This document shows positions 1 through 64,000 of a DNA stretch of 64,000 bases, in pieces. Both the position numbers and the translations under genes were made by a program. The DNA comes from Gavia stellata (taxonomy: Eukaryota; Chordata; Aves; Gaviiformes; Gaviidae): positions 102,589,334-102,653,333 of the forward strand of contig NC_082595.1 in NCBI RefSeq assembly GCF_030936135.1, written 5' to 3'. Positions within the stretch are counted from its first letter, which is position 1. Every line of letters begins with the position of its first letter. Below the pieces are notes generated by a model. The model was given only the letters and a program-made list of their open reading frames with translations, did not search any database and was not told the DNA's origin.

Positions 1-818
1 ATGAAAGTACACAGTTAAATATTAATCTAAATGGCAGCAAAGATCATAGGTTCATGTGGCAGTCTCCCACGGGACCGTGAGCACTGATATTCAGACCCTC
101 ATGGGCTGGAGGCAACAACATAAGGAGCTGCTGTATCTTGTCCTACGGTGGGAATGGGGAATGCAAAAACTGGTATTTCAGGTTTTTAGATATATACAGT
201 TGCTCTATGATCACCCTACTCTTTGCTTTTTTCCAGTGCTTTCAGCTGCATAAAGTAGTGTTTGCTGATTTTATTGAGCCTTAAAATGGTCCATGAATTT
301 CCAAGATAGCATACTGTTACTAGGAAGAAAAAAAGAATTCCTTCCTAGAGCAAATTTCCCTCATGCTGCCCAGCTTTGATTTAGCCCTTAGAGCACTTAA
401 ATGTGATGCAACACACACCCATGTCAGTGGGATGTTCATGGGAAGATGCAGCACACTAGGAGACATAACATACTAATAACAAAGAAATCAATATTAAAGT
501 AATCAAGAAATATGCAACAGATATCTATGAACCAAAGTCTTTTTTTAATAAGATTTGGGTGGTTTTTTTGTTAGCTTTTTTTTTTTTTTAAAGAGTAGCC
601 TTTGAAATGTACAACCTTCCTGTTTGCCTGACATCTTTGGGAGACTGGTATAAAAACTACCATGTGAATCTGAATCTAAGTCTTATTCAGGGGAAAAGCT
701 TAGTGAGCGAAGGAGTTTGAATGAGAGATGTGGGTGGTGGCAAAGACAAAACAAACAAAAAAAGCCCAGTACAGGCATAAATGTGCTGCACCTAACACTC
801 TTGTCATTGTTTTTTCAG
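1..818 (+). other. Intron of the SLC7A15 gene (left edge)
   Basis: Noncoding sequence before the first visible exon. I searched it by eye for the preceding transporter exon, which should end in a YITEE/NP-type loop, and did not find it. It holds a T-rich tract around 541-591 and a polypyrimidine acceptor just before 819. Confidence 0.6.
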
Positions 819-952
819 GTGACCCTTCCCAGAGCTGTGATGATTGCCATTCCTTTGGTTACATGCCTCTATTTGCTGGTAAATGTGAGCTACTTAGCAG
901 CAATGACTCCATCTGAACTGCTATCTTCAGGAGCTGTGGCCGTCACTTGGGG
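819..952 (+). CDS. SLC7A15: SLC7A15 exon encoding membrane segment 7
   Basis: Acceptor TTTTTTCAG ends at 818 and donor GG|GTGAGC starts at 953. The exon has 44 codons plus two bases. It begins with a [14 protein letters not shown] segment that matches the family's NLPRAI..GIPLVT stretch, continues through hydrophobic segment 7, and ends in AVAVTWG, equivalent to AVAVTFG in b(0,+)AT. The codon split after the second base is completed by base 4319. Confidence 0.85.
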
Positions 953-3900
953 GTGAGCTCTGCTTGTGGTAATACAGCCAATGCAGTCCTGTAAAATACG
1001 GGTTGTCTCCTGAGTTTCAGAAGGTTTAAGTGCTATTCCCAGTGGGAATAACACCACTGCATTGGTCAGGCCAGGAAGACCTGTCAGGCCATGTTGCAGG
1101 GAAGCACGCTGCCCGTCCCTGCTCTGTCACCTTCAGGGCAGCGTATAGCCTCCCCCCGCCAAAAGCCAAGGCTGACCAGCCCTGTCTGGCCCATGGCCTC
1201 CAAGGTGCACCTGGGTTGCCAAGATGGGGTCCTCTGCAGCACACCCCTTACTCCCCATTCCCATTCATTCCCAGTGGGAACCTGTGGCTCCCCTCCAGTT
1301 CATGTTTTTCCCCATGGGAAGTGGCCATAAAGAGGGGATGAAGTGCACACCAGGGGCATCTCTCCGTAGACAGTGAGGATGCAGCAAGAGTGCGTATCTA
1401 GACCTGGGGACTGGGAGATGGCCCACATTTTAGATACTCCCAGAAAAGAGGAGAGGACAATGTGCTGCCCCACTAATCCAGAGGCAGTGGTTTGGGAGTG
1501 AGACAGTGTTGTCCCTGAATCAGAGTTCTTCACCTGGCACACAAAATGCCAATCAACAGAGTGAGTCGAGATATTTGTCTTTATGGACAGTCTGCAGAAC
1601 GGGGTGCTGGGCATTTAACATCAGCCAGTACACCTCTCAGAAACACATGGAGTCTTTTATACAAAAAGATAACAAAGAAGGAATCACATTACAATAACTG
1701 ATTGGTCACTCATACAAAAGTTAATCTGCACATGTCTTAGTTTTAGTTTAACTCATTATACTAAGGTGGGCCTATATTTGCATTTAAAATCTTCTCCTAT
1801 GGGCGTGGGTTTTAGTATTAAAATCACCTAAGGTAACTAACGTTCATACCTTTATCCTATGAGCTACCACTAAGTTACTGTTGAAGTTTACATCTCTACT
1901 ACAAATCATATATCATTACGCACCATTACACACATTGAATAGGTTATTATATATTCCGAAGGGTCCTTGAACAATATAATTTGTCTTAAGGACTTTCTAT
2001 CCTCGTTGTCATGGCTTCAAAACTGACCATCATGGTTGTGACCATCATGGTTGTCTTGTTTTATTTAACCCTTTGACATCAACAGGAGCCAACTTGGTGA
2101 ATCCTGTCCTCTCGGCACCTGGAAATTAGACCAGACCAGAGTCTTTTGGTTCAGTTTCTCCATCTGTGGGGAAATGGAAAATGACACTGATCTCTACAAC
2201 ACCTTTGAGAAAGAGAAGTGTTATACATGGGTTGGGTAGCCGTTGGTAATTGTATCTTTAAGTTGGCTTGTGCTTTTCCAGAGCTGCACAGAAACTGTTT
2301 GTACCTTCCATCAACATGAAGTGTTTGGTCATATTAAACAGGCTGTGTGCAAGACAAGAATTTTAGGAAGAGAAGGAAGGGACCATCATGAGAGATATAG
2401 GCACCATCGACTCCTAACCAGATGTTCTTCCCCCAGAACATCCAGCCTTATTCTAAATATTTCCAAAGACACAGAATCCATGATAGCCCTAAATGAGTTG
2501 TCTGGCAGAAATGATGATACAGTATATGCAGAGATTATGTTGCTGCTCATTCTCTTCCTAAAAAGTCAGCAGCAGCTTTGCTTCTGTGTGCATTTCACAA
2601 GATCTCCAGTTCGAAGTTCTGACTGAGCTCTTGCTAGATGTGTTCTCTAATAGTCTTTCATGTCATTATAAGCAGGAGCTTTTAAAGGTCTAGTGCTTTG
2701 TTTGAACAGGTTACAAAGCCTCACTAAGCTGCAGTGTCATGAACTTTCTCTGCACTTCCTTTCCCATCATTCCTGATTAACAAGTTATTTGTGACCTTCC
2801 TCCTTTTTAACACATCTCCTTTTCCTGCCTGATTAACCTTTTCACCCCAAGAATGCAATTTAGGAAGAAACATTGAACTAGCAACCAGAAAGCCAGGCAC
2901 TCCAAAGCCTGGAGGACAGGTAGAGAGCCACAGGCTGAGGAGGGTGTAATGGCTGTGGTTCATGAGCAAGAAAAGCAGCTATTCGGGCCATTAAGGAAGG
3001 ATGGGAGGAGTATAAAGAAGCCAGAGGAGGGCACATCACATTTAAATGCATTTATTCCCCATACAAGAAGAAAACTGCTGGAGACAAACATTGTTCAGTG
3101 TTCAGAAGTTACTCTCAGTAGCCCCTGCAGTTCATTTTCAGGGTCCAAACAGCAAAGCACTAATCTTGTAAATGCAAGATACACAATTGCTAAAGATTTT
3201 ATTATTAATTTTGTGATATATGTTGTTTTCCCTTGAGATCTCGAGGTTATGGAGTCATGTGACTCGTAGGAGATGTCCAGATTCCATCATTTTGAAAAAG
3301 GGAAAAATTTGAGTTCTGGTTATTGCAAGTAGCTTAATAACTTAAAGCCTGAAGGACCATAACACAGATATTAAGCTTCTAAACTACATTTTTGAAATTA
3401 TTGTGGTAGATAAGCTCCTGACATGATTTTGGAAAGCCCAACTCTAGATTTTTGAACATTTGGGATAGGTGATACTAAAAAAGAGTACATATGGCTTAAA
3501 GCCATACAGTTCAGATGGAAATATAATATTCTAAAAAACTTTTTAATTTTGGATTTTTGCCAATTAGATGAACAGTGTGTTTGTTTGTGTGTGTGTGAAC
3601 ATGTATGTGATAATTACCCCAAACACCAGCATTTATTACTCAATTAATATTCTTCATGCTGCTTCATTCCAGAAGACAAGATTCACTTTTAGGTGAGAAG
3701 ATTATCGTATCTTCCAAATATTTACCTCTAACTCTATTTGTAACCCTGCTACTTCTTCTGTTATGGAGAAAGCAAACCATAAATGTCTGAACATGTTGTA
3801 GAACCAAACTTCTGAAATTCAAACAATTGCTTTGCCTTAAGCTTGATTCACAGAGTAGCAGAAGTACATGCATACGGAATTAAAGGGTTAAATTCTTATG

Positions 3901-6900
3901 CATATTGGGGAAGAGGTTATAATGCAGGAAATTTCTTCAGGTCTGGTGGGAATAGTTTTTCCGCTATTTCCAAGCTAATATTGTTGGCTGTAACAGCAAT
4001 ATCTCCAGGATTCACGTCACAGCATCTGTACACAGAAAAGGGGGTTTTCCCTGTTGTGACAGCATTGTACACCATTGCAATGTAGACGGATGTAGATATA
4101 TATACACCAGGCAGGAAGAAAAGCGTCCTTTTCAGGACAAGACAAAGTTACTCGTGACTAAATATTATGGGAACTGGAAGAAGGCTTTAAATCATTACAA
4201 AAGCTTTAGAAAAAAAATCAGTGAGAATAATGGAGGGAAGAAACCTGTCTGGTTCTGTGATGAGTATTTGATACATCTACGAGCTGGATGCTATGCTGTG
4301 AATTCTTTCCCACCTCAGGGACAAGGTCCTGGGCAGTTGGGCATGGCTCATCTCCCTGTCAGTGGCACTGTCTACGTTTGGTTCATCGAACGGCACGTTC
4401 TTTAGCGGAGGCCGTGTGTGCTACATTGCTGCAAGGGAAGGCCATATGGTAAGGAGAAAAAAAGGGGGTCTGGCTTGCTTTGAGCAACTTTACCTTCTTA
4501 TGACACTAAAGCAGAGAGGAAGACACCGTGTACGTTCAACTGGGAGAGTGATAGCTCTTCTAGTTAAGGTTTGTTTCTTGCTCAAAGACTTTCTTCCCCA
4601 TCTTTTTCAAATGTAACGTATGTGTTGTCTCCTGACTTTCTTCTTCAGCATCATAATTTCAGAAAGATACATAATTACATCTAGCCTGAAATTTAAGAAC
4701 AGCTTTGAAATGAACGACTGAAATACTGCTGTATTGGAGCACCTGGCACTGGCTCTGGGGCGACCTAGCCAATACACCTGCCAGGGAGGGGAAACCTGGC
4801 CATGCTTGTGTGTTGTAAGGCACCCTTGCTCACACTGGGAAGGTAGCCCAGCACTGGCAAGCTGCCTTTGCAGGCAATACTGACTGTGCAAGCTGGTCTC
4901 AGGGGTGTTCCAGCCTTCCCATGGGGTAGTCCAGTTCAGATACAGCGTAGGATATCTCTTCTCTGCAAACTTCATAGCAATTACAAGGTGACACCAAGCC
5001 TTACATCTACCCTAGCTGGGGTTTTTAATTGGTTTTGTTAGGTGGGGCCAAATCTGGTAGCCCAACGGAGGTCAAACTGCTGCACCTCCGTGCTCCCCTG
5101 GTCCAACTGGTAAGTTGAGCGTGTATTCCCAATAGGCACACACATACAAACACAAGTATACAACATATATATACACACATACATATGTATATGTGTATAT
5201 ATATGTGTACAGACAGCAGGCCACACAGATCCACACGTACAGACACACTCGGCGCTCACACAAACACTAGCACAAACAGCACCAAGGGTCTCATCTTGTT
5301 CCCCTCTCTGGCTGATCAGGGGTCTGTTAGTGGGAAAAATATATATAAACATATGTACAATGTGGGTCCCTCCAGCAGCTGGGGTCAGACATTCTGTCTG
5401 CCTAGTAGCTGCCCCTGGATCCCAGTCTAACCAGTTGCTGGTACCTGGGCATACAAGCCCCTGAGGCTGCTGCCCCACTCCAGCTGCTGGTATGGATCCC
5501 CTCACTCACAGGCACACACCCTCACACCTACCCACACTTCTTCTCCCTCTCAGTGCTTCAGCCGAGCTACATTTGTCCTCCTCTATGTTGAGCAGGCATG
5601 TTGTGTTCCTCATGGACCTACCTGCTTCTTTGGTCCTTCCTCCCCACACCATCTGGCATTTCTGCTCTCAGGTGTGAAGGATGCCACTCTGCACCAGCTC
5701 CACTCCTTGTACACGAGAGGAAATCTTTTATGTACATGAACGCCCAGGTTGGTGGAGATGACTGGGTTGGTTGTTACTGGTTTTGGTGGTTACTGGCTCC
5801 ACGGCTTCTCTTACTGATGACAGTGTCTGCTGTATTGTGGCAATCTCTGTGCAGAGCAGTTCACAGATGGCCTGAATTTGACCATACCAGACCAAGAGCT
5901 GAACGCTTACACCATTTCGCAGACACTCAGCTCTAGCAGAAGTGCTTGCATGCTCTTTTTGGTTGGAAAGGAAAAAAAAAGAAGCCTTTCTCATTAAACT
6001 TTCCCAATGAACCAAGCAATAAAGAGGCTAATAATTCTCTCCGTGTTCTGGAATAAATCTTGGTTTGCTTTGTGGTTGGTTGCATAAATGTTTCAGGAGG
6101 AGTCCTTGTCTCACGTTCCAGTCAGCCCAAGAGAAGCCAAGTCCCAGAGAGATGTGACAGAGGGCGGAAGAGGTGGACCATGCACAAGGTCCTGATGATG
6201 ATCAGGAAAGCTCTGATGTGACTCAGCCTTAGTCTGTCACACGGGTAGTTTGAAAACCTCATCTTGCCTGCCTAAACTGAGCACATGTGGTATGAAATCA
6301 GTGAGACCCAATGAAAATATCCTTGAGGGGGGTTTCCATGTTTACACTCCTTGGAGTTGAACTGTTTTTATATTGTGATGTTTATTTGATGATTAAGAGT
6401 GGCTCTGGCTGCATGCAGAGCTCCCAGCAGCAGCTGAGAGGGATGAGTAAGGATCTCCAGTACATGATATGATGGTATATTGTTTTGCTTTGGCTTTCAG
6501 CCAGACATTCTGTCTATGGCTCATGTGCAATGCCTCACGCCCTCCCCTGCTCTGCTGTTTACATCTGCTATGTCTTTAGTAATGATCATATCTGGAAGCT
6601 TCACCAGTATCGTGAACTTTTTCAGGTATGTATGCGTAGCATTTCTGTTTGCATCCCCTGTGGTCCTGATTTTTGACATTGCTTTAGAAGTATTTTCTTT
6701 TAATATTTTGTTGAGCCTGGGCTATTGCTTTCTAACCAATATTGTAGATGGGAGGGTGGGGGAAGAAAGAAAAGAAAGAGCTTAGGAACCAGCATCTTTG
6801 CAACGCATGGATGCTTCTGTCACTATATACTTAACGGGATATGATTCATCCTTGTATTGAAATGAATCTGTAATATTCAGATAATTCTAAAGTTCTCATT

Positions 6901-9223
6901 GTTTGTGCTGGAAAGGAAATGAATGGAAAAACTACTAAATTTATATCAATATTCTCCTTTTTAATTGGAGATATGAACATCTGGGATCTGGAAGGCAGGA
7001 CTGACATTCCTGGATGACATCACTCCAAATTTCATGCTGTCTTTTTTTTCTTTTTTTTTTTTTTTTTCCAGTTTTATAGCATGGCTTTTCTATGGCATGA
7101 CTATTTCTGGTCTCCTGTATTTAAAAATCAAGAAACCAGAATTGCCAAGATCTTACAAGGTGAAGTAATAACACAAAACCCTCAAACCCTTTTCCTTTAT
7201 TGCCTAAATGACTAAAAGAGCATGATGAGAAAACAAAGAGCGCTGGGGTTGGTTGCTTACAGATTTAGTGTGGTTCTCCTTTTTTAATTTCATGTTTTTT
7301 CTCAGCAAAGTCAACGAGAGGCAAGATAGTGTGAATATACAGGCATAAGTCAAGGTTGACTTCTCTGTCTTGATAAGTTAATAATGCACTGCCCCCTCAC
7401 TGTGGAAAATATATCTACCAGATCCTCTTTTTTTCTTAGAGATGTAAGAGGAAAATGAAGGATGATTCTGATCAACAATAGATTCGCCTGTTCATGTTCT
7501 CAGAGCTCAGTCGCACTCCTCAGTAAGAGCCTTGCAGAGGACAGAAAACTTAGCCAGAATACCCCAAGTCCTTTGAGATGGCCAGGGGACACGTTTGTTC
7601 CCCACAAAACAGCTAAGTGGAAGGAAATCAGGAGTTACCTGTTCTTTCCACTGGAGCCTTGAGCGTGTTGAACTGCAGTGCTTCCTCAATGACTGAGAGA
7701 AATATTTTCACAGAAAAAAATCCTAGGAACAGGGGGGTCATGTGAATGCAGAACAGTGACTTTTCCTTGAGACAAGCTCAATGAACATGCTGGTTTTGGT
7801 GGGGTTCCTCCAGGAGATAGGTGACAGGCTGACGCTGCCAGGCTGTGCGAAGCAATATCAAGTGTCCTATGGGGCTTCGCATGAAGAAGAGCAGTGTTCT
7901 ATTAAGTCTCCCAGTCACTGGCTTCTGTGATTCTGTCTTGAAATAAGACGTTCACCCAACTTGTTAGCTGAATGGACTTTAAGGAAAAGAAGTCCTGTTT
8001 CTGCAGTAGTGTTTCATACACTGTATAAAGCTTCTGCAGTCCTCCAGGTCAGTCCCCTGAGGATGTCAGCCTGCTACAGCCTTTGGCTTGGTGGCCTAAG
8101 TCTATCCTTAACTAGAAGCAGTTCATGTCTGAAGGTTCTAGCTCAACTGACAATGTATGGCCAATGTCCTGCAGAATCTGTATGTATGTTGCAGGTTTAT
8201 ATTTAAGGGTAAGATTTCCCTGAGTTTGAAAACAATAATTTTTATTAGCATTGTGCCAAAAGTGTTAGAACACAGCATGGAGGGAGCAGAGTGGAGCATC
8301 CCACTAAGGCAGATGAAGCCAATGGAAGGTCTTCTCCATGCTCTCGCAGGTAACCATGAACAACATTTCCTTTGGTCTATGTCAGTGCCCTTGTGTTGAA
8401 CAAAAGGCACAAAAGTAAAAATTGGAAAATCCCAGCTAGAACGTTTAGTTTTTCACCTTGTTTGAAATCATTTTATCTTGTGTATTCACTAGCCTTTGAG
8501 GGAGGTTGGCTTCAAATTTAAATGCTTTATGACCAGACTTACAGAAATAGCCTCTGAGGTTGCCTGTCCACCTATCTGTCAACACGTGAATAAACCCTTT
8601 TGCCCAAGGGTGTTAAGGTTCAGTTATGTGATTTGTGCATGTTGCTGGGTGTTTTCTCTCCAGCTCAGCTTTTGGATGCAAGGTAGTAGGTAGAGCAAGA
8701 ACAGACCTGGCACTAAAACCAGCAGTTTGCATCTTCAGGTCTACGAGGGCAGGGAAGACCAGGGGTTAGGGTGTGTGGCAGTGATGTAGCTCTTGCAGGG
8801 ATGCTCAGCCTCTGAGTGGGAGCCTTGGGCTGGGAAACAGGATGTCTGGATTAATTTGGATTTCTGGGTAATATCTCAAGCTGCAGCAGGGTTTAATCTA
8901 AAAAGCCTTCTGCACAAATTTCAGGGTTGTCCAGACCCACAGTGGCCCACGATTACGTGAATCTTTACGCTGATGTTTTGCTTTCGCAGGTCCCAATTAT
9001 CATTCCTATAATTGTGCTGATGGCGGCTGTGTACCTGGTGTTAGCTCCCATCATTGATCAACCCCAAATTGAGTTTCTCTACGTCATCCTGTTCATTTTC
9101 AGTGGCATCATTCTTTATTTCCCGCTGGTTCGCTTCAAGTGCCACCCTCGCTTTTTACAGAGAGTCACTTTACATCTCCAGTTGTTCCTGGAAGTTGCTC
9201 CAACCACCAGGGATGTGAACTGA
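819..9223 (+). CDS. SLC7A15: SLC7A15-type amino-acid transporter, C-terminal half (five exons)
   Basis: Joined exons 819-952, 4319-4448, 6501-6625, 7072-7159 and 8990-9223 give 237 codons (236 residues plus TGA) in one frame. The phases match at every junction and all introns are GT-AG. The protein resembles the last half of b(0,+)AT (SLC7A9) and its relatives, running through membrane segments 7 to 12. Members of this family are light chains of heteromeric amino-acid exchangers at the plasma membrane, disulfide-linked to a glycoprotein heavy chain. The cysteine for that bond is in the N-terminal half, outside the window. SLC7A15 (ArpAT, aromatic-preferring) is chosen over SLC7A9 because RHOB follows on the same strand, as I recall for this chromosomal neighbourhood in mammals. 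No stop, frameshift or broken splice site is visible, although the human copy is known to be inactive. Family membership is firm; the exact paralog is inferred from synteny. Confidence 0.85.
953..4318 (+). other. SLC7A15 intron, 3.4 kb
   Basis: No coding signal was found. About 1500-2200 is A+T-rich and could be a decayed repeat, but I cannot classify it. A 15-bp unit GACCATCATGGTTGT is tandemly duplicated at about 2025-2054. A short TG-rich run lies near 3577-3597. The intron ends in a CCCACCTCAG acceptor at 4318. Confidence 0.6.
4319..4448 (+). CDS. SLC7A15: SLC7A15 exon encoding membrane segment 8
   Basis: Acceptor CCTCAG ends at 4318 and donor ATG|GTAAGG starts at 4449. It translates as [11 protein letters not shown] then [17 protein letters not shown], then [15 protein letters not shown]. 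This is collinear with the b(0,+)AT stretch containing STIGAANGTCF and AGRLIYVAGREGHM. The NGT-F and AREGHM motifs are among the most conserved of the SLC7 light chains. The open frame in another phase across this stretch is a shadow. Confidence 0.86.
4449..6500 (+). other. SLC7A15 intron containing an LTR-like repeat
   Basis: No exon is recognised. The middle holds the unclassified repeat described at 5040-5530. Downstream, 5950-6070 is A-rich with two AATAAA-like hexamers. The intron ends with the acceptor TGGCTTTCAG at 6500. Confidence 0.55.
5040..5530 (-). repeat. Unclassified LTR-like interspersed repeat, copy A
   Basis: This stretch is homologous, in inverted orientation, to a second copy around 29140-30010. 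Shared blocks in the same order include GCCAAATC near the left end, GCGTGTATTCCCA.TAGGCAC, a TA/CA-rich microsatellite, AAACAGCACCAA.GGTCTCATC, CTCTCTGGCTGATCAGG, and a GG.TCCCTC.AGC..CTGG block. The A+T-rich centre (5160-5215, alternating TATATA/CACATA) looks like microsatellite growth inside the element. Length and composition suggest an endogenous-retroviral LTR or solo LTR, but I do not recognise the family and saw no clean TG...CA ends. The strand is set relative to copy B and is arbitrary. Edges are approximate. Confidence 0.6.
6501..6625 (+). CDS. SLC7A15: SLC7A15 exon encoding membrane segment 9
   Basis: Acceptor GGCTTTCAG ends at 6500 and donor TTCAG|GTATGT starts at 6626. It translates as [20 protein letters not shown] then [20 protein letters not shown] and F. 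It matches the b(0,+)AT region with LSYISVKRLTPAPAI and the INSLVNYFSF segment. It ends two bases into a codon, completed by T7072 to give serine. Confidence 0.85.
6626..7071 (+). other. SLC7A15 short intron
   Basis: A 446-bp intron. It ends with an unusually long T-rich polypyrimidine tract at about 7041-7067 directly before the CAG acceptor. Nothing else is seen. Confidence 0.7.
7072..7159 (+). CDS. SLC7A15: SLC7A15 exon encoding membrane segment 10
   Basis: Acceptor TTTTCCAG ends at 7071 and donor AAG|GTGAAG starts at 7160. The translation [20 protein letters not shown] then [10 protein letters not shown] parallels the family stretch SFAAWLFYGLTILGL followed by a basic loop with RP. The 88 bp are one base plus 29 codons, closing the frame at phase 0. 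Confidence 0.86.
7160..8989 (+). other. SLC7A15 intron, 1.8 kb
   Basis: No exon, repeat family or RNA gene is recognised. It ends with the acceptor TTTGCTTTCGCAG at 8989. Confidence 0.6.
8990..9223 (+). CDS. SLC7A15: SLC7A15 last exon: membrane segments 11-12 and C-terminus
   Basis: Acceptor TTTCGCAG ends at 8989. There are 77 codons and TGA. Two hydrophobic segments ([20 protein letters not shown] and [16 protein letters not shown]) match segments 11 and 12 of b(0,+)AT. The C-terminal [17 protein letters not shown] aligns with the family tail carrying the trafficking motif Val-Pro-Pro; here that motif reads Ala-Pro-Thr. The exon carries the natural stop, so the gene's 3' end is complete. 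Confidence 0.87.
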   Translation, partial: VPIIIPIIVLMAAVYLVLAPIIDQPQIEFLYVILFIFSGIILYFPLVRFKCHPRFLQRVTLHLQLFLEVAPTTRDVN

Positions 9224-9653
9224 GATAACGTCCTCCTGCCATATGGCTGCCTGCCCCTCATGGTTTATCCCAGCACCTTGGTTTTCAAGGCTCAGAAAAT
9301 ATTTTTCTGTAAGGGAGAATGAGTAGAATGAAAGTGTCACCAAAACGTCTAGCTGAGAGAGACTAGAACCATGACTCCTCAGATTTCCTTAAAATTTGGG
9401 AACATGTTTTTCTCATTTTCAACTCTGCCTTGGCAGATTACATACAGATTCCAAAGGAATATGTGCTTTTGAATTTTCTATCCCAGGAAGAGCTGTTCAT
9501 TGAAATCTTAGCTCTTATATTTCAAGGCAACAGGCAACAAAAGACTGATAGTGAAATATTATTCCTATAGCAGGCTGTGACTCTAAGCCATTCCTGGCAA
9601 TGCCTTTAATAATTTCCACCTACTTCTGCCCACTGTGACTGCAGAGCTTCTCA

Positions 9654-9659
9654 AATAAA
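9654..9659 (+). terminator. SLC7A15: Probable SLC7A15 poly(A) signal AATAAA
   Basis: A canonical AATAAA hexamer lies about 430 bp after the stop codon at 9223. It implies a 3' UTR of roughly 450 bp. Cleavage would fall near 9675-9690. This is inferred from the motif only. Confidence 0.55.
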
Positions 9660-9689
9660 GCATGGGCACACCATGTTCACAACAAAAAA

Positions 9690-12600
9690 ACCTTTTCCAC
9701 TCAGGTATTCACTCTGGGAGCGTGTTTTTCCCTTGCTCCTTCCAGTCCCAGCTGCACAGTCACAACAGTCCTTTCTCTGTCTCAGTACATGATTCCACCA
9801 CATTTCAGCCCAAATCATCCTACATCTCCCGTAGAAAAGCCTCTGACATGAGATGAGAAGTGCTTTAAAGCTCTGTTAGTTTACTCAGTTGAGAATGCAC
9901 TTGTCATCTGGGATCCATCCATTCATGGTGAGGACACAGGCAACATTACTTAAATACTGACAGCCACCCAATACCCTTCCCATAATTCCCCCGAAGACAA
10001 ATAATTTCTCTTGTGACAAAGTGAGCAAAAAAAAAATAACCTACAGCATATGTGCCAGCAAGATACTCTCATTGTGAATTGAAGAAACCACATACTGGGC
10101 TACATTAGGAGAAGTGCAGCCAGCAGATCAAGGAAATACTCTGTCCCATTGGAGTCAACACTGGTGAGGACACACCTGAAATATTACGTCCAGTATTGAG
10201 CCCTTCTGTTCAAGAGGGCGTTGTGAAGATAATGCAGCCAGGCTTTTCTTGGTAGTGGCAACTAGGGACAACCACCACAAGTTGTAGCCTGAGATGTTCA
10301 GGCTGGACTTCAGAAAATTTCTTCACTGTGAAGGCAGTTCAACCTTGGAGCAGTGTGCAGGAAGATGGCGAGATCTCAGTTCTTGTACTTCGTACCTTAG
10401 TACTGATGTACTAACACACTGCAGTCGCTGTTGTTTCCCATTACCCTGAGGCTCAACCCTTTTTCTCTTGTTCGTGGATAGAGAGACATTATATGCTGAT
10501 TTCTTACCATTTGTCCACATTGTTCCTGGATGGGACCTGTCTTGTCATAGGCTAAAAAGGTCTAGGTGTTAATCCCTTAAATGTCTTGTGTCTCAAAGTA
10601 CCGAACGTTACTCAGGTGACCTTTCTGTCGGCATTTCTTCTGCAGATCTGTACCTAACACTGCATTCCTGGAACAGGGTCACTTGATCCTTCAGGCCTCT
10701 TCTAGCCCGTCTCAGAGCTGTGTATCTGATTACAATCTCACTCTTCAATGCCACTCCTGTTCCTCTGGGTGGTGATACCAGCAGCTGCAGAGATGCAACA
10801 AAAGTCTTTTTTCCAAGTGTTAGGTATAATGCCAGTTGCTGCTTATCTTCTAAATCCTTAGTTTAAAGAGTGTTTAGGAGGATTTCCTTCCACTGCTTTT
10901 TACTGGAGTTGTCAACAGAAGCCAATGAAGGAACAGTTTTCCCTCCTGAATCCTATGACAATGCAAAATTCTTGGGCTGCCACCTTGTCTTCCCTCTCTG
11001 TATACCCTGATGGGGAGTGTGTACTTAAAGGACTGATGAGCTCAGGAGCTCTAGGTTAACTTCCCCCCACTGCCCTAGGCTCTTCTTCTGATGTCAGGCA
11101 AGCTTCTAAAAGGAGCTGCATCTTGGCTACTTACCTAAAAATGAGGATAATATTATTTCTCCGATTGTAAGTTTTTGGAAACAATTTCCTACACATATTT
11201 ATGGAGCCTACCACATGGGACTGTGCTCTTTTGAAGATCTACAGTCCATATCCAAAAAGTGGTAATCTAAAGGCTTATTTAAAGGTTAGACATGCACGGT
11301 ATTTATGGCTTTAGCCACCTATCCTTGCATACCTGCACATAATTCTTGTGGAACAGGAGTTATTACCACTATTTGATATTATGGGCATAGTATATTATAG
11401 ATGATGAGAAGATGAAAGGATTAAGTGGCTTGCTCAAAGTCATACAGGAAATGTGTGGAAAATGTAACTGTTTCTCCCAAGGTCCAGGCAAGTATCTTAT
11501 CATGTAGCCCATCCTTTCCCTCTGTGCACCTGTGACATATGAACAATAGTAATGAACACAGAAAGACTTAACACTTTGCATAAGTAGCCTTTATACATTA
11601 TTGGTATGTGTATTGATACAGGGGAGCTGAAAAGCTGCAAGTATCATATGTTGCACCAATCTCATTTTCTATAGATATTATTGTAACAAGATGTTATTTT
11701 TATTTATGTTGCCTAGGGTTTGCAAGCACAGGTGTTTATAATGCCAAAACAAGATGCTGAAAGCTCAGAGAATGGCAAGATAATTACGATAAAATGGAGT
11801 GAGTTAACGTGGTTGCTTCTGGTTTTCATCCAAGAAAAACAATTCCATAGGAATTTTACTGCATGAACATAAACAATCAGCATCAGGCTCATCTCTCCTT
11901 GGATGGAAGGTTTAACTACATGCGTGGGTGCTTATATGTGCGTACACTCATTTTTCAAAAGGATTGCTTGTCTATTTCAATGCCAGCATATGCAAATCAG
12001 AATCTCTCTTGCCTTCATTTGCAATAGAAGTGTCAGAAGGAGGCAGCATGTCCTTACCATTCGTTACTACAGCACAGTAAGAAACGTGATGGCAGGCAGA
12101 GCTCTGTAGCTGCCATTGTGTGTACAGGTCGTGCAGTAAGATCATGTTGGTCCTATCTGTCTCCGAAGCTCTAGATCCCTGTGACCTGTGCTTAGCCCCT
12201 TCCTTCATGGGCTCTGAGGAAAACCGGACTATCAGCATTGCCCTCAAGGTAATCATAAGATCTATATTTCACCTCAAGACCCTGAGTGTAATTGAATCCC
12301 ATGCTTCAGCTCTCAACCTGCAACCACCGGTCAGGAGTTTTGCCTCGGTGCACAAAGCTGAATGTATTCTGGGTCTTTTCCTGACTTCCTCAGAAGCATC
12401 AGAGATGGGCTACATCTGGGGACAGTCAAGGATGGTGCAGTGTGTGAGAGGGTACAGAAAATCCTCCTTTGGTGATTTTCTGATAAGCTTTGTTCATATA
12501 TCCAAGTTCAAGCAATCATTTGTGGTTGAGAAGAAATTTCCCCTTGGGTGAGACAGAACAGAATCTGCAATGATTTTAATTTTCCTCTGTTGCAGAAACA

Positions 12601-12815
12601 CAGTTCACCTGCTTGGATTGGCTGGTTTTATCTTACCAGTTGAGTGCCAGTGTAGAAAGTTTGCTGTTCAGTCTTTTCTGCTCTTTCCTGGGACATAGGG
12701 AATAATCAAGGCCTCACTGGAGCCTCTCAGCAGCGCTAACTTGCTCTCCAGGTCATCACTCTGAGGGGATTGTAGGGCTTCTGTTTTCAGAAATGAAATA
12801 AATACAGCCAACTCT
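9690..12815. other. Intergenic, no gene seen
   Basis: Downstream of the transporter. Apart from the decayed CR1 at about 10094-10365, I see no repeat family, exon or RNA gene. Short open frames (for example 12120-12551) have no recognisable similarity or codon signal. Confidence 0.5.
10094..10365 (+). mobile_element. CR1 LINE fragment, old and decayed
   Basis: Broken pieces follow the CR1 ORF2 3' order on the plus strand: GGGCTACATTAGGAGAAG, CAGCAGATCAAGG, GGTGAGGACACACCTGAAAT, then GGCTGGACTTCAG and TTTCTTCACTGTGAAGG. The reading frame is destroyed and an internal part is missing, so this is an old 5'-truncated insertion. Confidence 0.7.
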
Positions 12816-12816
12816 G

Positions 12817-13690
12817 GGAATCATAGACCATTAAAGTGTGGGCTGAACCGGCCTCTGGAGGTCTCTAGTCCAACTCCCTGCTTGGAGCAGGACTGTTCCC
12901 CACACTAGGTTAGATCACCTGTGACCCTCTCGCCACGTCTTGGAAAACACCAGGGACGGAGAGCCCACCATCTCTCTGCACTGCTCTCCTGATAAAGAAA
13001 TTTTCCCAAAGTCCAGTCTGAACCTGTCAAGCCACAGCTTGTGGCTGTTGCCTTTCACTGTATCAAAGGGGTTGGCTCCATCATTTTTGTAACTCTCCTT
13101 GATGGAGTTGTGGGTTGGTATTAGATTTCCTCTTAACCTTCTTTTTGCCAGACTCAACAAGCCCAACTCCCTCAGCTTCTTCATCTAGGTGATGTACTCT
13201 AGGGTTCTGACCATCTTGGGAGCTCTCTGCTGGACTCTCCCCAGTTCCTCCGCTTCCCTTTTGAACTTGGGAGGGGTCAGAAAATTGGATGCAACATTCC
13301 AAGTGTGTCCTCACAGGTGTTGAGTCCACAGGGACATTGATGTCCCTTGATCTGCTGACCATGCTTCTCCTAATGTAGGCCATAATGTATAACCCCAGCT
13401 CCTTCCAGCCAGTCAGTTCCCAGCCTGTACTGATGCATGGGGTTATTCCACCTCAGATGCGGGACTCATGCTTCTCATTGCTGAACTGCAGAATGCATCT
13501 GTTGGCCTAATCCTCAAGTTTCTCTGGGTGCCTCTGGATCGAAGCTCCACCATTTGGCATGACAGCCACTCCTCCTAATTTAGTACCACCAGCAAATTTG
13601 CTAAGAGCACATTTTGTCACATCATCCAGGTTGCCCATGAAGATACTGAACAACATTGGCCCCAGGTTCAACTCTTGTGGTACTTATTAC
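12817..13690 (-). mobile_element. CR1 LINE fragment, minus strand
   Basis: Read on the minus strand this is the 3' part of CR1 ORF2. Translated pieces include MKKLRELGLLSLAKRRLRGN and AYIRRSMVSRSRDINVPVDS, the familiar CR1 C-terminal reverse-transcriptase tail, broken by frameshifts. Upstream (higher coordinates) there is also a match to the region around the RT active site (FSIFMGNLDDVTK-like). Several frame breaks mark it as older than the copy at 16 kb. Confidence 0.85.
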
Positions 13691-13699
13691 TTGTGGCGG

Positions 13700-16045
13700 C
13701 CGTGGTCTCCTTTGCCACCCACCCACTCCACTTCAAGTAAGGATTACTTATGAGAAGCCTGGCTATATTTCTTTCCGGAGATTGCCTGACTAACAAAGGG
13801 CAAACTTTTTTGCCATTTAGGAAAGACCAGAAGTATGCCATTGCTTGGATAAATATGCTGCTTTAGCTCTTCATGAATCTCTCTCGTATTTTCCCCCTGT
13901 TTTTTTTCCCCTGCTCCTTTGACGCTTTGGATTTGTAATTTAACTGTCATGAAATTAAAGACTCAATTAATAGACTTTTCTTAATGCAAGATCTTAAGTT
14001 TTTCATCAAATCAGTGTGAGATTTTATGTCTTCAGCAGGAGAGAAATTTGGACCACAAACACTTCCACTAAGAATTCATCTTATCCTATGAAAAACAGAT
14101 AAAGAAGAAATAGATGCAGGCATCTGGACACTGAAAAGAAAAATCTCAGCAGGATCTATAAATGATGACATTCATCTTGTTGCAGAAACCTGCACACAAA
14201 ATCCTAAGGTACCACTGTTTGACTCAGCATCAGCACTAGCTGGATCTAGGGCTACATGATCGTCCCTGTGGCAGTCGAAACCTCGTTAAGAGCAGCCTCT
14301 GAGTGTGCCCTTCTGCCACAGACTGTGGAGTTGCTGCTGCTGCTGCTGGTGGCAGGAACAGGGGAAAGGAGGAGGGAGGACTGTCCCCTCTGCAATCCTC
14401 CAGCTCCCTCGTGCCAGCTGCAGCCAGCTGTTGAGCTCTAGCTGCCAAAATATGGTACTTTGAGTTCTTTAGGCAAATCTGCTTCTTGAACAGCTGCATT
14501 TCATCTTGTCTGCAGCAATGCAACAGGACAGGCCATGCTGGCTCTTTTGCTAGCATCTTAAATCTCTTGCTAGTTGGGAAATGAGGGCGAAGGTTGTATT
14601 TTGGAAGACATCTCTGTGAAAGGGAATTTCATTGCAAGTTATCATATTTTTTTCCTACATATCTTTTCCTAGAACCTACAGTTCTAATTCAATGAAGATT
14701 ATTAGAAAATCTTTATTGAATTAGAACTGTAGGTATTTCACAGAAATAACCTGAAAATTAGCATTATAGGCAGTCCGGCTCTGTTGCTGCTGCTGTTTTT
14801 TATATTTTAATACTACAGTGTCAAGATGTTTTGCAAAAATGTGTCTGATATTATTTTATTTGGAAAATTAGTAAAATCCTGACAAAAAGCTGGTGGTCTA
14901 AGTTTCAGGAAATTACCTAGGAAAGTCTTCATCTGAGACAGACATGCATCAACATGGGTCCCTCACATGTCTCCAAAGTCCTTTGAACATCAAGCAACTG
15001 CTTTTTCCTAGTATTTTAGTTGGCCTTGGTTTCCTTTGGATTCACAACAGGTTTTTCTTCGTCTTCTTTAAGCTTGAAAACATCGGAAAAAGAGTTTCCT
15101 CTCTGATGTAGTTCTATTCTTTAATAATCTCTTTCATTATGAGCTGCCCAAAACTGAGTGTCTGTTTTTATTAAATGACAGGTAGATTGAAGAATGACAA
15201 GTTGACAGGTTGACAGCAGAATGACAAACGTGATAAAAGATTTGGATAGTCAGATCTGTTAGTCTGAAGGAAAGATAGCTGTACTGGGAAAGGCTCACCT
15301 TAGATTAGAGATAGGAAAATTGAGAAGGAATAGGCTTCAATCACAGAAAGTAATTACACAGAAAATGGAGCCCAGTTTGTCTGCCAGACAATAAAGGCAA
15401 ATGAATAAACGCCATGAAATGATTGAAGGAAAGCTTGGGTTAATTTTTTCGTAAGTGAAAAAGGCTATTTCAGGCAAGGTGCAAAACTTCCTGAGACGGA
15501 TATAGCATACTGTTAAGAGAAACAATGAGAATTATAAAAATGAGACAGGAACAACCAAATTGACAAACTGCAAATGCAAAAGTTACAGCTGTGAAAACTC
15601 CTGTCCATCTATATTCTTATTGTATTAAGCCTCGCCATTGCAAATTTAATCTGATCTTTCAAGAAGGTATCTGAGGTAAGAGCGGTGAGGGACATGGAAT
15701 GGAACCCATGTTCTGGTGTCTTGCAGGGTTTCTCTCCGTACAACATCCACACAATGCAGTATGGACAATAGGTCCAAAGGAAACCCAAAAGGAGCAGTAA
15801 AAGTGGATACACTATCTTGTGACAATTATGTATGCTATTTAGAGGAAAGGCACCTGATGGCCAAGTATGAAAGAAAAACCTTGATTGCCAGATTCATGAT
15901 CAAAGACTCATAGCTGCCTCACAGCCACCCAAATGCCACCCCACAGTGTAATCCAAAACCCTCTGAAAGTAATGAGTCTTTTCATCCATTTGAACAAGCC
16001 TTCAGTCAAGCCTTGTGTCTCAAGAGAAAAAGTAAAAAAAAAAAA
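13700..16045. other. Intergenic, no gene seen
   Basis: Holds the palindrome at 14674-14734, a short GCT/CTG run at 14331-14351, and A-rich sequence before the CR1 insertion. Short open frames here look random. Confidence 0.5.
14674..14734. repeat. Near-perfect 61-nt palindrome (27-bp stem, 7-nt loop)
   Basis: The 20-base arm 14674-14693 is an exact reverse complement of 14715-14734. The pairing continues inward for seven more pairs (14694-14700 with 14708-14714, the first a G-T wobble), leaving the loop ATTAGAA at 14701-14707. Pairing stops at the outer edge. The arms show no drift, so the structure is young or maintained. It could be a tiny terminal-inverted-repeat element, a snap-back copy made by template switching, or a hairpin RNA gene. 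No flanking target-site duplication is obvious. Confidence 0.9.
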
Positions 16046-18192
16046 ACCCATGTGCCGTAAGAAGAGCCGGCGGGGAAGACGACTGGCCTGGCTGAACAAG
16101 GAGCTTTTGCTGAGACTCGGGGGAAAAAAAGAGAATTTATCACCTCTGGAAGAAGGGGCAGGCAAGTGAAGAAGAGTACAAGGACCTCGTTAGGTCATGC
16201 AGGGAGGGAATTAGGAAGGCAAAAGCCCAGCTAGAGCTCAACCTGGCCACGGTCGTGAGGGACAACAAAAAAAGCTTCTATAAATACATTAACAACAAAA
16301 AGAGAGCCAAGGAGAATCTCCATCCTTTATTGGATGCGGCGGGGAACATTGTCACGAAGGATGAGGAAAAGGCTGAGGTACTTAATGTCTTCTTTGCCTC
16401 AGTCTTTAATAGCCAGACCAGGTATCCTCAGGGTATCCATCTCCCTGAGCTGGAAGACAGAGATGGAGAGCAAAATAGGCTCCCCATGATCCAGGAGGAA
16501 GCAGTTAATGACCTGCTATGCCACCTGGACACTCATAAGTCTATGGGGCCTGATGGCATCCACCCAAGGGTGCTGAGGGAGCTGGCAGAGGAGCTTGCCA
16601 AGCCACTTTCCATCATTTATCAACAGTCCTGGTTAACGGGGGAGGTCCCGGAGGACTGGAGGCTTGCCAATGTGATGCCCATCTACAAGAAGGGCTGGAA
16701 GGAGGATCCAGGGAACTACAGGCCTGTCAGCCTGACCTCGGTGCCGGGGAAGGTTATGGAGAGGCTCATCTTGAGGGCGCTCATGGGACACGTGCAGGAT
16801 AACCAAGGGATCAGGCCCAGCCAGCACGGGTTCATGAAGGGCAGGTCCTGCTTGACCAACCTGATCTCCTTCTATGACCAGGTGACCTGCCTAGTGGATG
16901 AGGGAAAGGCTGTGGATGTTGTCTACCTGGACTTCAGCAAAGCCTTTGACACTGTCCCCCACAGTATTCTCGTGGAGAAGCTGGCGACTTGTGGCTTAGA
17001 CAGGTACACTCTTCACTGGGTAAAAAACTGGCTGGATGGCCAAGCCCAGAGAGTTGCGGTGAATGGAGTGACGTCCAGTTGGTGGCCGGTCACAAGCAGA
17101 GTCCCTCAGGGCTCAGTTTTGGGACCGGTCTTGTTTAATATCTTTATTGATGATCTGGATGAGGGGATAGAGTGCTCCCTCAGCAAGTTTGCAGATGACA
17201 CCAAGTTGGGAGGGAGTGTTGATCTGCTCGAGGGTAGGAGGGCTCTGCAGAGGGATCTGGACAGGCTGGATGGATGGGCTGAGGGCAATTCTATGAAGTT
17301 CAATAAGGCCAAGTGCCGGGTTCTACACTTTGGCCACAACAACCCCATGCAACGACACGGGCTTGGGGACGAGTGGCTGGAAAGCTGCCCCACAGAAAAG
17401 GACCTGGGGGTGTTGATTGACAGCCAGCTGAAGATGAGCCAGCAGTGTGCCCAGGTGGCCAAGAAGGCCAACGCCATCCTGGCCTGTATCAGAAAGAGTG
17501 TGGCCAGCAGGAGTAGGGAGGTGATCGTGCTCATGTACTCGGCGCTGGTGAGGCCGCACCTCGAATACTGTGTTCAGTTTTGGGCCCCTCACTACGAGAA
17601 GGTCATTGAGGTGCTGGAGTGTGTCCAGAGAAGGGCGATGAAGCTGGTGAGGGGTCTGGAGCACAAGTCTTATGAGGAGTGGCTGAGGGAACTGGGGTTG
17701 TTCAGTCTGGAGAAGAGGAGGCTGAGGGGAGACCTTATCGCTCTCTACAACTACCTGAAAGGGGGTTGCAGAGAGGTGGGTGTTGGTCTCTTCTCCCAAG
17801 TGAAGAGTGACAGGACAAGAGAAAATGGCCTCAAGTTGCGCCAGGGGAGGTTCAGGCTAGATATTAGGAAAAAGTTCTTTACTGAGAGAGTGGTGAAACA
17901 CTGGAACAGGCTGCCCAGGGAGGTAGTGGAGTCACCCTCCCTGGAGGTATTCAAGGAGCATGTGGATATGGCATTGTGGGATGTGGCTTGATGGGCATGG
18001 TGCTGTGTGGTGTGGGTGGGTTTTTTTGGTGTGGGTGGTGGTGTGTTTTGTGGTTTGTGGGTGGTTTGGTGGTTGTGGGTTTTTTTTGGGGGGGGGGTGT
18101 TTTTTGTTTTGTTTTTTGGGTTTTTTTTTTAGGTTGGACTTGATGATCTTACAGGTCTTTTCCAACCTTAGTGATTCTGTGATTCTGTGATT
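16046..18192 (+). mobile_element. CR1 LINE, 5'-truncated, nearly intact ORF2 3' portion
   Basis: A 2.1-kb CR1 non-LTR retrotransposon copy starts inside ORF2 (CRKKSRRGRRLAWLNKELLL) just after an A-rich run. It carries the reverse transcriptase, then a short GT-rich 3' UTR and the CR1-specific end: GGTTGGACTTGATGATCTTA, TCTTTTCCAACCTTAGTG, and repeats of GATTCTGT to about 18192. No poly(A) tail is present, as expected for CR1. The 5' end is typical of truncated insertions. The 5' boundary is approximate. Confidence 0.93.
16126..17991 (+). CDS. CR1 ORF2 reverse transcriptase (5'-truncated)
   Basis: About 620 codons are open without interruption to TGA at 17991. Order: the pre-RT segment ([20 protein letters not shown]), RT motifs with [16 protein letters not shown], the catalytic [13 protein letters not shown] (motif A, about 16924-16962), [19 protein letters not shown], and [11 protein letters not shown] (FADD motif, about 17182-17214), then the thumb and the C-terminal CR1 tail ([37 protein letters not shown]). 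All visible catalytic aspartates are present. The frame is shifted against the first 25 codons of the element by one base in the run GGGGGAAAAAAA at 16119-16130. The enzyme would copy CR1 RNA by target-primed reverse transcription, but the endonuclease domain and ORF1 are missing, so this copy cannot move by itself. Confidence 0.9.
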
Positions 18193-21100
18193 ACCGGCTG
18201 CTGACCAGATGTCAAGTCACTAATGTAGGCTTAGCTTGCTGTGTGAGGTACACGCTTCTAAGAGCTTCAGCTGACTCAGTGGAAGGCAATGGCAAACCCT
18301 TATTTTATACAGTTGGTGCTGATACTAGAAACTTTGGATAGGCTGTGATAAATTTACCCATCAGGATGACTCAGCCTAGCAGTCTAGAGGGATCTATATC
18401 TTGCACTTTATCATGTATTGACTAGTTAGTTGAATATCATCAGAGTCTTTGTGTATGTGACTCATTCCTCATGAAGGAATGGTTTTTGCTAAAAAAGGGT
18501 GTAGACCCAGGGTCATACAATATATGGGTGGTCTTAGGTTTGTGAACTAGCAGTGAGACTAACGGGTAGTGAAATAGCCTGTCTGTTATTAGAATAAAGC
18601 TACCATGTCAAATTTGTCCTCGGAGGCAGTGAACCCTATGGCTTGAGTGTCTGGCAGATAAATGATCGTCTTTTTCTTCTAAAGGTTGGTCATTAATTCT
18701 TATTGTTTAATTTCATGGACTATGCCTTGGTTTTCATACAGTGAGATGACATGCAATGGTGGGACTGAGAAAAGGGAAAATGAGAAGTAGATTGAAAAAG
18801 AATTCCCGTATGTGCAAGTCTTGGCTTGTAGGTCTGAATTACCGATGTAAAATCTGGACATGGACAACACCTAAGCAGCAAAGAAACGTGCCAGAAGTCC
18901 AGAAATGCCAGAATAAGGCTGCTGATTCAGCAGTGATTCCTTTCCTTTCTGTTTGTGCATTCTGGGCCTATCTTGTAGTGCATAATATATTTTTTCCATG
19001 GCACATCTGTGTCATTAACAGAGAAAGTAGAGCAACAGTTCAGTATTTTCCTTTTCCCATTGCTAAGTCTGTGGTTGCCATACTTCATCAACAGGTCATG
19101 ATACCTCTAAAGAGTAGGCTCCAGAATGAACACAGATATTCAGCAGAAAGCATGAGCCCTGGCACAAAGGGGCATCACCACAGCTCCATTGCTCCCAGTC
19201 CCTGAATTAGGGATTCCGACCTGCCCCGGGTATCTCTCAGAGCATTGGTCCTGCTGTCCTCCTCCCTTTGCTGGGGCCTTACTCCAGGGCTCTGCATGCT
19301 CAGCTTTCCACTTGCATTCCACGCTGTTTAAAAGGAGGCTAGTGAGACTTAAGCCTTGCTGAGCTGTTGTGAAACTTAGTTCATTTATGTTTGCAAAGTA
19401 AAAGGAAATCATCTTACTGAAGAGGAAACAGGAGGGTCATATGATGCCAATAATGCTTCTCCCTCCCTAGACCAAGCAGCCCCTTTTACCTGTACTCCAT
19501 ATTAAGTGTGTAGAGCCTGCAGAAAATACACAGGGTTTCATTCTGGCTGAATGGCCACTCTGGAAAGTCATATCCAGCTGAGCCGCCACTTTGGTGTCCT
19601 TGGATGGCCGCCAGTCCATCAAGGCCATGTGGACAGCAAAGGCACCTTGCAGGCAGGAGCCATGGCTCGTGCACAGTGAGACAGTGCAGAGGAGGGTGGA
19701 TGTGGAGCATGCATTTGAACGTGCCCAGGTGAAGCTGCAAAATTTCCCAAGGACTGGGGTCCCTGGGATCCCCTATGCCTGCAGAGAGGCAGAGAGCTGT
19801 GCCTCTTGGAGTGAGTTGAAAAGTTTGGACCGGGTCCTGCTGGGGGTTCATGTCAGGCTCCCCACGTACCAGGCACGAGCACGCCTGTGGGTGAGCGAGC
19901 ACATGGTGACTTTTCATCCCCTTGGTTCTGTCTGGGCTCCAAGCCACCGTGGGGTCAGAAACAGTCCTTAATAAAATCCCGTGCAGCCTTCACCAACTTC
20001 CCAATGGGTTGTCTCACTCCGCTCTCCCCCAGCACCAAACCTTCCTGCTGGCCCCAGGGCTGTGCTGCCAACCTGCCCAGCAACCCCCTGCCCGTGTTTC
20101 CACTCTCATTTAGTTTACTTTGTGCAGTAAAATTACCATTCCTCGGATTTGCAATGCAAAAGACCACTCCAGGCAACACCAAAACACTTTTCTCAGGAGG
20201 GCTAAGGGCAGGGGTGGGGCGGTTGGGAATACCGATGGTACAGGTGGGGCTGACAGGGAGGGAGGTGGGCAGGGTGGGCATTGTGCAGCCTTGGGCGGAA
20301 ACCTCAGCTCAGACCTCGGCTTCCTCAGCTCAGACACGCGGGTATGCACATCCCCGTGGGGCGGGTGAGGATCCCACCGCCCGCGGGCAGCTGTTGGGAG
20401 TGGAGGGCGTCAGTCCGGCCGCCCCAGGCCGTGGAGGGGATTTTGCGAGGAAACAGGTGCTGGCAGATGGTGGTGGCAGCCATCTGATGAAGAGCTCGGT
20501 AGCAGCAGCCATCTGATGAAGAGCTTGGTAGTGGCAGCCATCTGATGAAGAGCTCGGTAGCGGCAGCCATCTGATGAAGAGCTTGGTAGTGGCAGCCATC
20601 TGATGAAGAGCTCAGTAGCATCAGCCTCTCCATGCGCCTGGGCGCAGCAGGACAAACAGCGAAGCTGCGCTTGGGCGTGCAGAAGAGGCGGAGGAAGGGA
20701 TTAGTTCTCATGCCAAGGGAGTTGTTTCATGGTGCAGCCATAGGCAGCCTGCGTGCAGCCTCCTGCTTCCCCAGAACCTGCTCTGTGGTACTATGGTAGG
20801 GTTCAATTCAGTGTAATAGCAGAAAAGCTCATTTTGGGGGCAGGTGAATGAGATCATTGTATTGGCTTGTGGTCAGACAAGTGCCAGCTCAGGTGCGAGG
20901 GAGGGGGGGATCCTGTGGCTGGAAGCAAGATGGGGAGAGGGAACAAGTCCTGCCCTCCTCAGCAGTGGCCTCCCGGTCCCCGCACCCATCTGTCCCCGTG
21001 GCCATACCCCAGGCACCCGCAATCGAGCACCCACCAGAGCTGCCCGGTGAACAGCATTGGGGAGACTTCTCCTGGGCTGCAACTATTGCCCTGCAGCGAC

Positions 21101-23472
21101 CTCGCCCTGCCCCGGGACAGGGGATTCTCCTAAAGGCCATTGCTTTTTTGCTTAAAGCAGTAGTGTTTAGAAAGGAAGACAGCTTATCAGGCTTAAATCA
21201 GCACGAGTCCTTGTGAAGCCAGGCAGATTCATGAAAACTGAATTATTCCTGGCTTTATTCAAAACATAACCATTGCCCTGCCATGTTGGAAAGCCAGATG
21301 AAATGCTTTCGTGCTGGAGCTGGATACCCCCAGAGGTACTTTTGTAGCGCACTTTAAAAACCCATCTCTTTGTCTTATCTTGACTTCAAAGCTGTTTGGG
21401 AAGCAGGAGCCGCCTCCCGGCATGTGCAGGACCCTGCCCAGCCAAGCTCAGGGCTTGCTGGAAACCCACAGGGTAAAACTCAAGATTCAAGTTGTGTAAC
21501 TGAGCACAAAGTGAATCTGACTTTTTCATTTCACTGTCCAAGGTGAGTGCAAACAGATAAACACATGGGATAATGGCAAAGGGTCAATTAGATGTAAATT
21601 TTCCTTAGGTCCGTGCTTTGGTGGAAGAAGGTTAGCATTTATTTATGATGGGTTTGTCCACAACAGAGAAGCTGCAGCTGTGAATTAGAACCTGCATTTT
21701 GCTAGGTGCTGTACATATGCAGAAGCCCCCTCAAAAAAGAAACCTTTTGCCAGAGGCCATCTCAACATAACTGCACCATACAATGCCTGAACTGTGCAGA
21801 AGAAACACACGTGTGTTTTCAGTGGATGCAGTTTAGGTCCTGGAGCCCCAATTACTGTGCAATTCAATGCGCTTTGGATCACACATGCAAATGTGACCCA
21901 TGGAAATGGGTCGTGGGACAGTGTTTCCTCCAGGAGCATTTTCTTAAAAGAGGTGGGACTGGCAAAGAAACTCAGTTTTCCCTTTCCAGCATTCCCTCAG
22001 GTAGGACAGCAGGGGAGTGCACTCCTCCTGGGGCAGAAGAAAAACAGAGTTGTCAGTCCAGCAGCTCAGCTTGTCCACAAGGATGTGTCTCCCTCCCCTG
22101 CCTCTCCTGTAGGGAATACCTGGATCCATGCTCATGACATGTCAGTAGCCACAGAGATGTATTGGTACACCTTCAAGCAGAAATGGAGATATGTAACCCG
22201 TATCATAAAGCTTGCAAAGCAAAGAATACATATAAAAACAATATACCTGCTTTCTTTTGTAAGAAGTCATAGAAAAGAAAGTGCAGAAAGGGCAAAAACT
22301 TTGGCTGTCTGCCCTGAAAATGTCCCGGGCAGATGTAGCACGCCAGCCATGAAAGGCATTAGCTATAGCTAATTAATCTGCTAAAAGCACGTCAAATATT
22401 TGCAAGTTACTTCGACCGACCTAGTAATGACACTGTTTCTTTGTTATTACTCCGAGCAGCGAATTCTCCAGGGTTACAACGCATTATCTGGCTTTTTTCA
22501 TGCCACTGCTCTGAGACCCATGTTGCCCCCGGGATGCTGAGCACCCTTTCCATGGGAGGATCCATGCTGTGCAGGACACTATCCCAGCATTTTGTGTGGG
22601 CGGCTTTGGCTTAGACATTGGGTTCCGTCTTGAGGTTTGTTGAAAAAACCATGGGGATTTTGCCTGGTGGTGAATGCATGGCCCAAAGAAAGAGTCAGGA
22701 GAAGAAGGGAGAAATGAGAACAGAGCAAGGGGGTGAACCTGGATGGCTTTTTGGAGTCACTGGGAGAGACAGACCAAGATGTGGAAGAGCCAGAAGTTTG
22801 TTGAAGCATGGACAACTCCACAGCCTACAATGCCACTGGCTGGGGAGGGCTCAGTTTTGGAGCTACCAAATAGGAGAAAAAAGATTTGGTGGAAACCAAG
22901 GTGAAGGAGTGAAGGACTTCCCTCCACCATGACACTGAAGAAGTCTCCTGGGGAGGTCCAGGTGGACCTCCTGCCCCCTTCTCTTCCCCCTCCCTGTAGC
23001 CTTGTTATTTGCTACTGAGCTCTCCAGGTGGATGGTGGAAGCTGCCAGGGATGGGTGCTGAGCATGGGGGTCTGCTTAGGTGACCTAAGCCTCTCTCACT
23101 TCTCAGCGGGAGGATGTCACTGTTCCTCAGGTGCTCCCTGTGCACTTGCCGAGCCACACACAGCCCTGCGCTTGGCCCTGCAACGCACCCTGTGTAGGCT
23201 CAGTTCGTGCTTCTCTGCGGATCAGCAGGAATGCCACATGTCCTTTGGTTTCCTGCAGGAGTCTGACCTGAGTGTTTATGTTGTCCTCTCTGCCGCCCAG
23301 TCTGTTTTCCCTGGTGCAGCCACATGCTGCGTTATCCCTGGCTGGGGCGTGTAGGGGAGGAACAGGCACAACCCTCAATAGTGCAAGAAAATCAAACCTG
23401 ATATAAAACCTGCATCATTTTAATCACAAAGCCTTAAAACCACCTCTCTGTTGCAGCAGTGCCATTTTAGAA
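18193..23472. other. Intergenic, no gene seen
   Basis: Contains the minisatellite at 20477-20621 inside a G+C-rich patch (about 19560-21130) with many overlapping open frames on both strands. None resembles a known protein, and overlapping frames on both strands are what G+C-rich noncoding DNA gives. A TAATTA-bearing A+T-rich stretch near 22360-22460 could be a conserved noncoding element. Confidence 0.5.
20477..20621. repeat. Minisatellite, five copies of a 29-bp unit
   Basis: The unit begins CAGCCATCTGATGAAGAGCT and recurs with CATCTG at 20481, 20510, 20539, 20568 and 20597, exactly 29 bp apart. Units 1, 3 and 5 carry CTC(G/A)GTAGC and units 2 and 4 carry CTTGGTAGTGG, so the array is built on a 58-bp dimer. 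The period is not a multiple of three, so the open frames across it are by-products. Confidence 0.95.
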
Positions 23473-24256
23473 TTGTAGGATCATAGAATGGTTTGGGTTG
23501 GAAGGGACCTTAAAGATCATCTAGTTCCAACCCCCCTGCCATGGGCAGGGACACCTTCTACTAGATGAGGTTGCTCAAAGCCCCATCCAACCTGGCTTTG
23601 AACACTTCCAGGGATGGGGCATCCACAACTTCTCTGGGCAACCTGTTCCAGTGCCTCACCACCCTCAGGGTGAAGAATTTCTTCCTAATAGCTCATCTAA
23701 ATCTACCCTCTTTCAGCTTAAAGCCATTACCCCTTGTCCTATCACTACATGTCCTTGTAAAAAGTCCCTCTCCAGTTTCCTTGCAGGCCCCTTCAGGTAC
23801 TGGAAGGCTGCTATAAGGTCTCCTCGGAGCCTTCTCTTCTCCAGACTGAACAACCCCAACTCTCTCAGCATGTCTTCATAGGAGAGGTGCTCCAGCCCTC
23901 TGATCATCTTCGTGGCCCTCCTCTGGACTTGCTCCAACAGGTCCCTGTCTTTCTTATGTTGGGTGCCCCAGAGCTGGACGCAATACTCCAGGTGGGGTCT
24001 CACCAGAGTGGAGTAGAGCGGGAGAATCACCTCCCTTGACCTGCTGGTCACACTTCTTTTGATGCAGCCCAGGATACGGTTGGCTTTCTGGGCTGCAAGC
24101 GCGCGCGCGCTGCCGGCTCATGTTGAGCTTCTCATCAACCAACACCCCCAAGTCCTTCTCCTCAAGGCTGCTCTCAATCCGTTCTCTGCCCAGCCTGTAT
24201 TTGTGCTTGGGATTGACCCAACCCATGTGTAGGACCTGGCACTCGCATTGTTGAAT
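23473..24256 (-). mobile_element. CR1 LINE fragment, minus strand
   Basis: The 3' end is at the left (ATCATAGAATGGTTTGGGTTGG, then AAGGGACCTTAAAGATCATC, reverse-complement CR1 tail). Upstream on the minus strand follow ORF2 pieces: [77 protein letters not shown]. One frameshift falls at the (GC)6 run at 24099-24110. The insertion is 5'-truncated at about 24256. Confidence 0.93.
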
Positions 24257-24814
24257 CTTGGGGGCAGATGTGCCCAAACTGCCCCTCACTTACTGCTGAG
24301 CTTCTCCCAAAGTCCAGTGCAGCTCCTTCTGAGGGACACACAGGTCTCTCTGAACTTCTTCCCCCAAGTGAGTTTCAGCCCCTGGTCCCATTCCAGACTT
24401 TAGTTTATGAAAATGCAGCCAGATACAACTCCCCGTCTCTCACGGGCTGGATGGGTTGGGGGGAGCTTTCGAACAGTCTGATGCATTGCCAGAGATGGCG
24501 GAGAGCAAATGGGATCCAGATGTGTCCTCCAGCATGAGCCTTTACTTTCAGAAGGAATTTTCCCAGATCTTTCCCCAGATTTTGTTGTCAGGGTTTCTCT
24601 CATGACGTACAGCCGCCTGGCTTCCCTCCAGCTCCTGCCCATCAGTATCGGCTTCCCAGGGGGAGAAGGTATGGCCAAAATACTGCCTGCTCCCCTCCAT
24701 CAATGCAGCCTACTGCCTGTCTTCTGTCCCTTACACCCAGGGAGTGGAGGGCTGATCCTCTTGGGCACCCTGAGCTACCCCAGACCCCCCACCAGCCTCT
24801 CACCCCACTTCAGA
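24257..24814. other. Spacer between two inverted CR1 copies
   Basis: Unique-looking sequence of about 560 bp separates the minus-strand and plus-strand CR1 insertions. No gene is seen. Confidence 0.6.
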
Positions 24815-25430
24815 AAGCCAACTGTATCCTGGGCTGCATCAAAGCATGGCCAGCAGGTCGAGGGAGGTGATTCTCCCCCTCTTCTCCACTCTGATGAGAC
24901 CCCACCTGGAGTACTGCGTCCAGCTCTGGAACCCTCAGCAAAGGAAAGACATGGACCTGTTGGAGCGGGTCCAGAGGAGGGCCACAAAAATGATCAGAGG
25001 GATGGAACACCTCTGCTATGAGGAAAGGCTGAGATAGTTGGGGTTGCTCAGCCTGGAGAAGAGAAGGCTCTGGGGAGACCTTACTGCAGCCCTTCAGTAC
25101 TTAAAGGGGGCTTAGAAGAAAGATGTGGACAAACTTTTTAGTAGGGCCTGCAGTGATAAGACAAGGGGTAATGGTTTTAAACTAAAAGAGGGTAGATTCA
25201 GGCTAGGTACAAGGAAGAAATTTTTTATGATGAGGGTAATGAAACACTGGCACAGGTTGCCCAGAGAGGTGGTAGACACCCCATCCCTGGAAACGTTCAA
25301 GGTCAGGTTGGACGGGGCTCCGAGCAACCCGATCTAGTTGAAGATGTCCCTGCTTATTGCAGGGGGATTGGACTAGATGGCCTTTAAAGGTCCCTTCCAA
25401 CCCAGACTATTCTATGATTCTATGATTCTT
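24815..25430 (+). mobile_element. CR1 LINE fragment, plus strand
   Basis: It starts inside ORF2 (AACTGTATCCTGGGCTGCATC), runs through [20 protein letters not shown], a TAG stop in the LGLLSLEKRRL segment (25036-25038), the [20 protein letters not shown] tail, and the CR1 3' end with TTCTATGATTCTATGATTCT. It is a pseudogenised 5'-truncated copy. Confidence 0.94.
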
Positions 25431-28400
25431 TCTTGGGAGTCCCCAGCACACAGCCTGCCTGTCATGAAGACAACAGGGCACTGAAGTGCTGCTGTATTGA
25501 CCTGAAATGATGCTTCAAGGCACAGAGAGAGTGGAGAGTGGAGCCAAGAATTGAGCCTGGGCTTCTTACAGCCTCCCTGCCCTGTGCCAGAAATGATGAT
25601 GAAACATTTATTGATTGCAATGAAGTATTGCTGCACTGAGAGAGCTAAGGCAGCAGTCCACATGGCTCAGCGTTTCAAATCCTTTGTCTTAATATTTTTC
25701 CAACTACCAAAATGTACTTTTTTTTCTCCCAGGCAGACATTTGGCAGCAGAGTTAAATGAACCCTAAGGGCTGTTATAACTTAGACCCATCTTTGGGAGC
25801 CCAGTGATGCATGAGAAAGAGCTCTGTCTTTACAAACTCCTAAAAGCACATATGACTACTGCATCCTCTTTTCCACTGAGACTTCCAGACATCTTCCAGC
25901 AGGATCACTGCGTGAGTTGCGGACAATGTAATATCAGCGCTGTGTCATCTTGTCTGTTTATTTGGTGAATTCAGATTTTCATACATTACTGAAATAGAGA
26001 AATTCAGCAGATAATTCACTTGGGGGAAAAAAATATGCCTGGGACTCTGAGGTTGAAGAATTTAAATCAAACTCTCTTTCAATAAATGCAACCCATTAAG
26101 AGTCTCTTGATTGTCAATTTGAATATTTCAATTTAGAATGCTACTTAGAAAGAGTAAATATATGCTTCAGTTCTGCAAATTAAATTTATCCTCAGTTAAA
26201 ACTCCATTGAGAGATACCCCTAGGGTGAATTTGCCCTACATCTCATTTCTGCCCTGGGGTGTTTTCATAGCAGTCTGAGTCATCGCAAGCTCCCAAGCTG
26301 AATTAATTTCTGAATCTCATAGCTGATATCCCACAGACAAAGCCACGACTGTGATTCAGAAAAGCGCTGATTAATACGGAGCGGGAGGAAGCCAGGCACT
26401 GCCGTTTGCTCCTGCCCGTTTCCTCCCAGCTCGCAGCAGTCAGCCTGGCTTTCTGCAGGTCCCGCACGACGCCAGCCAGGGCTGGGGGAAGGCAGAGACC
26501 CGGCAGACGGGATGGGGAAGCCACATGTATTGGCGTGAGGGTCCTATCCCCATCCCAGCAGCCAGCAGGAGCTGCTGTTGAACACATCTCCAGAGGCAGC
26601 AGTCAGGACTTCTGCCGCAGCTATGCCCACCACAAGTCCGGCCAGCGCTTGCTCGCTCATGCTACAGTGTGTCACCACCTTCATCCCTCCCTGGGGTTCA
26701 GCTCCAGCCTCTCCAGCCCATCCTGGCCCTGCAGGGAAGGTCCTCCCGCAGCTTTTTGCTTTTGTCTGCTGGAAAAGCTCCGAGCTCCCTTAGGAGGGAG
26801 GAGACCTTGCCTCGCTGGGGACGCCTCATACCAGAGCCTCGTACGGCAACAAGCAATGGTCCGTAGCCAGCGAGCTCTCCCATGGGATTTCTCTCATCCT
26901 CCACATGCCGGTGAGGCATTGAGGAGCTGCGGGCACCAGCGGTGATGCCTCAGGGAGCTGGATTTTTTTCAGCATTTTTGACTTGTCCGCTTTTCCTCTG
27001 AGCATTCAGCCGCTTTTTGGGCACCAGGCAGAGGCACTGCCCCCATCCATGGAGCAGAAGTCCTGGTGGGGATGTGGCAGAATCCCTGGCGAGCTCTGAA
27101 CTCGCAGTGCCCTGATCCTCCTGCAACTTCAGCTGGGCTTGGAAGCATTTCAGCTGCAGCGAGCGGCACAAGCCCGGCTGTGCCGGGGCTTTGCAGCCGC
27201 TGAGAGGGTCCCTGTGCCGCTGCCCGCGGCAGGGCCCTCTGACGGGCGGTGGGGTGGTTCTCCTGCTGTACTTTGGTGCATAGGCAGATGGTGCCATCAA
27301 GATGATTAACAGCACTGAGCCCAGTTTGCCAAGAGCCTATTGATTTTCCAGAAGGGTAACAAATTTTCTCCGTATGTACCAGCACTGAGCCTGAAGTAAT
27401 CTGCTATATAGCAGGAGGGAATCCAGCTTTCAGTGTGGTTTAGGGAGGGCTGTATTGCATCCAGACACACACCAATATGATCTTTCTTGAGTGCTGTTAC
27501 ATACTGCCTTAATAATTAATTAGAGATAAATAACATTTATGTTTAACACTAATTTGTGGCGTTAAACTACACTAATTAGGGCAGCAGACTGAGTGCCAGG
27601 ATCAGGTCCTGTGCTGGGTGGACGGCTTCCCCGTGAGTCTCAGTGAGTAAGGACTGACCCTGGGCTCTTCCTCTCCCCAGGGGTCTTTGAGATTGGGCGT
27701 ATGACCACGTAAAGGAGCAGCTGTGGTGCTGGCACTGTATTAACCTCTTTTCTTCACAGATTGAGGATCTGGGAAGATCTCCAGTTAGAAGACTTTACCA
27801 GGCATGATGGTTTGCTCTTGTCTTAAAGCATTTGGGTTGTGGCCAGACAGCAGCAAGGGACCTCATGAGACCCTGGCACTGCCAGGAGCTCCTCCCTCTC
27901 CTCTGGGGTGGTCCAGCCCCTCGTGTTAGGCACTGTATGAACACGTAACAAAAAGATGATGCTGAGCTTGCAATCTCATCTCTTGCTCCGTATGGCTATT
28001 GTCACAGAAGTGTGTCAAAAAAGCCTGATACCCATCACCACGAGACTTTTCCATATCTGTCTAATTATAAAGCCAAGTCTGTCTTGTGATGGGAATTCAG
28101 CTGTCTGGGTAGTAGCAGAGGAAAATAACAAGTTTGGTTTCAAGACATTGGATGCTGTCCATTCCTGAGCCCTCAGCTTTCCCTCTGTGGCCACTGCTCG
28201 AAGCTGAAGCATTGGCTCAGCGAGGGGGAGAGGGGGAGCATGATGATGCTCTGACAAACGCGGCAGGGGCTGACCTAGTCCTGTGGGCCTTGAGCTCCAG
28301 TTGTTGGGGAAGAAGCCAGTGGGGCTTTCCAATGGGACTGCGATGAAGAGAAGCAAAACTCTGAGCTGCCTCCATCGTGTTTCAGAGCACTGTTATCTGC

Positions 28401-29139
28401 TGGCAATTTACTACTAATGCAGCCTATACCATGTTTACAGCAGATCACGTGAAATGTACCTGGACCCATTCATCGTTTTTAATAGCAAAGCAGTGCTTTA
28501 GTGCAACATTAACTTAGATTTACCTTCCTGCAGAAAACTGGTGGATAGGGAGCCTTCCAAATGATGTATTTTTATTAGCTCTCTCTTCTACATTTGGCTG
28601 CTGATAAATATTTATTTAGACCTACACTGCCAAAGGCCTTAAACACAGCCACATTTCATCTCCTTCCAGGGGTAAGTGGTGGCAAACAGCGGTCGATGAT
28701 GGGCAGAGCCTGCGGGCCAGGCAGCAGCAGGCAAAGCCAAAAGTCTCTTCCCATGGTGGCTGGGCAGTGTGACTAAAGCCTCACCCCATGAACACGAAGG
28801 AGCACAGAGGCAGGGTGGGGGGAGGAACCCCAATAACGTGGCTGGGGACATGAGCCCCAACGCAGCCCCTCCCAGGAGAGCCTCAGCCCAGGGTCCAGGG
28901 GGACACCCAGCACCCTGAGCTAAGGGGAAAGGCTCTTACAGACTGAGGGGCGTAAGTTACTGCCTCGGGGGTGCAGGACACATTATGGAGAAGCATCTCG
29001 AGATTGCACAGCACTTACTATGGGATGTTTGAGGGGGGACCAAGGGTGGGGAAAGGGAGGGATCTGGGTGGTCTGGGGAGGAACAAGCATGGGAAAACAG
29101 AGTGATAAGGGGATAAAAGGGGCCAGCAGCATGTAAAGA
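25431..29139. other. Intergenic, no gene seen
   Basis: Two kinds of sequence alternate: A+T-rich stretches (25960-26220, 27470-27600 with TTAATTAGAG and ACTAATTAG motifs) and a G+C-rich block (26390-27290) with overlapping open frames on both strands that I read as noise. No repeat family is recognised. Confidence 0.5.
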
Positions 29140-30010
29140 GTTTGCTGGTTGTATGTCTGTCTGGCCATGCCCTGTGACTGGTCAGCAGGGCCTGTGTTCT
29201 CACTGCAGTCCATTTCAGATGCTTGTCTTGGGTGAGGGACTCTACTCTGCGTGCACGTGCGTGTTCGGGGGTCTGGGTGCCAGCAGTTGGGGTCAGGCCA
29301 CATGTCACAGGGGCCATGTGCCGGCAGTGCCAGCAAGTGCGGAGACCAGACCACGTGCATGTTGGTGGGTGCATGTATCAGTGTGTGATCGCTGGTGAAT
29401 GCCAAGACAGACTAGCTGGTGAGTAGGATAAGAGGCTTCGGGAGCCTGGGCTGGATGCTGGAGGCACCAGAGGTCTGTGCCTTGGCTACTGGAGGGACCA
29501 GGAGGTCCTGGCCAGCTACTGGGGAGACTGTGGGGTCTGGAAGTCAACTGAGAGACCCCTTTTTGTGTGTGTTTGTGCAAGAGCCAACTGGAGATGAGAA
29601 GATGCGGGGGCCAGCTACTCTGTAGACTGTCTCCAGCCAGTGGCTAGAGGGATCCATGTTGTATATATGTCTGTATATACATACATACATACATATATAT
29701 ACATTCCATTAATGGGCTTTCATCCTGATCAGCCAGAGAGCAGAACAGGATGAGACCTTTGGTGCTGTTTGTGTTTGTTGAGCGTTTCTGTGTTGCTGGC
29801 CCTGTATACATGTATATATGTAGATACATGTTGAATACGTGTGTTTGTGCTCATGTGCCTACTGGGAATACACGCTTAGCCCCACTGCCAGCTGGACCTG
29901 GGGGCAGGGAGCTGCGGCAGCCTTGGCTCTACCAGGCCACTGGATTTGGCAGCCTGTGACAATGACCTGTCTACTTGGGCTAGCAGTTGGGTTTGAGCCA
30001 AGGATAGCCT
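29140..30010 (+). repeat. Unclassified LTR-like interspersed repeat, copy B
   Basis: The core 29640-29960 is the reverse complement of the repeat at 5040-5400: CCTGATCAGCCAGAGAGCAG, GGATGAGACCTTTGGTGCTG, then a microsatellite-like ATACATGTATATATG, GTGCCTACTGGGAATACACG, and CACTGGATTTGGC near 29938-29950. To its left, 29140-29640 has degenerate blocks of the type CCAGCTACTGG...GGACC, also seen weakly in copy A. An LTR or solo LTR is plausible, but no family name can be given. Edges are approximate. Confidence 0.6.
29660..29702. repeat. TATA/CATA microsatellite inside the LTR-like repeat
   Basis: GTATATATGTCTGTATATAC is followed by tandem ATAC units and ATATATATAC. Copy A has a comparable run at 5160-5215, so this low-complexity patch belongs to the repeat itself. 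Confidence 0.8.
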
Positions 30011-33000
30011 CTGCAAAGACTATCCTACTGCCTCAGCAAAAGGATTGAAAGGGAGAAGATTGCTCTTTTTGATGCCTTCAAGCTTGCAAACTCCCTCTCA
30101 ACTGAAGTTGGATGATGACAGGCAGCTAAATCCCCCGCTCCCGGCACCTAGGCATGTCCACCTTGTGCCACTGCTTGGTTCAGACACACCCGCACTGACA
30201 AAGTTGCTCCCAATGGCATCGAACTGCTCAGAAACTAGTCATTGGTGTGATTCATGAATCGTATGTTCTTCTACCAGTCTGTCTCGTCAACAAGCACAGT
30301 GCAAGGAATGTGCTGAGACAAGTCCCCCACAAAAGCTGTCTCTCTCTGACACAGGAGGTAGATGGCATAAAGCACGTGTTCGGGAACTGTGCAGGTTGAA
30401 ATGTGAACACACCAGCAGTGCAGAGGTAGTTTCAATGATGGACATGTCCACTAGCAGAGATGAAGCTGAACAAAGAGGTTTTCAAGGCCTTAGGGACACC
30501 TAAAATTTAGTTTTGGCAAATAAAGTTGCAGTCCTTCTGCCTTTTCATACGCTATTCTGAGCTGCTGTGGAGGAATACTATGATCCAGCCCCTTATTTCC
30601 ATCACAACATAATAACAAATTACAGGCTCTTGTATCAGTTTGTCATTCTCCGAGTGATTGCGGAGACACACTCTAAGCTGATGAATTATTTAAAACAGAC
30701 GCAGTACATTTCAGAAAATGAATTTGATGAAGTGGCAAGATATTATGAAGAAAACTGAGACAAAAGCCTAGGAGAATCTATTTTCATAAAATATAGTATG
30801 CTTCCTGTCTGGTGATAATTTTGAGTAAACAGATAAATTAGTAGATAGACTGATAGATTGTCCACTAGGGAGACATATTTACACAGGAAACTAATACAAA
30901 ATGGAGAATGGTCTTGCTAAGCGAGACGTATTACCCTCTCTCCACTCCATCCCCAAAACAGGCAACGAAAAGGAAATAACACATGGGGCTTTTTTCAGTT
31001 TCAAACTTCTCTTCTTTCCAAAGCCCTGTACTGTGTGCTGTGCAGGTATGTTTTTGCTAAAGCACTACTGATATGTCACTTTGTAGATGTTACTGAAGCT
31101 TACAGGTTCTACCTAAATATCTGTACAAAACACATTCTAGATTTTCGTGGCTTTCGTGGCTTATCACAATTACGTAGAGCTTTATAGGGAGAAGTCAGGT
31201 CCTTTATCAGATGATATCTGGAATAGGTGTTTGAAGACATGAGTGTCCAGGAGCTTGTCTGTTTTTTTCCCAACAAAGTCAGCTTGTCTACAAACCTTGT
31301 CTTGACGACATTCTTAGGCATGCAGGCTACTACAACATAAATAAATACATAAACTATCTTTGCACGAAAATGGAAAATTACTCTCACATATTGCCTTATT
31401 ATTGTTATGTACTGATTTTCTTTCTTTCTTTCTCTTTATTTCTACTGAAAGACATCAATATAATTTATTTGTATATTTGCTTCATTGAAATCGCAAAGAA
31501 GCTCTTATTTAATTGCAATGCATATAATCATATTCACCTAATATAGTATGAATTCCCCTGCTGTTTCAATTGGACATCTGTCTTAAACTGTTGTGGTGGG
31601 GAGTAAACAGTGTATTTCATCTTAGAAATGGCCCTGTTGAATGATACGTGAATGTTCAATTAATTTCCATCTTCTCTCTCACAGTACTTCTTTCCTTTGC
31701 TTTTTATTTTCCTTAATAAAAAGTCATATTTAATTTTAAATTCACAAAAGTAAAAAAAAAAGTTAATAAAATAGTTTGTGATTTTCCTTTCATCTCCGTC
31801 TCCCTCTTCCTCTCCTTCTCCCCTCCTCTCCCCTCCAACACTGGAAGAAAGACTTGCTGTAGAGGATAGCACTTCTGGCTCAAGTCTAGCCTGGACTGCT
31901 GGCCGTTTGCTTCTACACAGATTCATCACTATTGATTTTTGTTCCAGGTTTAAGATACGGGCATGTATCACTTTCCCAGTACCAGTCTCATACAGACTTT
32001 GTAGCTCTCCCATGGCTAATATCTGAGCTCTTCACATGCATGAGTACAACCACCATCCCAGCAGGCCTGGGGGTAGGAAGCCTAACATCAGCTGGAGGGT
32101 GTATGTGCGCTGAAGGCTGCAGAGGCTCCTGAAGACACCATCTTCAACGAGAAGGATGAACTAGCACCCGTTGAGCTCCATGTTGCTATGGGGCGACTGC
32201 TTCCCTCCAGCTACTTGCAGTGCGGACATGCACATTGTCTTCTGTACGGTCATACAGAACATAGCTTGTGGTGGAATAGAGAAGGAACCCCAGATACATA
32301 TGTCTTAGGCTAGTATCCTGAATGCTGGGCTATATCCCCTTCTTTCTGAATCACAGACCAATGCTAAAATACAAAGAAAGGCAACTATCCAGTCTGTGAA
32401 TTTCTCATGGGAGCCAGATGCCCTAAAATATGGACAAGTGTCCAGTGGATTTCTTGAACAGCCGTATAGTAACTTGCTCTTGCAGAAGTGCTCTGAGACA
32501 GACAAAGAGGAAAAGTATTTGGATTTTTGACAAAAGTGTCAAAAAGAGAATTTATACAGCTTTAGCAAAAGGATGATGAAAAACCTCCCATGGATTTCTC
32601 TTTTCCAGCTGCAGAGGAGTACACAGTGGAAACAGATTGCCAACTTTTTATTTCACATAAAAACAAGAAAAAGGTTAATGTTAAGAAATAGAAACTAAGA
32701 CCAGTGTAACAACAGTTTAATTCAGATGTATGTACAGTGAATACTGGGAGTGAAACTGGTTACCCTTATCTTGAACAAAGCATCCTTCTGGAGTAAAATA
32801 CTGGTTTATTTAGATTGAAAACAGACACCAGTCAATACACTGACCAGTGTCCTACTAAGCAACAGGCAGTGTAAGCTCAGATTCGCCAAAGTGGTCTGAA
32901 CTTTACTACTAGTGGGAGCAGTAAGTGCTTAGCATCTTTGCAAAACTGCCTCTCTCCAATTCAATACCCCACATCAGAGGTACCTGAGACACCTGTGTTC

Positions 33001-35064
33001 TTTAACTTATCTGCAGTCTAATCCTCCCCACCCACACATACACATATAAAATGGAAATAACAATTTAAACCTCTCTACATAAATACAGCTCTTTGAAATG
33101 CACTAATGTATGTTATTACCTGAATCAGGAGTGCACTTAATGCACAGCACACGCTCACATCCAAGTTGCATGGGGAGAAGAGCTTTAAAGTTTGGGTACA
33201 ATATCAGGTTGCATTGAGGGGATTATTATAGACAGAGAGGAGAGGAAATTGAGGTTAAGAATGGTCCAAGAGGGAATAGAGAAAGGGGATGGAAAACACA
33301 TGAATAAAAAGAAAGCTCCAAGAAGTAGATGGTTCACAGTTACTTCAGGCAGCAGTTTAAGTTTCTCAGTTTTGAAAAGGGAAGTAACACCTACTTATCA
33401 CCAAGAAGTGGGTTGGTAATTCATGTTGAAAAGTGCTCAGAGATTCTTGGAAGAAAGGTACTGCTGGAAATGTAAAGTGTCATCCTTGAAGCATTTGTTA
33501 TTATGCCACAGTGTGATTGTGGACTTCAAAATTGCTACTAAAAATGATGTAGAAGGAAAGCAGCAACCCATCCAATAATGAATACTTGGCCAACCCCAGT
33601 ATTTCTACCCATGATACCATCAACAGAGAAATACTGGTGGGGAGAATGGGTAAGAAAAAAATCTTAGGTGTATTTTATTAGGTGTCTCACCTGGAAAAGC
33701 TAGTTTGCTGAGTGTACAGCTCCAGGTGGCATAATCAGTTTAGAAATTTGTGTTTACTTTAATTTTGTTTCCCCCTGGGAAACTGTAACCAAGCTGCCAG
33801 AGTGATGACACCACCACCGAGGGAGTCAGCAAAAGAAAGTGATAGACTTCCATGTTCTCCTAGTTCATGGCAGTCATGGTCAATTAGCCCTGAACCTTTA
33901 CTTCAGGATCAGAAGGAGTTTACCTTGCCTTTTTCTGTCCACTTACTGTGTTACAGCATGTGCCCTCAAATCCTGCAGTCACATTATTTGCCTACTCCCA
34001 GACTTATGCCCTTAATGTCAGCCCATAACTCAGTTCCTTGGGCTGCCAGCAATTGGTGCTTCAGAGAAGGGAGGAGTATGGAGATGCACCCAAAGTCTTT
34101 CCATTTTGGTCCATCTCTGTGCCTCTCTGAGATTTTCTGCTTAGGTTGACAGCATGTTTCAGTCTCTTTCCAGATTGTTAATGACTTGCAAAGCTGAGAG
34201 CGTGGTTGTTGGCATTCCCTTTACTTCATGTCTTCTGCCTGCAAGTGCTAAGGAAAGACAGAAAGATTTAAGATACATGCAGGCCATAAGGACAAAGAGG
34301 TTTAGAAACTGAAGTCTGGTCTTTTTACTTCTCTCGTTTTAAGGTAGGAATTCTATCAAGAACTGGATTATCCTACCAAGAGCCAGGCTGTTTAACCCCA
34401 CTTTATTTACCTGTGCCTGAAGAAGAGGTGGAGATAGCACTGCCTTCATTGAACCCTGTGCTATACATTGCATTCCTGATGCATTTATGGAACCATGCCC
34501 AGGCCAGCTCTACGAATGAATCCCGGGGAAAGTCAGACCTGTTCTGCCAGTCAGAAACCCACTGCTATTAGCACAGCAGACTATTGGATACATGTGTGGT
34601 GACACCCTTCCCTAAGGACATCCTTCAAGGAAGTGTATGGAAGGCAGTGCATACTAGGAAACCTTGTCAGGACAGCTGCTTGCCACTAAGCCTTGCAACC
34701 AGGAAGCTCGGATTAGATTCACTGAACAACATGTTCTTGTGCTTGTCCCAATAGTTCTATTTTAGGTTCCTGTCCTAGTCTGTGTGTATCTCCCTTGACC
34801 AAAATCCTCTGTGGAGAACTGTAGCTTGGTCATTTCCATTTCTCAAGACCAGTACCCAACTCAAATCCGGAATTGTGCTCTTCAGCCTGTTTTGGAGTTG
34901 GAGAAGGAAACCAATCCAACTTTTCAAGTGTGACACTTTGCAGACATAAAGGATTTTTTTCCTCCTATAAAAGCAGTCCTTATTGCACCCACACAACAGC
35001 AGCAAAGACATCTACTTACCTTTCCACATCATGAAATCCAACAACAAAATAATGTTCGCTCCTC
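30011..35064. other. Intergenic, no gene seen
   Basis: Mostly A+T-rich. A pure polypyrimidine stretch lies near 31793-31838. A 63-codon open frame at 30567-30758 is not recognisable as a protein. An A+T-rich stretch at 31400-31570 (TTTAATTGCAATGCATATAA) may be conserved noncoding DNA. None of this supports a gene. Confidence 0.5.
31793..31838 (+). repeat. Polypyrimidine tract
   Basis: Almost uninterrupted C/T on the plus strand (CTCCGTCTCCCTCTTCCTCT and CCTTCTCCCCTCCTCTCCCC, one G). Such tracts can form triplex DNA. It is probably a simple repeat. Confidence 0.8.
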
Positions 35065-35658
35065 TTACAAAATTAGGCTGCGCCTGTAGTGCCTCTTTCT
35101 CCTCCTTTTCTCATTTAATGTGCATTGGCTAATAATCTCCAGGCCTGTATCAACACCTTCTTTTGTCTTGGCAGAACACTCCAGGTAAGCATATGCCCCT
35201 ATCCTGGCAGCTAAAGCTTTTCCTTCTGTAGTGTTAACTGGCTCGTTGCCTGGAGTAGTTAGTTTCTTCTTAATACCTTCATCACCCCTTAGTTCTATCT
35301 TGGTAGCCACCAGAATAATAGGTACTGTGGGGCAGAACAGTTTGATTTCTGGAACCCAAAAATCGAGGATGTTTTGCTGTGAGTCAGGCCTGTCCACAGA
35401 GAAGCACATTAAAATAACATCGGTGTCCTTGTAGAACACTGAGCGGAGATTTCAGTAACTGAATTCATTCTTTCCTGCCACATCGAAGACAATTAGTTTC
35501 ATCTCCTTCCCATCTACCTCTGTGTCAGTGGTGTAAGTGTCAAACAGAGTTGGCTCGTAGGACTTGGGAAGGTGTTCATGATGCAGAGCAAAGAGAAGGC
35601 ATGTCTTACCACAGTGGTCATCTCCAATTACAGTTAGCTTTCTCCTAGGAGCAGCCAT
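35065..35658 (-). pseudogene. Intronless, diverged Rho GTPase copy with one in-frame stop
   Basis: On the minus strand the frame runs from ATG at 35658 to TAA at 35065: 198 codons against 197 for RHOB. About half the residues equal RHOB by eye. Kept are MAA.R.KL, CGKTCLL of the P-loop, Y34/T37/F39 of switch [35 protein letters not shown] and [13 protein letters not shown]. The SVD, WVPE, LVA and [10 protein letters not shown] residues match RHOB rather than RHOA or RHOC. Changed are G14 to D, A15 to H, Q63 to K, and NKKD to TKIE. Codon 69 is TGA, in switch II, with two extra codons around it. The tail is polybasic and ends SLIL instead of a C-aaX box. No introns or poly(A) tract were seen. 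It could be a dead RHOB duplicate or retrocopy, or a recently lost paralog. As it stands, translation would stop at residue 68. Confidence 0.85.
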
Positions 35659-38600
35659 CCCTTGAAAACCAAGATGAAGTACCAAACGGATTATTCCCAT
35701 GCTGGGTTTTTTTTTTAGCTTTTGTAGTGGGTAGAAGGAGAAGAGAAGAGAAATCCCATTAGTTTGGAATTCTTCCCCTTATCTCTTTTTTTTTCTCCAT
35801 ACACCTGTCTTACATTCATTCCCTATTTATTTCCCCTTTCAATTTCTCTGGTATCAGAATCTTCTGAAATTGTGAGCATCTTGCTCTTAACTATTTTTAT
35901 AGATCAAAAAATGAAGGTATAAACCAAGTCTGGATGTAACCAAGGTTCCTGCAGTGCCCTGTATTTCTGTTTTATCATCTCAGACATTGTTTATTGTCAG
36001 TGTTCAGTCCATAACAGATTTCATTTTCCAGATTGAATGACTTAATTTTGTGAGTATAAAACACTGTACTGAACAAATATCCAAATAGGTTTTACTGACT
36101 ACATTTTTCCTGCCATGGTCTCCTCGCAGAATTCTACCAGTGGTGATAGCTATCTTGTGTGAGTCCATGCTGCTTTTGCTCATAGATCTGTTGTCATGTG
36201 GGAGTTAAGAAAGTGTTCTCAGTCTTCATATATTTACAGTTAATTTATATGAGATAGAAGTTTGTTAGACTTACAGGATCGTAATTTCCAGCATCAACCT
36301 TCTTCTCTTTCTTGATGTTCAGTATTAGACTGGTTTCTTCTAATATTGTTGTGGCCTCATCTTCCTCAGATCACTCGTTTCCCTGCAGAGAGAACTTACC
36401 ACCATTCTTCAAAGACTATCATGATGGCCACAGTATTTAAAGGAATAGGTTGATGTTTCTTAATACAGCCAACCAATCTACAAAGAGAAACTGATGACAT
36501 CATTGTTTTTTAAAGAAACCTACTTTACTGGCAATAAAGTGGAAGTTACACAATTCATTAACAAATCACAGCATGTTTACTTTAGAGATTTCCTCGTTCC
36601 TATTGCAAGAGGCTCATCCTGAGTGAGCATTTCAGTACTGAGTGTGCCAAAATACTTTTGTGGGGGGAGCTGACAGTACTAGTGTAAAACAGTGGTAGAC
36701 CTGCCAGATAGATAGACCCTCCAGACACCCCTTTCCAGATCTGCTGAGGCATTGTAGAGAAATGAATTGAAGAATCAAAGAATGGATGAGGTGGGAAGGG
36801 ATCACCTAGCCCACCCTGCCCTGCTCAGAGCAGGATCAACTACAGAAGGCTGATCAGGACTGTGTCCAGTTTGGTTTTTAATATCTCCAAGGATGGAGAC
36901 TCCACAGCCTCTTTGGGCAGCCTTTTCCAGCGTTTGATCATCCTCAAAGCAGTGAAATTAAGTCTATCAACTGGAGACTCCAAAGAGAAAGAACCATCCA
37001 GTGTTAAGGGTACTATCTTGAGCTCCAGAGATGAAGACTGAAATCCCTGCTATCTTGTTTGCATTGGACAAGTCATCTCCATTCTCTCTGACTCAGTTTT
37101 CCTGGTAGACAAAGACTGCAAGGTGTCTGCAACCACTGAAAACAGAACAAATGGAACCAGAAGTAGATTACTTTGGTCTCTATGCAGAAAGAACTGTTTC
37201 CAAAGGCGTTATTGGTGATGCAGATACCTAACTGCTGATTAGTATAGTTATGTGGTCAGCCCATTTATTTCATACAGCTACAGAAGATTCAACTTCAACT
37301 TCTGCTTCTCAACTTCAACTGAGATAAGGGTTTTTAGGTCTAAAAATTTTAGCCTAAGGATGAGGAACTTGTTTTTGTTTAATTTGAAGTCAGCTGGAGA
37401 CCTGAGGCCACTTTAGTTTTCTGTGGTGGTCTAATTTTACTCTGCCAGACCATATTTCCTGAGTCCTATTCAAGTATGAATCTGATAGTCTTGCCATATG
37501 AACTTGACGAAATTAAAGTCATCAGCTTTTGACTTGCCCCACTTATTCCCTGGAAGAACAATGCCAGCAGGTCCCATACAGCTCTTTAGGATCATGGAGG
37601 CATTTCTTGTTTGGGACGATGTGCTTTCATGTGCACTGTACTTAGCCTAAACATGTGTATGAAAATACACAGGTCTTTTTCATCTTCTCTTTTTGTGCCT
37701 TGGCATTCCAGTTTCTACGTCGATCAGCCTGGCTTCTCTGCTGAGAACGCCTATCACAAGGGGATCTGAGAGTTAAATTCTGTTTTTCTTCAGGGACACT
37801 GGAAAGCAATGGACCTGCTGTGACACGCAACAAGTGGTCTGGTTCCTATACATGCCAGAAACTCTTAGCAGCTTAGAGAGACAGATACTTAGCATTTCTG
37901 CCTGTCTTCCCACATCTACTCAGAGCTTTTTCACACTAGCCTGTAAACTGCTTATTTTTAGCTAGCTCTTGCTTTCCTTACTTCACTGAGCAGCTTTGCC
38001 TGCATGAGGACTGCAGGATGCTTGTTGCTAGCGTTACAGTACAAGTCAACGTGCAGGGCTCAGTATGCCATTACTGGCACATACGGCTCCCTCAGCACGT
38101 TATGCCACAGCAGGCAATATACTTACTTGCCTACTTATTGACAGAAAGGAGAAAGATTACCTTCCCCACTGAGCTTTCACGCTTTTGGTACAGATTTATG
38201 CTTGAACACAAATTATCTGAGTTACAGACATGCCCTTTAGAAAATCTGTTTAGCAAAAAGAGCAGGGGGGAAATATAATCTGGAAACAATCTCCAGTAAT
38301 TGACCAGAATTGTCTTCTAGGCAACAGAAAATGCCAATTGGATTAAATCAAGTAAAAAACAAAAGGCTGAGTTTTAATCTCAAAACCACCAGCACAAGCA
38401 ATGAAAGCAAACAAGTGGTGTCTTCTTTCTCCTACTTCATACTTTCTTCATCAATCATACAGATGTATGTGGTGCAACAGAACTAATGCTCTGCTTAGAG
38501 AGTGCACATTTAGGCATAGCTGGAAGTGAAGTTTCAGCTTGCTTAAAGAAGTATAGTTTAGCATCTCATGCAAATTTCATGAGAAAATATAAAAATTACA

Positions 38601-41400
38601 ACATAAAGTTCAAATTTAGCCCTAAAATGTGTGAGCTGGCTATACTCCCTGGTGCCTTCCAGACTACGACCATGCTTGAATACAGAATCGGTCCTCCTAA
38701 GGAGAGGAAAAAGCCACCTCATACCAGAGCCTCTTTTCATTATTTTTTTTCCAGGTTTTCCACCTCTGCTTTCAGTCACCACCCCAAGAAGGAAGCTTGA
38801 GCACTTCCACAGATTATTATCCACTGTGCTCATTTACACTACTGCTGCAGCTCCTCTTTCTGTTGCACTCACAGCACTGCCATGCTGGTCAGATTCCCAT
38901 TCTCCCTGATCCATCAATCCAAGCAAGAAGAGAAAAAGATTCCTGTGTACAACTCTACACCTGATTCCCACTGTTCTTGAAACTGGCTGAATTCATGCTT
39001 TCATATATGGGCTGAAGAAAGAGCGTTCCAGAGAAGAGAAGCAAATATATATATAACTGAAAAGATAATACAAATTAAGGGTCTCTTCACTTCTACTTAG
39101 ACAGCTCAGGGCAGGTACCACATAGTGTGCTGATATTTATGGGCTAAATCCACTGCAGGAGAAAGGTGGCGTGTAGCAAATTTCCATTAAGTATGAAACC
39201 CAGGCCATGATCAAGTCCCAGGTATTACACATTGAAGTATAAATGTGTGATAACCACAGTGACTTAGATGTTCCCTATAGAGTCCATTGCTGGAGTGTAC
39301 ACTAGGACAGTGAAATGAGTGCCATCTCAGCCTAAGTGAGTCACAGGACTGGATCTCCTGATACAAAGCCTCTGAAAAAAAATATAAAGCATTTGAAACC
39401 CTAGGTCAAGGAATTACATAGACTTCACTGCAGTCTTTCTTGCAAGGTGAGAGATGAAACATCAGGCCCTTTGCCTTCACCGTAACTGTGTGGAAGACTA
39501 CAGATGCAAGACTTCACTAGAAAATGAAGCAGTTATGGCTCAAACTGCAAGTGGGTGCTGGAACTATATCTGCGCTGTTCAATTACAAGAAGAGCCCCTG
39601 CTAAGGGTTTGACTTGGATTAGTTAGACCTTGCAGAGTATTTCCTTAGCATGGTTTGGAAGTTGGGACCAGTAGACACTTAGGATGAGGCCACCCTGCTT
39701 TGCAGTCTAAGAGTTAAAGAGTATGAATGTGGGCCACTTAGTTCGCTTTCTCTACACCGAGGCACACAGATAACTGCTAGCAGCACTCCGGGTGAACAAC
39801 AGAGGCGCATGCTTTGAAATTAATAAGATGCATATTTCCCCACCTTTCATGGCACAGCACAGATGAGATGATCAACACAATTGCTCATTCGGATGATTCT
39901 TTTTTCTATTTAATGAAGTGTTCTGCTCATGAAAAGACAAAACCAAATACCCAGGCATGATTCTTCGTGCCACCCAAAAGCCAAATAAAAACGGATTCGA
40001 GAGCATATTTAAGCAGCACCTCTCACGATCTGTGAAGTCCTTGGAGCTTTTCCTGCTGCCACCCCAGAGGTGCAGCTTTCCAGCTCCGGAGCGGTGAAGA
40101 AGGCGGGCATCCGTCCCGGCGGGGCCGCCGCAAGGTGGCTCTGAACTCCAGTGAAAAATCCACCGGCAGTTTCGTACCGCGGAAGAGCTTCAAGAGACTT
40201 ACAACAGCAAATGTATTTAGAAGACTTAATTATACAGCAAATTAACTCTAAATGCCTATCAGAATGGCTCTACATGCTTGGGATTATGTTTATAGAGAAA
40301 ATAGCCACAAGCCGCCAGTGGTCCATCGCCAGAAGGACATGCCAGCATGGGGAAGACTTCCACATAGGTAACTTTTTTTTGTTTAACGAAGAATTTAAAA
40401 CTGTGAGCAGAGACAACAAATGTAAAGGGACAATGCAAATCAGAAATTTAGCCTGTTAAAAGGCCACAGGTACCAGAGAACACCAATACCTATGACTACC
40501 CTTTATTTCTGTTTTTTTTTTAAAACATCAATTTGAATTTATTATGTTCACATAAAATATGCTGTACAAATTATGTAAGATCAAGGTACAAATCCATCCA
40601 TCGCCATCCAGGGACATGCTCTTTTGACAGGGAGAAACAGGAATTACAAAAATCTCACAGAAGATTAATTATATTTCAATGTCTAGGATTAAGTGAACCA
40701 TAAGTGAACCATTTGCCCTGTTGACACACACTTCTGAAACAGTCTACTGCAAGTAACTCGTCAGGCAATTTGATATACTCCATAGTGTATTTGGTCTTCA
40801 AGCGGATATTTTTAAATACAGTTTTTAACAACGATCACATTGTTCAGGTCACTCATTTTTGTTCTGTTCACCAATGCCAGTGCTGGCTAGCAAAAGAGGA
40901 CACTTTGGATCCAACCCCAAGAGCCAGTAGCTACAGGACATTGTTTAGGTGGAAATATTTGCAGGGAAAAAGCTTGAGACAACACCCAGTTAACCAGCGA
41001 TAGCTTCAACAGGGACATAGCGAATTGCTACCCGTAATTTCACAGCGTGAGGCTTTACAATGCATGGCTTTATTAACGCAGCCAGCGTGAGCCATCTGTT
41101 TATGTTCAGGTACTTACACCCTATCCTCCAAGCAATCTTAAACTCCAGTCTTTTGCTCTCTTTTATTTTCCACGTTCATTTTTTCATTACTGTGACTTCC
41201 GACATCTCTGTAAATGGAGACCAAAAGGGCATTTCAGTTCAAGTCTGCTACTTCTCCCGGTTTATAATTCCTCTGTTCCCTTTTGGCCAAAACCTGTCAG
41301 GAGAGAGACTGAAACATGATGAATTTTTTCCTTTAAGGAAGGGAAGTGGTCGAGTCCTGCGTTTTTCCAGTAATATCCAGCGAAGGCTTTTGTTTTATTT
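35659..41400. other. Region between the Rho copy and RHOB
   Basis: No gene is recognised apart from the CR1 fragment at 36772-36960. A small CpG-dense patch at 40075-40190 stands out from the A+T-rich surroundings. RHOB distal regulatory DNA would be expected here, but I cannot point to specific sites. Confidence 0.5.
36772..36960 (-). mobile_element. CR1 LINE 3'-end fragment, old
   Basis: Reverse-complement CR1 tail: AGAATCAAAGAATGG, GTGGGAAGGGATCACC, GTTTTTAATATCTCCAAGGA, TCCACAGCCTCTTTGGGCAG, CCTTTTCCAGCGTTTGATCA. Strongly diverged and lacking coding frame. Confidence 0.8.
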
Positions 41401-41733
41401 AATCGCCTGCAATAATCCCACTTCCACTTTGCTTGGTCTTTGAAGACTGCATCTGGGACGCAGCGATTTGCCCTCTGTTTTTCTCGGTTGCCCGCCCAGC
41501 CTCTGAAGACCGGTCATCCCCAGCGGCGGGGATGGCGGCGGCGCAGCCGGGGCCGCGCAGGGGCCGGGCCGGGCCTGCCCTGCCGCAAAGCCGCCACCCT
41601 GGGGCCGGGAGGGCGGCACAAACCGAGGGGGGCTCCTCGCCGGCGGCACGGCGCGGCCGGGGGACCAGCCGCGGGCTTCTCCGGAGGTGCGGCGCCGCTG
41701 CCGGCCGAGCGCCGTGACCCCCCGGCGGAGCCC

Positions 41734-41885
41734 GCCTCACAGCCCGGCCCCACTCGCCTCACAGCCCGGCCTGCCGCCTCACGGCCCTGCCCCGCCGCCC
41801 CCCAGCCCAGCCTGCTCGGCCCCGCCGCCTCACAACCACCTGCCCCGCCGCCCCCCAGCCCGCCTGCAGCCGCCCCACAACCACC
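41734..41885 (+). repeat. C-rich degenerate tandem repeats upstream of RHOB
   Basis: GCCTCACAGCCCGGCC occurs at 41734 and 41756, with a partial third copy at 41775. Then a block starting TGCCCCGCCGCCCCCCAGCC and ending CACAACCACC occurs at 41788-41840 and again, shortened, at 41841-41885. The minus strand therefore has many runs of three or more G. Confidence 0.85.
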
Positions 41886-42001
41886 GGCCCCCATGCCCCC
41901 GGCCCGGCCCGGCCCCCGCCAGCCGCCCCCGGCCACCGGTCTCCCCCCCGCCCCGGCCTCGCCAGCGCCGCGGGCCGGGCGCCGCTCGCGCCCCGCTCCC
42001 C

Positions 42002-42132
42002 CCAATCCTCCCCGCGCCCCGCCTCCCACCCGTAGCCCCCCACCAATCGCGGCGCTCTCCGCCGGGGATGACTTCATTCCCTGCTTTCCCATTGGCCGGC
42101 TATATTAAGAAAGTCGCGAGCGCCTTTAAATA
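42002..42132 (+). promoter_or_regulatory. RHOB: RHOB core promoter: CCAAT motifs, CRE-like site, TATA-like boxes
   Basis: CCAAT at 42002-42006 and 42043-42047 and inverted CCAAT (ATTGG) at 42091-42095 are followed by TATATTAA at 42101-42108 and TTTAAATA at 42125-42132. A CRE/ATF-like TGACTTCA lies at 42069-42076, and GC boxes lie between the CCAAT motifs. A CCAAT element is known to control induction of mammalian RHOB by genotoxic stress. Transcription would start about 25-30 bp after one of the TATA-like boxes, near 42130-42160. The start site is inferred. Confidence 0.75.
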
Positions 42133-42455
42133 GCGGCGCCGGCCCGCAGCTTGCAGCAGTGGCAGCGCGGAGGGGAGGGAGGTGGTCGGGGAGCGGCAGC
42201 GTTTCCCCCGCGAAGGGCCGAGCCGAGCCGGGCGGGACTGGCGGCGCTTGCTGCGGCCGTAGCGCTCCCCTGAGGCGGGGGACGGAGGTACGGTGCCGGT
42301 GCGGGGAGAGAGGAGGGCGCGCCCGCCTGCCTGCGCGGGCCCGGCTCGCCACGGTGCCCTGTGAGAAGCGAGAGGAAGGGGGAGGCGGCGGCCGCGGGGA
42401 GGAGGGCGCTGCCATCGTCCTGCTGCACGGCAAGGCCAGCTTGGCGAGCCTGGCC

Positions 42456-43046
42456 ATGGCCGCCATCCGCAAGAAGCTGGTGGTGGTGGGAGACGGTGCC
42501 TGTGGCAAGACCTGCCTCCTCATCGTCTTCAGCAAGGACGAGTTCCCCGAGGTCTACGTGCCCACTGTCTTCGAGAACTACGTGGCTGACATCGAGGTGG
42601 ATGGCAAGCAGGTGGAGCTGGCCCTGTGGGACACGGCTGGGCAGGAGGACTACGACCGCCTGCGCCCCCTCTCCTACCCAGACACCGACGTGATCCTCAT
42701 GTGCTTCTCTGTGGACAGTCCGGACTCGCTGGAGAACATCCCGGAGAAGTGGGTGCCCGAAGTCAAACACTTCTGCCCCAACGTCCCCATCATCCTGGTG
42801 GCCAACAAGAAAGACCTGCGCAACGATGAGCATGTGCGCAACGAGCTGGCCCGCATGAAGCAGGAGCCGGTGCGCACTGAGGATGGCCGTGCCATGGCCA
42901 TTCGCATCCAGGCCTATGACTACCTGGAGTGCTCGGCCAAGACCAAGGAGGGTGTCCGGGAGGTCTTTGAGACTGCCACCCGGGCAGCCTTGCAGAAGCG
43001 CTACGGCACCCAGAATGGCTGCATCAACTGCTGCAAAGTCCTATAG
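42456..43046 (+). CDS. RHOB: RHOB small GTPase, single coding exon
   Basis: A 196-residue intronless Rho GTPase. The ATG at 42456 is in strong context (GCCATGG), gives the standard N-terminus [19 protein letters not shown], and is the first ATG after the promoter. Seen in order: P-loop GDGACGKT (12-19), effector loop with T37, DTAGQ (59-63), NKKD (117-120), SAK (160-162). The end [10 protein letters not shown] carries Cys189 and Cys192 (palmitoylation in mammals) and the prenylated Cys193 of the CAAX box, which sets RHOB apart from RHOA and RHOC. RHOB binds GTP/GDP, sits on endosomes and plasma membrane, and acts in vesicle traffic, actin control and stress-induced death. Known as an immediate-early, short-lived product, which fits the CCAAT promoter and the AU-rich 3' UTR. 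Length and sequence look normal and functional. Confidence 0.99.
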
Positions 43047-43280
43047 GGTGCGGCTGGAGCGCGGTGCTGGGCACAGTGCCTGCGTCACCTGTTGGCAGGC
43101 GGAGAGGAGCTGGGTTATGCACGCACACGGTATCTGCCTGTCCCCTCCACGGGGGCTGCTGATAGATCGGGGTGGGGGCTAAGGGAGGGAGCATGCTCCC
43201 TTAGCCTTGGCCGAAAAGGGTTGTGCTGGCTCAGCCGTGGGGACAGAGGGAGGGGGGGATTGCATGCCCTGAGTATTGGG

Positions 43281-43286
43281 AATAAA
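43281..43286 (+). terminator. RHOB: Possible early RHOB poly(A) signal AATAAA
   Basis: Canonical hexamer 235 bp after the stop, followed by TG-rich sequence. If used it would give a short 3' UTR without the AU-rich elements. Motif evidence only. Confidence 0.3.
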
Positions 43287-44000
43287 GTGGGGAGAAGCCT
43301 TCTCCTGCCACCGGCCCCTGTGAGTTAATCGCACACTCTCAACAACAAAAAGCTGCTGAGACTGGACTGAGCAAACATTGCACCTGGCTCTTCCCCTTTG
43401 CCCACCACCTACGACTCCCAGGCAGCCTCCTCTCTTTTGCAAGAGGAGAGTGGTGGAGCTGAGATGCTCGAAGGGACTTCTGCCTCCTGCCTGCATGTGC
43501 CTCCCCCCCAGGTAGGCTGGGGAAGGGGGCTGCATCTCCCAGGCTGCCTGCAGCATCCTCCTCTCTCCTGCAGATGTTTCAGCCTGAGCCTGACCTGCTG
43601 TGGAAGTTAGTGCCCTGAAGACTGAGACTGTGAGGGGAGGGTCGTCCCAAGCGAAGCCTGTATATATCTTACCTTTTCTGTCTTGTGCAAACTGGGGTAG
43701 TGCAGGGGGTGCTTATCTAAAGTGAGGTGGGGAGGGGGTGGCCAGCTGGGACTTGTGTTGTGCAAAGGAACTTTCCCCGAGAGACTGATGCCCGCTGGTA
43801 ACATGAGCCTTGAACTGACTCCAGCTGCAGAAGCCATCAGGCTGGAAAGTAAAGCTGAACTGCTCTGTCCTGCTGTCTGGGTATCCTCCTCCTGATGGAC
43901 AAGGCAGGACAAGCAAGGGGGAAGAGGATAATGTTGCCATATTATGATCTCGGTGCCTGCTCCTTCCTTTAATGTTGTCTTCTGCAAGTATGTTGATTTG

Positions 44001-44025
44001 GGTTTATTTAAAAGTTTTATTTTCA
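44001..44025 (+). promoter_or_regulatory. RHOB: RHOB 3' UTR AU-rich element, copy 1
   Basis: GGTTTATTTAAAAG followed by TTTTATTTTCA, a TTATTTA-type AU-rich element. Repeated almost exactly at 44288-44311. RHOB mRNA is known to be unstable and bound by HuR. Binding at this site is inferred. Confidence 0.55.
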
Positions 44026-44036
44026 AAAGAAAGTAC

Positions 44037-44044
44037 TTTGCACA
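44037..44044 (+). promoter_or_regulatory. RHOB: miR-19 seed match in RHOB 3' UTR
   Basis: TTTGCACA is an 8-mer match to the miR-19 seed (GUGCAAA), 11 bases after the first AU-rich element. miR-19 control of mammalian RHOB, dependent on HuR, is established. That this bird site is used is inferred. Confidence 0.5.
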
Positions 44045-44180
44045 ACTTGGTGGATTTTTGTTTTTTAAATTAAACACTCAATGCACTTGTCATCTGCATA
44101 CAACACTGTAGCATTGGAAACATCCTTACTTATAACCTCATCTGAGTCTTGTTTTAAATTGTGATTTCAACACAAGATAA

Positions 44181-44186
44181 AATAAA
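44181..44186 (+). terminator. RHOB: RHOB poly(A) signal candidate AATAAA
   Basis: AATAAA preceded by AAGATA, 1.13 kb after the stop and followed by a TGTATCTTTTTGTCTTGG U/GU-rich stretch, which fits a downstream element. A likely proximal cleavage signal. Confidence 0.5.
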
Positions 44187-44287
44187 ACCACTGTATCTTT
44201 TTGTCTTGGAAAAAATGGGTGGAAGCACTCTTCCTTATGCAGTGAGTACATCAGACATTAATACTAAAGGGCAATTTAAATAATCTA

Positions 44288-44311
44288 GGTTTATTTAAAA
44301 CTTTATTTTCA
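44288..44311 (+). promoter_or_regulatory. RHOB: RHOB 3' UTR AU-rich element, copy 2
   Basis: GGTTTATTTAAAAC followed by TTTATTTTCA. It differs from copy 1 by one substitution and one missing T. It lies beyond the AATAAA at 44181, so it would be present only in transcripts ending farther downstream. Confidence 0.45.
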
Positions 44312-44447
44312 CAGGGTAGCCAACCCAGGTGAAAATAATCTTGTGTTTCTCTGGTTCAGAGAACAAATGTATCCATCTATGGTTTTTTTTTACTTTTCTC
44401 CCTCTTCCCTCAACAGTGGTACTGAGACTGTTCCTGGTTTTGTTTTT

Positions 44448-44453
44448 AATAAA
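44448..44453 (+). terminator. RHOB: Distal RHOB poly(A) signal candidate AATAAA
   Basis: AATAAA 1.4 kb after the stop, with a G/T-containing stretch downstream. It would include both AU-rich copies. Choice between this and 44181 cannot be made from sequence. Confidence 0.45.
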
Positions 44454-44545
44454 CTGACATGGCAAAAACTGAGATGTATATGATGTTTACATAAAATTAT
44501 GAACTGTATGCAGTTTTTTATGTAAAGTATTAAAAGATTCTATGC

Positions 44546-47500
44546 TGACACTGGTGAGAGCGGTGTTGTGATTGACAGAGACTGTCCCCAACTTGCAACA
44601 GTACACCTAGATGGTGTCAAACTCAACCAGCGTTTGCCCACTGTGTGCATGTGGTTCTATTTGTTTTTTCTCCACTAGTTGGTCTGGCAGCTTTCGGAGG
44701 AATGGTGGTTATATTTTCCTTTGGGGACCTGCTTCCTTAACTTTTCTGTACACATGGCATGTGGAAGTGTACTCAAAATTCAGGGTGGTGACTAATCTAT
44801 CCTTGTTGCTGCTAAGCACAAGAAGCCTCCGTGCATGGTGAGCTTGGGCTCAGGCTCCCAGTGCTCCTTTCCCCGTTGCCCTTGCTGCGTGTTGGTGGCT
44901 GGGGCGAGGTTTGGGCTTGTGTAGCTACAAAACAGGCAGAGATTCATGAAGTAGCAGAAGCAATAGGTCTTATTTTCCAAAGAAAATATTTAAATAAAAG
45001 CACTTTTTATTGGTGACCTCCCCTTTGCTTGGAGTGAATACCCCTGTCTGCTGCAGCAGGACCTATGGACAGGCTTCGCTCACTGCTGAATCGGAAGCAG
45101 AAGGCTACGCTGGCGCTGCAGCAGTCTAAGCTGCCGGGCTGGATTTCCTAATCGCTGGCCTCATTCATTCCCACAGCAATGTAAAAATTCTAGGCCTCTC
45201 CGTGTCAGGGATCCCCAGCAGGGCATCGTGCCTGCCTCTTCCCTCGCCGCCTCTGTGCTGTAAGATACATTGCATGGTTTTTGCTGTACAATAAGGTCTA
45301 TGCCCAAAGTGCTGATGTCTTTTTTTTTTTTTTTTCCTGAAAAACTCCCTTAGGTACCTATAAGGGAAATCTCAGGATAGTTTTATATTTTTGTAAATCC
45401 TTCCGACTCTTTTTGCAGATGTGTAAGAAAGGCGTCGAGCCTTTTGTTTTTCCAGCCTATGAACATCTGCTAGGGTGAACTGGATTGTTCAGAGATGCTC
45501 ACAAATACCAAGGCAAGCAAAACACATTTAGTGGCTTTTGCTTGTTCGTTCACAGAGGGCTCTGCCAGCTGCCAACTGAAAGCAAAAGTTTTTCGGCTGA
45601 CTAACGTAGAAATAGTGGGCCCTTGTTCAACAATTGGAAAGTCAATCAGAAATAGTGTGGAAATACCTAGGTTTGCATTTTGAAGACTTCAAATGCTAGA
45701 GTGCACGCTCAGTCCATGCCGTGAGTTTATTGTGCCATTTCCTATGATCCTTAATAAAAGAAAGTGCCGTTTTCACTTAGACAATTTACCCAGGATTTCT
45801 TAAAAGGCACCTAAGTCCCAGGTTTTGGGCATCTGTCTCCAAGGTCTTCAATTCTCCGGATATTCAAAGTGTGAGTTTCTTATCTTCAATTTCAGAATCC
45901 TAAAATCACTTTTTGGTCCTAAAACATCCTTTGAAAAAAAAATCTAAGTTTTGGATGTTTAAAGGGCCACGGCTAAATGCTGTGCAAAGGCACTCAAAAG
46001 CCTGGTTCTGTGCAGCGTAGCACTGTTCTGCACAATATCAGCCAGTGATGTTAAAATCAGCATTGGAAACTTTTTCTTAAACTGATTGCAATAGCTGCAA
46101 AACTTATAAATTCTGTTCGACTGCAGCAATAACTAATCTTCTCAAAACCCCAAAGGAGAAAGCATTAATATTTGTATTTTAAACACTGGGAAATGAGTCA
46201 GCATTGCATCCCTGTATAATTAACTATACCAATATTTTCCACTAAGGTGCTTACAAGGTAATTACATTAATTATTTCCAGTTGGACCTTTGCCCAAGTCA
46301 GGGCTACAGCATCTGGCCCAAGGGGCAAAAAATGTAAGAAAACATGTTTCAGTTTTAACTGAGTGTGACCTTTCTCTGCTATTCGTGAAGCTGTGAGTAA
46401 GCCGACAGAGTGAGATCACCATGTGGGAGTCCACCCGTCGGGGTCAGATGGTGGGATCAGAGCCATAACTCGTTTTGCTCTGTGCCACATCGCTACGCTT
46501 GCTCATTAGCATCACCGCTTTGGTGGAGGGGGACACGAGGCGTGGCTCGTCCCACCCTCCTTGACTCAGCCGTGCTGACACGGCCAGGCTGACGCCCCAG
46601 GGCCACACTGGCTGCGGTGTGAGGATGTCGCACCGACCAACTCCACCCCATAGCTGCATCTGCCCAAGTTCAACACGGAGGGTCTGCTCACCGCTGGGGC
46701 CAGCCAGGTGCACGAGCTTGGGGCAGGCCACCCCATGACCCACACCGTGCATTCAGACAAAGGACTGGTTTCGTGCGGACCTCCCCTTGCTTGTCTTCAT
46801 CTGGTCCCCTAGCTCGTGTTCATCTGGTCCCAGGCTGTCTTCTGTAAGCTTTTGACTGGAGAAGAGGTGACAGTGAGCAAAGCAGTCAGAGCATCAAAGG
46901 AAGGTCAACAACCAGCTCATCTCACAGTCCCTGAGCACACCGCTGGGCAAGCAGAGACTTTCCCGGCTGTGTCCGCATGCCCGCACATATGTCCCCAGCT
47001 GAGGAAAGGTTGCACCTTCCCTTACTCTGTTCAGACCAAGTTCAACCTCTGCAAAAGGTGTTTCTTCTGGTGAAAGCCAGAGCTCCACCGGGGGAGTTTG
47101 TCCCGTGATGATCCAGCGCAACCTTAGGAGCAAATCCTGGAAATATAGGAAAGCCTCACTGAAAGGCCCGTTCCCCTCCGTCGTTCTCCGTTCAAGTGAG
47201 GAGACCACTTATGCACTCCCACTCCAAGACTGGGTTGGACCTCTGACAGTGTGAGGGTGTCTCATCTGGGCAGCCTGAAAATGAAGCCACCCAGGGAAGG
47301 TCAGTAGCACCTTCTCCCCTTCTGAGATACTGTAACAGAGCTGTGAGTAGTCCTTGCATGATGAATTGGGGACTCTGTTTAGAAAGCATTCTCAGTAGGG
47401 TGTGCCAAAAAAAGGATAAATCATCTTCGGTGGGAGAAAGACATCAGTAAAAATTCTTGGTTGTTTTGGCAAAATAGTTTTTAATGCATTTATGCATTGA

Positions 47501-48899
47501 AATTAAATTTCATGTTTTTGCTTTTTTTTTTTTTTAAATCTCATGCAACTCCAGATACTACAGTGGAGTTGCATGTGTGTAAGCAGGAGCAGAATTTGAA
47601 GCAACGTCCTCTTACATGGCTTTCTGGTTTTGCAGCAATAACTTAATTTAGGTCCATTTTCCTTACAGTGTGTTGGACAGGTTGCAAGTCTGTTTAAGCA
47701 ACTTGATAAAGAATGGGCACAAACTTGCTGCAATAAGAAAAAAAAAAAGTCCTTTGAGGAAGTCCACAAGTATTTTACTAGAATCAGTGTCACTAACGAA
47801 ATCACTCACAGATTTTATTCCTTGACTTCAGAAAGGAAAAAATGCCCAGTTTCATCCTTCAGATTTTAGTGGACTGTAACACTAGTGAATCCAGTTCTTT
47901 TGGTTTTACTGGTTCTGTAACAATATCTATTCATAAATAGAAATTGCATTAATAATCCATTGATAAAACTTAAAAGATCTATCTAAGACAAGCCATTTGC
48001 CCCTGCAGGTCCAACGAACTGATTGCAGGTTTGGTTAACCCAGCCTGCGCCTGAAGATACAGATGCTCCAGGTCAGCAACTCAAAGCCTTCTTCACAGCT
48101 AGGCAGCCAGCAGAGATGGTGGGTTGGAGGAAGCCGATAAGCATCTACTTCAAGGAAGCTTTTGAAGAAAGGCTTAGATCCGTTGCTGGAGGAGTCTCTT
48201 TGAAACCTTGTGGAGCTCCTTGTGGACATCTTTAGATGTGGAGTCCAAGGGAGGGAAGGTTTTCAGCTCACTTCAGCAGTCTCAAAGTTATGTATCTCAC
48301 GTAAGCTAATTGTCCAAGGTCCCTTTACAGCCAGCAGGCAGAAACAGGCAGCTCCAGAGGACCTCTCTCCACTGCCCGAGAAGGGGCATCCTCACCCTCT
48401 GGAAGGTGAAGCTGCGTGACGTGGGCTTTGCCAAGACCTCTGCCTGCTTACCTCCCACCAGACTGGCTCACACCACCACAGGTCTATTCCCACCGGGAGC
48501 ATTCACCCCTTCCAGATTTACCTGACTAAAAGGGAGGTGTCTGGGCTACGCATGCTGTCTCCATGCCCTGGTCAGTCAACAGGAAGAGCAGGGTATGGTC
48601 CCACGTGTGGCTGGCCACATCCAGCCGCTGCTGCAGGGAAGCAGCGTTTTCTCTGCCGGGCTGGTGAGCTGAGCTGGATCAGTGTGCGGCTCATCCAGCG
48701 CTGGCACTGGCATTGGGTCGGGGCAGGCAGGGAGGTGTGGGAGAAATGTCTAGGCAGGGAGTCTGAGCAACTTGCTACAGCTGGGTGAGCAACTCCAGAG
48801 AGGACAGATTAGGGTGAGATAGTTTGTGAGAACTGTTGTAGCCTCATCATCAAGCCTAGGATTCAGAGTCCATGTGTATATACCTGTATGAACTATGTG
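44546..48899. other. Downstream of RHOB, no gene seen
   Basis: No exon or repeat family is recognised. Long T-runs occur near 45321-45337 and 47521-47535. A+T-rich stretches with TAATTA-like motifs (46200-46280) may be conserved noncoding elements. Short open frames look random. Confidence 0.5.
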
Positions 48900-49085
48900 A
48901 GAGACAGTGGAACAGGTTGTCCAGAGAAGCTTCACTGGAAGTGTTCAAAGCCAGGTTGGACAGGGCTTTGAGCAACCTGATCTAGTGAAAGATGTCTCTG
49001 CCTGTGGCAGGGGGGGTTGGACTAGATGATCTTTAAAGGTCCCTTCCAACCCAAACCATTCTGTGATTCTGTGTTTCTGTGTCTT
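48900..49085 (+). mobile_element. CR1 LINE 3'-end fragment
   Basis: Plus-strand CR1 tail: GTGGAACAGGTTGTCCAGAG, TTCAAAGCCAGGTTGGACAG, GGGGGGTTGGACTAGATGAT, CCTTCCAACCCAAACCATTC, then TGTGATTCTGTG repeats. Only the last 40 or so ORF2 codons and the 3' UTR are present. Confidence 0.93.
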
Positions 49086-52000
49086 TAAGGGCTTGATTTA
49101 AGTAGGCTAATGTAATGAATGGACGTTTTGTTCAATTCCACTAAAGAAAGGGAACGAGTTGCTCTTCCCCCTTCTCCCCTATCCCCTTGAATTTTTCTGA
49201 GTTCATGTTGAGAGCTAGGAGTTTTCTTCAGGTTTGCTCCCAGTGACAATGGTAAGCCACAGTCTGTAATAAGCAGCAGCCAGACAGATTAAATTTTGTG
49301 GCCAGACACTCATGCCCTGCGCAGAAGGACAGACCTCTCTCCAGTTCCTCAGAGGGTCCATGAAGCGAGAGGCTTTGCAGTTACCTGTAAGAGGTGCCTA
49401 TATGTGTCAGCAGTGTATTATCCATCCATAATTCAGCAGCAAGTACCATTTGGTATAATAATAACTACCGGCATATCTGCTTTTCTTACATGGTTGAAAT
49501 ATCAAACTCATGCTAAGAGGTGGGGTGTAAGAGTGGAGGTTAAAACCAGAGGCACTGATGCGATACCTACACCGAACTGTGGCAGCATAACAGGAAGAAT
49601 ATTAGATTGGTGCCTACACCGCGTACTAAATGTACGTGTACATTTTTCCCCTAGCCTGCTAGTCTGTGTGGGTTTTGTGTGTGTGCTAAATCTTGCTTCC
49701 AAGTAAAGGGGACTAGTGGGTGGGATTTTGCGCTAAATGCTTAATTCTGTTGCTTTTAGACCATTCATCCTCTTCTGCATTCAAAGCTTGATGCGGCAGG
49801 GCGGGAGATAGGAATTTGGAAACAAAGTGGATTTCCTGGTGGGCTTATTTGCATGATAATGTCCCCTTCCCTCCCGGCTCACAGGAGGGGGAGCGTGGTG
49901 GCAGCTCCGGGAGCCACCAAGGGCTCACAAGAGGTGGGAAGGGAGGCGCTGGCAGGGGACAGCCCTGGAAGAGCCTTTTCTTCTGCTCCTAAGCTTTTGT
50001 GCAGCGGGTTTTCTTATACAATGAGGTATGACCCTATAGTCCTTGCTCTGTGGGGCTCTTCCCTCTGACCCCAGCAGAACAAGCCATGACTGCAGACTCG
50101 GGTCCTGCTTTGCAGGATTCTCTGGGGTTTGTTAGCAGCAGCCTGACCTTTCCTGGTGACAGCCCCTTTTCTCCTTCCATGAAAACAGAGTGAGTTTTAG
50201 ACCAGGGCTTTTCATAATGTATGTGCATAGCTAGATGTAGTCACACTATCTGTGTAAAAATCAAAGAAGATGAAAATCCAGCCTTATGCTTTTGAGATTC
50301 TTATAGGAGTAAATGGGTTCTCTGTTTTTTCAGCCTCACCATCCCTGAAGATATTAAGGAACATCACTGCCTGGTGTGTAAGTGTAACTGAACGTCAGTG
50401 GTAGAAGTTATACAGCCATCCTGAAAGATTAATATATTCTTCTTTTTAAATCCTGAAAGAAAAATGATCTGTATGTTTTGGTCTTAAACCAACCATGCCC
50501 TCCTGAGCATCTGGGAGAAACTCCAAGTTTTAGGTTACTCTAAAAGTACTCATAATTTCTTTTGATTTTCTCTGACAGTCAGGCGGGAGGAACACTAAAG
50601 CTGCCAGCATCTAGAGGACCAAGGAGAATGAATGGGAGAGAGCTTGTGTCAAAACAGCCTTCTACCAACCTGTCTTCCCACCGTGAGGTGATGGGCAGGA
50701 AGATGCATGTTGCTCCCATGTTTGCTCTTTATCACGGTGTTCCCAAACAAGGTGCCCTTCAGCTAGGGAGAGAAACGAGCTCAGTCCCTCCTGACGGTAA
50801 TAGGACACTTTGCATTGATGGCGATTGCTGCATTTCACTCAAAACACTCCACAGGATTAACTTGAATGAGATGCTGGCATGACAAAGACACGCATATACG
50901 AGTAAAATGGTAAAAAGGGAAGCAATCTGTAGTAGTTACCTTGCAGCTAGGAATTTAGCAAAGGTGTGCCTAATGCCTGAGCTCCTTGCTAACAGCCCAC
51001 CTCGGCTCCCACACACCGGTGGCCTCTCCTCTTGGGTGGGCTCATTGATTTAACACTGTTGTGTGAAATTCAGAGCAACTGTTCTCAGCCTCTATTTAGC
51101 TGGGAAGATTTCAGACTGGAAGAAGGGCTTTGGTGTCTGAAGGCTTCTCTGTCTTTTCCACCACTGGGTTTAATAAAAAGCCATTCCTCCTCTGCACATC
51201 TAAGAACGTTCTTAATTCTTCGTCATGCCAGGGAAGCAGCTAAGGATGACAGGATGCTTCACTTGCTTGCTTAGACTGACGTGGCTATAGCAGTGGTACT
51301 ATGTATTCTGAGACATTGGTTTCAGGCACTTTTTACTCCCCTTAGCATAAGCATGTATTTGAAACATAAACTTCTGAAATTTTACATGTCACATACTAGG
51401 AAAAGGATAAGTCGGATATATTTCTTCCATAGTACACCCTGCTGAAGGCTGCGCAGGTGCGGCGGGGGCCAGGGGTAGCTGCCATGCTCTTGCCTCCGGG
51501 CAGCTGATGGAGGGTGCATTTGGTGCCAACCCCTCTCCTGCCCTGGGGGCACGCTGTCATGCAGGGATGGGGGGGCTGGTGCCCAAGCACCTCGCAGGGA
51601 GGCAGGGCTCCCCTATACCTTATAGCAGACAAGGTATAAATAATGTATTGATTCACTCTGCTGGTGATACTAAGCTCATGAACTCCTCCATAAACTTTGG
51701 GATTATTACGGGTTTATCCCAGGAGGTCAGTTTATCAGCATAATCATCCCATTATCAGCATAATTGTACGACTGTTGTTGCACTGGTAAAACTCCCCGTG
51801 CGATTAGGAGCAACGCTGCCCTTTTGCAGGTTAGGCCCCTCCAAGTAGCAGTGTCCATGTGGCAAACTGTGCCAGCGGGATGAGGACACGAGGGTGGAAA
51901 CACCAGCGTGCCCCTCCAGCGTGCCCCTCCGCAGGCAGGAGCCGGCTGGCCAGGAGCGACGATTAAACTGGAGACGCAGCTCAAGCTGCAGTGGCTGAAA

Positions 52001-53719
52001 TTCCACTGCAAAAGTTTCTTGTTTCTCATTCTGCTCCTTTGATCAGGTGAAAAACGATCAAGTTTCAGGGGAAAATCAGCCAGGACAAGCCACAGAGGGC
52101 TAGAATTACTGGCATGCAAAGAAGCAGGGCGAGACAAGATAGGTTTCAGGCTGCAGCTGGTCCTTACTCAACTAAAGCTTGAGCCCGGGGCTGATGGAGG
52201 GCCACATTGGCTGCTCTTATTGTTAAAGATACAGATGTTTAAAATTAAAAGCAATTGTTTATTAGGCATTCCCAGATGGCTATTTTGTAAAGTAGTCACA
52301 CACCGGTCTCGGAACGTGCAGCTCTTCCACTGTCAGACCATGTTAATTTTGTACATGAATGGTTTTAATAAACCCAAGAAAAATACGCATTCTCACATGT
52401 AAATTTTGCAAGGCAATCCAGCAGCTGTGCTTTAAAAGTTAACAAAAAAAAAAGCAACCCAGAAAGTGCTCACATGCCAAAATTTGCTGGATTGGTGGAT
52501 GAAATGAATGGGGGAGAGAGCGGCAGTGGGGTCGGGCTGTGGGGCTGATGAGCTGTTCCAGCCCCAGTTAGTGGACTGGCTATGACTTGCCTCTCAGTGC
52601 TGGGTGGCACTGAGGATCGCTGCGTGCTCTGTGAAACAAAGCAGGGGCTGTATCCAGGCTTCAATCACCATCTTCTTAAACCTACTACCAACAAACTGAA
52701 GCAAATTCAAGTAAAGGTTGCGAAAAGATTGCTTTCCTGTCCAGAAACATTTGTTGAGTGATGTATTAATTTGAGTCTTCATGAAATTATAACAATATTG
52801 TCCTTACAGCCAATGTGTGTTATTGTTGCTGTTGTTGGGCAGATACAACCTAATAATATTTTAAGTCTTTGTCCACCCAGGGTAAAGCCCTGGTGGATTT
52901 GAGACTGTAACATGTATTTCTGGGCAAGGGAACTGTTGCAGATAGGGTTATCGAGGTGTCTCAGCAACGCTGTAGCTAACACAGATGGGTGATATTTTTC
53001 TGGAGAAAAGGTAGGTCTGAAAAATCGTATGCAAATACATATGTTAACGGAATTTCATCCATAATATTGGCAGGATTTAAATTCTTCAGAATCTGTGACT
53101 TTCACAACTGTTCTGCAGAATTTCCTGCCATCTCTCATAAAGCTCTTCAGCTCTTTTTTGTATTTTAAACAACTCCGATTAGACAACTCCTGTTGTGCTT
53201 GAAAATGATGCTATAAAAATAATTAATAGCCCTGAAGTAAAAAAAAAAGCCAAACAACCCACAAAAACCAGCAGTTCTCAAGAAACCATTAGATGTTTTC
53301 AGCAAAAATCTCCCAGTGTGAAAGGCATCACGCCAGCGCTCAGCTGCACTGTCTGGGCTACCGCGGTGCTCTGGGACCGATGCCCAGCAAGCTGAGTCCC
53401 TTGGCTGAGGGTTATAGATCCTAGAAAGTAGCAGTCCTGCTTTTTCTAATGACGCTTCATTTGCTGAGGGGTTTGTTAACCCCTTCCCTTCCCTGTGACC
53501 CAAAGCTCCTTCACTGAGATGGTGGGTTTTGTCTCTGGGGAGCAGAACACTGAATGGCAAAGCCCAGCCCATGGTGAGAGCCAGGGTTGTTGTTTTCTTT
53601 TTCTTTGCTGGATGCGTTATTTGCCACCAAGCAGAGGTTTGATCGACCAGAAGCTGCCTGTGAATTCAGAAGAAATTCATGCCAGTGTTTCACCTGAACT
53701 AATGTCAGTGTTAGCCCAC
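49086..53719. other. Intergenic, no gene seen
   Basis: No exon is recognised. A 13-bp duplication CAGCGTGCCCCTC occurs near 51905-51930. Nothing else of note. Confidence 0.5.
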
Positions 53720-53778
53720 CCTTGGACCAGGTGACCTCCTGAGGTCCTTCCAACCTAAATTACACTGGTTCTGTACAT
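53720..53778 (+). mobile_element. CR1 3'-terminal remnant
   Basis: CTTGGACCAGGTGACCTCCT, GAGGTCCTTCCAACCTAAAT and ACTGGTTCTGT match the last 50 or so bases of CR1 in plus orientation. A very short truncated insertion or a surviving end of an old one. Confidence 0.75.
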
Positions 53779-56700
53779 TGAGAGTTAGCTGTCACCCACA
53801 AAGTTGGGAGGCGATCAAGCTCATCTTTCACCTATTATTCCCTGGGTAGACCTGTGTTCAAATATCCCTCCTCTTTGAGGGACAGCTTTGATGTCACAGT
53901 GACTGTCCTACCCACCACGCTACAGCTTACACGGGTAGTCACCAAGCCCACATCATCAAAAGTGACCTCTTTCCATCCTGCGAAACTCTGAGGACACTAT
54001 TTAAATTGAGGGATGATGAGTGAGTTTCACAGGTGAAACAAGGACCAGATTAGCCAGTCCTCATCCACGTGGGACATGAGATGAGTGAACTGAGGTGTTA
54101 GTGCAGAGGAGAGGACCTTCACCCAGATTGCTCTGTCCACTGACCAGGGCTTCTCCAGACCCACAGCCATGCCCTGCACTGGGAGAACATTTCCTTATTG
54201 ACCACTGGGGTTTGAGGCTGGGGTTGCTCCATGGTATGTGCTCTTGCACCTCTTTCTGTACAGCTCTACCAGGGACCTCATGTGCTTGCACTTCGCAACA
54301 GGCAGCGTTTGCAGGAGAGGTGAAGCAGGAAGGTCCGTGCCTGCGGCCGGAACGTCTTTCACAGCCCATGCAGCTGACAGTGCCCTGCCAGTGGTCAAAG
54401 ACCCACCGAGCTGCTCAGGCCCCTCACAGCTGATTTCTGGTGTAAGCAGAGGCCGGGTGACTCCCCATTGCCAACGCATAAATACAGCTTTGATTGCTGA
54501 CAAACTGAGTCATGCTGCACAACGCTTTTGTCTTCCAGACGGCAGCCAAACACCCAGTGAAATCTCACGCGATTGCTGCTTTGCCACGTAATACTGTTTT
54601 CCTTACATTTTCCCGGCGCAACGTGCAGTGCTGACAGCACCCTGGCTGTCAGGCGTATCTGGACATGGATCCACGTGCTCGAGCTGTGGCTCCTGCTCTT
54701 GCGCTGCCCCCTCGGCAGGACAGGACCACACGGGATATCAGCCGTTCAGCAGACACGGAGGTCGGGACTGCCCCCAGCCCACCCACCATGCCAGTGGGCA
54801 CGCACCAGCCCAGCAGCCCCTTCCCACCCAGTCACGGCTGACCCTCGTGTCCGAGGTGCTGCCCCTTTGCATGGGCATTCTCAGCCAGCACTGCACCCGA
54901 GAGCCCAGGTCCTGGCTGCAGATGCCGGCTGGATCCTGACTGGGGTGTCTGTGTGTTCTCTCCACCCTGGGGCATGCTAATCCCCTGTGATTTTCTCGTA
55001 TTATCAAAATCCCTCGGGAGGTCAGTCAGATTTTTAAATGTTTTTCCTCCCCTGACCTCTACTTCTGGCATCAGAAAGCTGCTCTGAGCATTCCATCCTT
55101 GCATTTGAAATCTGGTCTCCAGCCTATTTGTTGCTAATAGATGCCCATTTATTAATATGCCAAGATTAATGAACCTTTTCCCCGGTATAGGAAAACCATA
55201 TTGCTAAGTTACTGAATACATGTATTTCCTGTCTGTACAATCTGAGAGGAGCTGTTGCATCAAATCAGTTCTTAAATGGGAAGCATTTAAGACTCTGCGC
55301 TTGGAAGGTTGTGTTTGTCTCTGGGATTCACATCTTGCTTGTGCACTTCCCAGTCATTCCTGTCTGACCCTGACTATTGTCCCTCATCCCACTCTTCATA
55401 AAGGAGTGTGACTTTTCTAGAAAGAAGGTAAATGTCCTTTGTCCTGGCAAGCAACTGAGTTTTGATCTTTTCCTAAATGTTCTCGGAAGCAGTGGAGCCT
55501 GATGGATGCTCCCACCTTTACAGATGGAAAATTTTCAGCTGGCCTTCTCCTAGGGAGATGTTTCAGTCCCTGTTTTTCTCTTGAGCATCTCTAGCAGAGA
55601 TTCATCGTCCCTGTGATGCAGCAGCACGTGTGCAACATTTCCCAGTGTAAGTATGAGCAGGCAAGGACTATTAATTTTGAGTGTTACCCCCAGCCTTTCT
55701 TTTGGCTTCATACGGAACCATCTTACCTGCATTTGATGAAGCTTTTTTCACGGGGAACAGTACAGACACAAATATAGCACACTCCCCCGCCACTGGGAAA
55801 GGCAACCAGGCTCAGACACAGTTTTGGGGGACAACTGAGGTAGCTGAAGCACAGGGCGCTGCAGGCTGTCCCCCCCAGACCCGGAGGCATGTGCAGGTGA
55901 GGACGCAGCACCGGTGAGCGCAGCTCCAGGGCTCCTCTGAGCAGCATCGTGTCGATCTGAGGGTGCACCGCATTCTTGATCCCCCTTCACTGCCTGTCCC
56001 TCGACGAACACCTCTTGCTAGCAGGGAGGTCAAACCAGAAGTGGGGAAGGTGAGAGAGAGCTGAGTCCCTGCCGATTCTCACCCTCCGCCTGTTTTTGTG
56101 GCCAAAACAACTGATTTTATTTTCCATAGCTGTCAGTCATAGAAAGCAGCTTTGTTTTTCTGTTTTAAATGAGGAAGAAAAAACGGCGGTGAAAGCCTGC
56201 AACTGGCTATTAGTGATTAGGACTGATGGAGCTAGACTGCGCCTGCAGAACATTTATTCCTCCTACACCTCCAGTAACTCAGCTTCATACTGTGAGATCA
56301 ACAAATTACTCTTACAAAACTGCGCTGTCAAGCCCGAGGAGTGTGTCCTTTCCCCGCTCAGGCTGTAGCCACTAGCGTAACGAAAGGATGCTTCCTAGGT
56401 GAGTTCGTGAATTAAGTATGTGTAGGGCACTGCTTGCTTTTCAAGCTTGCTCAATGCTTTAATCAGCTCTGGAAACAGTTTGTATAAGCTTTTTTTTAAA
56501 ATATTTAATTTTTTTTTTTTTTTTTTTTTTTTAAGCAGAGGAAAACACTCAGCCCCTCCAAAGCCAGCAGTATTCCTCCTGGGCTGGAGAGGATTATCAG
56601 CCAGGCACTGCCGGAACTGCAGCGAGCAGCCAGTGCGGAGGGGGTGTGGGGAGTCCCCTCCTTTCACACCAAACATGTGGCACGCCTGCTAAACTCCCAA

Positions 56701-59700
56701 ACTGCCTGATAACTGGATAAGAAATGTCACCTTTATCTGCATCTCTGCACAGCTCTTACCTGACTGCAGACATGAACTGCACCGTGTTTGCCCTTCACCC
56801 GTGTGAAAGCCATTTTTGGATGGCTGAGGAAACTTTTGGCTCTCCCTGTTCATGTTTTCTCCCTTGTAGATAAGAAGTAAAGGAGGCCAAGGAGGTCCCA
56901 GGGACACCTGACTCTCTCCCTCTCCTCATGTTCATTTATAGCTGACTCACAAGGTTTTTTTTCCCCTCCCAGTATTTCTTCTCTTTTTGATGACCAAGTG
57001 CTTGTTGTTTACAGGACCCAGAAAATGCGAGGCAGAGGATACCACCAGAACATCAAATGAACAGCCTGAAAGGTGTTGGACTTATATCTGTCCATCTTAT
57101 ACTTACATGTATTTTTGTCCTGACTGGTTTTCTTCCTTTCAGGCTCTTTAAATCATGCCCTCAGTGTTCCTTTCCGTACACAACATATACAAAGCCGCCC
57201 TTCTGCATAGTAACCCCAGCAGGCAGCTAAATATTTAACAGTCTAACAGCATCTTTTTTAGTCATAGAGCTTGTATTTCTTGGGATCACTCAAATCTGGG
57301 GTATCTAAACAGTTCATTTAGTCCAGCAGCTGGTTTCAGGGTCTCTGGGCTGTCACCGAGCCGTGGGCTCTGCCACGGCAGGTCACACTGGTCCATGTTG
57401 GTGGGAGGGTTTGATGCTTCAGAAGGGGTTTTCTGGTGAAAACCTTTTTCTCAGGAGAAATAAGCTGGGCATGAGATGCCCCCTCAATCTATTCATGCCT
57501 TGAGGCCGGAGGGCTAATGTTCCTTATAAATGTTTCTCATTACTGGCTCGGTTGTGCCTAACACCCTCAACCACCCCGAACACCCGCTCTGCTCTGCATC
57601 CTCCTCGGCAGGCCTGGCTCACACACACTTCTGTGATTAGTTCCATGTGAAAACTGTTTGTGTCAAAGAGGTGATTTAGAAATCCCCTGAAATAGCACTA
57701 TCAGTGCAGCTCAGAGCGTGGAGGTGCTATACGCCAGTTAGCTCGTCTCCCTCCCATATGGGGCTAGCTACAATACATTGATGCCTGCATCACTGCTTCT
57801 GCATTACAGGGTTTATATTTCTTTTGGAGTGTGAATTTTGGTGTGCAGACAAGGTGGATGGCCTCACTCCGAAATGCTTGTGGTGCTGAGTTAATTACGC
57901 ACGATGTAGAAAGCATTTCCTCCTCCACTTTGAGCCTCTTCTGCACCCCTTGGTTTTGTGTCCCGAGAGTTTAATGGGGAGCAGCGGCAGCTGCTGCTCA
58001 CCTCCTGGCTCTTGGTAGGGATCAGAGGTTGCCAGCAAGGGCTGCCCTCAGGCGCAGGCACCTGGGGCAGTGGCTGCTGAGGCAGAGAAGAGCCACCACC
58101 ATGAGCTGCCTCCCTTCCCAGGGCTCCAGCCCAAGAAAGCCAAAAGGGTTTAGCTGGGGGGCGAACAACAGTCAGAGACAGCACCAGCAGCACCTCAGGC
58201 TCATCCTCACTTCCCTGTTCCCTGATGCTGTAGGTTTCCCGCAGGTGTCTCTCTTTCTCTGTTCCCCTCCTTTTCCAGACCAAACCTTGACTTTTCCTTT
58301 TCCTAAAGGCAAAATTCAGCTGTGCCAGCGTCCGCTGAGATGCTCTATTGCAAGCTGCTGACCTGAAGTTGTGTTGAAGCAACAATCAATCACGCCTGCT
58401 TGGCAGGCATCGTAAGGCAGCTAAAACCCTGCAGTTTACCGCTGCTGGTTTTTTTTATAAGCTCCTTTCAGGCAGGAAAAGCATGGCCTACTAGTGTGTT
58501 GCTGCGTGGCATCAGGAGCCCTCTGCTCTGCTCCTGGGTCTGCTGCTGATTCTCTTGGGGAAAACACGTCAACCCTTGAGGCCCCCTCTCCACTTGCACA
58601 ATTCTTACTGTTTCCATCAGTTCAGCCAGTACCTAAGAAAACTGGTATCTTATTTTTCGAGGGCCTTGGGCCCAGTGTAAAACACAGTTGAAAACACTCA
58701 TGAGTTAATGCACTTTTCACAATCAAGCCCTCCTGAATGAGCTGATATATTAAAGCTAGAAGAGATTATCCTATCTTTGTCTCACCGGTTTCTGCCCCAC
58801 CATTGCTACCACAACGCTACTGCTCCTGCATGCATCTTTGTTCCTTCTCTGCAGTTACGGAACTGCAGCAGCGCACTGACACTATTAAAGGCATTGCAAA
58901 ACCCAGCCAGGCTTGTCACTGCTGGACAAGGAGCTGCACTCTTCTGCAAGAAACGTTAGGACTCAGGAACCTTGCATGGAGATATTTATAGCATGGATCC
59001 TTCCTGGGAGGGAGACAGACTTATTTCTGAATACCAGAGAGCAGAAATAGGTCAGCTCTGAAGGTGAAAAGGTATGAACTTCTATTTGGGGAGTACTGCA
59101 TGACTGGAGGCACATGAGAAGGAAACTAGCAGTGGGTAGAGCCAGTGCAGCCTCTTCTGCCTCGGCTCACAATATCTTTGGGACCTCAGGGCCAGATTCT
59201 GACCCCTTTGTTCAGTGCCAAAACCTGACCCGAGTACAAGGAAGGCAGAATCTGGCCATTCATTTTGGATCTCACTCCATTTGTGCATTTAACTAGATCC
59301 ATGCTAGGCCCTGAATGTTCCTGAGAAGGGAATCTGAGCGGTTTTAGGTGCTGATGCAAAGTGACAGATCTGCAACTTGTGATCAGAACGAATATCCAGG
59401 GTTGTGGTGGTTTCATCCTGCATTTGTGACAGTGGATGAAATTGTGTGTTGAATACTTACTGCCTTTCCATTAGCTGTGCTATTATTGACTTGGACCAAA
59501 GTAGCCCTTTAAGCAAGGGCTGCTAGCCATTTTTACAATTCTGGCTTTTGATCATCACCAGCTTGTAAATTCCTCCTTCAGAGGCTGAACCTGCTGGAAA
59601 GATTTCCAAGGAGCTGACAGAAGTGTTTTATATAAGCAGCCCCTCTTTTCTCCTGGGGAATTACAACCCTATAAGTCTTCATTTTACTTGACATTCCAAT

Positions 59701-62700
59701 TTGCAGCTTCGATGCCACAAGAAACGCCTTGGTTTTCAGTTTAGTGATGAAACTTGTGATATGGCAAGTGTAACAGAAAAATGAAGATCTGTAAAGGCCT
59801 GGTTAAGCTTTCCTTTGCTAATGTACATAGCCAGCCAGACAGGAGGAAAAACCTCTCTTCAGCTGAGATATTTAGATATATACTTAATGTCAAACATGAA
59901 AGTCATGGAAATACGACTGTGGTGTCTGGCTGCAAATATTGCAGTGAGCCTCGAACAGTGCAGTCGCAGAGCCTGATGGCCAGCCCAGACCACCCCCGGC
60001 TACAGCCCGAGCACGGAAGAGGACGGTGTCCCCCGGCCGGGTTGGCTCCCGACCTCGACCAGGCGGCCGTGGGCTGCAGGGCTGGTGCAGCAGCGACGCC
60101 TCTGCTCCATGACCGTCCAACACAGCTCAGCCTCCGCAGTGGTTGCCTAATTCTCTATCAGCCCCGTCCTTGCAGCCTGATTCCCAGATATGCCGTGCCA
60201 TCTTTGCCTACTGAAATGACTCCCTTGCAGTCTCAGCAAGGACTTGCAGGCTTGCCATTGCTCTGACGTGTTGCCATGCCCCTGTTAAACTCGCCCTGTG
60301 ATGGGGCAATGCTGCTCCAATGTCCGGTTGCTTTGTGGACACCTAGGAACAATATATCACAAATACAGATGCTCTGTTAGGTTGGACTGGTCATTACAGA
60401 GGGGAAAAGGAAAGTGTAGAAAGCGTTATCTATCCTCAGAAAGGGTGTGCTTTGCTGCCCTGTTTTATATTCTCTGCCTGTGAGGACAAGTGCCCTGTTT
60501 ACCAGCTGGAAGTGCTGGGGTTTGCCATGGTGCAGCTAGAGAGACCAAAACCTTACACTCATATTAGAGCACTTCTTGCTCTTCCCTCTGGAGGACCTTC
60601 CTCAGACCCAGGTGGCTGTGCTGAGAAAGTTGCAGTCACACAACCATGCTTGCAAATGAATTAATCGTTGTCTTCCTGGCCTGAGGGATTAATTTTATTT
60701 TAATCTCCCCTCCTCCTCAGTCCCCTGAAATTTTTACACAGAATGACATCTAAACTAAAAAGGAGGTAAGTTTAATTGTGGGGAGAAATGAGCTCCTGTA
60801 GGCAAGATTTTTCAAAGAAGCCCAAGAGTTGGCCATCTGGGAGCTTTCCTCTCCATCACTTGGCATAGGCATGGTTTGTTACCTTGAGTAAGAAGGGGCA
60901 GATTTTGATTTGGTTTGATCCACGAAACACTCATCCCTCCTGCAATAGCTCTGGGCTGCTGTAAGCCATCTGGAAGGCAAGGACATCCTACAGTGCTTCT
61001 GTATTATTTTCTTCTCAGCCACTGGCAAATCAAAGCCCCATAAGGGCTGACTTTCTAGTCAAAGAGGGGGTGCCCAGGAGGCACTTGTGTCATGAATGGA
61101 GATTTATCTTTCACCTTTTGCTGATGTAAGAGGGAGAACTCGATGCATGGAAACATGCCCTTTCCTCCATCTCTTGAATCCCGTATTTCAAACCTGCAGA
61201 AGGATTTTTAGGGATTCTCTGCTTTCAGCAGTGGGCCTTTGGGATTGGGTATAGGGGTGGAATAATTTTCTTTTGGTGCTGTCTTTGCTCTTTGTTTCAA
61301 GGCTGTCCAACATGGGAACAGCACCAGTGCAGTTGGCCTTTGCAAAAATGATCCCTCTTAGAAGAGGTGCTTTTCCCAGCAGGCAAAGGGAGCTGCAATG
61401 CTACTCCAATGAGTTCTGTGTTGGATGAGGGAAAGTGTTGTAATGCTGTAGCTCCCTCTAACCCTGCCATCCTCACTCACATCTACCAAGCCTTTAGGTG
61501 GCAGAGATATCTGTGACCCAGCTGTGACCTTCATTGCTCCAGACCACCCTTATTTTCTGCTATGCAGAACACACAGCAGGAGTAGCCTTAGCAATTAAAT
61601 GCCAAATGAGCCAAGAGTGGTCAGTCATAAAGGCACATGTGCTGGGGACCTTGTCCCAAAGGTACAACTTGCATTTTCCATGCTCTTTATCATCTTCAGT
61701 CTGCTGTTTCCCCCAAGGTATGGCTTGAAGCAATGAATCATTAAAACTGGGGTAACACTTTGGTTTTCTTTTCTCTCCGCTTCCACAGGCTGAAGGAAGA
61801 AGCTGTGTTGTGAGGTGGGGCCCCAGGGCTGAAGCTGGTAGCCAAGAATTAGCTCTTTGCCTGTGCCAGTCATTACTTTCTTTGCTTCCCTTGTCAAAGG
61901 CTGGCGGTGCCTTTGCTGGTGCACCAAGGAGGCTGTGCGAGGAGGCAGGGTGCCTTTTAAAACTCTTCAGACTCTTTGACACGGCTGATGATTTACGTGC
62001 GTGTGCTCAGGTGCTAAACGACCTTCCTCTAGACTTTGAAGTTTGGTGAATGAATAACTATCTCTCACCTGGGCAGGGCGGCAGACTTTGTGCAGTACTG
62101 AGAGCAATGATGAAACCTGCTCAGGCTTCTCGAGCATTAAGGTGACATGAAAGCAGCCTTTCCCCCTCTGACAGCAACCCTAAAACATGTCCTTTCCTTT
62201 ATGCCTGCTCCTGAAAACCCACAGGGCTGATTTTCAGTGCTTTTGTTGCCTGCTGAGCCGTTAACCCCACTGCACTCTCAGTCCTGGCATTTCTAGGCTG
62301 CAGGTGAAACCATCCAGGTCTCCAGGCTGAACCCTCCATGAGCCTTCAAGGAGGAGCACTCATTTGAGGCAATGGGACAGAGCTGGGTCTCTTAGCCCTA
62401 AAAACTAGTGGAAGGTGCCCTCTGACAGTGCTGTCAGCCGTGGCAAAGCTCACATCTTCCCTAAGACGTGGGGAAATTATGGCTTCGTTTTCAAGACAAC
62501 ATCTAGGTTTATGCATTCAGGGCTGAATCTCCATCTTTGGGTGGCCACACAGTCACTAAGCTTGATGCTAGCTGTATGTACACCTGTAAGGGATGAATTT
62601 GCCTGCTGCTGTGGTGGACTCAGCAGGCAGATAGGTCCATTTTTCCAGGAAAAGGCAGCATTGTCACCTGGTCACAATTACATGGGATTGTCCCCACCTC

Positions 62701-64000
62701 TAGGTTCCCTGCAGGCTTTAGAGGAGTGCTGGCTTTCCTAGTCCACTGATCCTCTGCCGTCTGGATTTGCTGAAGCAGTCTCCTTCCAGCCAAAGCACTT
62801 TTTTGCTATTGCATGCAGTCTATATGCCACCCAGGTGGACCAAGGGATGCCTTGCACAGATCTGTGAGCTGCTGAATTTATGCTGATTTATTTGTGCTTA
62901 TGTGAGCCCTGTCTGTAAGCGCAGGTAACACATGATGAGAGCTTTGCCAAGTGCTTGTCCTGAGGATGGAGACTGTGAGGTGCAGCAATGAGGGAGGGCA
63001 CCTACCTTCCCAACACAAGTTACAGCCAGCCGCACGTCGTTGTTCACTGCCTGGTTTGGAGACTGGGCTGTTGTTACCGAATTAGTGTGACCAACAAGCC
63101 AGCTGAGCTCTCAGGAGACTCTGAGTGGATGTGCCAAGGAAGGACCAGCCCTAAAAATCGCATGTACTCTCATTCTTGACATCAGTTGCCTTTCACTCAG
63201 CACAGAGTCAGAAAACTGCAAGATCTCTCTGCAAAGAGAAATTGCCACTGGCAAAACACAACCCTTAGTGACTTTGCACTCATACAGAAAAGTTTGAGTT
63301 CAAACAAAATCATCTTTCCTGCTTCTGTGGGTCATATGGCTGCAAGTACATTAGATTAGTCCCTCTGTTGCCGTTGGAATGCTGTAAAAGAGAGCTTCGC
63401 TGTGGAAGATGGGCAGTGTTTGCTCCTGACATGGCCAAGGCCAGTTGCTTGGCCTCAGGAGCCCAGGGGAGCCCTGTGTCATAGGACAGCCTCTCAGGCA
63501 GAATTCAGGATTACAAAGTCTCTGCCTGCCTTATGTAACAAGTTGTATAATGCTTCATTGGGCAAAGAATACCTGAATTTTGAGTTTGCGCAGAAAAATA
63601 CAGCAAGTAGGTGGGTTAAAAAGATGAAACTTCTATAATTAACTTCAATATCTATGTCATGTTACTAGTTTGACATGGCAACTTGGACACATGTGCCTAA
63701 TCTCACTGTGCTTTTTCAGTCTCTCCTACTTGGTTATGCATAACAGTAAGTAATGGGCAGGTCCATGTTGCACAGAAGATGCTTGGGGAAGTGCCTGTGA
63801 GGAAATGCCTGTGCGTCAGAGGGCTCGACGACAGGCATCATATGTGCCACAGACTGCTTGGAGCATGTTCAGTGCCAGACTGAGGCTGTGAAAGGAGTCC
63901 TGGAGTTCAGTCATACCCACAGCACCTACCTGTTCAGTCCTCATCAGGAATCGTCTTTGATTTTCTTCCTCCTGATCCACTCAGTTATGCCTTTCTCCTG
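53779..64000. other. Intergenic to the right edge, no gene seen
   Basis: I found no exon with convincing similarity. The next gene expected from vertebrate synteny (HS1BP3) was looked for and not found. A 24-base T run lies at 56509-56532. G+C-rich patches around 54620-54960 and 58020-58200 give overlapping open frames that look random. No further CR1, tRNA or satellite was recognised. Confidence 0.5.
56509..56532 (+). repeat. Homopolymer T run
   Basis: Twenty-four consecutive T, preceded by other T/A runs. On the minus strand this would be a poly(A) tract, but the sequence to its right shows no recognisable retrocopy. Confidence 0.9.

What the first reader, a model, noticed from the sequence alone, without database searches (positions are those of the whole stretch)
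35065..35658. A diverged, intronless Rho paralog head-to-head with RHOB, open except for one stop
Against RHOB, roughly half the residues have changed, yet the frame holds for 198 codons with only small in-frame length changes and a single TGA. A neutral retrocopy at that divergence would be expected to carry several frameshifts and stops. This suggests long selection on a functional protein followed by recent loss, or use by readthrough. Residues that separate RHOB from RHOA/RHOC ([25 protein letters not shown]) are on the RHOB side, and it lies 6.8 kb from RHOB in opposite orientation. That favours local duplication of intronless RHOB over random retroposition.
Basis: partly seen in the sequence, partly recalled or inferred. 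Interest (0 to 1): 0.8.

Follow-up and report, generated by a model that had tools for sequence, protein, structure and literature searches.

The report
Broken copy of ancient RHOB-like GTPase
This bird carries a freshly broken copy of a little-noticed Rho-type switch protein that many other birds, crocodilians and turtles still keep, and whose active site looks as if it were permanently switched on.

Summary
In detail: a 198-codon, intronless Rho frame lies on the minus strand at 35658→35065, head-to-head with RHOB (6.8 kb), broken by one TGA (codon 69). It is not a RHOB retro-pseudogene. [quoted passage not shown] Their tree recovers several accepted bird groups, as vertical inheritance predicts. 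The window copy has six private residue changes among bird rows; two look crippling, the TGA and Ser for the CAAX cysteine. Best reading: recent, lineage-specific loss of an old gene. The family has its own anatomy: the Ras-12 Gly is Val in 9 of 9 reptile rows (RHOA G14V is activating) and Asp/Glu/Asn in 55 of 56 bird rows; G4 is TKxE; switch II carries two extra residues. This predicts a GTP-locked or fast-cycling Rho, like Rnd/RhoH but from the RHOB side; that is inference. The prenylation tail looks eroded in several lineages. Seven paper searches showed no title on this gene. Synteny elsewhere, expression and branch dN/dS could not be tested.

The parts
35065..35658 (-). Decayed RHOB-like GTPase coding sequence (ATG 35656-35658, terminal TAA 35065-35067), single coding exon
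35452..35454 (-). In-frame TGA at codon 69, inside switch II; the column is Arg (31) or Gln (26) in 57 of 57 bird rows and Gln in 9 of 9 reptile rows
35602..35625 (-). G1 box GDDHCGKT (codons 12-19); Ras-12-equivalent position (14) is Asp instead of Gly
35458..35463 (-). Two-codon insertion in switch II (codons 66-67, Phe-Ser); both columns are filled in 57 of 57 bird and 9 of 9 reptile family rows and empty in RHOB
35293..35304 (-). G4 box TKIE in place of NKKD (codons 119-122)
35068..35079 (-). Former CAAX box: SLIL where intact bird rows mostly have CRIL or CQIL; prenylated cysteine lost
35659..35700 (-). Upstream in-frame extension MGIIRLVLHLGFQG, 12 of 14 residues shared with records P0002 (unnamed) and P0038 (unnamed, hoatzin-like); conserved 5' sequence, possibly untranslated
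42456..43046 (+). Intact intronless RHOB (196 aa, ends CKVL), divergent neighbour

Best explanation
The feature is a unitary pseudogene: the recently disabled ortholog of an old, fast-evolving RHOB-like GTPase gene found in birds, crocodilians and turtles. It most likely arose by duplication or retroposition of intronless RHOB next to its parent, before birds, crocodilians and turtles split (shown: distribution; inferred: mode and place). In species that keep it, the protein should be a Rho GTPase, in most rows membrane-anchored by a CAAX box, that sits mostly in the GTP state or cycles fast. The reasons: the Gly needed for GAP-assisted hydrolysis is Val or Asp, bird rows also lack the catalytic Gln, and the guanine-binding NKxD is TKxE, while the nucleotide-contact residues Lys18, Thr37, Asp59, Gly62 and SAK remain (shown: residues; inferred: biochemistry). 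Output would then be set by expression level and membrane attachment. In this bird, TGA at codon 69 removes everything after the first third, and Cys-to-Ser destroys the prenylation site, so even a readthrough product could not be anchored by its CAAX.
For: Orthologs: one search lists 65 bird rows (59 named as birds, 6 unnamed but bird-like) and 10 turtle or crocodilian rows; one search adds two turtle rows. TKxE occurs in 73 of the 77 family rows and in none of the other 66 of 143 proteins listed over the three searches; the switch II spacing is 13 in the 74 family rows scored, 11 in RHOB; a tree of 62 rows recovers turacos, cuckoos, gulls with tern and auk, herons, kagu with sunbittern, and galliforms; window end branch 0.068 against a median of 0.055; six private residues in 197 columns among bird rows (Q29H, L57V, R/Q69 stop, A172G, C194S, R195L); 4 deviations at 80 strongly conserved columns; 10 of 57 other bird rows have as many or more. 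Ras-12 position V in 9 of 9 reptiles, D51/E2/N2/G1 in 56 birds; Ras-61 position K54/N2/E1 in 57 birds, Q in 9 of 9 reptiles; T119 in 66 of 66; E122 in 63 of 66. Selection. RHOB side. That changes at the Gly12-equivalent make Rnd and RhoH constitutively active is stated in passages of PMC13236570 and PMC6321241.
Against: Loss of the CAAX cysteine alone does not prove death: 5 of 9 reptile rows have Phe there and keep open frames. One TGA could be a sequencing error or a segregating allele. The free tree does not join the family to RHOB, and columns 29 (mostly) and 143 lean to the RHOA/C or ancestral state. One bird row (Hydrobates, P0023) has Gly at the Ras-12 position, and one (P0043) has Met for the G4 Lys. 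A review argues that RHOB itself already behaves as constitutively active (PMC13236570 passage), which narrows the contrast. Database proteins are biased to open frames. No DNA of relatives was available, so synteny and branch dN/dS are untested. The model of an intact ortholog was poor (mean pLDDT 60.7), and the RHOB control with the same rows reached only 73.0.
Confidence: 0.85

Rival explanations
1. An ordinary neutral retro-pseudogene of RHOB (or RHOA) in this lineage.
For: Intronless, RHOB-like, carries a stop.
Against: Intact orthologs in birds, crocodilians and turtles; synonymous excess and too few stops for neutral decay; the insertion and G4 change are shared with the family.
Confidence: 0.02
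2. The gene is still used in this bird: TGA is read through, is an assembly error, or is a rare allele, and the protein works without prenylation.
For: Only six private residues; 10 of 57 other bird rows deviate as much or more at conserved columns. Several turtle rows lack the CAAX cysteine but keep open frames.
Against: Two separate lesions, in switch II and in the CAAX box. After the stop the frame has no ATG until Met84, so a restart would lack G1 to G3.
Confidence: 0.1
3. On origin: the family is not RHOB-derived but an older Rho paralog (for example a lost vertebrate whole-genome-duplication copy) that survives only in birds, crocodilians and turtles.
For: The free tree leaves the family as a long unresolved branch (0.56) beside RHOB, RHOA/C and invertebrate Rho; Gln29 in most rows and Glu143 in most rows are not RHOB states.
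Against: RHOB states at 7 of 12 diagnostic columns; single coding exon and position beside RHOB in the window; clade with RHOA/C rejected (p-AU 0.027). No member in fish, amphibians, mammals or squamates among the best 120 rows.
Confidence: 0.2
4. On mechanism: in species that keep it, the protein is a pseudo-GTPase that no longer binds nucleotide and acts as a scaffold.
For: G4 is TKxE in 73 of 77 family rows; switch II insertion; Gly17 to Ala in one gull row.
Against: Lys18 in 57 of 57 bird rows, Thr37 in 56 of 57, SAK nearly invariant, as expected if nucleotide binding is selected.
Confidence: 0.2

Closest known systems
RHOB
   Same: Intronless; neighbour in the window; RHOB states at 7 of 12 diagnostic columns; the crocodilian tail CTSCEVL has two cysteines like the Cys-rich CINCCKVL of RHOB
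   Different: About half the residues differ; Gly14 replaced; NKxD to TKxE; two-residue switch II insertion; bird tail polybasic, mostly with CRIL or CQIL
Rnd1-3 and RhoH (GTPase-deficient Rho proteins)
   Same: No Gly at the Ras-12 position; in bird rows also no Gln at Ras-61; hence predicted constitutively GTP-bound
   Different: Sequence affinity is with RHOA/B/C; the CAAX box ends in Leu, which by general knowledge predicts geranylgeranylation rather than the farnesylation reported for Rnd and RhoH
Unitary pseudogenes of conserved genes
   Same: Few lesions in a copy whose orthologs are intact elsewhere
   Different: Erosion of the prenylation tail seems to recur in separate lineages of the same family

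Membership tests
Rho family GTPase | Ras-type G domain with G1-G5 boxes | tested here: met
   Pfam Ras on both halves of the window copy and on four orthologs; G1 and G4 deviate
Archelosaur RHOB-like family (this gene) | Non-Gly at Ras-12, TKx[E/D] G4, two-residue switch II insertion | tested here: met
   Window: Asp14, TKIE, Phe-Ser insertion
Archelosaur RHOB-like family (this gene) | Adjacent to RHOB in carriers | not testable with these tools
   Only protein rows of relatives were available; true in the window
RHOB orthologs | Keeps Gly14, Gln63, NKKD and a CxxCCKVL-type tail, groups with RHOB | tested here: not met
   Residues not kept; grouping with RHOB neither found in the free tree nor rejected; a separate intact RHOB lies in the window
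Functional gene in this species | Open frame and CAAX cysteine | tested here: not met
   TGA at codon 69, Ser194
GTPase-deficient Rho proteins (Rnd/RhoH class) | Substitution at Ras positions 12, 59 or 61 | tested here: met
   Position 12 in 64 of 65 scored rows, position 61 in 57 of 57 bird rows but 0 of 9 reptile rows; likeness, not descent
GTPase-deficient Rho proteins (Rnd/RhoH class) | Measured lack of GTP hydrolysis | not testable with these tools
   needs biochemistry
Neutral processed pseudogene | No intact orthologs; substitutions spread evenly over codon positions | tested here: not met

The most novel reading that the evidence does not exclude
Birds, crocodilians and turtles carry a fourth RHOA/B/C-type GTPase that has been locked on for some 250 million years (date recalled) by a native change at the position where RHOA G14V is an activated mutant: a natural, Rnd-like constitutively active RHOB paralog, evolved independently, which is repeatedly detached from membranes and lost.
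Probability: 0.45. Interest if true: 0.7.

Novelty: new variant of a known kind. Interest (0 to 1): 0.52.

Why it matters
The census of Rho GTPases is usually mammal-shaped. The chicken row of one published table lists RhoA, RhoB, RhoC, RhoG, RhoJ and RhoQ in the Rho column and no further RHOB-like gene (PMC7600811, passage); I did not see a chicken row in my lists either, though turkey, pheasant and guineafowl are there. A RHOB-side paralog with a native activating-type residue would be a natural experiment on how cells live with an always-on Rho. Its apparent repeated loss and tail erosion would give independent contrasts between species with and without it. Intact orthologs are filed as RHOA, RHOB or 'RHO', so studies of RHOA and RHOB in birds may mix the genes up.

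Tried and rejected
A neutral pseudogene of RHOB was rejected. Origin from RHOA/RHOC was rejected at p-AU 0.027. No UTR homology to RHOB was seen: blastn between the two regions gave only two hits at E below 0.001, both coding (137 and 45 bp); none is expected at this age. No poly-A run of 8 or more lies within 2 kb downstream, and the nearest AATAAA is 657 bases past the stop: no retrocopy signature, which is uninformative for an old copy. Structure prediction was uninformative: mean pLDDT 60.7 for the storm-petrel ortholog and 73.0 for the RHOB control with the same 49 rows. A Foldseek search of the poor model returned Rho chains, mostly RhoA, with RhoC, RhoB and a yeast Rho1 among the 50 rows shown. 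The species of the window could not be named; its protein falls within Neoaves without supported sister rows. Seven paper searches gave no title about this gene: 10 of 10 listed; 3 of 3; 8 of 8; 0; 3 of 3; 15 of 9,166 listed; 15 of 120 listed. [quoted passage not shown] led to passages of PMC13236570 and PMC6321241. No bird order was shown to lack the gene: rows are 90% clusters whose members are not listed.

Full report
What is there. On the minus strand, 35658→35065 reads as a 198-codon Rho-type GTPase frame from ATG to TAA with a single in-frame TGA at codon 69 (35452-35454) and no frameshift. Both halves match Pfam Ras (57.4 and 53.7 bits, cut-off 21.6). An intact, intronless RHOB lies at 42456-43046 on the plus strand; the start codons are 6,798 bp apart and the genes point away from each other. 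The copy and RHOB share 100 of 195 aligned residues, and the copy has two extra codons in switch II.

It was under selection. Differences to RHOB fall 69, 55 and 120 on the three codon positions of 195 codons; pS is 0.72 and pN 0.32. In 2,000 simulated neutral decays of RHOB to the same nucleotide divergence the mean number of stops was 5.95, one stop or fewer occurred in 1.45%, and residue identity never exceeded 39% against 51% observed (indels not modelled; synonymous sites near saturation).

Relatives. A protein search with the window frame (X at the stop) lists, in its best 120 rows, 65 bird rows (59 named, 6 unnamed but bird-like; 74-91% identical) and 10 turtle or crocodilian rows (58-63%). 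All but one of these 75 (P0113, with an odd end) outrank the best ordinary RHOB row, P0110. Some long Rho proteins of fish and invertebrates rank among them; the two I read (P0053, P0125) hold two G domains. [quoted passage not shown] Carriers range from kiwi, rhea and emu through galliforms to many Neoaves. A second search with a crocodilian-turtle profile added two turtle rows (P0128, P0129), and a third with a central part of the alligator protein added none. No squamate, mammal, amphibian or fish member was seen among the best 120 rows of each. Over the 143 proteins listed in all, the TKxE motif is in 73 of 77 family rows (the other four have TKxD) and in none of the other 66. Rows stand for 90% clusters, so absence of a bird order from the list proves nothing.

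For the column counts I used 57 of the 65 bird rows (dropped: P0027, P0038, P0054, P0061 as near-copies and P0090, P0099, P0100, P0105 as fragments) and 9 of the 10 reptile rows (dropped: P0113). A tree of 62 rows (55 bird, 6 reptile, window) has the reptiles on one side at 100% and recovers turacos, cuckoos, gulls with tern and auk, herons, kagu with sunbittern, and galliforms (that these are accepted groups is general knowledge). That is what vertical inheritance of one gene gives. The window copy lies within Neoaves, end branch 0.068 against a median of 0.055; 31 of 59 inner branches are weak.

The loss. Only six of 197 window positions are private among bird rows: Q29H, L57V, the stop at 69 (Arg in 31 and Gln in 26 of 57 birds), A172G, C194S and R195L. 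The stop can come from an Arg codon by one change. Ser194 replaces the cysteine of the CAAX box, present in 44 of the 46 bird rows that reach it. At 80 columns at least 95% conserved the window deviates 4 times; 10 of 57 other bird rows deviate as much or more. The body of the protein is hardly eroded, so the loss is recent. Readthrough would give a protein without its prenylation site.

Tail erosion recurs. Of 46 bird rows that reach the CAAX cysteine, 40 end in a CAAX box. Two galliform rows (turkey, grouse) run on six residues past it, two are cut at the cysteine, and bee-eater and tody have an out-of-frame-looking tail. In reptiles, 3 of 9 end in CAAX, one keeps the cysteine but runs on, and 5 have Phe for Cys. 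Frameshift and stop loss are my reading of protein rows; no DNA of relatives was seen.

Likely mechanism in carriers. The residue equivalent to Ras Gly12 is Val in 9 of 9 reptile rows and Asp 51, Glu 2, Asn 2, Gly 1 in 56 bird rows. The residue equivalent to Ras Gln61 is Gln in 9 of 9 reptiles but Lys 54, Asn 2, Glu 1 in 57 birds. G4 is T-K-x-E, or T-K-x-D in three of the 57 birds, with Met for Lys in one. Lys18, Thr37, Asp59, Gly62 and SAK are kept almost throughout. Passages of two reviews state that Rnd proteins and RhoH are constitutively active because the Gly12-equivalent (and positions 59 and 61) are changed, and that RhoA G14V is a constitutively active mutant (PMC13236570; PMC6321241). 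The first also argues that RHOB itself behaves as constitutively active. I infer that this family is GTP-locked or fast-cycling. No biochemistry supports it, and a nucleotide-free scaffold is possible.

Origin. In a 24-row tree the family is one clade (100/100) on a long branch. Holding it with RHOB costs 1.8 log units (p-AU 0.358); holding it with RHOA and RHOC is rejected (p-AU 0.027). RHOB states are found wholly or mostly at 7 of 12 body columns that separate RHOB from RHOA/C, with column 29 (mostly) and column 143 on the other side. RHOB itself is described as an early vertebrate retrogene (passages of PMC5408686 and PMC5803294). A local copy of intronless RHOB is the simplest account; mode and synteny elsewhere are untested. 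The minimum age follows from the shared presence in turtles, crocodilians and birds (clade Archelosauria).

Structure. The model of an intact ortholog was poor (mean pLDDT 60.7), as was, less so, the RHOB control with the same rows (73.0). Foldseek hits shown were Rho chains, mostly RhoA. I draw nothing from this beyond a Rho-like fold.

In print. Searches showed no title on this gene, and a published census row for chicken lists no RHOB-like gene beyond RhoA, RhoB and RhoC (PMC7600811 passage). The intact gene is present in databases under other names, so it is new to description rather than to sequence.

Noticed in passing
16255-17991 (+): A 578-residue open frame with a reverse transcriptase domain (Pfam RVT_1, 120.7 bits); by recall it looks like an avian CR1 LINE.
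   Followed up: partly
23713-24289 (-): Two overlapping short frames that read like the C-terminal part of the same kind of LINE, in pieces.
   Followed up: no
P0018 (Rissa tridactyla ortholog), residues 12-19: G1 reads GDDRSAKT: the conserved Gly17 is Ala, a change that by recall yields nucleotide-free Rho mutants; might mark another lineage on the way to loss.
   Followed up: no
P0042, P0044, P0078, P0087 (roadrunner, bee-eater, unnamed, tody): These rows have 8 to 14 deviations at strongly conserved columns against a median of 2, suggesting further decaying or relaxed copies.
   Followed up: partly
42159-42455 (+): The RHOB frame is open for 99 codons upstream of its ATG; an open extension of 54 residues is in the unnamed record P0137.
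   Followed up: no
35659-35700 (-): Upstream in-frame stretch shared with two other bird-like records (12 of 14 residues); the TTTTCAAG two bases before the ATG could be a splice acceptor of a 5' UTR intron.
   Followed up: partly
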